NCBI GenBank assembly: GCA_015489175.1
Contig: WGAI01000044.1
Location: forward strand, 1-32,778
DNA length: 32,778 nt
Direction: 5' to 3'
Origin: Caldifarciminota bacterium
Lineage (GTDB): Bacteria > Hydrothermota > Hydrothermia > B15-G9
Shown here: positions 1 to 32,778 of the stretch, piece by piece
Layout of the letters: the number at the start of each line of letters is the position of its first letter
Position numbering within the stretch: position 1 is the first letter of the stretch
The notes under the pieces: model-generated
The model's database searches: none
The model's input: the letters and a program-made list of their open reading frames with translations, nothing else
Told to the model about the DNA's origin: nothing
Program-made: the position numbers and the translations under genes

Positions 1-1729
1 CATAGCCAAGTTTCATGAGCGAGATCGCAATCCCGTCAGCGGCAGACTGATTCCCCAACGGATACAGGGTTTTGAGAGCGTCATGGTAGTTGCCGAGCGC
101 TATGTAGGAAAGCCCAACATACAACCACAGACTGTCTTCTACCTCAAAGGATGCATAGCTGTCCCTGGAGTTTTGAAAGTCGTTCACGACTTGCTCGAAT
201 TTGCCCAATCGGTAGCCGATTATCTCCCTGAGGACGAAGGCGTCGTGGTCGAGTTTGAACCCTTTGATGGGTATAAGACCAAGCACGCCATAGGCCTGTG
301 CAGTATCACCCTTAGCCAAAAAGCCTTGGGCTATGTCAAAAAGGAGATCGTATCGGTCGAGATCCACGATCTTAAACGCCTCCTCAAACCTGCCGTCCGT
401 GATCATGGCTCTAATCCGCTCGGTGAGGGTATCGTAATGCACTTTCGGCAGTGTGGCCTCCAGCTTCCTTGCATTGCCCAGAAATGTGGAGTCACCAGTT
501 GCCTGAAATAGCCGTTTGAATGCATCTATCTGCTTTTGCAGCTGATCCGTGGCTGATGTGTCGATGGGCACGCCAAACCGTTTCATTTCTACCTCAAGAT
601 TAGCTGCCTGACCGTAATCTCCGAGCGCAATGTAGCACCTGTGAAGGCTGGTTATAAGGCTATCGAGCGGGTAATAGATCCCGTTCGAATAGATGAGTTC
701 CAGAATTGGCAGAGCCTCATGGGGATACCTCATATCCATGAGTTTGTTGGCAAAGTCCACGATATAATTCGTGAACGGCGGAATGAGCGGCATGGAATCG
801 ATGATCGTCAACGCCGAATCCAGTTGCTCAGACAGGATGTAAAACCTGAAATTCAAAAGCGTCCTGTAAGGTTTTTCCTCCTCGTTGTTGAACAGTGAAA
901 TTCCGCCGAGTTTGAAGACCGTATCAGCTTTTCCCATGTTTATCATCATAACCGACCACGCTTTTTTGAGCTCCAACGGCCAGCGGTCAAAATCGACATC
1001 GATCTTTTTTGCGATTTCCATTGCCCGGCTGCTCGCCTGAATCTCGTTGAGGAGGCTTATCTCGTTTGCTATACATTTGAGACATTCCCCTGTCTCGTCA
1101 TTGCCGAGTGCCAGCGCCAACCCTGTATCGCCAAGTGTCGCATAAGCCCTGCTGATGACATAGTGTGAAAGTGGAACATCGTCCAAGTGGCGTTTTGATA
1201 GAAGAATAGCTCGGTTCGGGTTACCGGTCTCGATGCGCAGCTCCCCAATTCTGATCTGAACGCTATCCCTGCCGTTCGGATAATCGGCAGATAGCCTTTT
1301 CAGAGACATCATGGCGGAGTCGGGCATATTCAGGAACAGGAACAGATTGACGAGGTTCCAGATGGCCGCTTCTCTCCTGCTTGCGAAAGGATACTTGTTG
1401 ATGAACTCGGAAAGGAGTTTGGCTTTCTCCTTGGGATCGGATGTCAATTTGATCAGTATCGAGTAAGTGGTATCCGCGACTTCATTGCTGAGCCGAATCC
1501 TCCTCATGCTGTTAAGGATAGTCATTGCCCGCCCGTCGTCTCCGATCTGCATGAAGATGTTCGCTTTTAGCAGCAATGCCTGCCCTTCAAGCGGAGTGCC
1601 CCTCGCCGAATCGATGATGTGATCCAGCAAAGCCACAGCCGAATCTATCGAGACCTCTTTGGCCACCCTTTTGGCCATGTTAAGTGGGTTGCTCGCCACT
1701 ATGGTGAAAACAAGCAAAATTCCGCTCAT
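1..1729 (-). CDS. TPR-like repeat protein, probably exported (3' end outside window)
   Basis: The minus-strand frame is open from an ATG at 1729 to the left edge, about 576 codons with no stop, so this is the N-terminal part of a longer protein. The protein is mostly helical with recurring TPR-like phrases, for example YATLGDTGLALALG, YIALGDYGQAANLE and YIALGNYHDALKTL, which suggests a protein-interaction scaffold. The N-terminus (MSGILLVFTIVAS) is a short hydrophobic stretch that could be a signal peptide, although it lacks the usual positive charge. Two ATGs are adjacent (1732 and 1729); GGGAG just upstream fits the second better by spacing. It diverges from the nicotinate phosphoribosyltransferase operon. 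Partner and function cannot be assigned; such proteins in this type of organism are often periplasmic or outer-membrane assembly factors (inference). Confidence 0.8.
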   Translation of the reverse strand, partial: MSGILLVFTIVASNPLNMAKRVAKEVSIDSAVALLDHIIDSARGTPLEGQALLLKANIFMQIGDDGRAMTILNSMRRIRLSNEVADTTYSILIKLTSDPKEKAKLLSEFINKYPFASRREAAIWNLVNLFLFLNMPDSAMMSLKRLSADYPNGRDSVQIRIGELRIETGNPNRAILLSKRHLDDVPLSHYVISRAYATLGDTGLALALGNDETGECLKCIANEISLLNEIQASSRAMEIAKKIDVDFDRWPLELKKAWSVMMINMGKADTVFKLGGISLFNNEEEKPYRTLLNFRFYILSEQLDSALTIIDSMPLIPPFTNYIVDFANKLMDMRYPHEALPILELIYSNGIYYPLDSLITSLHRCYIALGDYGQAANLEVEMKRFGVPIDTSATDQLQKQIDAFKRLFQATGDSTFLGNARKLEATLPKVHYDTLTERIRAMITDGRFEEAFKIVDLDRYDLLFDIAQGFLAKGDTAQAYGVLGLIPIKGFKLDHDAFVLREIIGYRLGKFEQVVNDFQNSRDSYASFEVEDSLWLYVGLSYIALGNYHDALKTLYPLGNQSAADGIAISLMKLGY

Positions 1730-1828
1730 CATTTTCTCCCTGTTATTTTTGGGGTGTATTTTAACGCATGTTGGCTGGAGTGACCGCCCAATCTACAAAT
1801 CGGCTGTCCCTGTTTTGAAACCCTTTCA

Positions 1829-1857
1829 TTGCCTGAGAACTGCAGTTGATTTAAACT
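1829..1857 (+). promoter_or_regulatory. possible sigma-70 promoter of the 11-gene operon
   Basis: TTGCCT (1829-1834) and TAAACT (1852-1857) are separated by 17 bases in the divergent intergenic region. Each box matches 4 of 6 consensus bases. The predicted start is about 20 nt before the ATG at 1885, leaving room for the GGAGGT ribosome site at 1873-1878. Weak on sequence alone. Confidence 0.3.
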
Positions 1858-1884
1858 TATCTCAAAACTCACGGAGGTAATTAA

Positions 1885-3078
1885 ATGAGCAAATTCTTCA
1901 TAGCGGATGACGATGAGATACTTAATGGCAGGACGACCGACATTTATTTCATTAGAACAAAAGAGATACTGAAAAACAAGGGCATTCACAAACATGTCAG
2001 GGCTGAATTCACCGTTTCAAAACTGCCTTCTGGCTACAACTGGGCAGTTTTCGCAGGGCTTGAAGAGGCTCTCAGGCTTCTTGAAGGTAAGCCCATTGAT
2101 GTTTACGCACTTCCAGAAGGGACGATATTCACGGCTCGTGATGTGAAAGGCATACCCATACCGGTTATGTTCATCGAGGGCGATTACATGGATTTCGCCA
2201 TCTACGAAACGCCTACCCTGGGTTTTCTGTGCCAATCTTCAGGCATAGCCACAAAATCGGCCCGTGTCCGTGTGGCTGCCGGTGCCGATTCAACTGTGTT
2301 GTCCTTCGGCATAAGGCGCATGCACCCAGCTATAGCGCCACTGATAGACCGCAATGCCTATATAGGTGGCTGCGATGGTGTTTCGAGTATAGTTGGCGCC
2401 GAGACGATAAATCAGCCACCAAAAGGCACTATGCCGCACGCACTTATGATAACAATGGGCGAGGAGGAAGCGTGGAGAGCCTACGACGAGGTGCTGCCGC
2501 CTGAGGTGCCGAGAATTGTGTTGATCGATACATTCGGCGATGAGAAGTGGGAAGCTATCAAGGCGGCTCAGATCGTCAAGGACATCATGGGCATCAGACT
2601 GGACACTCCGGGCTCAAGAAAGGGCAACTTCCCCGACATCATCAGAGAGGTAAGGTGGGAACTTGACATCAGAGGGTTCAAGCATGTCCAGCTTTTCATC
2701 TCAGGCGGACTTGATGAGTATTCGATACCACCTCTGAAAGAAGCGGGCGCCACCGGTTTTGGCGTTGGAACATCGATATCGAACGCCCCGACCATCGACT
2801 ACGCAATGGACATCGTTGCCGTTGAAGGCAAGCCCCTCGCCAAAAAGGGCAAATTTGGCGGCATTAAGCATGTGAAAAGGTGCCAGAAGTGCGGCAGATA
2901 CCATGTTTTCCCAGAAGGGGAGGTTGGCGACACATGCTCCGTGTGCGGCGGTGAACTTGTGGATGTTCACAGGAAATTCATCGAGAACGGAAAAATTATC
3001 TCTGAATTGCCATCAGTTGACCAAATTCGCAGCTATGTGCTTGACCAGATCTCAAGGTTCGAGCTAACCATAGAGTGA
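1885..3078 (+). CDS. pncB: nicotinate phosphoribosyltransferase, archaeal-like form with zinc knuckle
   Basis: Joins nicotinate and PRPP, with ATP, to make nicotinate mononucleotide in the NAD salvage (Preiss-Handler) pathway; cytosolic. The 397-residue product has the family signatures: FGIRRMHPA at 141-149, GGCDGVSSIVGAETIN near 161-176, TMPHAL at 182-187 (His184 is the likely phosphorylated histidine by family analogy), LDTPGSRKGNF at 239-249 and the phosphate-binding run FISGGLDEYS then GFGVGTSISNAP at 291-302. A C-terminal zinc knuckle uses Cys333, Cys336, Cys351 and Cys354, as in the archaeal Thermoplasma-type enzymes and unlike the enterobacterial PncB. The ATG follows GGAGGT with a 6-base gap. 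First gene of a long collinear cluster; DUF1611 follows after 4 bases. Confidence 0.92.
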   Translation: MSKFFIADDDEILNGRTTDIYFIRTKEILKNKGIHKHVRAEFTVSKLPSGYNWAVFAGLEEALRLLEGKPIDVYALPEGTIFTARDVKGIPIPVMFIEGDYMDFAIYETPTLGFLCQSSGIATKSARVRVAAGADSTVLSFGIRRMHPAIAPLIDRNAYIGGCDGVSSIVGAETINQPPKGTMPHALMITMGEEEAWRAYDEVLPPEVPRIVLIDTFGDEKWEAIKAAQIVKDIMGIRLDTPGSRKGNFPDIIREVRWELDIRGFKHVQLFISGGLDEYSIPPLKEAGATGFGVGTSISNAPTIDYAMDIVAVEGKPLAKKGKFGGIKHVKRCQKCGRYHVFPEGEVGDTCSVCGGELVDVHRKFIENGKIISELPSVDQIRSYVLDQISRFELTIE

Positions 3079-3082
3079 TCCC

Positions 3083-4129
3083 ATGAGACGAATAGTGGTT
3101 CTTGCTGAGGGATCATTTGGGCCGCACACCTCGAAAACAGCTACAGGGCTGATCAGGTTCAGCCGTTCGCCGGTCGTAGCTGTCATAGACTCGACAAAGG
3201 CCGGCCACAAGGCCTCGGATTACATAGGTATAGGCGAAGATATCCCGATAGTGGCCTCCATCGAGGAGGCCATGCAGTTTGAACCGACCACTCTCATACT
3301 CGGCACATCCCCGATGGGCGGTAGGATCCCCGATGAGTGGCGGAAAATCATCGTGGATGCGATAACTCACGGCCTCGATGTAGAGTCCGGCATGCATCAG
3401 TTCCTGTCGGATGACCCAGAATTTGTTGAGTTGAGCAAAAAATACGGCACACGCCTCATGGATTACCGTAAAGTGCCGCCCGAATACAACAGGATTCCCG
3501 ACATGCAGGACACGGACGGATTTGTCGTCCTTGTTGCGGGTCTGGATTCAAATATCGGGAAGATGACAACTGCTGTTGAGCTCATACGCGCGGCCGAACG
3601 GCTTGGCAGGGACGATGTCGTGATGGCTCCAACGGGCCAAACCGGCATCATGCTGGAGGGATGGGGCATAGCAATTGACCATGTGCTCAGCGATTTCCTC
3701 GCAGGTGCCGTTGAGTTGCTGGTCAGAAAGGCTGTCACTGAGCATCATGGCAAAATTGTGCTTGTCGAGGGGCAGGGCTCGCTCTACCACCCGGCTTATT
3801 CCGGTGTGGCGCTCGGCTTGATGCACGGCTCAAGGCCGAATGGCATGATACTCGTCTATAATCCAAAACGGAAAGCCATCAGGAAGTTTGAGACCGTTCA
3901 CCTCCCGCCTCTCAAAGAAGCAGTCTATCATCACGAGCTGATCGCATCTTTCATAAAACCGTCGAAAGTCATCGGCATCTCAGTCGATACCTCCGATATG
4001 GATCGCGATGGCGCAGAAAAGCTTTTGAATGACCTCGAGATGGAGCTCGGCATCCCGGCATCCGATCCCATTCGGGATGGTGGGGAGAAACTGTTGCAGA
4101 CTATCATTCAGGAGGCTGAAAGGAAGTGA
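3083..4129 (+). CDS. DUF1611 family P-loop protein
   Basis: A 348-residue DUF1611-family protein. The N-terminal half (about 1-140) looks like a Rossmann-type fold (MRRIVVLAEG, then AVIDSTKAG and LILGTSPMGGRIP). The C-terminal half is a P-loop domain with a Walker A-like GLDSNIGKMTT at 153-163 and VLVEGQGSLYHPAYSG at 226-241 as the Walker B region. Some family members (DgcN) are described as acyltransferases in D-glutamate breakdown, usually beside a DgcA-type enolase; no such partner is seen here, so that role should not be assumed. The ATG lies 4 bases after the upstream stop without a clear ribosome site, so translation is probably coupled. Its stop overlaps the GTG start of the DUF488 gene. 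Family call is firm, function unknown. Confidence 0.8.
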   Translation: MRRIVVLAEGSFGPHTSKTATGLIRFSRSPVVAVIDSTKAGHKASDYIGIGEDIPIVASIEEAMQFEPTTLILGTSPMGGRIPDEWRKIIVDAITHGLDVESGMHQFLSDDPEFVELSKKYGTRLMDYRKVPPEYNRIPDMQDTDGFVVLVAGLDSNIGKMTTAVELIRAAERLGRDDVVMAPTGQTGIMLEGWGIAIDHVLSDFLAGAVELLVRKAVTEHHGKIVLVEGQGSLYHPAYSGVALGLMHGSRPNGMILVYNPKRKAIRKFETVHLPPLKEAVYHHELIASFIKPSKVIGISVDTSDMDRDGAEKLLNDLEMELGIPASDPIRDGGEKLLQTIIQEAERK

Positions 4130-4611
4130 AGTTCTATACGCTTGGACATTCAAATCGCCAATTCGATGAGCTCTGCGAAATCCTGAAGAAATTTGGGATA
4201 GCGCTGGTCATTGATGTGCGCAGGTTTCCTCAGTCTCAAAAGTTTCCCCATTTCAACAGGGAGAACCTCGAAAAAAGGCTTTCGGAATGCGGAATAAGCT
4301 ACATGTATCTCGGGGATCTGCTCGGCGGCTACCGTGAGGGTGGATATGAGGAGTATATGAAGACTGACGAGTTCAATCTGGGCATCGGTAAACTGCTTTT
4401 TTGGGGGATAGATGGCAAAACTGTCATCCTGTGTGCTGAAAAGCTCTGGTTTAAGTGTCACAGGAGGTTCATCGCCGACAGACTTGTTGAGCTCGGTCAC
4501 GAGGTTATCCATATCATCGACAGGGACAAAGTTCAGAAACATACTCTTTCCCAACCTGAAATCGAACTTTTTGAGTCCTCAAGCGAAAGAGGCGAAGAAG
4601 AGCAGGAATAA
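4126..4611 (+). CDS. DUF488 family protein
   Basis: A 161-residue protein of the DUF488 family. The hallmarks are visible: YTLGHSNRQFDEL at the start, VIDVRRFPQSQKFPHFN near 27-44, YLGDLLGGYREGGY near 60-74, and CAEKLWFKCHRRFIAD near 103-118 with two cysteines and a histidine typical of the family. The biochemical role is not established. Translation starts at GTG 4126, overlapping the DUF1611 stop (GTGA), with AGGAGG at 4110-4115 ten bases upstream. The last 20 residues are rich in Glu and Ser and look disordered. It belongs to the same probable transcript as the NAD-salvage gene. Confidence 0.85.
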   Translation: MKFYTLGHSNRQFDELCEILKKFGIALVIDVRRFPQSQKFPHFNRENLEKRLSECGISYMYLGDLLGGYREGGYEEYMKTDEFNLGIGKLLFWGIDGKTVILCAEKLWFKCHRRFIADRLVELGHEVIHIIDRDKVQKHTLSQPEIELFESSSERGEEEQE

Positions 4612-4620
4612 CCCTTCAAC

Positions 4621-4645
4621 GGCCTGAAATCGGGCATCTCAGGCC
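4621..4645 (+). other. stem-loop in the short leader of the endonuclease V gene
   Basis: GGCCTGA at 4621-4627 pairs perfectly with TCAGGCC at 4639-4645, leaving an 11-base loop. It sits in the 54-base gap between the DUF488 and endonuclease V genes and is not followed by a T-run, so it is not a typical terminator. It could be an mRNA processing or stability element, or chance. Confidence 0.4.
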
Positions 4646-4665
4646 AAAATGCAGGATGGTCATCG

Positions 4666-5316
4666 ATGAATCTTTATGAATTGAAGGCCATACAGTTGGA
4701 ATTGTCTCAAAAAGTGCGTCTTACGCCTTTTAGTGGGCCTGTTAGGCATGTGGCCGGTTGCGATGTGTCTTACAACCGAGCAAAGAACGAGATGACGGCT
4801 GTCGTTGCAGTCCTTGAGTATCCATCCCTGAAGCTGATCGAAATCGCATCTCACACCGCCATGGTTGAGTTTCCTTACATCCCGACATTTCTTTCGTTCA
4901 GAGAGTTGCCATCTCTGCTTGAAGCGTTCAAGAAGGTCAAGATCAAGCCTGAGTTGATAGTGGTCGATGGGCAGGGCATTGCTCATCCTCGAAAGTTAGG
5001 CATAGCCGCGCATTTCGGCGTCACGGTTGGCATCCCGACGATCGGATGCGCTAAATCCCATCTTTTCGGAAAATATGTCATGCCGGGTGAGAAGCGAGGG
5101 GAATGGAAACCGCTGCTGGATAAAGACGGCGATGTCATAGGCGCGGTTGTCAGGACGAGGGACAGGGTCAAACCCGTTTTCATTTCGCCCGGCCACTTGA
5201 TTGATGTCAAATCAAGTGTAGAATGGATATTAAAACTAACAAAAGGGTTCAAGCTGCCCGAACCAATAAGGTTTGCAGATTCCATATCAAGGAGGATTTC
5301 ACATGAAGGAATTTGA
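4666..5316 (+). CDS. nfi: endonuclease V (deoxyinosine 3' endonuclease)
   Basis: Cuts the second phosphodiester bond 3' to deoxyinosine, starting repair of deaminated adenine; a cytosolic DNA-repair enzyme needing Mg2+. The 216-residue product has the family core: VAGCDVSY with Asp33, FPYIPTFLSFRELP with Glu80, and VVDGQGIAHPRKLGIAAHFG with Asp101. These correspond to the catalytic Asp43, Glu89 and Asp110 of the Thermotoga enzyme. GIPTIGCAKSHLFG (123-136) is also typical. The ATG at 4666 follows AGGAT by nine bases. The coding end overlaps the start of the FabG-like gene by 14 bases, so the two are likely coupled. Confidence 0.92.
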   Translation: MNLYELKAIQLELSQKVRLTPFSGPVRHVAGCDVSYNRAKNEMTAVVAVLEYPSLKLIEIASHTAMVEFPYIPTFLSFRELPSLLEAFKKVKIKPELIVVDGQGIAHPRKLGIAAHFGVTVGIPTIGCAKSHLFGKYVMPGEKRGEWKPLLDKDGDVIGAVVRTRDRVKPVFISPGHLIDVKSSVEWILKLTKGFKLPEPIRFADSISRRISHEGI

Positions 5317-6043
5317 CGGCAAGGTAGCCATTGTGACAGGGGCGAGCCGTGGCATAGGCAGGGCGATAGCTTTGAAGATGGCCTCAGAAGGCGCAAAGGT
5401 GGCAACAATTGCCAGAAATGCTGAGCTGCTCAAGGAAGTTGTCAACGAGATAAAATCGAGCGGCGGCGAGGCTGTGGCCATTCCAATGGATGTGACTGAT
5501 TTCAATGCAGTTAACGATGCTGTTTCCGAAGTGATAGGACACTGGGGGCGAGTCGATTTTCTGATTAACAATGCGGGCATAACGCGCGATACACTTCTGA
5601 TGAGGATGAAGGAGGCGGATTGGGATGCAGTCATATCCGTCAACCTGAAGGGGGCGTTCAACTTCTCAAAAGCTGTTGTGCGACAGATGATGAAACAGCG
5701 CAGCGGCGTGATAGTGAACATCTCATCAGTTGTGGGCATAATCGGGAATGCCGGTCAGACAAACTATGCGGCTTCAAAGGCCGGTCTGATAGCTTTCACG
5801 AAATCGCTCGCCAAAGAGCTTGGCCCACGCAATGTGAGGGTTGTTGCGGTCGCCCCGGGTTTTATCGAGACCGATATGACATCCAATCTGCCTGAAGCCA
5901 TCAAGAAGGCATACTTTGACAACATACCCCTGAGGAGGTTCGGTAAGCCTGAGGATGTGGCGGAGCTCGTCGCTTTCCTCTGTTCGGATAAAGCAGCTTA
6001 CATAACTGGCCAAACCTATATAATAGATGGCGGACTGACATAA
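5303..6043 (+). CDS. fabG: 3-oxoacyl-ACP reductase FabG-like short-chain dehydrogenase
   Basis: Likely reduces 3-oxoacyl-ACP with NADPH in fatty acid elongation. The 246-residue protein is a classical short-chain dehydrogenase: TGASRGIG (12-19) for the cofactor, NNAG (89-92), and catalytic Ser142, Tyr155, Lys159 in SSVVGIIGNAGQTNYAASK, each four residues beyond the E. coli FabG triad. The C-terminal PGFIETDMT and ITGQTYIIDGG are typical of FabG. I chose ATG 5303 because AAGGAGGA ends seven bases upstream; an in-frame ATG at 5273 would add ten unconserved residues deeper inside nfi and has no ribosome site. No other fatty-acid genes are in the window, so a different SDR substrate remains possible. 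Confidence 0.9.
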   Translation: MKEFDGKVAIVTGASRGIGRAIALKMASEGAKVATIARNAELLKEVVNEIKSSGGEAVAIPMDVTDFNAVNDAVSEVIGHWGRVDFLINNAGITRDTLLMRMKEADWDAVISVNLKGAFNFSKAVVRQMMKQRSGVIVNISSVVGIIGNAGQTNYAASKAGLIAFTKSLAKELGPRNVRVVAVAPGFIETDMTSNLPEAIKKAYFDNIPLRRFGKPEDVAELVAFLCSDKAAYITGQTYIIDGGLT

Positions 6044-6066
6044 AGATTGCAGGGAGGTCGATAAGA

Positions 6067-7770
6067 GTGGATGATCGGAGGCTTTTGACAGCCCTTTTAA
6101 AAGCCAATGTAATAACCAGAGAGCAGGCTCAAATGCTGCTCGAAGAGAGGAAGACATCCAATCTAAGCCTTGTGAAACTGATCCCAAAGATGGGGATTGC
6201 GAGTGAAGACGATGTTATAAGGACGGTTGGTGAGGTTTACAGGATTCCGGTAGTTGATCCTACAACAGAAGATGTTGATCCACAAGTTTTTAAATACATT
6301 CCCGTTGAAATAGCCCGAAAATACAAGATTTTCCCGCTTAAAAGAAGGGGCAGAACCCTTATTGTGGCGATGAGCGACCCAACCGATTACACGATCGTTG
6401 ATAATCTGAAATTCATCACAGGATACGAGATAGAACCTGTACTGGCCACGGAAACATCTATAATGAGAGCGATAGACCAGTATTATGGCGCTGAGGATAA
6501 GCTCAAAGAGATATTGGAATCTCTGAAGGAAGCCGAGGGTGATCTTGAGGTGATGGAGGAGCAGGAAGAGACTTCTCCTGAAACTGCTGCTGCACTTGTC
6601 GAAGAAGCTCCGGTTGTGAAATTGGTTAACGGGATAATTATCGAAGCGGTTAAGAGGCGTGCCAGCGATATTCATATCGAACCTTATGAGAAATTTGTAA
6701 GGGTTAGGTTCAGGATTGACGGTGTGTTACACGAGGTGATGCCAATTCCGCCGAGATACCGTGATGCTGTGGTCTCGAGGATAAAGATCATGTCAAGACT
6801 GAACATAGCTGAGAGGCGGTTGCCTCAGGACGGACACATCAAGATGAAATTACAGGACGGGCGCGTGATTGACCTTCGTGTCTCGACATTGCCGACCCTG
6901 TTTGGCGAAAAGGTTGTTATGCGTATTCTGGATAAGAGCAACCTGAAGTTCGACCTTGCGAAGCTTGGCATGGAGAAACAGGCACTGAAGTTGTTCCTTG
7001 AAGCGATACAGAGACCTTATGGTATCATCCTTGTCACAGGGCCGACGGGTAGTGGTAAAACGACGACTTTGTATTCTGCCATATCGAGGTTGAATAAGCC
7101 AGAAGTCAACATCATGACGGCTGAGGACCCGGTTGAATACGACTTCCCGGGGGTCAATCAGGTCCAGATCAGGGAGGATATTGGACTGACATTTGCTATG
7201 GCACTGAGGGCGTTCCTTCGTCAGGACCCTGACATCATCCTTGTTGGAGAGATTCGTGACCAGGAGACCGCTGAGATAGCGATCAGAGCGGCACTTACAG
7301 GGCACCTCGTGCTGTCAACATTGCACACAAACGACGCACCAAGCACGGTAAGCAGGTTGATAGACATGGGCATTCCACCATATCTCGTCGCTGCCTCCCT
7401 TAACCTCATTGTGGCTCAGCGTCTCGTAAAAAGGATATGTCCCAAATGTAAAACGCCGTATCACCCTACAAAAGAGGATCTTTTGAAGCTCAATCTGAGC
7501 GAAGAGGAGATCAAAGGCGTGACGCTTTACTATGGTAAAGGGTGTAATGCCTGTAACAACACCGGGTATTCAGGGCGTGAGGGACTTTACGAGGTGATGA
7601 AAATAACACCCGAAATCAGAGAACTTATCCTTAAAAACGCTCCGACCCATGTCCTGAAGGAAAAAGCCATAGAGCAAGGGATGGTTACCCTGCGTGAGGC
7701 TGGCATAAGAAAACTATTCGCTGGAAAGACAACAATCCAAGAAGTATTGAGGGCAACAGTGGAGGATTGA
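6067..7770 (+). CDS. pilB: type IV pilus extension ATPase PilB (GspE/PilB family)
   Basis: Cytoplasmic hexameric ATPase that powers pilus extension or, in related machines, type II secretion. The 567-residue protein has an N-terminal MshEN-like domain (about 1-150), then the secretion ATPase core with Walker A GPTGSGKT at 325-332, the Asp and His boxes, Walker B around DIILVGE (389-395) and TGHLVLSTLHTND. The zinc site is Cys458/Cys461 and Cys493/Cys496, as in GspE and PilB. Translation starts at GTG 6067, eight bases after GGGAGG. PilT follows after one base and PilC after that, which favours PilB over a secretion GspE. Confidence 0.93.
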   Translation: MDDRRLLTALLKANVITREQAQMLLEERKTSNLSLVKLIPKMGIASEDDVIRTVGEVYRIPVVDPTTEDVDPQVFKYIPVEIARKYKIFPLKRRGRTLIVAMSDPTDYTIVDNLKFITGYEIEPVLATETSIMRAIDQYYGAEDKLKEILESLKEAEGDLEVMEEQEETSPETAAALVEEAPVVKLVNGIIIEAVKRRASDIHIEPYEKFVRVRFRIDGVLHEVMPIPPRYRDAVVSRIKIMSRLNIAERRLPQDGHIKMKLQDGRVIDLRVSTLPTLFGEKVVMRILDKSNLKFDLAKLGMEKQALKLFLEAIQRPYGIILVTGPTGSGKTTTLYSAISRLNKPEVNIMTAEDPVEYDFPGVNQVQIREDIGLTFAMALRAFLRQDPDIILVGEIRDQETAEIAIRAALTGHLVLSTLHTNDAPSTVSRLIDMGIPPYLVAASLNLIVAQRLVKRICPKCKTPYHPTKEDLLKLNLSEEEIKGVTLYYGKGCNACNNTGYSGREGLYEVMKITPEIRELILKNAPTHVLKEKAIEQGMVTLREAGIRKLFAGKTTIQEVLRATVED

Positions 7771-7771
7771 T

Positions 7772-8851
7772 ATGCCATACACAATGGAACAGCTTTTGAG
7801 GATCACTGTGGACCAGAGGGCCACAGACCTGCACATAATTGCGGGCATGCCGCCCTTCCTCAGGATAGACAAGAAATTGGTCCCGCTTGGAAACCAGCCT
7901 TTGACAGCAGCAGAAACGAGGACTTTGATTTACAGCGTGTTAAATGATCAGCAGAAGCTCAGATTTGAAAATGAGCTGGAGTTGGATTTCGCTATCTCTA
8001 TCGCCGGATTAAGCCGATTTAGGGCCAACGCATACTGGCAGCAGGGCAGTGTGGCCGCTGCTATCAGGCGTATTCCAGTCAGGATACCGACGCCTGAGGC
8101 CCTTAACTTGCCGCCTGTGGTTATCGGGCTGACTCAAAAATCACAAGGGCTTGTCCTTGTTACAGGTCCAACTGGAAGCGGAAAATCGACGACGCTGGCT
8201 TCCTTGATCAATAAGATCAACAACGATAGGGCTGAACATATCCTTACGGTCGAGGATCCTATCGAGTATGTTTATCAGCCCAAGTTGTCTATAATCTCAC
8301 AGCGGGAACTGGACCAGGACACCAAATCGTTCGCAAACGCACTTAAGTATGCGCTTCGTCAGGATCCTGACATCATAATGGTTGGCGAGATGCGTGATAA
8401 GGAGACCATCGCACTCGCTTTGACAGCGGCCGAAACTGGACACCTTGTTTTTGCAACGCTGCACACCTATTCGGCAATCGAGTCGATAAACCGCATAATC
8501 GATGTGTTCCCGGCCCACCAGCAGTCGCAGGTCAGAACCCAGCTGGCTCAAGTGTTGGAGGCTGTGATAGCACAGCGTCTGTTGCCGCGCGCAGGTGGGA
8601 AGGGTTTGGCACTCGCGATGGAGATCATGATCGCCACGCCGGCTGTCAGAACGCTTATTCGTGAAGCAAGAAACCATGAAATTTACGGGGTGATTCAGAC
8701 AAGCCAGCGCTATGGCATGAAGACGATGAACATGTCTTTGATCGAGCTTTTAAAGAAAAACATGATAACATGGCAGACGGCCATGCTTGCCTCGCCAAAT
8801 CCGGAGGAGCTTAAGCGGATGGCACGAGAAGCAGGCCTGATATTTGTGTAA
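7772..8851 (+). CDS. pilT: type IV pilus retraction ATPase PilT
   Basis: Cytoplasmic hexameric ATPase that drives pilus disassembly, giving twitching motility and DNA uptake. The 359-residue protein matches PilT in length and in features: N-terminal ATDLHIIAGMPPFLRID, AAIRRIP near residue 92, Walker A GPTGSGKS at 132-139, Walker B DIIMVGE at 200-206, the His box TGHLVFATLHTYSA and AQRLLPR near 269. It lacks the zinc site of PilB. The ATG lies one base after the pilB stop, with GGAGGA five bases upstream. Presence of both motors indicates a retractile pilus. Confidence 0.94.
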   Translation: MPYTMEQLLRITVDQRATDLHIIAGMPPFLRIDKKLVPLGNQPLTAAETRTLIYSVLNDQQKLRFENELELDFAISIAGLSRFRANAYWQQGSVAAAIRRIPVRIPTPEALNLPPVVIGLTQKSQGLVLVTGPTGSGKSTTLASLINKINNDRAEHILTVEDPIEYVYQPKLSIISQRELDQDTKSFANALKYALRQDPDIIMVGEMRDKETIALALTAAETGHLVFATLHTYSAIESINRIIDVFPAHQQSQVRTQLAQVLEAVIAQRLLPRAGGKGLALAMEIMIATPAVRTLIREARNHEIYGVIQTSQRYGMKTMNMSLIELLKKNMITWQTAMLASPNPEELKRMAREAGLIFV

Positions 8852-8871
8852 ATCTCAGGGGGTGGTAGTAG

Positions 8872-10074
8872 ATGCCAACTTTTGCCTGGACAGGCAGATT
8901 AAATCGACAGCCTGCAAGCGGTAAGATCAAAGCTAACAGCCTCGAGGAAGCTGTTAAAAGACTCAGGGAGCAGGGAGTTGTCATAGAGTCGATAAATGAG
9001 ACCAAGGGCGGGTTCTCGTTCACCCTGTTTCAGAGCGTTACGGCCAAGGATCTCGCTCTCATAAGCCGCCAGTTCGCCACAATGATCAACGCTGGAATTC
9101 CGGCAGTGCAGGCACTTGGGATTTTAGCTGAACAGGCTTCAAAGGATAAGCTTAGAGAGGCGCTTGCCGATGTTAAACGCGAAGTCGAAGGCGGTAAGAC
9201 ACTCGGCGATGCATTGAGAAAATACCATAAGATGTTCGGCGATTTCTTCATAAGCATGGTAGATGTTGGTGAAACGGGCGGCTCACTTGGCTCTACCCTT
9301 GAGCGCGTGGCTGAATACTACGAAAAGATAACCGCATTGCAGGGTAAAGTTAAATCTGCAATGGCCTACCCAATGGTCGTTTTGGTAGTCACAATAGGTG
9401 TCATAATGTTGATGTTGGTGAAACTCGTCCCCACATTTGCGTCGTTGTATGCCGATGTCGGAAGCAAACTGCCGGGGCCAACTCAGTTCTTGCTGGATGT
9501 CAGTCATTTTATGCAAAAGTATTTCCTTCACATAACCGGTGGCATTATAGGACTGGTCATTCTGATCAACAGGATTATGAAAATACCTTCTGTCAGTTAT
9601 CAATGGGACAAGATTGTTCTAAAAATCCCGATAATCGGGCCACTCATCCAGAAAACATCTTTGACTCGATTTGCTCGCACCTTGAGCATACTAATTCGCA
9701 ACGGCGTGCCGATACTCGAAAGCCTTGACATCACCTCAAGGGTTGTGGGCAACAAGATCATCGAAGAAGCCATAATGAACGCCAAGAGAAACATCGGCGA
9801 GGGTAAGAGCCTTGCGGCGCCTCTGCGTGACAGCGGCATTTTCCCACCTCTTGTCATCCACCTGATAACTGTTGGCGAGCAGACAGGTAAGTTAAGCGAC
9901 ATGCTGGAAAAAGTGGCGGATTTCTACGAGGAAGAGGTCGATACCGCCGTTGAGGCTCTCTCCTCAATCATAGAGCCTGTGATGCTTGTCTTTCTTGGCG
10001 GGTTCGTGGGCGGCATGTTGATCGCTCTTTACCTCCCGATATTTGGCCTCGCTGGCACTATACAGACTGACTGA
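8872..10074 (+). CDS. pilC: type IV pilus inner-membrane platform protein PilC
   Basis: Inner-membrane protein that couples the PilB and PilT motors to the pilin polymer. The 400-residue product has the short N-terminal region (FAWTGRLNRQPASGKI), two T2SSF domains (about 60-185 and 260-388) with the paired signatures VDVGETGGSLG (131-141) and ITVGEQTGKLSDML, and hydrophobic membrane segments near 166-188, 220-236 and 370-392. The ATG follows a G-rich ribosome site (AGGGGGTGG) with about nine bases of spacing. Its TGA overlaps the ATG of the sensor kinase by one base. Confidence 0.92.
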   Translation: MPTFAWTGRLNRQPASGKIKANSLEEAVKRLREQGVVIESINETKGGFSFTLFQSVTAKDLALISRQFATMINAGIPAVQALGILAEQASKDKLREALADVKREVEGGKTLGDALRKYHKMFGDFFISMVDVGETGGSLGSTLERVAEYYEKITALQGKVKSAMAYPMVVLVVTIGVIMLMLVKLVPTFASLYADVGSKLPGPTQFLLDVSHFMQKYFLHITGGIIGLVILINRIMKIPSVSYQWDKIVLKIPIIGPLIQKTSLTRFARTLSILIRNGVPILESLDITSRVVGNKIIEEAIMNAKRNIGEGKSLAAPLRDSGIFPPLVIHLITVGEQTGKLSDMLEKVADFYEEEVDTAVEALSSIIEPVMLVFLGGFVGGMLIALYLPIFGLAGTIQTD

Positions 10075-11720
10075 TGTATGAAAAAAGCTACAAATGGCTG
10101 TCCATACTTAGGATATCTTCTGTTACTGCTATCCTGGGTACTGCCGTCTATTACCTTAAGGACATTTTCGGCCTGGTTTTTGCCATTCATCTTGCACTTC
10201 TGATCTTTTTCATATATGCCATCACGCTTGCTCTCTGGTCATACATAAAACGCAAAAGGCCCAGAATTGTCTTCGCATATCTCCTTTTTGCTCTGGACAT
10301 CACAATTTACACCCTGATTATCTTCACAACCGGTGGATTGGACAGCTCCTTTCTGTTCCTTTATGCGATAGCAGTTATCGCCGCTGCAATTGTGCTTTCC
10401 ACACGCGGGGCGTTTTTTGCAGCGACTTACTCAAGCCTGATGCTTTTTTTCATGGCGTTTCTTATCTATCGAAATATAGTTCCGCCAACTGAATTTTTCG
10501 ATAAAGTTGATAATTTACAGGGATATGATAGTGACCTTTTTTTTCAGGCCTTTTTTCAATCCCTTTTTCTCTTCTTGATAGCCGCTTTTTCAAGTTACTT
10601 CACCGAAGCCATAAAGTCTAAAACCATCGAGCTTGGCAAGCTTCGGGAATCTTTGATGCGGGCGAAGATGGATACATCCGCCATACTTCAAAACATACCT
10701 TCAGGTGTGATTGTGGCCGATGAAAAAGGAAAAATCCATTACATAAACGACGCCGCAAGACATATTTTGAACTTAAACGGAGAGAAGATATCCAATTTGA
10801 GACAGATTGTGGAACAATGGCCTCAGGTTTACAACGACTTCGAGCAATATATCATCTATCCAGAAGCTATATCTGCCCCCTTTAAGAGCGAGATAAACAG
10901 AGATGGCAGGAGCTATATTGTCACCCTTTCCAGATTTGCTGATTCTGACAGGTATATCTTGACAATAGAGGACATAACCGAGCAGAGACGGCTTCAGGAA
11001 AAGCTACGAGAACAGGAACGATATGCGTTATTGGGGCAGCAGATGGCGGAAATGGTTCATTCATTGGGCAATCCGGTCGCTGCTCTAAAAGGAGTGGCTC
11101 AGATACTCCAATCAGGGACATCAGAGGAGAACATGCAGAAGTTGTTGAAAATAATGGATCAGGAGCTTTCAAGGGTGTCATCTATATTGCACAGATACCG
11201 CCAGTTTTCGGGAGTCCATGCAATTTTCCCGCAGCCGATAAAGTTGCGCGAATTTTTCAATTCTTTGGTGCGAAAGGTCAGGTATATGAGCGAGAGCAGT
11301 GGGGTGGAGATAGTGCTTGATTTCAGGAATCCGCCTGATACCGTCGAATTCGACGCTGAGAAATTGGAGGAAGCACTTGTTAACATGATAAGGAACAGCA
11401 TCGAGGCTCTGCATGGCGGCGGCACGATAAAAATATCCGTGTGTGGCCCGAAAGAAAGTGTTGAAGGGGTTAAGAAACACTGGGAGATCCCAACAGGCCA
11501 CTGGGGAGTATGTATTTCCGATAACGGGACGGGTATTTCCGAAGAGGCTGTCCATAAAATTTTTACGCCATCGTTCACAACAAAGGCTCAGGGCCTTGGT
11601 CTTGGCCTTGCCATAACCAAGCGAATAATCGAAGTGCATGGTGGTTCGATAGATTTTGACACAGAACCGGGGAAAGGGACAATTTTCATCGTAACATTGC
11701 CTTTAAAAGTAAGGAGTTAA
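10074..11720 (+). CDS. pilS: PilS-like membrane sensor histidine kinase
   Basis: Membrane kinase predicted to phosphorylate the adjacent NtrC-type activator. The 548-residue protein starts with about six membrane segments (roughly 8-180) including the PilS-like GGLDSSFLFLYAIAVI, followed by a PAS domain (about 198-300), a HisKA domain with His329 in EMVHSLGNPVAALKG, and a HATPase domain with the N box N437-N441 (NMIRNS), DNGTG at 483-487 and GLGLGLA at 507-513. Its ATG overlaps the pilC stop (TGATG), so translation is coupled. In Pseudomonas PilS senses pilin in the membrane; that signal is only inferred here because no pilin gene is present in the window. Confidence 0.87.
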   Translation: MYEKSYKWLSILRISSVTAILGTAVYYLKDIFGLVFAIHLALLIFFIYAITLALWSYIKRKRPRIVFAYLLFALDITIYTLIIFTTGGLDSSFLFLYAIAVIAAAIVLSTRGAFFAATYSSLMLFFMAFLIYRNIVPPTEFFDKVDNLQGYDSDLFFQAFFQSLFLFLIAAFSSYFTEAIKSKTIELGKLRESLMRAKMDTSAILQNIPSGVIVADEKGKIHYINDAARHILNLNGEKISNLRQIVEQWPQVYNDFEQYIIYPEAISAPFKSEINRDGRSYIVTLSRFADSDRYILTIEDITEQRRLQEKLREQERYALLGQQMAEMVHSLGNPVAALKGVAQILQSGTSEENMQKLLKIMDQELSRVSSILHRYRQFSGVHAIFPQPIKLREFFNSLVRKVRYMSESSGVEIVLDFRNPPDTVEFDAEKLEEALVNMIRNSIEALHGGGTIKISVCGPKESVEGVKKHWEIPTGHWGVCISDNGTGISEEAVHKIFTPSFTTKAQGLGLGLAITKRIIEVHGGSIDFDTEPGKGTIFIVTLPLKVRS

Positions 11721-11724
11721 ACTT

Positions 11725-13098
11725 ATGGGGAAGATACTTGTTGTGGATGATGAGGTTGGGATAGCTAACATGTTGCAGATAGCTCTCTCCCAAGAGGGCC
11801 ATGATGTGGATGTCGCATATTCTGCCCGCGAAGCGCTTGAGAAAGCCACAGAAAATCCGCCAGATGTCGCTGTGATCGACATAAGGATGGAAGGGATGAG
11901 CGGGTTGGACCTTCTCTCAGCACTCAGGAACATTGGCGATGTAACTGTTATAATGATGACAGCTTACGCATCTGTTGAGTCGGCAGTGGAATCTCTCAGA
12001 AAAGGAGCTTTTGACTACATCATGAAACCGTTTGACATCGATGAAATGAAAGTTGTTGTGGATAGGGCATTTGAATACAGGAAGTTGATGAGAGAGAACC
12101 GCAAACTTCGCGAGGAGATCAAAAAATACCGCAGATATGAAAAGCTGATCGGTGAGCATCCGGCGTTTCGCTCCGTGCTGGAAAAGGCCAAAATCATTGC
12201 CAAGACGGATTCCACGGTTATGATTTACGGGGAGAGCGGCACGGGCAAAGAGCTTGTGGCTCGTGAATTACATTCCTTGAGCAACAGGGCAAACGGCCCA
12301 TTCGTGGCGATTAACATGGCTTCTATCCCCGAGGATTTACTTGAAAGCGAGCTGTTTGGTCACAAAAAAGGGGCTTTCACCGGGGCGTCGTCAGACAAAA
12401 AGGGGCTTTTCGTAGCCGCAAACGGCGGAACCCTTTTCCTTGATGAGATAAGTGAAACTTCGCCGAAACTTCAAGCGAAATTGCTGCGGGCAATTGAATC
12501 GAAGGAAATTACCCCGCTCGGAGCCACAAAGCCTATAAAAGTTGATGTTCGCATAGTCGCAGCTACTAACAAGAACTTAAAACGACTTGTGGATGAGAAG
12601 AAGTTCAGGGAGGACCTGTTCTATCGACTGAATGTTATAACCATCACGATTCCGCCCCTAAGGGAGCGCAAAAGCGATATCCCGTTGCTTGTTGACTATT
12701 TCCTCAACAAATATTCCGTCCGTCACGGTCTGCCGAACAAGAAGATAACGCGTGATGCATTGGATGTCCTCATGAAATACTCATGGCCGGGCAATGTCAG
12801 AGAACTCGAGCATGTAATCGAGCAGGCCCTCATATTGTCTCAGGGTGATACGATCGATGTCGGTGATCTGCCAGACGAGATCAAGAATGCGGTCAAGCGT
12901 GGCAAATCGAGCCGTTCACTCGCTGGTATCCTTGAAGATAACGGACTGATTTCTCTGGAAGAGTTGGAGAAAAAATATATCCAGATGGTGTTGAACGAGA
13001 CAAAATGGGACAAAAGGCGCGCTGCGTCAATCCTCGGGATCGACCTCTCAACGCTTTACCGCAAAATCACCAAATACAACATCAAGAAGGAGGAATGA
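11725..13098 (+). CDS. pilR: PilR-like sigma-54-dependent response regulator (NtrC family)
   Basis: Transcription activator that uses ATP to open sigma-54 promoters, probably controlling pilus genes. The 457-residue protein has a receiver domain (1-120) with acidic pocket VVDDE, phospho-acceptor Asp52 in AVIDIRMEGMSG, Thr79 and Lys101; an AAA+ domain with Walker A GESGTGKE at 169-176, the sigma-54 contact loop GAFTGA at 216-221, Walker B GGTLFLDE at 234-241 and REDLFYRLNV; and a C-terminal Fis-type helix-turn-helix (WDKRRAASILGIDLSTLYRK). AAGGAG ends eight bases before the ATG, four bases after the kinase stop. GAFTGA is intact, so it should be a true sigma-54 activator. Confidence 0.9.
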   Translation: MGKILVVDDEVGIANMLQIALSQEGHDVDVAYSAREALEKATENPPDVAVIDIRMEGMSGLDLLSALRNIGDVTVIMMTAYASVESAVESLRKGAFDYIMKPFDIDEMKVVVDRAFEYRKLMRENRKLREEIKKYRRYEKLIGEHPAFRSVLEKAKIIAKTDSTVMIYGESGTGKELVARELHSLSNRANGPFVAINMASIPEDLLESELFGHKKGAFTGASSDKKGLFVAANGGTLFLDEISETSPKLQAKLLRAIESKEITPLGATKPIKVDVRIVAATNKNLKRLVDEKKFREDLFYRLNVITITIPPLRERKSDIPLLVDYFLNKYSVRHGLPNKKITRDALDVLMKYSWPGNVRELEHVIEQALILSQGDTIDVGDLPDEIKNAVKRGKSSRSLAGILEDNGLISLEELEKKYIQMVLNETKWDKRRAASILGIDLSTLYRKITKYNIKKEE

Positions 13099-13102
13099 AG
13101 GC

Positions 13103-14407
13103 ATGGTTCAAAGGTATCTTCTGCCGGAGATAGCGGAGTTGTGGTCGGAAGAAACGATGTATAAAAGGTGGCTTGATGTTGAGCTTGCCGTTGCGGAGGC
13201 GGAAGCCGAGGAGGGGATAATCCCTGATGAGGTTCCTAAACAGCTTTCGGAGACAATAGATCGCCTCGACCTCCCATCTTTTATCAAAAAGGCAAAGGAA
13301 ATCGAGAGATCGGTCGATCACAATGTGATAGCTTTCCTGATGGCTTTGGAAGAGGAGATGGGCGAGCTATCGCGGTTCGTTCATTACGGACTAACATCAA
13401 GCGATGTGGTAGATACGGCTCAGATGCTGGTTCTCCGTCAGGCACTTAATCTTATTCTTGATAAACTTGAACATGTCTCCCTACTTCTCGCTGAAAAGGC
13501 GAAATCCTTCAAATACCAGCCGATTATGGGCAGGACGCATGGCGTTTTTGCCGAACCAACATCGCTCGGCCTGAAGTTCCTCGGCTATTATTCTGAAGCA
13601 TTGAGGAACATGGGGAGGCTTGAGGCCGCCATCGAGCATGTGTCCTACGGGAAGATCTCAGGTGCTGTCGGGAATTACAGCTTCATCTCGCCGCTCGTGG
13701 AACAAAAGGCACTCGAGAAACTCGGACTAAAACCGGAGCCTGTCTCCACTCAGATTGTTCCCCGAGATCGACATGCATTTGTGCTGTCAGTGGTTACGCT
13801 GGTTGCCGAGATGATCGAGAGGTTCGCTCTGGAGCTCCGTCTCCTGCAAAGGACTGAGGTTCAGGAAATGTTTGAGCCGTTCGGAAGGTCGCAGAGGGGC
13901 TCATCGGCAATGCCTCACAAACGCAATCCCATAAAGTCAGAAAGGCTTGACGGCCTGACGCGTGTGATTCGTGGGGCGATGCTCGTCTCCCACGAGAATG
14001 TGGCTCTATGGCACGAGAGGGACATTTCTCACTCTTCTGCCGAGCGTTACATACTGCCGGATGCGACATCTACGCTCTTCTTCATGCTCGATCAATTCAT
14101 CAAGATTCTGAGAGGCCTTGAAGTAAAAACCGAAAGGATAAACCACAACCTAATTCAATTCGGTGATTTCTACCTTTCGGAACCGCTACTCCTCGCCCTC
14201 GTCCAGAAGGGCATCATGCGCTCCGTAGCTTACAAATGGGTTAAGGAGGTGGCTCACAACGCATTCGAGAAAAAGCTATCGTTTTCGGAAGAAGCCAAAA
14301 AACATCCTGAGATACGGAAAGTGATGTCCGAAATGGAGATAGACAGGGCACTTTCGCACGACTACCTGAGATGGGTTGATGAGATTTTTGAGCGATTTGG
14401 GTTGTGA
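13103..14407 (+). CDS. purB: adenylosuccinate lyase
   Basis: Catalyses two fumarate-releasing steps of purine synthesis, SAICAR to AICAR and adenylosuccinate to AMP; cytosolic tetramer. The 434-residue protein has HYGLTSSDVVDTA starting at His94, GRTHG with His146, and the fumarase/aspartase signature GSSAMPHKRNP with the mobile-loop Ser267/Ser268 and Lys273, followed by ERDISHSSAER. The ATG follows AAGGAGGA by about eight bases and four bases after the pilR stop. It is the last gene of the cluster; its position behind pilus genes is unusual. No clear hairpin-plus-T-run terminator follows. Confidence 0.94.
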   Translation: MVQRYLLPEIAELWSEETMYKRWLDVELAVAEAEAEEGIIPDEVPKQLSETIDRLDLPSFIKKAKEIERSVDHNVIAFLMALEEEMGELSRFVHYGLTSSDVVDTAQMLVLRQALNLILDKLEHVSLLLAEKAKSFKYQPIMGRTHGVFAEPTSLGLKFLGYYSEALRNMGRLEAAIEHVSYGKISGAVGNYSFISPLVEQKALEKLGLKPEPVSTQIVPRDRHAFVLSVVTLVAEMIERFALELRLLQRTEVQEMFEPFGRSQRGSSAMPHKRNPIKSERLDGLTRVIRGAMLVSHENVALWHERDISHSSAERYILPDATSTLFFMLDQFIKILRGLEVKTERINHNLIQFGDFYLSEPLLLALVQKGIMRSVAYKWVKEVAHNAFEKKLSFSEEAKKHPEIRKVMSEMEIDRALSHDYLRWVDEIFERFGL

Positions 14408-14836
14408 TGGAAAAAAACAGTTACGAAGATTGATTTAAAATCAGGTTGTATGAATTGAAAGGAACACTTTAGCGGCTGTGAAACAGAATTTTGGAGTTCA
14501 ATCAATGCTATTTTTGATGGCTAAACACCGACTCGATATCAGAAGTGCAACTCAAATGGATTGCTTGAAAGTCAATGTCCCTTTCTTGAGCATCACCTTT
14601 GTGCGTGTCATGGAATGAAAGGATAAATTCCGTATCTCATTGGTTTGTTATGTTTGCCCGATTGGCGCAGCCATATCGCTTTTTACAGCAACGGTAGTAG
14701 CTGTGGAGGGCAAAAACAAGTTGCGCCTGTCTCTAAGTTTTTCGCGGCAGGATAATTTTTAATGGTAAAAAAACAACATGTTAAACCCAAAAGATGTGTT
14801 TCCTTTTTGTATATCAATACTTATACAACATAAAAT
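14408..14836. other. AT-rich intergenic region without a recognisable gene
   Basis: About 430 bases between purB and the promoter of the giant repeat gene hold no credible coding frame or tRNA. A 13-base AT-rich palindrome, TGATTTAAAATCA, lies at 14431-14443, but no GC-rich hairpin with T-run is seen after purB. The last 80 bases are very AT-rich and could act as an UP element. A small RNA cannot be excluded by eye. Confidence 0.5.
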
Positions 14837-14866
14837 TTGACATCGTTTTTATGGTGGATTTAGAAT
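14837..14866 (+). promoter_or_regulatory. sigma-70-type promoter for the giant surface-protein gene
   Basis: A perfect -35 TTGACA (14837-14842) and a near-perfect -10 TAGAAT (14861-14866) are separated by 18 bases. The start site would be near 14873, followed by AAGGAGG (14889-14895) and the ATG at 14904. This is the best consensus promoter in the window and implies strong constitutive expression. Confidence 0.75.
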
Positions 14867-14903
14867 TCCTTGTTTTGAAAAACAGTGTAAGGAGGTGGTA
14901 GTT

Positions 14904-15743
14904 ATGTTACAGCTGGTAATTGCTTTAGTGTTGGCCTCTGGTGTAAGACAAGGGGCCCTGACTAACAACCTGACATATAGGTCAGGTATCAGACCACCTA
15001 TCGTTGCTCAACCTCTCTCCGGGCTTGATTCCATGAATGTGAGATTTGTGGGTTCATGGCCATTCGGTGCATCTAAGGCAGTAACAGTTAACGGGGACAC
15101 AGTATTTGTAGGTTCAGGTGGAGGCATTGTCATACTTGATGCAAGCGATCCTTCCACTTTAATAAAGATAGGGGAGATAAGGACAAGAGGTTTAGTAAAA
15201 GAAATGCAATATCATGATGGGAAGTTGTATGTGGCTGATGGCCAGGGAGGAATTGAAATCTGGGATGTCACAAATGTCTCTTCTCCTGCTAAGCTTGGAG
15301 CCTATTTTCCGCCTGGATATGTGCGTGACATATTTGTATTGGGCAACTACGCTTATGTGGCTTGTATTTGGGGTGGTCTGCGAATAATAGATGTAAGTGA
15401 TCCCACAAATCCGCAAGAGGTGGGATATTACAATACACCGGGAGATGCAAATGGTGTATATGTATCAGGCAACTACGCCTATGTGGCTGATGGTGATTCT
15501 GGCCTTCGTGTTATAAATGTGAGTAACCCAGACAATCCACAAGAGGTGGGATACTACGATACACCGGGTAGTGCGTATGATGTATATGTATCAGGCAACT
15601 ACGCCTATGTGGCTGATGGTGATTCTGGCCTTCGTGTTATAAATGTGAGTAACCCAGACAATCCGCAAGAGGTGGGATACTACGATACACCGGGTTATGC
15701 GTATGATGTATATGTATCAGGCAACTATGCCTATTGTTGGTGA
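14904..15743 (+). CDS. N-terminal fragment of giant LVIVD beta-propeller surface protein (frameshifted)
   Basis: First 279 residues of what was one protein of about 2,190 residues. A short hydrophobic leader (MLQLVIALVLASG) suggests export. From about residue 60 it consists of LVIVD repeats of 42 residues, each with a core like YVADGDSGLRVINVS, which build beta-propellers on secreted proteins. The frame ends at TGA 15741-15743, in the middle of the sixth repeat, because of one extra base; the repeats continue without loss in the next frame. ATG 14904 is preferred because AAGGAGG ends eight bases upstream; the GTG at 14895 overlaps that ribosome site. Unless the frameshift is a sequence error or is bypassed, this product would be a truncated five-repeat protein. 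Confidence 0.8.
   Translation: MLQLVIALVLASGVRQGALTNNLTYRSGIRPPIVAQPLSGLDSMNVRFVGSWPFGASKAVTVNGDTVFVGSGGGIVILDASDPSTLIKIGEIRTRGLVKEMQYHDGKLYVADGQGGIEIWDVTNVSSPAKLGAYFPPGYVRDIFVLGNYAYVACIWGGLRIIDVSDPTNPQEVGYYNTPGDANGVYVSGNYAYVADGDSGLRVINVSNPDNPQEVGYYDTPGSAYDVYVSGNYAYVADGDSGLRVINVSNPDNPQEVGYYDTPGYAYDVYVSGNYAYCW
15471..15722 (+). repeat. almost identical adjacent LVIVD repeat copies
   Basis: The copies 15471-15596 and 15597-15722 differ at only 3 of 126 bases, while other neighbours differ at many positions. This points to a recent tandem duplication, immediately upstream of the frameshifted copy. Confidence 0.9.
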
Positions 15744-18700
15744 TGGCTTTGCTGGGATAAGAATAATAGATGTAAGTGACCCCACGACTCCCAATGAAGT
15801 AAGTCATTATTCCCCATCACGCTACACATTTAATGTGTATGTATCAGGTAACTACGCCTATGTAGCTAGTTCTCCACGAGGTCTGGTGATGATAGATGTG
15901 AGCGACCCTGCCAACCCTCAAGAAGTAAGTCACTACAGCATGCCGGACTTTGCAAATAGCATAGATGTGTCGGGTAATTACGTCTATCTGGCAGACGGTA
16001 ATGCTGGCCTGAGGATAATAGATGTAAGTTATCCTACGAATCCAAACGAAGTGGGGCATATTGAGACTAAAGATTTTGCGTTTGATGTGCAGGTATCAGG
16101 AAATTACGCCTATGTGGCTGATGGTGATTCCGGCCTTAGAGTGGTAGATGTCAGTGATCATACCAACCCTCAAGAAGTAGGTCATTGTTATACACATAGC
16201 TTAGCAATGGGCATTTATGTGGCGGGGAATTATGCTTATGTAGCTGATGGCGCTTCTGGTTTGAGAGTGATAGATGTGAGTAACCCAGAAAATCCGCAAG
16301 AGGTGGGATATTACGATACGCCAGGTCATGCGTATGATGTGTATGTATCAGGAAATTACGCCTATGTAGCTGATTACGATTCTGGTCTTCGTGTTATAGA
16401 TGTGAGTGACCCAGAGAACCCGCAAGAGGTGGGATATTATGATACGCCAGGTGATGCGCATGATGTGTATGTATCAGGGAATTACGCCTATGTAGCTGAT
16501 GGTAATTCCGGGGTAAGGGTAATAAATGTAAGCGATCCTGCAAATCCATACGGGGTAAGCTGTTACTACGATACGTATGCTGAAGGTGTATATGTGTCGG
16601 ACAATTATGTTTATGTAGCTGATGGTATGTATGGGGTAAGAGTAATCGATATTAGTGATCCAGAATCTCCTCGGGAAGTGGCAAATTACAGAACCCCAGA
16701 TGAGGCGAAAAATGTAGTTGAGAGAGATAACTATATCTATGTAGCTGATAAATACGCAGGGGTTCAGATATATACAATTCAAACTGAGCCACCTGAGACA
16801 CCTTCCCTTATCTCCCCGATTGGCGGTGTATGGCTGCACGATGCAACTGTAACATTGCGATGGACAGCAGTCACCAAGCTGGCTGGTGGTGTGAAATCGA
16901 GACCTATTCGCTACTTCGTTGAGTTGATGTCTAACGACTCAACCGTGCTCGTTGATACAGTTGATACAAATCAGTTGACAGTCTCTCTCAGCGAGGGCCG
17001 CTATAACTGGCATGTAAGGGCATCTGACCTTGTTGGCAATTTATCCGACTGGTCGCCTATCGATTCGTTCGGCGTTGATATCACGCCGCCAACCTCTGTG
17101 ACCCTACTTGAGCCTCAAGACGGTGAGATTTTAAGCAGTTCACACGTGTTCTTTGAGTGGACTGATGCGGAAGACACAACGAGTGGCATTGCTGGTTACT
17201 GGCTTGAGATGGCGGACAACAGCGATTTCTCATCTCCAGAAAGCCTATTTGTAAGCCCGTCGTATATTATATTGACGGTGCACGATACGATCTGCTTCTG
17301 GCGAGTGAAAGCTGTTGATAGTTCAGGGCTGACAGGTGCGTGGAGCGAGGTATGGAACTTTGAAGTTGACACCGTTGCGCCTGAGATGCCTTCGCTTGTC
17401 TCACCAGTTGGTGGTGTGTGGCTTCACAACACAAATGTGACATTAAGATGGACATCGTCGTCAAAGGGCTCCGAAGAAGCTGTTGATAACAATGTCAAAG
17501 GCTCATCTGTTCACTATGTGATCGAAGTTACGAAAGGTGCTACGACAGTTATCTTTGACACCATTGAGGTCGATACTTTTAGCACTATCCTGCAAGAGGG
17601 TGTTTATCGGTGGCATGTCAAAGCATTCGACGATGCGGGAAACCAATCCGACTGGTCACCAACTGATTCCTTTGGAGTTGACATCACGCCCCCAACCGCT
17701 GTGACTCTACTTTGGCCTCCAGATGGGGAATTTTTTAACGACCCATCTGTAAGTTTTTATTGGGATGATGCAGAAGACACCACGAGTGGAGTTGCTGGCT
17801 ACTGGCTTGAAATAGCGAGTAACAACGATTTTTCGTCTCCGGAAAGCGTGTTTGTAAGCCAATCTGAGACAACATTGACGGTGCACGATACGATCTGCTT
17901 CTGGCGAGTTAAAGCTGTTGACGGTTCGGGGCTGACAGGCGCGTGGAGCGAGACACGGAGTTTTGAAGTTGACACCGTTGCGCCTGAGATGCCTTCGCTT
18001 GTCTCACCAGTTGGTGGTGTTTGGCTACATGATACAACTGTGACCTTTAGGTGGTCACAGTCGTCAAAAGGACTCTATCATGGCATCAAAAGCTCACCTG
18101 ACCACTATCAGATAGAAATTCGGAAAGGCGACATAACTGTGATCTTTCGTACCGTTGATACCGACACTATTAGTCTGGTTCTGCAAGAAGGTGTTTATCG
18201 GTGGCGCGTTGTGGCATTTGATGATGCGGGAAACCAATCCGATTGGACACCGTTTGATTCCTTTGGAGTTGACATCACGCCTCCAACCGCTGTGACGCTC
18301 CTCACACCTCAAGACGGTGCACTATTTAACAGCTCGTCCGTGAGTTTTGACTGGACTGATGCAGAAGACACCACGAGCGGCGTTGCTGGTTACTGGCTTG
18401 AGATAGCGGGCAACAACGATTTTTCGTCTCCGGAAAGCGTGTTTGTAAGCCAATCTGAGACAACATTGACGGTGCACGATACGATCTGCTTCTGGCGAGT
18501 TAAAGCTGTTGATGGTGCAGGGCTGACAGGCGCGTGGAGCGAGGTATGGAGCTTTGAAGTTGACACCGTTGCGCCTGAGATGCCTTCGCTTGTCTCACCA
18601 GTTGGTGGTGTGTGGCTTCATGACACAAGTGTGACATTCGAATGGACATCGGCAGCGAAGTCCATGTCAGTGCGATACATTTTTGAATTGATGTATTACG

Positions 18701-21480
18701 GCATATCCATAATCGTCGATACGGTTGACACGAATGAGTTGACAGTTTCTATCAATGAAGGCCGCTATTACTGGCGAGTCAAGGCATTTGATATGGCGGG
18801 CAACCAATCTGACTGGTCTCAAATAGATTCGTTTGGAATAGATATGACGCCGCCTGACACTGTCTCTCTGATAGCTCCTACCAATGGCGCAAAGCTCAAT
18901 ACATCATCTGTAACATTTAACTGGAACGGTTCATCGGATCTCATAAGTGGGGTAATGGGATATTGGATTGAGCTTTCAAACGATAGCCTTTTTGCAACTC
19001 CAGAAAGTGTATTTGTAAGTCATCAAATCAATTATTACCTACCCGAGACTACAATAACATTGAGCGATACAACATGGTTCTGGCGTGTCAAAGCTGTTGA
19101 CAGTTCAGGTTTGTCGAGTGCGTGGAGCGAGACATGGATGTTTACCGTGGATACACAAGCACCTTTGGTCTCTTCACTTATAGATCCTATGTCAGGTGTA
19201 TGGCTACACGACACAACCGTGACATTTCGATGGTCCCAGTCATCGAAGCAATGGAGCGGACCGCTCAAAGGAAAAGAGACATCCATCCACTATGTCATAG
19301 AAGTTCTGAAAGGAAATACCATTTTAATCTCCGACACTGTCGATACCAACGAGTTGACAACCATAATTTACGAGGGCAGATACACGTGGCATGTTAAAGC
19401 GTTCGACGAGGCTGGAAACGCATCCGACTGGTCGCCGATCGATTCGTTCGGCGTTGACATCACGCCGCCGGGCGTTGTGGAGCTCATATTGCCGCCCGAT
19501 GATGCGGTTCTGAACCATCCCGATGTGACCTTCGACTGGAGCGACGCTGAGGATACCACAAGCGGCATCGCAGGCTACTGGCTGGAACTTTCGACGGATA
19601 GCCTGTTCAACTACGCTGACAGCATCTTCGTCTCGCAATCCGAAACCACGATGACGCTCAATGATACCACATGGTTCTGGAGGGTCAAAGCTGTTGATGT
19701 CTCTGGACTCTCAGGTGAATGGAGCTACAAGTTCTTGTTCACGATCGATACGAATGCTCCTCAGGCACCCGTCGCTATCTCACCTGTTGGAGGTGAATGG
19801 CTGCACGACACTTATGTGACCTTCCAGTGGACCGAGGTAAGCAAGAAGCCAATGATCATGCGCTATGTGATTGAGGTGATGAGGGATGGAGATGTTGTCC
19901 TGCACGACACGACCGATGTCAACGCGTATACGGCCGTGCTGAGTGAGGGCAGATACATCTGGCATGTTAAGGCGTTCGACGAAGCAGGTAATGCATCCGA
20001 CTGGTCGCCGATCGATTCGTTCGGCGTTGACATCACGCCGCCGGGCGTTGTTGAGCTCATATTGCCGCCCGATGATGCGGTTCTGAACCATCCCGATGTG
20101 ACCTTCGATTGGAGTGATGCTGAGGATACCACAAGCGGCGTCGCAGGCTATTGGTTGGAAGTCGGAGTAGACAGCGAGTTTATTATTGCGGATAGCGCAT
20201 TTATAACACAATCAGAGACTACTGTGGTGCTTCCGGATACCACATTTTTCTGGCGTGTCAGGGCGATCGATGGATCAGGGCTTCAAGGTGATTGGTCAGA
20301 CATCAGGAGGTTCACCATTGACAGCCGTGCCCCGGATGTACCTTCTTTATACAATCCAACAGGAGGAATTTGGCTTAGAGATACAATTGTTGATTTTAAC
20401 TGGAGCTCTGTTGAATCACCTTCAAAGCCTACGCCTGTGCATTATGTGATTGAAGTTATAAGTGGTGGTGCGACAGTTATCCACGACACGGTTGACACCA
20501 ACGAGCTGGTGGTTGTGCTTGATGAGGGCAGATACACATGGCATGTTAAAGCGTTTGACGAGGCTGGCAACGCATCCGACTGGTCGCCTATCGATTCGTT
20601 CGGCGTTGACATCACGCCGCCGACTCCGCCAGAACCAATATGGCCTATCGATAGTTTTGCAACATCAGTTGATACCATCGAGTTTGTGTGGCATCCTGCA
20701 CTCGATAACCTGAGTGGGGTTCAAGATTACCTACTTAATTTTGCCAACGACGCATGGGTGACTACCGATACCTTTGTGACAGTGGAAATAGGTCATCTCA
20801 TGGATGGTATCTACACATGGTATGTGTCCGCAACTGATACTGCTGAAAACACGAGTATTTCGGACGAGCAGGTATTCATTATAGACAGGACCGCTCCGAA
20901 TATCGAGGAGCTTACAACATGGAGCGATACAATCGGGTTCTTCGGTCCATTTGAAATTCAACTCAGGGTGACGGACAGCCTCAGCGGTGTCGGGGAAGCC
21001 TGGCTTTTCTATTCCGTTGATGGTGGCGATTTCGATTCAATACCGATGACACATGACAGCTTATGGCATGCCCAGATCCCTGCATTTTCAGATTCAATGA
21101 ACCATACAATAAGCTATTTTGTCAGAGCGTTTGACAACGCAGTCCCGCCCAATGAATGCATCAGCGAAACGATCACTTTCAATGTGACTGGCATCGAAGA
21201 GGAGCCCCATATCCTACCATCCGGGTTCGCCTTGCTCGGTGTAACGCCCAATCCGACAGGGAATTTCGTAATGTTCAAGCTCGCTGTGCCCCATAGTGGA
21301 TCGGCACATCTGGAACTGTTTGATGCAAGCGGTAGGCGGATTTTGAGCCGGGATTTTGTTCTTGAACCTGGCTACCGAATTGTGAAAGTAAACCTTAGCA
21401 GCGTGACTTCTGGCATCTATTATGCGATCATCATATACGGCAATGTCTCTGTGAAGGGCAGAATCATAGTTGTGCGTTGA
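15697..21480 (+). CDS. main part of the giant LVIVD/Ig-repeat surface protein with C-terminal sorting domain (displaced frame)
   Basis: Continuation of the frameshifted gene. The open frame begins at 15697, but the first residues are the LVIVD repeat read out of frame, no ribosome site precedes them, and sense homology begins only near 15736. Order: nine further LVIVD repeats to about 16780; about 14 Ig/FnIII-like domains in seven alternating A-B pairs (16795-20880), with type A ending in an SDWSPIDSFGVDITPP-like phrase and type B carrying DAEDTTSGVAGYWLE; an extra Ig-like domain (about 20890-21200); and a C-terminal domain with PNPTGNFVMFKL, LELFDASGRRI, SGIYYAIIIYG and a final basic VVR. 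That C-terminus resembles the T9SS type A sorting domain. Probably a cell-surface adhesin or matrix protein; ligand unknown. Confidence 0.82.
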   Translation: MRMMYMYQATMPIVGDGFAGIRIIDVSDPTTPNEVSHYSPSRYTFNVYVSGNYAYVASSPRGLVMIDVSDPANPQEVSHYSMPDFANSIDVSGNYVYLADGNAGLRIIDVSYPTNPNEVGHIETKDFAFDVQVSGNYAYVADGDSGLRVVDVSDHTNPQEVGHCYTHSLAMGIYVAGNYAYVADGASGLRVIDVSNPENPQEVGYYDTPGHAYDVYVSGNYAYVADYDSGLRVIDVSDPENPQEVGYYDTPGDAHDVYVSGNYAYVADGNSGVRVINVSDPANPYGVSCYYDTYAEGVYVSDNYVYVADGMYGVRVIDISDPESPREVANYRTPDEAKNVVERDNYIYVADKYAGVQIYTIQTEPPETPSLISPIGGVWLHDATVTLRWTAVTKLAGGVKSRPIRYFVELMSNDSTVLVDTVDTNQLTVSLSEGRYNWHVRASDLVGNLSDWSPIDSFGVDITPPTSVTLLEPQDGEILSSSHVFFEWTDAEDTTSGIAGYWLEMADNSDFSSPESLFVSPSYIILTVHDTICFWRVKAVDSSGLTGAWSEVWNFEVDTVAPEMPSLVSPVGGVWLHNTNVTLRWTSSSKGSEEAVDNNVKGSSVHYVIEVTKGATTVIFDTIEVDTFSTILQEGVYRWHVKAFDDAGNQSDWSPTDSFGVDITPPTAVTLLWPPDGEFFNDPSVSFYWDDAEDTTSGVAGYWLEIASNNDFSSPESVFVSQSETTLTVHDTICFWRVKAVDGSGLTGAWSETRSFEVDTVAPEMPSLVSPVGGVWLHDTTVTFRWSQSSKGLYHGIKSSPDHYQIEIRKGDITVIFRTVDTDTISLVLQEGVYRWRVVAFDDAGNQSDWTPFDSFGVDITPPTAVTLLTPQDGALFNSSSVSFDWTDAEDTTSGVAGYWLEIAGNNDFSSPESVFVSQSETTLTVHDTICFWRVKAVDGAGLTGAWSEVWSFEVDTVAPEMPSLVSPVGGVWLHDTSVTFEWTSAAKSMSVRYIFELMYYGISIIVDTVDTNELTVSINEGRYYWRVKAFDMAGNQSDWSQIDSFGIDMTPPDTVSLIAPTNGAKLNTSSVTFNWNGSSDLISGVMGYWIELSNDSLFATPESVFVSHQINYYLPETTITLSDTTWFWRVKAVDSSGLSSAWSETWMFTVDTQAPLVSSLIDPMSGVWLHDTTVTFRWSQSSKQWSGPLKGKETSIHYVIEVLKGNTILISDTVDTNELTTIIYEGRYTWHVKAFDEAGNASDWSPIDSFGVDITPPGVVELILPPDDAVLNHPDVTFDWSDAEDTTSGIAGYWLELSTDSLFNYADSIFVSQSETTMTLNDTTWFWRVKAVDVSGLSGEWSYKFLFTIDTNAPQAPVAISPVGGEWLHDTYVTFQWTEVSKKPMIMRYVIEVMRDGDVVLHDTTDVNAYTAVLSEGRYIWHVKAFDEAGNASDWSPIDSFGVDITPPGVVELILPPDDAVLNHPDVTFDWSDAEDTTSGVAGYWLEVGVDSEFIIADSAFITQSETTVVLPDTTFFWRVRAIDGSGLQGDWSDIRRFTIDSRAPDVPSLYNPTGGIWLRDTIVDFNWSSVESPSKPTPVHYVIEVISGGATVIHDTVDTNELVVVLDEGRYTWHVKAFDEAGNASDWSPIDSFGVDITPPTPPEPIWPIDSFATSVDTIEFVWHPALDNLSGVQDYLLNFANDAWVTTDTFVTVEIGHLMDGIYTWYVSATDTAENTSISDEQVFIIDRTAPNIEELTTWSDTIGFFGPFEIQLRVTDSLSGVGEAWLFYSVDGGDFDSIPMTHDSLWHAQIPAFSDSMNHTISYFVRAFDNAVPPNECISETITFNVTGIEEEPHILPSGFALLGVTPNPTGNFVMFKLAVPHSGSAHLELFDASGRRILSRDFVLEPGYRIVKVNLSSVTSGIYYAIIIYGNVSVKGRIIVVR
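15732..15743 (+). other. single-base frameshift inside the LVIVD array
   Basis: Sibling repeats read TAT GTG GCT GAT at this place; here the sequence is TAT T GTT GGT GAT. The extra T at 15734/15735 creates TGA at 15741. The distance between equivalent repeat positions is 127 here against exactly 126 for nearly all other copies, which pins the change to one inserted base. Confidence 0.85.
17821..17921 (+). repeat. 101-bp exact direct repeat, copy 1
   Basis: Bases 17821-17921 recur exactly at 18412-18512, 591 bases downstream, covering the second half of type B domains 2 and 3. Identity without silent changes indicates recent duplication or gene conversion. Confidence 0.9.
18412..18512 (+). 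repeat. 101-bp exact direct repeat, copy 2
   Basis: Exact copy of 17821-17921 in the following A-B pair; the flanks (GATGGTGCAG here, GACGGTTCGG there) diverge immediately after it. Confidence 0.9.
19423..19587 (+). repeat. 165-bp near-exact direct repeat, copy 1
   Basis: Matches 19996-20160 with 7 differences, mostly third-position changes. It spans the end of a type A domain and the first half of a type B domain, so the repeat crosses a domain boundary. Confidence 0.88.
19996..20160 (+). repeat. 165-bp near-exact direct repeat, copy 2
   Basis: Second copy, 573 bases after the first. A shorter third relative starts at 20575 and loses similarity after the DITPP motif. Confidence 0.88.
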
Positions 21481-21481
21481 T

Positions 21482-21516
21482 AGAGTGGGCGGGGGGGAGC
21501 CGCCTCCCGCTCTTTC
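21482..21516 (+). terminator. imperfect terminator hairpin after the giant surface-protein gene
   Basis: AGAGTGGGCGG (21482-21492) can pair with the segment ending GCTCT (21500-21513) with one wobble and one mismatch, followed by a short TTT. The T-run is poor, so it may need the second hairpin at 21598 as backup. Confidence 0.5.
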
Positions 21517-21589
21517 CATAAAAATTAGATTTTATTGCACCACACTGGACAAGTTTGTTGGAGTCGTGAATTTAACATGTTGATTAAAA

Positions 21590-21617
21590 TAAAAAGAGGG
21601 CGGAAAAACCGCCCCCT
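21590..21617 (-). terminator. intrinsic terminator of the cold-shock gene (possibly bidirectional)
   Basis: GGGCGG (21598-21603), a five-base loop and CCGCCC (21609-21614). On the minus strand the hairpin is followed by TCTTTTTATTTT, a classic intrinsic terminator about 25 bases beyond the cold-shock stop. On the plus strand it is followed by CCTTTTG, so it may also stop readthrough from the giant gene. Confidence 0.85.
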
Positions 21618-21642
21618 TTTGTTTTCTACGCTTTTGCTTTTG

Positions 21643-21855
21643 TTATGCCCTTTCTACATGCACAGCCTTAGGCCCTTTCTCGGACTCTATCAGCTCGAAT
21701 TTTACCCTTTCGCCTTCCTGAAGGGTTCTGTAACCCTCGCCAGCTATATCCGAGAAATGCACGAACACATCACCAGTTCCATCTTCGGCTTCGATGAAGC
21801 CATATCCTTTCTTAGGGTCGAACCATTTGACCCTACCGTACTTTTGCACTGCCAT
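21643..21855 (-). CDS. csp: cold-shock domain protein (CspA family)
   Basis: Small single-stranded nucleic-acid-binding protein that melts RNA structure. The 70-residue product is a complete cold-shock domain: [14 protein letters not shown] contains the RNP1 motif and DVFVHFS is RNP2, both with the exposed aromatics; the end is [16 protein letters not shown] lies eight bases before the ATG at 21855. The predicted leader is short, without the long 5' region of cold-inducible E. coli cspA, so it may be constitutive. It stands alone on the minus strand between two terminators and the xse genes. Confidence 0.95.
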
Positions 21856-21885
21856 TACTAATGACCTCCATGTTTGTTAATGAAC

Positions 21886-21913
21886 CATATAAATTCGTGG
21901 GGGCAATTGTAAA
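21886..21913 (-). promoter_or_regulatory. likely promoter of the cold-shock gene
   Basis: On the minus strand TTTACA (21913-21908) and TATATG (21891-21886) are 16 bases apart, matching 5 and 4 consensus bases. The start would lie about 25 bases before the cold-shock ATG, just upstream of GGAGGT. Confidence 0.45.
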
Positions 21914-22120
21914 TCAATAGGACGAACGAAGTCAACAAAATCAAACGGCTTAATGAACACCCTTAATTTAACTAATTGCTACACAAATAGTTGTCTGTTC
22001 AAGTCTTTGTGACTAACCCCATGAGATTGACCTGTCCAGATTATTGCAATGTGGACATATACTTGATGGACTTAATGTTACACATGATGGGGTCAGGTGG
22101 GGACAGGACAGAATTACGGT
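21914..22120. other. noncoding gap with an imperfect inverted repeat
   Basis: Between the cold-shock promoter and the 3' end of xseB there is no credible gene. A segment near 22014-22040 (ACCCCATGAG and GACCTGTCC) partly mirrors one near 22084-22112 (GATGGGGTCAGGT and GGACAGGACAG). Such GGGGTCAGGT-type elements resemble the palindromes near REP-associated transposases, but no transposase is present. Confidence 0.3.
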
Positions 22121-22339
22121 TTAATCGCCATTCAAGTCATCTTCGGAATATAGATTTTCTATTTCAATCTCGGCATCTCTCAACATTTCGCTCAATTCTT
22201 CCACGAGTTTCGTCCCTTCTTTGAACAGGGAGATGGCCTTTTCGAGCTCGAGGCCGCCTTTTTCAAGCTCCTCAACTATGGCTTCAAGTCGTGCCATTTT
22301 GTCTTCAAATGATGTTTTCCTGCTTCTTCTTGGACTCAA
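22121..22339 (-). CDS. xseB: exodeoxyribonuclease VII small subunit
   Basis: Small subunit of the single-strand DNA exonuclease VII, wrapping several copies around one XseA. The 72-residue product has the family pattern FEDKMARLEAIVEELEKGGLELEKAISLFKEG with a coiled-coil tail ending in acidic residues. The start is TTG at 22339, with GGAGG about ten bases upstream; ATG 22298 would cut into the conserved N-terminus. It overlaps the end of xseA by 35 bases, longer than the usual few bases, which points to tight translational coupling. Confidence 0.9.
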   Translation of the reverse strand: MSPRRSRKTSFEDKMARLEAIVEELEKGGLELEKAISLFKEGTKLVEELSEMLRDAEIEIENLYSEDDLNGD

Positions 22340-23525
22340 TTTCCAAAACCTCCATTTTTACTCTACCATCCTTCATAAGGGCAGATATTTTCTGTCCGGG
22401 CTGAAGTTTTGAGGTGGAGTCCAGCAGCTTGCCATCCTCCGAAAGTAGCAAAGCAAAACCTCTGTCCAGAACTGCAAGCGGATTGAGAGCTGCAAGCTGC
22501 ATTTTTAGGGCGGATACCTGCTTTTTCTTGCTTTCAACGGCCGACATCGTGGCGAGGTAGAGGCGCTTTTTCAGCTCTCTGAGTTTTTCCCTCGATAAGA
22601 AAATCCTTCGGCGTGGATCGAGGGTTTCAAGTATCCTTGCTGTGGAAGACAATCGCTGCGATTTCCACGATATGATGTTACGCATAGCGTTGACGAGCCT
22701 GAACTTGAGGAGTTCAACTGCGTCCCTTGCCGCAAATTTGCCGGCAGCAAGTAGTTCCGCGGCAGCTGTTGGGGTGTAAAGATGCAGATCCGATGCGAGG
22801 TCTGCCAGCGTAATGTCCACCGAATGCCCAACAGCAGATATAACCGGAATTGGGGACTCAGCAATTGCCCGCACGACGATCTCCTCGTTGAAAGCCGATA
22901 GGTCTTCTTTTGAGCCTCCGCCGCGCGTCACGACGATGACTTCTATGCCCTTGAGTTTGCCCAATTTTCTGATAGCGCGGGCGATCTTCGAAGGTGCGTC
23001 CTCGCCCTGAACCTGAACAGGGGCAAAAATGACCTTAAATCCGCCTGCTTTTCTGAGAGTTTTGATAAAATCGCGCAGAGCTGCACTGACAGGTGAGGTC
23101 ACAAGCCCGATTACGCTCACCGGTGACGGAATTTTCCGCTTTCTCCGCTCATCAAACACTCCTTCGCTGGCAAGTTTCCTTTTCAAGTCTTCATATCGGG
23201 TAGCGATGATGCCGGTTCCCCATGGCACCACTATTTCCACGATCTGTTGATATACGCCTGACCGCGCGTATATGTCTATCTTGCCGAAACTCCTTATTTT
23301 CATGCCTTCACGAAGGTTCAAACGGGCCAATCCTTTGGCCCAGTAGGCAAATATGACGCATCGCAGGCTGGATTCTCCGTCCGTCAGGACAAAGTGAGCG
23401 TGGCCGGAGTATGAGATCTTGAAATCACGTATCTCACCCTCAACCCAAATTCCGTCGAATTCGGATGATATGCGCTGTCGCAGCTCGTAGGTGAGTTCGG
23501 ACACGGTATAGACCTTTGCCTTCAT
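22305..23525 (-). CDS. xseA: exodeoxyribonuclease VII large subunit
   Basis: Catalytic subunit of exonuclease VII, which degrades single-stranded DNA from both ends in repair. The 406-residue protein has an N-terminal OB-fold (YTVSELTYELRQRI ... GIWVEGEI ... GHAHFVLTD, about 5-100), the catalytic domain with FAPVQVQGEDAP, VVTRGGGSKEDLSAFNEE (about 198-215) and PVISAVGHSVDITLADLASD, then a coiled coil and a C-terminal region (NPLAVLDRGFALL) that binds XseB. No ribosome site precedes ATG 23525; instead a TAAAAT box sits nine bases upstream, suggesting a leaderless mRNA. Confidence 0.93.
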   Translation of the reverse strand: MKAKVYTVSELTYELRQRISSEFDGIWVEGEIRDFKISYSGHAHFVLTDGESSLRCVIFAYWAKGLARLNLREGMKIRSFGKIDIYARSGVYQQIVEIVVPWGTGIIATRYEDLKRKLASEGVFDERRKRKIPSPVSVIGLVTSPVSAALRDFIKTLRKAGGFKVIFAPVQVQGEDAPSKIARAIRKLGKLKGIEVIVVTRGGGSKEDLSAFNEEIVVRAIAESPIPVISAVGHSVDITLADLASDLHLYTPTAAAELLAAGKFAARDAVELLKFRLVNAMRNIISWKSQRLSSTARILETLDPRRRIFLSREKLRELKKRLYLATMSAVESKKKQVSALKMQLAALNPLAVLDRGFALLLSEDGKLLDSTSKLQPGQKISALMKDGRVKMEVLEIESKKKQENII

Positions 23526-23534
23526 GGTTAATGA

Positions 23535-23563
23535 ATTTTAATGGACAAATTGAGAGTTATAAA
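23535..23563 (-). promoter_or_regulatory. probable leaderless promoter of xseA
   Basis: On the minus strand TTTATA (23563-23558) and TAAAAT (23540-23535) are 17 bases apart. The -10 box ends nine bases before the ATG, so transcription would begin at or within about three bases of the start codon, which agrees with the absence of a ribosome site. Confidence 0.5.
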
Positions 23564-23567
23564 CTCT
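23553..23567. promoter_or_regulatory. 15-bp palindrome, candidate operator of the PerR-like regulator
   Basis: AGAGTTATAAACTCT is a perfect inverted repeat about its central base, apart from that base. It covers the predicted -35 box of xseA and contains the TTATAA half-site typical of PerR boxes. It lies in the divergent gap beside the perR-like gene. Binding is inference. Confidence 0.45.
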
Positions 23568-23625
23568 TACCCACCCCGTATTCCCTTTGTTTTAAAAACT
23601 TGTTATTTATTCCGATATGTAATTG

Positions 23626-23646
23626 GTTTAGAATTAAACGCTAAAC
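23626..23646. promoter_or_regulatory. inverted repeat upstream of the PerR-like gene, candidate autoregulatory site
   Basis: GTTTAG (23626-23631) and CTAAAC (23641-23646) are perfect inverted arms separated by nine AT-rich bases, 27 bases before the ATG. A possible -10 box TAGAAT (23629-23634) lies within it, so binding would block transcription. The half-sites differ from the 23553 palindrome. Confidence 0.4.
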
Positions 23647-23672
23647 AAAAATAAAAATGTGAGGGGGAGAAG

Positions 23673-24116
23673 ATGCAGCAAAACAGCATCTATGAAATAA
23701 AGGAATTCTTGAGGAGCAAGGGGATTAACCCTTCTTTGCAAAGGATAAAGATCTATCAGTATTTGTTAAAAAATCGAACCCATCCGCGAGTTGAGGACAT
23801 TTATGCTGAGCTTGTAAACGAGATACCCACTCTATCAAAAACGACGATTTACACAACCCTTAACCTCTTTGTATCTAAAGGGATCGTCAGCAAGATCATG
23901 ATCGAGGATGGTGAGGTCAGGTATGACATAGATACGACGCCGCATGGCCATTTTAAATGCATAAAATGCGGCAGGGTCTATGATATCGACATTAAACCTT
24001 CAATATTCAAGGACATCTCAACGGATGGGCATCAACCCATCGAATACCATTTTTATGTAATAGGGATTTGCAAGGAATGCCTTGAGAAGGAAAAAGAAGA
24101 GGTAGCTCAGGCCTGA
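23673..24116 (+). CDS. perR: PerR-like peroxide-sensing regulator (Fur family)
   Basis: Metal-dependent repressor of the Fur family. The 147-residue protein has a winged helix (about 1-85, with SLQRIKIYQYL and PTLSKTTIYTTLNLF) and a dimerisation domain. The regulatory ligands fall at exactly the B. subtilis PerR positions: His37, Asp85, His91, His93 and Asp104, the Asp rather than Glu at 104 being characteristic of PerR. The structural zinc site is Cys96/Cys99 and Cys133/Cys136. A strong GAGGGGGAG ribosome site precedes the ATG. Two palindromes lie upstream. No catalase, peroxiredoxin or rubrerythrin gene is in the window, so its targets are elsewhere or include xseA. Family certain, PerR rather than Fur likely. 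Confidence 0.88.
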   Translation: MQQNSIYEIKEFLRSKGINPSLQRIKIYQYLLKNRTHPRVEDIYAELVNEIPTLSKTTIYTTLNLFVSKGIVSKIMIEDGEVRYDIDTTPHGHFKCIKCGRVYDIDIKPSIFKDISTDGHQPIEYHFYVIGICKECLEKEKEEVAQA

Positions 24117-24124
24117 TTTCAAAA

Positions 24125-24155
24125 TTCACCTCAAACAGTCACATTCCCTTATAAT
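24125..24155 (+). promoter_or_regulatory. probable leaderless promoter of the HAD gene
   Basis: A perfect TATAAT (24150-24155) ends nine bases before ATG 24165, with a weak TTCACC 19 bases upstream. The geometry copies the xseA promoter and there is no ribosome site, so an mRNA beginning at or just before the AUG is expected. Confidence 0.5.
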
Positions 24156-24164
24156 TCAGGCACT

Positions 24165-24848
24165 ATGGTAAAAGCTATCATTTTTGATCTGGATAACACT
24201 CTTGTTGACTTTATGCGGATGAAAGAGGCATCTGTTAGACTTGCGGCTGAGGCGATGGTCGATGCTGGTCTTCAGATGAGTGTCGATAAGGTTTACGATG
24301 GCATATTCAGAACTTACGACAAATATGGGATAGAATTCCAGAATGTCTTTGACAAATTCCTTGAGGAAACGCTTGGCTACATAGATTATCGTGCTCTGGC
24401 TGCCGGGATAGTGGCTTATCGGAAGGCAAAAGAGGCTAATCTTGTGCTTTATCCCCATGTGAGATACACACTTATGGAACTTTTGAAGAAGGGATTGACT
24501 CTGGCCGTAGTATCAGATGCGCCTCGACTTCAGGCGTGGACAAGGCTTGCTCAGGTCGGTCTTTTACACTTTTTTAAGATAGTTGTGACTTTCGACGATA
24601 CCGGCGAGAGAAAACCATCACCTGCACCGTTCCGTTTTGCGCTCGAAAAGCTTGAAACGGAGCCTTCTAATACTATAATGGTTGGAGATTGGCCTGAGCG
24701 TGACATTACGGGTGCCGCAAAGCTCGGCATGATAACGGTTTTCGCAAGGTATGGTGATACATTCGGGACAGTCAATTCAGGTGCTAACTACGACATAAAC
24801 GACATAATCGAACTTTTGGGGATTGTGGATGAGCTCAATCGATCCTGA
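24165..24848 (+). CDS. HAD-superfamily hydrolase, phosphoglycolate-phosphatase-like
   Basis: Probable phosphomonoesterase of unknown substrate. The 227-residue protein has HAD motif I FDLDNTLV (nucleophile Asp8, acid Asp10), a helical cap domain (about 17-95), motif II VVSD near 114-117, motif III lysine in GERKPSPAPF near 147-156 and motif IV MVGDWPERD near 172-180. The cap 1 size fits the phosphoglycolate phosphatase/haloacid dehalogenase subgroup. The ATG has no ribosome site and sits just after a TATAAT box. Its last 14 bases overlap the 3' end of the convergent gene. Confidence 0.85.
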   Translation: MVKAIIFDLDNTLVDFMRMKEASVRLAAEAMVDAGLQMSVDKVYDGIFRTYDKYGIEFQNVFDKFLEETLGYIDYRALAAGIVAYRKAKEANLVLYPHVRYTLMELLKKGLTLAVVSDAPRLQAWTRLAQVGLLHFFKIVVTFDDTGERKPSPAPFRFALEKLETEPSNTIMVGDWPERDITGAAKLGMITVFARYGDTFGTVNSGANYDINDIIELLGIVDELNRS

Positions 24849-25158
24849 GCTCCCCTTCGATCTGCCATCCGTGAGCCAGCATAAAGTCGGAAACCGGAAT
24901 CCTGATAACGCCTTTGCCTGAGAGTTCGGCGTTAAAGTGCATAGCCCTTATTCTGGACAGGATTACCTTTTCCGGCACCAACTTCATAAGCCCCTTCTTG
25001 GTAACTTTGAACACAACATATTTTGGATCTATTCTGACCAGTTTGAGCGATATGCTTCCTGCTGGTATGGAAGCTGTTATGAATATGCCCCTTGCCCCAG
25101 CGATTAATCTGGCATTTTTGGCTATTTTTATCCTGAGCTCTCCATCTAAAACCGCCAT
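24835..25158 (-). CDS. unrecognised 107-residue protein
   Basis: I do not recognise the family. The sequence is basic, beta-rich and free of cysteines, with alternating hydrophobic segments (ISLKLVRID, YVVFKVTKKG) and a C-terminal WQIEGELRID, like a small beta-sandwich or barrel; there is no signal peptide or membrane span. It is clearly expressed: GAGGAGG precedes ATG 25158 by seven bases, two bases after the uracil-DNA glycosylase stop. Third gene of the rpoZ operon, so a link to DNA repair or transcription is possible but only by position. Its end overlaps the HAD gene tail to tail. Confidence 0.75.
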   Translation of the reverse strand: MAVLDGELRIKIAKNARLIAGARGIFITASIPAGSISLKLVRIDPKYVVFKVTKKGLMKLVPEKVILSRIRAMHFNAELSGKGVIRIPVSDFMLAHGWQIEGELRID

Positions 25159-25160
25159 GT

Positions 25161-25799
25161 CTATGCCTCCTCAAGCGTTTTCTTGATGAGCTTGAAATCC
25201 TCCCTAACAAGTTCCATCTTTCGAGGATCCCTGAGCACAGCGGCTGGATGATAGGTGACTATTAACTTGCTTCCGTATCTTGTTTCATAAACGATAAGTC
25301 TGGAACGGGACAGAGTTACAGACCTGTTAAGCAGAAAAAAAGCTGCAAAACGGCCAAGGGCCACAAGCAGGCGTGGCTGGATAATCTTGATTTGTTTGTC
25401 CAGATACGGACTACAGGCCTTTATTTCCTCAGGTTTGGGATCCCGGTTTCGTGGAGGGCGGCATTTCAGGACATTAGCGATATAGACCTCATCGCGCGAA
25501 AGCCCAATTTCCGAAAGCAGTTCTGTAAGGAGTTTACCGGCTCGCCCGACAAACGGGCGCCCGTGCTTATCCTCTTCGCCTCCAGGCGCTTCCCCGACGA
25601 ACATCAAGTTAGCGTAAGGGTTACCTTCGCCGAACACATAGTTTCTTTTTGTTTTGTATAGTTCGCACCTGGCGCACCTGCGCACTACCTTTTGGAGTTC
25701 CTGAAGTGCTTCTGCTTTATCACGGTAGCCTTCTGGAAGAATGATCTCGTTGAGGTCAAGTGCTTCGGAAAGCCACGCCGCAAGGCTCCCCCGTCTCAT
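25161..25799 (-). CDS. udg: uracil-DNA glycosylase, family 4 type with iron-sulfur cluster
   Basis: Removes uracil from DNA produced by cytosine deamination. The 212-residue protein has motif GEAPGGEED at 69-77, motif [10 protein letters not shown] with His184, and four cysteines, Cys42, Cys45, Cys113 and Cys129, which match the [4Fe-4S] ligands of family 4 enzymes (C-x2-C, then NVLKCRPP and CSPYL). Such enzymes are frequent in thermophiles. The N-terminal 30 residues precede the conserved core, a linker common in this family. ATG 25799 overlaps the rpoZ stop (TAATG), so translation is coupled. Confidence 0.93.
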
Positions 25800-25999
25800 T
25801 ATTCCCCTTCCGATTTCTTATGGCGAAATTGGATCTCGCCCCTAACAAGTTTTTCAAGGGCCACGATTACCGGCTTCCTATCGAGTTTTACCTTGCGCTT
25901 TGCAAGCTCTCTGGCGTAACGGGAAGCGACAACTATGGCCTCATATTTGTTTGGAAAAACTTTCCAGATATCCTCAACTGTTATCCTTTTGTTAGGCAT
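25799..25999 (-). CDS. rpoZ: RNA polymerase omega subunit
   Basis: Small subunit that helps assemble RNA polymerase by clamping the beta-prime C-terminus. The 66-residue product has the omega core: NKYEAIVVASRYARELAKR near 17-35 and KPVIVALEKLVRGEI near 42-56. A very strong ribosome site, GGAGGTGAT, precedes ATG 25999 by five bases. In many bacteria rpoZ is next to gmk and priA; here udg and an unrecognised gene take that place. Confidence 0.88.
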   Translation of the reverse strand: MPNKRITVEDIWKVFPNKYEAIVVASRYARELAKRKVKLDRKPVIVALEKLVRGEIQFRHKKSEGE

Positions 26000-26025
26000 A
26001 TAATCACCTCCGTTTTGGGTCTTGT

Positions 26026-26054
26026 AGTATATTGGTGTCGTTGAATTTTATAAA
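26026..26054 (-). promoter_or_regulatory. promoter of the rpoZ-udg operon
   Basis: On the minus strand TTTATA (26054-26049) and TATACT (26031-26026) are 17 bases apart, matching 4 and 5 consensus bases. The start would fall about 20 bases before the rpoZ ATG. Confidence 0.5.
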
Positions 26055-26245
26055 GTTTAGGTATGGACAACAATTATTTGAAAGTATGTTGAGCCCATGT
26101 ATCCTTCGGGCGATGTTGCGATGCTGTATTGGGAAAGTGATGGGATGTTATGATGAATGCGAGAGACCTAACGAGGGCTGTCTTCCGTTGATCTTCCGCT
26201 CGCCCTCACGGCGAGAGTGGGGGCTGCCCTGCGCATCCGCCGAGA
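26055..26245. other. noncoding region with a GC-rich stem-loop
   Basis: No credible gene is seen. CTCGCC (26199-26204), a five-base loop and GGCGAG (26210-26215) form a 6-bp stem, followed by GTGGGGGC and not by T residues, so it is not an intrinsic terminator. It may be part of a dispersed repeat, which cannot be tested within one window. Confidence 0.4.
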
Positions 26246-26274
26246 TAGCCATTTTAAAACTGTCACCATATAAT
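26246..26274 (+). promoter_or_regulatory. promoter of the OB-fold protein-ddl-rsmI operon
   Basis: TAGCCA (26246-26251) and a perfect TATAAT (26269-26274) are 17 bases apart. The start would be near 26281, about 28 bases before the ATG at 26309. Confidence 0.5.
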
Positions 26275-26308
26275 TTCGCCATATTTAACAGCATGGAGGA
26301 GGATGAAT

Positions 26309-28672
26309 ATGTTGAAAAAATTGATATCTATTTTTATCTTTGTGGCTTCAATATCTGCGCAGCGTGTGGTGACCATCAGGGACATCCAATACACGACCGA
26401 TCCAAGCGGTGATTCCCCACTTGTAGGCCAGACCGTGACATTTACCGGCATCGTCACTGCAACTGCATCCCAATACCCTCCTTATAACGGCGGTTTTCTT
26501 GTTCAGGATTCATCCGGCTCGTGGCATGGCGTCTATGTGTATCTCAACCACATGGTAGTCGATGTGTCCGTCGGCGATTCGGTGAGGGTTACAGGAGAAG
26601 TTTCTGAGTATTACGGCCTTACAGAGGTAACGATAGGCTCTGAAAGCGATGTAACCATACTTGCCAGCGGACGGCCTGTGCCTCAGCCGGCGGTCGTTAC
26701 CACCTCACAGATAGCGAACGATTCCTCTGTCGCTGAGCCTTACGAGTGTGTGCTGGTTGAGGTTCACGATGCGGTCGTCACAAACGACAATCTCGGCTAC
26801 GGCCAGTGGGAGGTTGATGACGGAACTGGTCCGGCAATAGTTGACGATGCATATCCTTACTCCTACAGCCCGTCAGTGGGCGATACATTGATAATACTCA
26901 GGGGCGTAATGACTTATTCCTATGGCGAATACAAGTTGGAGCCGAGAGGGGACAACGACATAATAAGTTCGATAGACGGCACAGGTATGGCGTGGGTTGA
27001 GCCATCCGTGGTGCCGACTTCCACTACGATACCGAACTTGAGGCTCGGTTTCACAGGTGTGATGGGGAATTACGCCGTTGCTCGCATTGTTCTGCTTGTG
27101 CCAACGGCTTTCACATTTGATACATTCAACCTCAGTGGTGCGTTTGAAGGAGCAGTCGTTCAGAGGATTGGCCCACAGATAACGCTTTCAAACATATCCA
27201 TAACGGAGCATGATACGGGTTACATCGATTTTGTCAACTTTACAACGCCCTCAGAGCCTGACACTTACAGGGTGTCCGTCATGACGGCGGGCGAAAACGG
27301 CACGCCTCAGCCCATACCTGAATTCCCTGAGATTCAGGTGTTGCCGGTGGCCGGGACCGGCATGGCCTCGATATCGCCTTTCATGCTCGCTCAGTCCGAT
27401 ACCGTTGACCTCAAGCTCAGTTTTGAGGGTGAATTTGGCGTTGTGCGTGCTGTGAAATTCATCGTTCCCGGCGACCTTATCGATTGGGACGGTGAACTTG
27501 AGCTCGATGGCGCTCTGGCAAATGGCAGCCATCAGGTGAACGGTGACACGATTCTCATCTACGATGTCGAGCTAAATCCGGGCGATGCGGGATGTGTCGT
27601 CCTCAAGTCAGTGAGCCCTTATGACGGGTTCAGCGACTCATCGCGCGTTGTGGTCATGAGCGGAACCGACACGACAAACCTGACTCCGCTATCTTCAAGT
27701 CCATTGCTGGTCGTTGAGTCCTCAGATTCCACCGAGCCGTTCCTCATGCTCGGAAAGCTTCAGGCTCCGGGCGCTGATGGCTACTCATCGGCATACGAAG
27801 GGCAATTCGTCAGCGTCATCGGCGTGGTTACCGGCCCTCCATCTGCATTCTCGAGCTCAGGCAAGTTGTCGATGTATATTCAGGATGTATCGGGTGGAGT
27901 GAACATCTATGCGCCGAGCTGGAGCGGAGGCAGCTTTCAGGTCGGCCAGCTGGTGTCATTCTACGGCAGGGTGACTGAATACAATGGACTGACCGAGGTG
28001 GTGCTTGAAGGGCCGAACTACACGCTTTACGGCGGCGGATATTCGTTCGACACGACTTCGCTCAAGCCGTCTGAGCCGTTGTCCGAGAAGTATGAGGGCC
28101 GCCTCGTGAAGGTCACAGGTGAAGTCGCATCTTCGCCTGTTGAGGCCGGTGCAGGCAGGTCTTTCACCGTGTGGAACGGGTTTACGCCCATAACCGTCTA
28201 TGTTTACAACACGACAGGAGTGGATCTTTCAGAAGTTGAGCCTGGAAAGCTTGTGAGCGTCGTCGGAATTGGTGGGCAATACGACCGCGATGAGCCTTAC
28301 GACGCCGGTTACCAGCTTCTGGTTAGGTTCCAGGACGACATCCAGATTATCGGTCAGGGTAGGGACACCAGCGAAGTCTCGATCGAGGTGCATCCCAATG
28401 TGTTTGCGCCTTCTCTCGGAGAGGTGGCCAACATCGATGTGGCGGGCCCGCGCGATGCGAGATACACCCTGAGCGTCTACGATGCGCGCGGACGCTTGGT
28501 CAAGGACATCTACATCGGAAAACCGGGGCCGGCAAACGCAATATGGCGCGGCGACGACAGGTTCGGCGCACCGGTGACGGTCGGGCTTTACTTTATCAGA
28601 CTTGAAGTTCACCATCCCGACGGAAAGATCGAGACACTGACCAAAACCGTTGCGGTGGGAGATAACTTCTGA
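26309..28672 (+). CDS. secreted protein with two OB-fold domains and C-terminal FlgD-like Ig domain
   Basis: A 787-residue exported protein. MLKKLISIFIFVASISAQ is a standard signal peptide. Domains: a YhcR-type OB-fold region (about 20-215, GQTVTFTGIVTA, FLVQDSSG, VGDSVRVTGEVSEYYGLTEV), two related beta-sandwich domains beginning GTGMAWVEP (about 223) and GTGMASISP (about 348), a second OB-fold region (about 487-690, GQFVSVIGVVTGP, MYIQDVSGGVNIYAP, FYGRVTEYNGLTEV), and a C-terminal domain with YTLSVYDARGRLVKDI and GLYFIRLEV, the FlgD-like/T9SS-associated type. No nuclease active site is visible although such OB-folds often accompany extracellular nucleases. ATG 26309 is preferred over 26303 because AGGAGG ends six bases before it. 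It is coupled to ddl by a TGATG overlap. Confidence 0.83.
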   Translation: MLKKLISIFIFVASISAQRVVTIRDIQYTTDPSGDSPLVGQTVTFTGIVTATASQYPPYNGGFLVQDSSGSWHGVYVYLNHMVVDVSVGDSVRVTGEVSEYYGLTEVTIGSESDVTILASGRPVPQPAVVTTSQIANDSSVAEPYECVLVEVHDAVVTNDNLGYGQWEVDDGTGPAIVDDAYPYSYSPSVGDTLIILRGVMTYSYGEYKLEPRGDNDIISSIDGTGMAWVEPSVVPTSTTIPNLRLGFTGVMGNYAVARIVLLVPTAFTFDTFNLSGAFEGAVVQRIGPQITLSNISITEHDTGYIDFVNFTTPSEPDTYRVSVMTAGENGTPQPIPEFPEIQVLPVAGTGMASISPFMLAQSDTVDLKLSFEGEFGVVRAVKFIVPGDLIDWDGELELDGALANGSHQVNGDTILIYDVELNPGDAGCVVLKSVSPYDGFSDSSRVVVMSGTDTTNLTPLSSSPLLVVESSDSTEPFLMLGKLQAPGADGYSSAYEGQFVSVIGVVTGPPSAFSSSGKLSMYIQDVSGGVNIYAPSWSGGSFQVGQLVSFYGRVTEYNGLTEVVLEGPNYTLYGGGYSFDTTSLKPSEPLSEKYEGRLVKVTGEVASSPVEAGAGRSFTVWNGFTPITVYVYNTTGVDLSEVEPGKLVSVVGIGGQYDRDEPYDAGYQLLVRFQDDIQIIGQGRDTSEVSIEVHPNVFAPSLGEVANIDVAGPRDARYTLSVYDARGRLVKDIYIGKPGPANAIWRGDDRFGAPVTVGLYFIRLEVHHPDGKIETLTKTVAVGDNF

Positions 28673-29631
28673 TGACCATCGAGGAAGCCAGAAAGCTCCT
28701 GAAAGATAAAAAAATCGTCGTTCTTTACGGGGGCTGGTCGCTTGAGCGAGAGGTCTCTTTGAGGTCAGGCAAACGGGTTTACGATTCCCTTATCCGTCAG
28801 GGGTTTAATGCTGTCCTGTTGGATGCACAGCGCGATTACATCGATCGAATTAGGGAGCTCAGCGCCGATGTTGTGCTGATAATGCTTCACGGCAAGCCCG
28901 GCGAGGACGGCACATTTCAGGGCGCACTGGAGAGCATCGGCATCCCTTACACCGGCTCAGGCGTTCTCGCATCTGCAGCTGGAATTAACAAGGTGGCTTC
29001 CAAAAGAATCTTTCAGAGCGTCGGCATACCGACCCCTGAGTTCATATTTGTGCCGCGATGGACGAACATGGATGAGGCTTATGAGCAGGCGCTTAAGGAG
29101 ATCGGCATACCGCTTGTGATCAAGCCCAAAGACGAGGGATCAAGCCTTGGGGTGCATATCGTCCACGATGAAGCCGAGCTTAAGCGGTTTATGCAGGAGG
29201 AACGGGAAAAATTTGGCGACTTCCTGATCGAGAAATACATAAAAGGCAAGAGCGTGACAACCGGGATACTTGGCACAGGCGATGAAGCCTTCGCCGTGCC
29301 GGTTCTGGAGCTCAGAGTCAGGGGGCGTGAGTTCTACGATTACAAAGCGAAATACACTAAAGGTCTTACCGAGTTCGTCATACCGGCCGAGCTTCCGCAA
29401 CGGAGCTATGATGCGCTTCAGGAATACTCGCTGAAAGCTCACCTTGCGCTTGAGTGTCGCGGCTTTTCCCGTGTGGACGGCGTTGTGTCCGAAGATGGCC
29501 AGCCATACATACTTGAGGTAAACACCATTCCCGGAATGACGGAGCTTTCGGATCTGCCTGCTGAGGCAGAACATGCGGGCATATCCTACGATGAGCTTGT
29601 GCTTTGGATCCTCAAGTCGGCTTATGAATGA
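28672..29631 (+). CDS. ddl: D-alanine-D-alanine ligase
   Basis: Makes the D-Ala-D-Ala dipeptide for peptidoglycan using ATP; cytosolic. The 319-residue ATP-grasp protein has GGWSLEREVSLRSG (20-33), LHGKPGEDGTFQGALE, IPYTGSGVLASA, IKPKDEGSSLGVHIV, EKYIKGKSVT and the metal and substrate region GFSRVDGVVSEDGQPYILEVNTIPGMT. The length is normal. Its ATG overlaps the stop of the OB-fold gene by one base, and rsmI follows closely. No mur genes are adjacent. The presence of ddl shows the organism makes a peptidoglycan wall. Confidence 0.93.
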   Translation: MTIEEARKLLKDKKIVVLYGGWSLEREVSLRSGKRVYDSLIRQGFNAVLLDAQRDYIDRIRELSADVVLIMLHGKPGEDGTFQGALESIGIPYTGSGVLASAAGINKVASKRIFQSVGIPTPEFIFVPRWTNMDEAYEQALKEIGIPLVIKPKDEGSSLGVHIVHDEAELKRFMQEEREKFGDFLIEKYIKGKSVTTGILGTGDEAFAVPVLELRVRGREFYDYKAKYTKGLTEFVIPAELPQRSYDALQEYSLKAHLALECRGFSRVDGVVSEDGQPYILEVNTIPGMTELSDLPAEAEHAGISYDELVLWILKSAYE

Positions 29632-29641
29632 GACAACTGAT

Positions 29642-30319
29642 ATGGAAGGCAAGCTATTCGTTGTTGGAACGCCTATTGGCAACCTTGAGGACATCACATT
29701 TCGTGCGGTGAAAACGCTGAAAGATGTTGACCTTATCGCCTGCGAGGACACCAGAAGAGCTAAAATCCTGTTGCAGCACTATGAGATCGACACGCCGACG
29801 GTGTCCTACAACGAGCACAACGAGCGCCAGCGCATCCCCGAACTCATCGAAAAACTGAAGGCTGGCAGCTCAATCGCCCTGCTTTCGGATGCGGGCATGC
29901 CGACCATATCCGATCCCGGTTACAGACTGGTCAGAGCCGCGCGAGATGCGGAGATTCAGGTCATCTCCGTTCCGGGGCCCTCGGCCGTTACCGCGGCGTT
30001 ATCCGTCTCAGGACTTCCCAGCGATAGGTTCATCTTTGAGGGATTCCTGCCGAGGAAAAAGGGCAAGCGGGAACGCAAAATCATGGAATTTCGGGACGAG
30101 ACGAGGACGGTCGTGATATTCGAGTCAGTGCATCGCATAGAGAGGACGCTCCACGAGCTGGCCGAGCTGCTTGGCCGTGACAGGAAGATAGCCGTATGCC
30201 GTGAGCTCACAAAAATATTTGAGGAGGTTATCTACGGCGAAATAGGGGAAGTCATTGAAAAGATGAGGGTTAAAAAAGGCGAATTTGTGATTGTAATTGG
30301 TGGTAAGGATGTGAAATAG
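29642..30319 (+). CDS. rsmI: 16S rRNA (cytidine1402-2'-O)-methyltransferase, short form
   Basis: Transfers a methyl group from SAM to the 2'-hydroxyl of C1402 in the ribosomal decoding centre. The 225-residue product has LFVVGTPIGNLEDIT, ACEDTR, LLSDAGMPTISDPGYRLV, VPGPSAVTAALSVSGLPSDRFIFEGFLPRK and FESVHRI. It ends shortly after the methylase domain and lacks the roughly 50-residue C-terminal domain of E. coli RsmI. The start at 29642 agrees with family alignments; ATG 29624, overlapping the ddl stop, would add six residues and cannot be excluded, as neither has a good ribosome site, consistent with coupling to ddl. Confidence 0.9.
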   Translation: MEGKLFVVGTPIGNLEDITFRAVKTLKDVDLIACEDTRRAKILLQHYEIDTPTVSYNEHNERQRIPELIEKLKAGSSIALLSDAGMPTISDPGYRLVRAARDAEIQVISVPGPSAVTAALSVSGLPSDRFIFEGFLPRKKGKRERKIMEFRDETRTVVIFESVHRIERTLHELAELLGRDRKIAVCRELTKIFEEVIYGEIGEVIEKMRVKKGEFVIVIGGKDVK

Positions 30320-30342
30320 GTTATTCTACCTATTTATTTATC

Positions 30343-30362
30343 GCTGGACGCCAGCATATAAT
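30343..30362 (+). promoter_or_regulatory. cas6 -10 box with an adjoining hairpin/palindrome
   Basis: A perfect TATAAT lies at 30357-30362, about 22 bases before the cas6 ATG. Just upstream GCTGG (30343-30347) and CCAGC (30351-30355) form a 5-bp inverted repeat with a three-base centre, placed where the -35/-10 spacer would be. There is no clear -35 box. The palindrome could be an operator or a weak rsmI terminator. Confidence 0.45.
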
Positions 30363-30383
30363 AATTCTGTAAGAGAGGTTGAT

Positions 30384-31148
30384 ATGAGGATTAAGCTGAC
30401 ATTTGATCCTGTGGAAGGGCATTTAAAGTTGCCTGTTGCATACAATCACATTATTCAAAGCTTTATTTACAGGCACATAGGTAAACTTGCCGATAAGCTG
30501 CATGACGGCGGCTATCGCTACGGCAAAAGAAGTTATAAGTTGTTTACATTCTCGAGGATGCGAGCCACCGAGATAAAGTATAACCGCGACGACAGGACCC
30601 TGACATTCAGTGGAAAAATCTGGATTTACATAGCATCACTCAAAAACGACCTGCTCGAATCCCTCACATTGACGATGGTCAAAAATGAGATTTTCGAGCT
30701 TAAAGGCCAGCCCGTGCGCATTGCATCGATTGAGGTTGATATGCCCGTCGAATACCGAGCCCCAATGCTCATCAAAATGATGTCTCCTGTGACGGTTTAC
30801 AGCACCCTCATGACGCCTGACAGCCGCAAAAAAACATATTTTTACACCCCGTGGGAGGATGAGTTCAGCGAGCTGGTGATCGATAACCTTGTGCGAAAGT
30901 TCAAAGCTCTGACATCGGATGAGCCACCAGATGTCAGTTCAGCATACATAAAGCCGATAAGAGTTGACAAGCATGATCTTGTCATCACGAGGTTTAAGGG
31001 ATACCTAATCAAGGGTTGGAAAGGCATTTATGAGCTAAATCTGCCGCCGCCATACTTCGAGATCGCCTACAACACAGGTATAGGCTCAAAAAACAGTCAG
31101 GGTTTTGGGATGTTCAGGATTGTGGGCACGCACGATGATGGGAAATAG
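30384..31148 (+). CDS. cas6: CRISPR-associated endoribonuclease Cas6
   Basis: Cleaves CRISPR precursor RNA within the repeats to make crRNAs. The 254-residue protein has the RAMP hallmarks: an N-terminal ferredoxin fold with NHIIQSFIYRHI, then LHDGG and YKLFTFSRM, and the C-terminal glycine-rich loop GIGSKNSQGFGMF at 232-244. Tyr29, His40 and Lys52 are candidates for the Pyrococcus-type catalytic triad by position only. A good ribosome site (AGAGAGGTTGAT) and a TATAAT box suggest that it is expressed. No other cas gene or CRISPR array is in the window, so it is a solitary cas6 that may serve an array elsewhere. Confidence 0.88.
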   Translation: MRIKLTFDPVEGHLKLPVAYNHIIQSFIYRHIGKLADKLHDGGYRYGKRSYKLFTFSRMRATEIKYNRDDRTLTFSGKIWIYIASLKNDLLESLTLTMVKNEIFELKGQPVRIASIEVDMPVEYRAPMLIKMMSPVTVYSTLMTPDSRKKTYFYTPWEDEFSELVIDNLVRKFKALTSDEPPDVSSAYIKPIRVDKHDLVITRFKGYLIKGWKGIYELNLPPPYFEIAYNTGIGSKNSQGFGMFRIVGTHDDGK

Positions 31149-31181
31149 CCCCGTTTGAGGGTAAGCTGTGCGGCGTTTTAC

Positions 31182-31211
31182 TTGATTTGATGGGTTTAAT
31201 CGGGCTACAAT
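31182..31211 (+). promoter_or_regulatory. promoter of the glucan-binding protein-permease operon
   Basis: TTGATT (31182-31187) and TACAAT (31206-31211) are 18 bases apart, matching 4 and 5 consensus bases. The same 18-base spacing is seen in front of the giant surface-protein gene. AAAGGAGG and ATG 31243 follow. Confidence 0.5.
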
Positions 31212-31242
31212 ATGCAAAACATTGCAAAAAGGAGGAAAAAGG

Positions 31243-32376
31243 ATGAAGAATCTGGTTATGTTATTGGTTTTCACGATGATTTCCAGATATGCATGGGCGC
31301 ATCAGATAATAGTCGATGGTGATCCTTCCGATTGGACAGGTGTTGCGCCTGCCGCCGACCATTTCGCATATTCGCATGGCGAGGCGATATGGGCCGATGC
31401 AGCAGATGACGATTTGGGCGATGGCGGAGATGCACCTTACGCAGCGGACAACCCCGAACCGTATTCCTACCCGACGGATACTCTGTTTCAGGGCACCGAA
31501 GCCGACATGCTGGAATGGAGATACACATTCGACGAGGCCTCGAACAGGATCTATTTCCTGATTACCATGAACAACTATGACATAACATGGATGCCGTTCG
31601 TGGGCATAGCGATGGATCTCGACCATGCGTGGGGCAGCGGACAGACATGGCTCGGCGGATACGCTTCCCTCAAGGTAGACTCAGCCATATTCTGGGAGTA
31701 TAACATCCTTTTGAAGGACAACCACATCGTGGTTTACAACGCCCAATGGGACAGTGTAGGAGGAACCAATGAGGTGGTCTTCGACACCGCAAACAACACG
31801 ATCGAGGTGGGCGTAGATGTGTCACAGTGGGCGATCAACCCGATCACCGATGTGGATTCCGTCTATTTCGTTGTCTATTCCGGGCTTCAGGATTTCGGCA
31901 ACATGCGTGGCGTGGATTCTGTGGCATCCAGATGGAACGGAGGCGGCGGGACGGACAGCTGGGTTGATCCGAATGTGTATGACCTGTGTTTCGTGCCGTC
32001 CGACGATCAGGCCAATGATCTGAACAACTACACCGACACAAGTGCTTCTGTTGTAAGGCCTTCTTCCGCAATGCTTGTTGAAAATCATCGTATGGGGGTT
32101 GAGGAAACTGGATTTGCACCCGCACCGTTCGATTTCCACATAAACAATGTGCTGAGAAACGGTCTCTCGGTCAGATTCCATGTGCCAGAGCCATCCGACA
32201 TGAGCATAGAGATCTACTCGCCCGATGGCCGACTTGTGAGCATGCCGCTCGACAAACACATGTCAGCTGGCGATTTCAACATGTTCATCCCCGTGAACCT
32301 CAGGTCAGGCATCTACATCCTGAGAATTAAAATAGGTGCATCTTCGGTATTTGAAAAAATCGCCGTGGTGAGATGA
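31243..32376 (+). CDS. secreted glucodextranase-C-like carbohydrate-binding protein with C-terminal sorting domain
   Basis: A 377-residue exported protein. MKNLVMLLVFTMISRYAWA is a signal peptide with an AWA cleavage site. The mature protein begins IIVDGDPSDWTG, a start shared by CBM9/DOMON-like modules, and contains DDDLGDGGDAPYAAD, YSYPTDTLFQGTEADM and RIYFLITMNN, a pattern of the glucodextranase C-terminal domain (found in amylolytic enzymes). Residues about 300-377 form a sorting-type domain (MSIEIYSPDGRLVSM, SGIYILRIKIG, final VVR). No catalytic domain is seen, so it may be a surface glucan-binding protein. ATG 31243 is chosen for GGAGG seven bases upstream and the clean signal peptide; ATG 31222 precedes the ribosome site. 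Confidence 0.8.
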   Translation: MKNLVMLLVFTMISRYAWAHQIIVDGDPSDWTGVAPAADHFAYSHGEAIWADAADDDLGDGGDAPYAADNPEPYSYPTDTLFQGTEADMLEWRYTFDEASNRIYFLITMNNYDITWMPFVGIAMDLDHAWGSGQTWLGGYASLKVDSAIFWEYNILLKDNHIVVYNAQWDSVGGTNEVVFDTANNTIEVGVDVSQWAINPITDVDSVYFVVYSGLQDFGNMRGVDSVASRWNGGGGTDSWVDPNVYDLCFVPSDDQANDLNNYTDTSASVVRPSSAMLVENHRMGVEETGFAPAPFDFHINNVLRNGLSVRFHVPEPSDMSIEIYSPDGRLVSMPLDKHMSAGDFNMFIPVNLRSGIYILRIKIGASSVFEKIAVVR

Positions 32377-32778
32377 AAACCGATAAGCTAACACCTTATC
32401 TTTTCATACTGCCGTTCACGCTGATTTTCATCGTATTCCTTGGCTTTCCGTTCCTATACGCCCTTTATCTGAGCTTCCATCGGGTGGTGAACCTGTCAAA
32501 TGTCTTTGGAGGCCTGCAATTTGTGGGACTGAAGAATTACACGCAACTGCTTGGCGGATTTAACTTCTGGTGGTCGTTCGGGCTCACTCTGGTCTATGCG
32601 ATATTGCTAATTCCGCCCAACATCATCCTTGCCATCCTGATCGCAAGGGCACTCGTGAGGGATACACGACTTAACAGGGCTTACAGGACATTGTTTTTCC
32701 TGCCGTTCGTGCTGGATGTGTTCGTCGTCGGGGTGGTGTGGACGCTGATCTACACCACCCCTTACGGGGTTTTGCCAC
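32373..32778 (+). CDS. sugar ABC transporter permease, MalF/UgpA type (3' end outside window)
   Basis: Integral membrane subunit of a CUT1 sugar importer; the first 135 residues are present. Membrane segments: LFILPFTLIFIVFLGFPF (about 10-30), LTLVYAILLIPPNIILAILI (about 72-92) and TLFFLPFVLDVFVVGVVW (about 108-126). The FVGLKNYTQLL and NRAYRTLFFLPF phrases are characteristic of MalF/UgpA permeases. Its ATG overlaps the stop of the glucan-binding gene by four bases (ATGA), so the two are translationally coupled and probably act on the same sugar, plausibly a maltodextrin or another alpha-glucan. The binding protein, second permease and ATPase presumably lie nearby outside the window. Confidence 0.9.
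   Translation, partial: MKTDKLTPYLFILPFTLIFIVFLGFPFLYALYLSFHRVVNLSNVFGGLQFVGLKNYTQLLGGFNFWWSFGLTLVYAILLIPPNIILAILIARALVRDTRLNRAYRTLFFLPFVLDVFVVGVVWTLIYTTPYGVLP

Follow-up and report, generated by a model that had tools for sequence, protein, structure and literature searches.

We found that a 2,191-codon gene for a predicted type IX secretion (T9SS) surface protein is divided by a single extra base in blade 6 of its 14-blade array, and we assign a probability of about 0.5 to the reading that this gene was intact until recently and that the insertion has turned it into a fresh loss-of-function allele. The gene lies in a 32,778-nucleotide stretch of DNA (the window), which we analysed together with the rest of its source genome (G000) and with genomes of relatives.

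One extra base in repeat 6 shifts the reading frame

The gene contains a tandem array of 14 LVIVD repeats of 42 residues each (15075–16790; the parts of this gene given here are on the forward strand), which was delimited by repeat spacing, HMM matches and collinear relatives and is predicted to form two 7-bladed propellers. LVIVD repeat cores at 15333, 15459, 15585, 15711, 15838, 15964, 16090, 16216, 16342, 16468 and 16591 are spaced 126, 126, 126, 127, 126, 126, 126, 126, 126 and 123 bases apart. The odd step of 127 runs from 15711 to 15838, in the copy whose motif is at 15723, and the 123-base step close to the end of the array leaves the frame unchanged. The LVIVD HMM match changes frame between 15710 and 15736, inside one continuous array, and this switch and the 127-base spacing together place the extra base (in TATTG) at about 15734–15735, in repeat 6 of 14. 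A hairpin (AGGCA-ACTA-TGCCT, 15719–15732) just 5′ of the extra base is too short to weigh.

The upstream frame is closed by a TGA at 15741–15743 and has 27 more stops by 16581; the break is thus a genuine frameshift rather than a lone stop codon, and readthrough of the TGA or stop-codon reassignment is ruled out. The downstream frame is free of stops from 15649 to 21480 and overlaps the upstream frame by ~95 bases (15649–15743), and the whole span from the ATG at 14904 amounts to 2,191 codons. A preliminary description of this DNA had reported the odd spacing at the copy at 15723, the resulting TGA, an open remainder of the gene in the new frame and a full frame of 2,191 codons, all of which were borne out.

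Gene layout and predicted product

The upstream ORF (14904–15743; PF08309 E-value 9.7e-57) encodes a signal peptide, as judged from sequence, LVIVD repeats 1–5 and part of repeat 6. Its likely start, ATG 14904, follows a Shine-Dalgarno sequence (AGGAGG; together 14890–14906), and the GTG at 14895 that is listed as the start falls within this stretch. A sigma-70-like promoter candidate (TTGACA-18-TAGAAT, 14837–14866) has 11/12 matches and is only suggestive, since the region has about as many sigma-70-like sites as chance predicts. The downstream open frame (15649–21480), whose first listed ATG at 15697 has no convincing ribosome site, carries the remainder of repeat 6, repeats 7–14, a series of Ig/FN3-like domains (16791–21230; PF25788, 131.8 bits; PF19077, 89 bits) and a T9SS-type C-terminal sorting tail (Por_Secre_tail, 21247–21471), and a hairpin resembling a bidirectional intrinsic terminator lies 3′ of the gene (21592–21620). 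LVIVD matches scored 188.5 bits in the upstream ORF and 289.6 bits in the downstream ORF, against a cut-off of 20.2, placing both within PF08309. The sorting tail scored 23.9 bits in a whole-protein scan, under the cut-off of 27, and 27.9 bits in a genome search, passing the curated cut-off for T9SS cargo tails.

A scan of the genome contigs returned a single related locus, L050, an intact LVIVD homologue of 712 aa. A structure model of L050, of modest confidence (mean pLDDT 62.6), gave each repeat about four strands, and Foldseek searches with this model matched mainly propeller proteins, with low TM-scores. No match to phages was found, and the window contained no Rfam families or tRNAs.

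The genome encodes the type IX secretion pore. The N-terminal domain of the pore protein SprA was recognised on contig C60 of G000 (SprA_N, 113.4 bits), and SprA was found in G000 and in 12/12 relatives searched compared to 0/14 control genomes. Searches of G000 also gave about 65 matches to the sorting tail and ten to C25 peptidases; SprA, tails and C25 peptidases occur, for example, on C60, C36 and C66. Because a sorting tail, SprA, C25 peptidases and a signal-peptide-like start are all present, the intended product is predicted to be a T9SS cargo comprising two 7-bladed propellers, an Ig stalk and the tail, and the gene probably encodes an exported surface protein of an uncultured bacterium. 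More broadly, these sequence matches suggest that this uncultured class has a large repertoire of T9SS-type exports. Two G000 contigs, C6 and C65, both open with a sorting-tail fragment at bases 23–130 that has the same coordinates and score in each, a hint that the assembly is interrupted by repeats within cargo genes.

The gene is lineage-specific and variably placed

The segment that holds the gene (14411–21585) is absent from the sister species G001. Alignment of G001 to the window reaches 14410, where purB ends, at 87% and resumes at 21586 at 88%, with the two parts on separate contigs that have different neighbours. At the corresponding G001 position the entire gene unit is thus missing, and both segment ends (14410 and 21586) are synteny breakpoints against the sister species. 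In G003 and G007, purB is likewise followed by other genes, and no orthologue at the same position was found among the relatives compared. The gene is therefore lineage-specific and sits at a variable position, as expected for a dispensable surface gene. The der gene adjoins purB in G001, and in G000 it lies on contig C32 beside a histidine ammonia-lyase-like gene and an unrelated gene, a placement shared by G002. Elsewhere in the window, a Cas6-type CRISPR RNA endonuclease gene occupies 30384–31148; no CRISPR array was detected in 28600–32778, and no other cas gene was recognised among the window ORFs.

Near-identical blades fit homogenisation better than a net duplication

The two adjacent LVIVD units at 15459–15710 match at 123/126 bases, confirming the three differences in 126 reported earlier; the units starting at 15459 and 15585 differ at 15539, 15570 and 15571. 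Compared at a lag of 126, the sequence is identical for 84 bp and nearly so over about 15405–15734, and the near-identical tract ends within 8 bases of the extra base (identity break at 15728, extra base at 15735). At the DNA level, one other adjacent pair of blades matches at 106/126 and the others at 69–91/126. The preliminary description had tied the frameshift to a recent duplication. The break does adjoin the near-identical tract, but the array shows no gain in copy number: its 14 blades have the number and order seen in intact relatives, and L095 and L096 (same order) and L115 and L157 (elsewhere in the class) are intact and align collinearly to either side of the break, the two halves of the alignments abutting at the junction with no more than one residue of offset. 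Among the LVIVD arrays surveyed, 14 repeats are common and 20–21 also occur, which fits multiples of seven. A net duplication is thus ruled out by blade count and collinearity, and because the 14 collinear blades match those of intact relatives, the near-identical blades are better read as the outcome of homogenisation, by gene conversion or by duplication with compensating loss.

The link between these blades and the frameshift is itself weak. Seven other arrays with near-identical blades (≥95% over 100 bp) stay in frame, so such blades do not imply frame damage, and one broken array, L145, has none, with a best identity of 58%. Near-identical blades as the cause of the frameshift are thus unsupported.

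Frameshifts in LVIVD arrays and in the surrounding genomes

Our survey covered 62 LVIVD arrays of at least four repeats each from G000 and relatives. A frame switch was present in three, namely the window array, L124 (G027) and L145 (G038), the latter two checked by eye. L145 (about 4080–4097) and L124 (about 3291, reverse strand) are frameshifted LVIVD genes from bins that belong to other genera; their breaks fall elsewhere in the arrays than the window break, and L124 has only about five repeats, as if collapsed or deleted. All LVIVD paralogues surveyed in G000 are intact, and an intact paralogue of 1336 aa (L091:3946–7956) has the same propeller–Ig–tail layout. An apparent second broken G000 paralogue on C34, scored as '1 TGA, 1 TAA', was rejected, as the gene there is an intact one of 335 aa and the match had crossed intergenic space.

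Across about 313 kb of coding DNA aligned between G000 and G001, no clean frameshift was found in G000, and a few frameshift matches fell in short or non-coding ORFs; the G000 assembly is thus not generally indel-prone. The reverse comparison yielded one clean frameshift in about 290 kb of G001, in a 1,381-aa gene (L219 7294–11428, contig C35) that is intact in G000 (L187:3714–7856). Leaving out the index case, two frameshifts in about 98 kb of arrays compared to one in about 603 kb elsewhere (Fisher p about 0.05, with rough denominators and heterogeneous genomes) give only a hint of a higher frameshift rate in LVIVD arrays.

A fresh null allele or an assembly error

If the extra base is present in cells, the ribosome would stop at TGA 15741, leaving an upstream fragment that has a signal peptide and an incomplete five-blade propeller and lacks the sorting tail; a product restarted near 15697 would be without a signal peptide, and nothing would be expected to reach the cell surface. 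Surface delivery should thus be abolished, since the frameshift parts the export signal from the sorting tail. The event would be young, because the 6.6 kb of the gene holds no second disruption. In an estimate of stop decay that assumed a transition bias and an indel ratio, an unconstrained gene would gain ~2.2 new stops per 1% substitutions, and more counting indels, whereas none was seen; because the expected decay stops are missing, the break is either recent or absent from living cells.

Several results argue for a fresh null allele: the four intact collinear relatives read straight across the break position, the G000 paralogues are intact while 3/62 arrays of the class switch frame, the gene is lineage-specific at a variable position, and the genome retains SprA, its 65 tails and ten C25 peptidase matches. 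In addition, the extra base lies outside any homopolymer, just beyond the exact repeat. Against this reading, about 330 bp of near-identical 126-bp repeats, which put short-read assembly at risk, lie directly beside the site, sister-genome contigs (C12, C140) end within LVIVD arrays, and not one further decay mutation accompanies the break.

The main alternative, to which we give somewhat less than an even chance, is an assembly or consensus error, in which cells would hold one continuous frame and the base would have been added where reads from near-identical blades were joined. The extra base lies where near-identity between blades ends (15735 compared to 15728), sister-genome contigs stop within LVIVD arrays, the broken array L124 looks collapsed, the gene is otherwise fully open over about 2,190 codons, and assembly errors account for many of the frameshift pseudogenes in public genomes (PMC11017572). 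An error is harder to reconcile with the absence of clean frameshifts in ~313 kb compared with the sister species. Moreover, repeat joins usually alter copy number, whereas the array has its canonical 14 blades, and the exact bases at the site, TATTGTTGG, do not combine sequence from neighbouring blades.

Of the three possibilities raised in the preliminary description, a fresh pseudogene and an assembly error stand, and phase variation is unsupported. Any reading of the extra base as a true switch for a giant T9SS protein, population-variable or skipped by ribosomes and operating without a simple repeat tract, strikes us as a long shot. Reversible on/off phase variation by gain or loss of the base carries even longer odds: a surface-protein gene within a repeat array is a plausible setting, but the longest homopolymer in 15690–15770 is GGG, the site has no short tandem repeat, and the genome has no second copy or cassette, so that neither a slippery tract nor an invertible or recombining cassette marks the switch site. 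Exchange of blades would move multiples of 126 bases, which keep the frame because 126 is a multiple of three, and no collinear relative is shifted at the break position. Programmed +1 frameshifting, in which ribosomes would skip a base before TGA 15741 and make the full protein, has in its favour the ~95-base overlap within which a shift could join the frames, yet we regard it as highly improbable, as the site (UAU UGU UGG UGA) contains no recognised slippery motif, the shift is conserved in no collinear relative, and the shifts in L124 and L145 are at other array positions. A split into two separately functional genes is just as improbable, for although both parts are open and have recognisable domains, the break cuts through a blade and parts the signal peptide from the sorting tail, and restart codons near it lack a Shine-Dalgarno sequence.

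Relation to known propellers and T9SS cargo

Disrupted repetitive β-propellers, in which a frameshift or stop splits the gene, have been described (Pereira and Lupas, 2022; PMC9218822), Nostoc sp. HK-1 BBD61132.1 being one example; detached blade fragments were found with high confidence near 320/7,329 repetitive propellers (about 4%), and both decay of young propellers and possible sequencing error were discussed. The window gene resembles these cases in having tandem similar blades and a gene split by a frameshift or stop, with the rest directly downstream in another frame; here, blades continue in the other frame directly past the frameshift. It differs in that its blades are mostly diverged, with few near-identical, and it may fall outside that high-symmetry data set, which required a median blade identity over 60% (PMC9218822). 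LVIVD is not mentioned by Pereira and Lupas (2022; PMC9218822). The frameshift thus stands as an observation, and its kind is an ordinary one for repeat-rich propeller genes.

LVIVD cell-surface proteins (PF08309; Adindla et al., 2004; PMC2447325) share with the window gene tandem 42-residue repeats and a predicted surface location, whereas the window gene adds a long Ig-like stalk and a T9SS tail and has a broken frame. With type IX cargo (Por_Secre_tail, PF18962; SprA, PF14349) it has in common a signal-peptide-like N terminus, a C-terminal tail and a pore gene in the genome, but its signal peptide and tail sit in different frames. The case adds one more to the repeat-rich propeller genes that break or are misassembled, which means little by itself, and it cautions against annotating the locus as two genes. 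If the break is real, a lineage-specific T9SS surface protein has been lost, and the LVIVD lineage joins the known cycle of β-propeller amplification and decay. Separately, an intact LVIVD propeller subfamily (L095–L097, L110–L112 and L114) has blades recently homogenised at lags of one, two or three units and is a possible model for ongoing blade conversion.

Follow-up and report, generated by a model that had tools for sequence, protein, structure and literature searches.

The genes of one CUT1-type ABC importer in WOR-3 bacteria, which to our knowledge are uncultured, are accompanied across lineages by genes for exported proteins of two families (here I and II), and this genetic link between exported protein and importer is well supported. 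The family I protein encoded at the right-hand end of the window (the whole 32,778-nt stretch analysed) would, as we judge with somewhat better than even confidence from its sequence and gene context, be an exported, probably surface-displayed, non-catalytic α-glucan binder that acts as an accessory of this particular importer.

An exported-protein gene overlapping a malF-type gene

The features of the window gene and of its junction with the next gene are collected in Table 1. For the start of the exported protein we favour the ATG at 31243, the program-called TTG at 31222 being less likely. The earlier note, made from the letters alone, had described an exported protein with a glucodextranase C-like module, a surface-sorting tail and no catalytic domain, whose gene overlaps the start of a MalF-type permease gene by four bases, and all of this was borne out: module and tail score above the cut-offs of their models, a signal peptide can be recognized by eye, SprA and a PorU-like protein are encoded in the genome, a Pfam scan of the 377-aa protein found no catalytic domain, and the permease assignment holds for the complete protein of a sister genome, with the linkage conserved. 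The CBM9 similarity that had also been proposed did not emerge, the same scan giving zero matches at E ≤ 1.

Table 1. Features of the exported-protein gene and the permease gene at the right-hand end of the window.
Feature	Position	Strand	Basis or detail
Shine-Dalgarno-like AAGGAGG	31229..31235	+	5' of ATG at 31243; read from sequence
Likely signal peptide MKNLVMLLVFTMISRYAWA, then H	31243..31299	+	translation inspected by eye
Family I protein, 377 aa (signal peptide, Glucodextran_C module, T9SS tail)	31243..32376	+	Pfam, NCBIfam; alignment A3, 11 members
Glucodextran_C (PF09985) module, residues 74-268	31462..32046	+	E 1.5e-9, 38.1 bits, cut-off 22
T9SS type A sorting tail, residues 307-374	32161..32364	+	TIGR04183, 25.3 bits, cut-off 23
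ATGA junction shared by the binder stop and the permease start	32373..32376	+	stop TGA 32374-32376; permease start 32373
MalF-type (CUT1) permease, first 135 residues, cut by contig end	32373..32777	+	weak NCBIfam matches; sister permease

A genome-wide PF09985 search recovered the module at the same position of the window gene, and the profile of the 11 family I members matched GH57 proteins of the clade over their Glucodextran_C portion (hhalign 97.4%, E 1.6e-11). The tail of that profile aligned with the C-terminal region of gingipain R2 (5ag9; E 7e-4); a PDB search with the single 377-aa sequence gave no match, and the Pfam tail model PF18962 scored 21.9 bits, below its cut-off of 27. Tails are uneven among the relatives, those of L046, L147 and L225 passing the TIGR04183 cut-off of 23 bits, those of L140 (14.8 bits), L137 (21.9 bits) and L223 (22.3 bits) falling below it, and L028 and L038 (f11 and f5) giving no TIGR04183 match at E 0.5. 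In one family I protein (L032, ~10643-11750; G014:C115) the T9SS tail is replaced by dockerin-like repeats, as judged by eye. The AlphaFold2 model of the binder, from a three-sequence input, was too poor (pLDDT 37.5) for any binding site to be judged.

Because the contig (G000:C44) stops at 32778, the window holds only a 135-aa fragment of the permease. This fragment scored far below the NCBIfam cut-offs (the highest scores being 36.3 bits for UgpA and 32.8 bits for GlcT), and its residues 1-135 are 99% identical to a 298-aa permease (L026:11131-12027) in a sister candidate division WOR-3 MAG (L026; JALVZN010000095.1). The sister protein matches BPD_transp_1 (PF00528) with 54.1 bits (cut-off 26.4), and its complete gene is paired there with a binder 96% identical to that of the window. 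A four-base overlap is by itself ordinary in bacterial operons. At the binder/malF junction it occurs in G000 (the window's own genome), G001, G003, G011, G016, G024 and G059, with an overlap of four or one base in G028, of one base in G032, and gaps of 1 base in G002 and 12 bases in G030; in f6, gaps of ~30-55 bases separate the exported-protein gene from malF, with a terminator-like hairpin seen by eye in G017 and G025.

The further ABC subunits and amylases once predicted to the right of the pair are absent there in this genus, because malF in the sister is followed by three RAMP genes (PF03787), Cmr2 (PF12469), Cmr3 (PF09700), Cmr5 (PF09701) and a CARF-domain gene, by their domains a type III-B CRISPR locus. 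In the window's genus the malG, SBP and ATPase genes are non-adjacent to the binder-malF pair, MalG and SBP being encoded elsewhere in the genome; malF is followed by a MalG-type gene in families f11 and f6. The transporter pair is set in a CRISPR neighbourhood, with cas6 directly upstream of the binder (window 30384-31148; counterpart in L026 by eye) and, in the sister, the type III-B (Cmr) operon and CARF gene directly downstream of malF (L026:12302-21130). Elsewhere in the window, the 789-aa product of 26303-28672 looks exported and resembles ExeM/NucH in its N-terminal region, with a weak FlgD-Ig-like tail and apparently no nuclease domain. A common repeat pattern runs through two ORFs that overlap in different frames (14895-15743 and 15697-21480), as if one large repeat protein had been divided by a frameshift.

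Two families of exported proteins at fixed positions

A search of 60 relatives with this MalF gave 19 matches at E ≤ 1e-40, from which G047 (140 bits, the next lowest being 197) was excluded as a different permease, leaving 18 MalF genomes; the gene 5' of malF was readable in 17, the contig of G012 starting at malF. Directly 5' of malF, 15 of these 17 have a gene for an exported-looking protein (signal peptides judged by eye), and the malF orthologues concerned span families f1, f5, f6, f11 and f25. The protein belongs to family I in G000, G001, G002, G003, G028, G030 and G032, is a two-domain family I relative of 658-661 aa (hhalign 97.8%) in G011, G016 and G024, and is of family II type in G017, G022, G025, G034 (partial, assigned by eye) and G059. 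The exceptions are the f8 genomes G014 and G019, where a nucleotidyltransferase-like gene (by eye) precedes malF. That the slot is taken by either of two families argues that it has a function. Moreover, the MalF tree joins f11, with its family I slot, to f6, with its family II slot (support 86/95, with a long-branch warning from the tool), and therefore at least one slot swap is likely; such an exchange of families I and II is suggested by the tree, not proven. Among the titles listed by our open-literature searches, none named a pairing of such an exported protein with malF.

The malF slot is not the only one. G011, G016 and G024 have an additional family I gene directly before an ABC ATPase gene, whose product is of CUT1 type by eye and, for G024, gave an ABC_tran match. 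The listed matches to family I are mostly to the tail; counting only module-covering matches at E < 1e-14, we found 18 family I places among those listed, of which 10 adjoin a malF or ATPase gene, five (G005, G009, G014:C115, G019:C61 and G059) have no such ABC gene on their readable sides, and three (G008, G014:C143 and G019:C17) end downstream at contig breaks.

Family II genes, in turn, lie directly behind the SBP gene in all 13 genomes that have family II and were covered by both searches (G000-G003, G011, G014, G016, G019, G024, G028, G030, G032 and G059); eight of these adjacencies were seen as ORF pairs and the remainder by coordinates, two of the latter at contig breaks. The SBP search covered 16 genomes, with five f6 genomes outside it; G005, G008 and G009 have SBPs and neither family II nor this MalF. 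The family II type of the malF slot and that of the SBP slot are related to each other (hhalign 97.2% over 259 columns). Comparison of family II with Pfam gave no domain apart from weak tails, and with the PDB nothing significant, the best match being a CBM74/Sas6 starch protein at E 0.13. Since family II thus has no recognised domain and no significant PDB match, it is from the position of its genes that we infer a possible role as sugar binder.

Several candidate relationships were rejected: the A5 type of family II aligned with family I only along the tail and showed no relation to the GH57 alignment, and the A7 type was weakly similar to family I (39.6%) and not at all to the two-domain type. 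A second, weaker set of family II-like matches consists mostly of 435-558-aa frames in f6, f8 and f11.

Both families also track this MalF by presence. Above 135 bits, a threshold chosen after viewing the list, family II occurs in exactly the 18 of 60 genomes that carry it; at E ≤ 1e-10 two further genomes appear, G036 (108.8 bits) and G056 (tail only, 42.2 bits). PF09985 or family I (the latter among the matches listed) was found in 18/18 MalF genomes and in 5/42 others (Fisher p 4e-11, uncorrected for relatedness of the genomes). Across the phylum, 23 of 147 genomes have a PF09985 match, above cut-off in 22, as do 2 of 14 controls. The own genome has three further MalF-type genes (on C63, C4 and C40), and these contigs have neither a PF09985 match nor an A5-type family II match: PF09985 occurs only at C44 and C61, and A5 only at C6. 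Of these other contigs, C4 encodes an 814-aa fusion of SBP and MalF-type permease (L044:476-2920; PF13416, PF01547 and PF00528 in one chain), and on C63 a second pair of MalF and MalG genes is directly followed, in the same orientation, by a gene for a PorU-like C25 peptidase (L043:7940-13592).

Partner genes and the likely substrate

Elsewhere in the own genome we identified MalG (C1:34824-35603), 64% identical to the MalG of G028, which like the full-length sister MalF is above the BPD_transp_1 cut-off; an SBP (C6:38375-39277; PF13416, and PF01547 with 169 bits) with a lipoprotein-like start by eye; and, at C67, a candidate ATPase with 53% identity over 239 aa to that of G024. The genome also encodes, at C61 (L186:6093-8909), a secreted-looking 939-aa protein that combines CBM48, GH57 (5.5e-57) and Glucodextran_C (1.3e-66), the architecture of four of the six long PF09985 proteins scanned; the profile of the clade's GH57-linked proteins matched glucodextranase 1ug9 over the module (2e-22). 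In two other phylum members, Glucodextran_C shares a chain with a Peptidase_MA-type domain (L189:7188-8963 and L190:6864-8732). A 1025-aa protein of the g6 SBP cluster, taken by eye for a GH57 enzyme, found no support in Pfam searches, PDB sequence searches or profile comparison.

Two CBM48 proteins are encoded near the own malG, and the SBP cluster of G024 encodes another; beside malG in G001 or G003 none was seen. The longer protein near the own malG and that of G024 (L138:5356-7516 on G000:C1 and L153:1458-3197 on G024:C8) have 579 aa, with a barrel-like region after CBM48 and a C-terminal Phe (both by eye), and are candidate glucan porins; in G000 a 139-aa CBM48 protein adjoins the 579-aa one.

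The own SBP resembles many sugar SBPs, so its similarity leaves the substrate unfixed. With SprA, a PorU-like protein and the CBM48-GH57-Glucodextran_C enzyme all encoded in the same genome, an α-glucan is the likely substrate. Import of another sugar, for instance a β-glucan, with Glucodextran_C a generic β-sandwich, is unlikely without being negligible, and could hold together with the other alternatives discussed below. Consistent with it, the window protein has a divergent module (38 bits, where the own GH57 protein reaches 225), the genes next to the binder-malF pair include no glycoside hydrolase and the SBP resembles many sugar SBPs; these points are set against a module common to the clade's CBM48-GH57 proteins and against CBM48 genes close to the own malG and, in G024, within the SBP cluster.

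Secretion and passage of the outer membrane

SprA is encoded in the own genome (summed 481.6 bits, cut-off 200) and scores above cut-off in 15 of 16 genomes searched and in none of 14 controls. The PorU-like protein of the own genome comprises Peptidase_C25 and its propeptide, with 398.4 bits for NF033707 (equivalog cut-off 420). Our open-literature search found no paper treating WOR-3 and type IX secretion jointly, and the relevant passage of a 2023 review restricts such T9SS tails to Bacteroidota (PMC10202324).

Surface display of the binder, which these genes and the tail point to, has a rival in which the tails are relics and the exported proteins remain periplasmic, working alongside the SBP as accessory solute receptors. 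Genes for such a receptor would indeed be expected next to those for permease, SBP and ATPase, and several relatives have degenerate or sub-threshold tails; yet the tail of the window's family scores above the cut-off of the T9SS model, the genome encodes SprA together with a PorU-like protein, and we regard a periplasmic location as improbable.

TonB-dependent barrels were found in all seven genomes searched, with six matches in G000, none of them in the stretches read around the own binder-malF pair, malG and SBP. In G028, a gene of TonB-dependent-receptor type (L028:2661-4505 on C3; 70.5 bits) lies ~5 kb from the binder on the opposite strand, and similar ORFs were recognized by eye in G030 and G032 (L029:5748-7589 and L030:1654-3480); in these three genomes the distance to binder-malF-malG is ~2-6 kb, always on the other strand. 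Either such a TonB-type gene or the barrel-like CBM48 protein could mark the outer-membrane route.

Discussion

That an exported protein is kept before malF, even when drawn from a second family, makes it look like part of a starch-scavenging system. Another reading takes Glucodextran_C for an SLH-like attachment module, the protein then tying something to the cell envelope and having no part in nutrient capture; the Pfam text on PF09985 indeed describes a C-terminal binding module that is SLH-like, and in G059 and G087 the module is joined to a Peptidase_MA-type domain, where a starch role is not obvious. The repeated linkage to malF and ATPase genes and the co-occurrence with one importer nevertheless point to transport, as does the prevalence of CBM48-GH57 among the long PF09985 proteins, and we hold attachment to be distinctly unlikely. 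Mere chance or operon drift as the source of the binder-malF adjacency, to which the position of the pair in the window's genus (apart from its partners, between cas6 and a type III-B locus) might lend some colour, is hardly credible given 15 of 17 malF orthologues over five families, two protein families in one slot, an SBP gene directly preceding family II in all 13 genomes covered by both searches and a chance of adjoining any CUT1 gene that we roughly guess at 1-2% per gene.

For the accessory binder that we favour, the pathway might run as follows. A type IX secretion system would carry the binder and other tailed proteins to the cell surface, where they, with the CBM48-GH57-Glucodextran_C enzyme, would hold and cut starch- or glycogen-like polymers; the resulting oligosaccharides would pass the outer membrane by a putative route, and the SBP (MalE) would hand them to MalF-MalG and an ATPase, the family II gene that follows the SBP gene providing a second exported protein. 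The earlier note had proposed a nutrient-capture operon, and its outline stands, with a conserved CUT1 linkage, an SBP, MalG and a GH57 enzyme, shorn of CBM9 and of the expected right-hand neighbours. Its binder feeding a CUT1 importer survives as gene linkage; direct feeding is impossible, since an SBP and an outer-membrane route must intervene between a protein at the surface and a permease of the inner membrane.

In Sus systems of Bacteroidota, non-catalytic surface glycan binders and an exported enzyme feed an importer. The parallel with them drawn earlier holds so far as an analogy, not as membership. A bolder reading, which we offer tentatively and rate somewhat below even, is that WOR-3 bacteria may possess an ABC-driven counterpart of Sus, a surface-to-cytoplasm α-glucan pathway outside Bacteroidota in which T9SS-exported binders of two families swap at set gene positions (5' of malF, 3' of the SBP gene and 5' of an ATPase gene), all serving one CUT1 importer. 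If true, this fixed partnership of exported protein and ABC importer would provide a testable model of polysaccharide uptake by a T9SS-bearing diderm, would extend type IX cargo biology beyond Bacteroidota, and would point to a function for the two unnamed protein families.

Compared with known systems, the window protein shares with glucodextranase (PDB 1ug9/1ulv) the C-terminal module, as a PF09985 match above cut-off, and differs in lacking a catalytic domain, in having a signal peptide and T9SS tail, and in being encoded in an operon with a permease. MalF- and MalG-type permeases, an SBP and an ABC ATPase are as in CUT1 (MalEFGK-type) importers; what sets the present system apart is that malF is preceded, and the SBP gene followed, by exported-protein genes of two families in fixed positions, and that the importer genes are scattered in the window's genus. 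Sus shares the idea of a surface binder plus enzyme, and in G028 a TonB-type gene lies ~5 kb from the binder; the inner-membrane importer here is an ABC system. Finally, the protein resembles T9SS type A cargo in its TIGR04183 tail above cut-off and the profile match to the gingipain tail, and stands apart in its host, a WOR-3 bacterium, such tails being limited to Bacteroidota in the cited passage of the review (PMC10202324).
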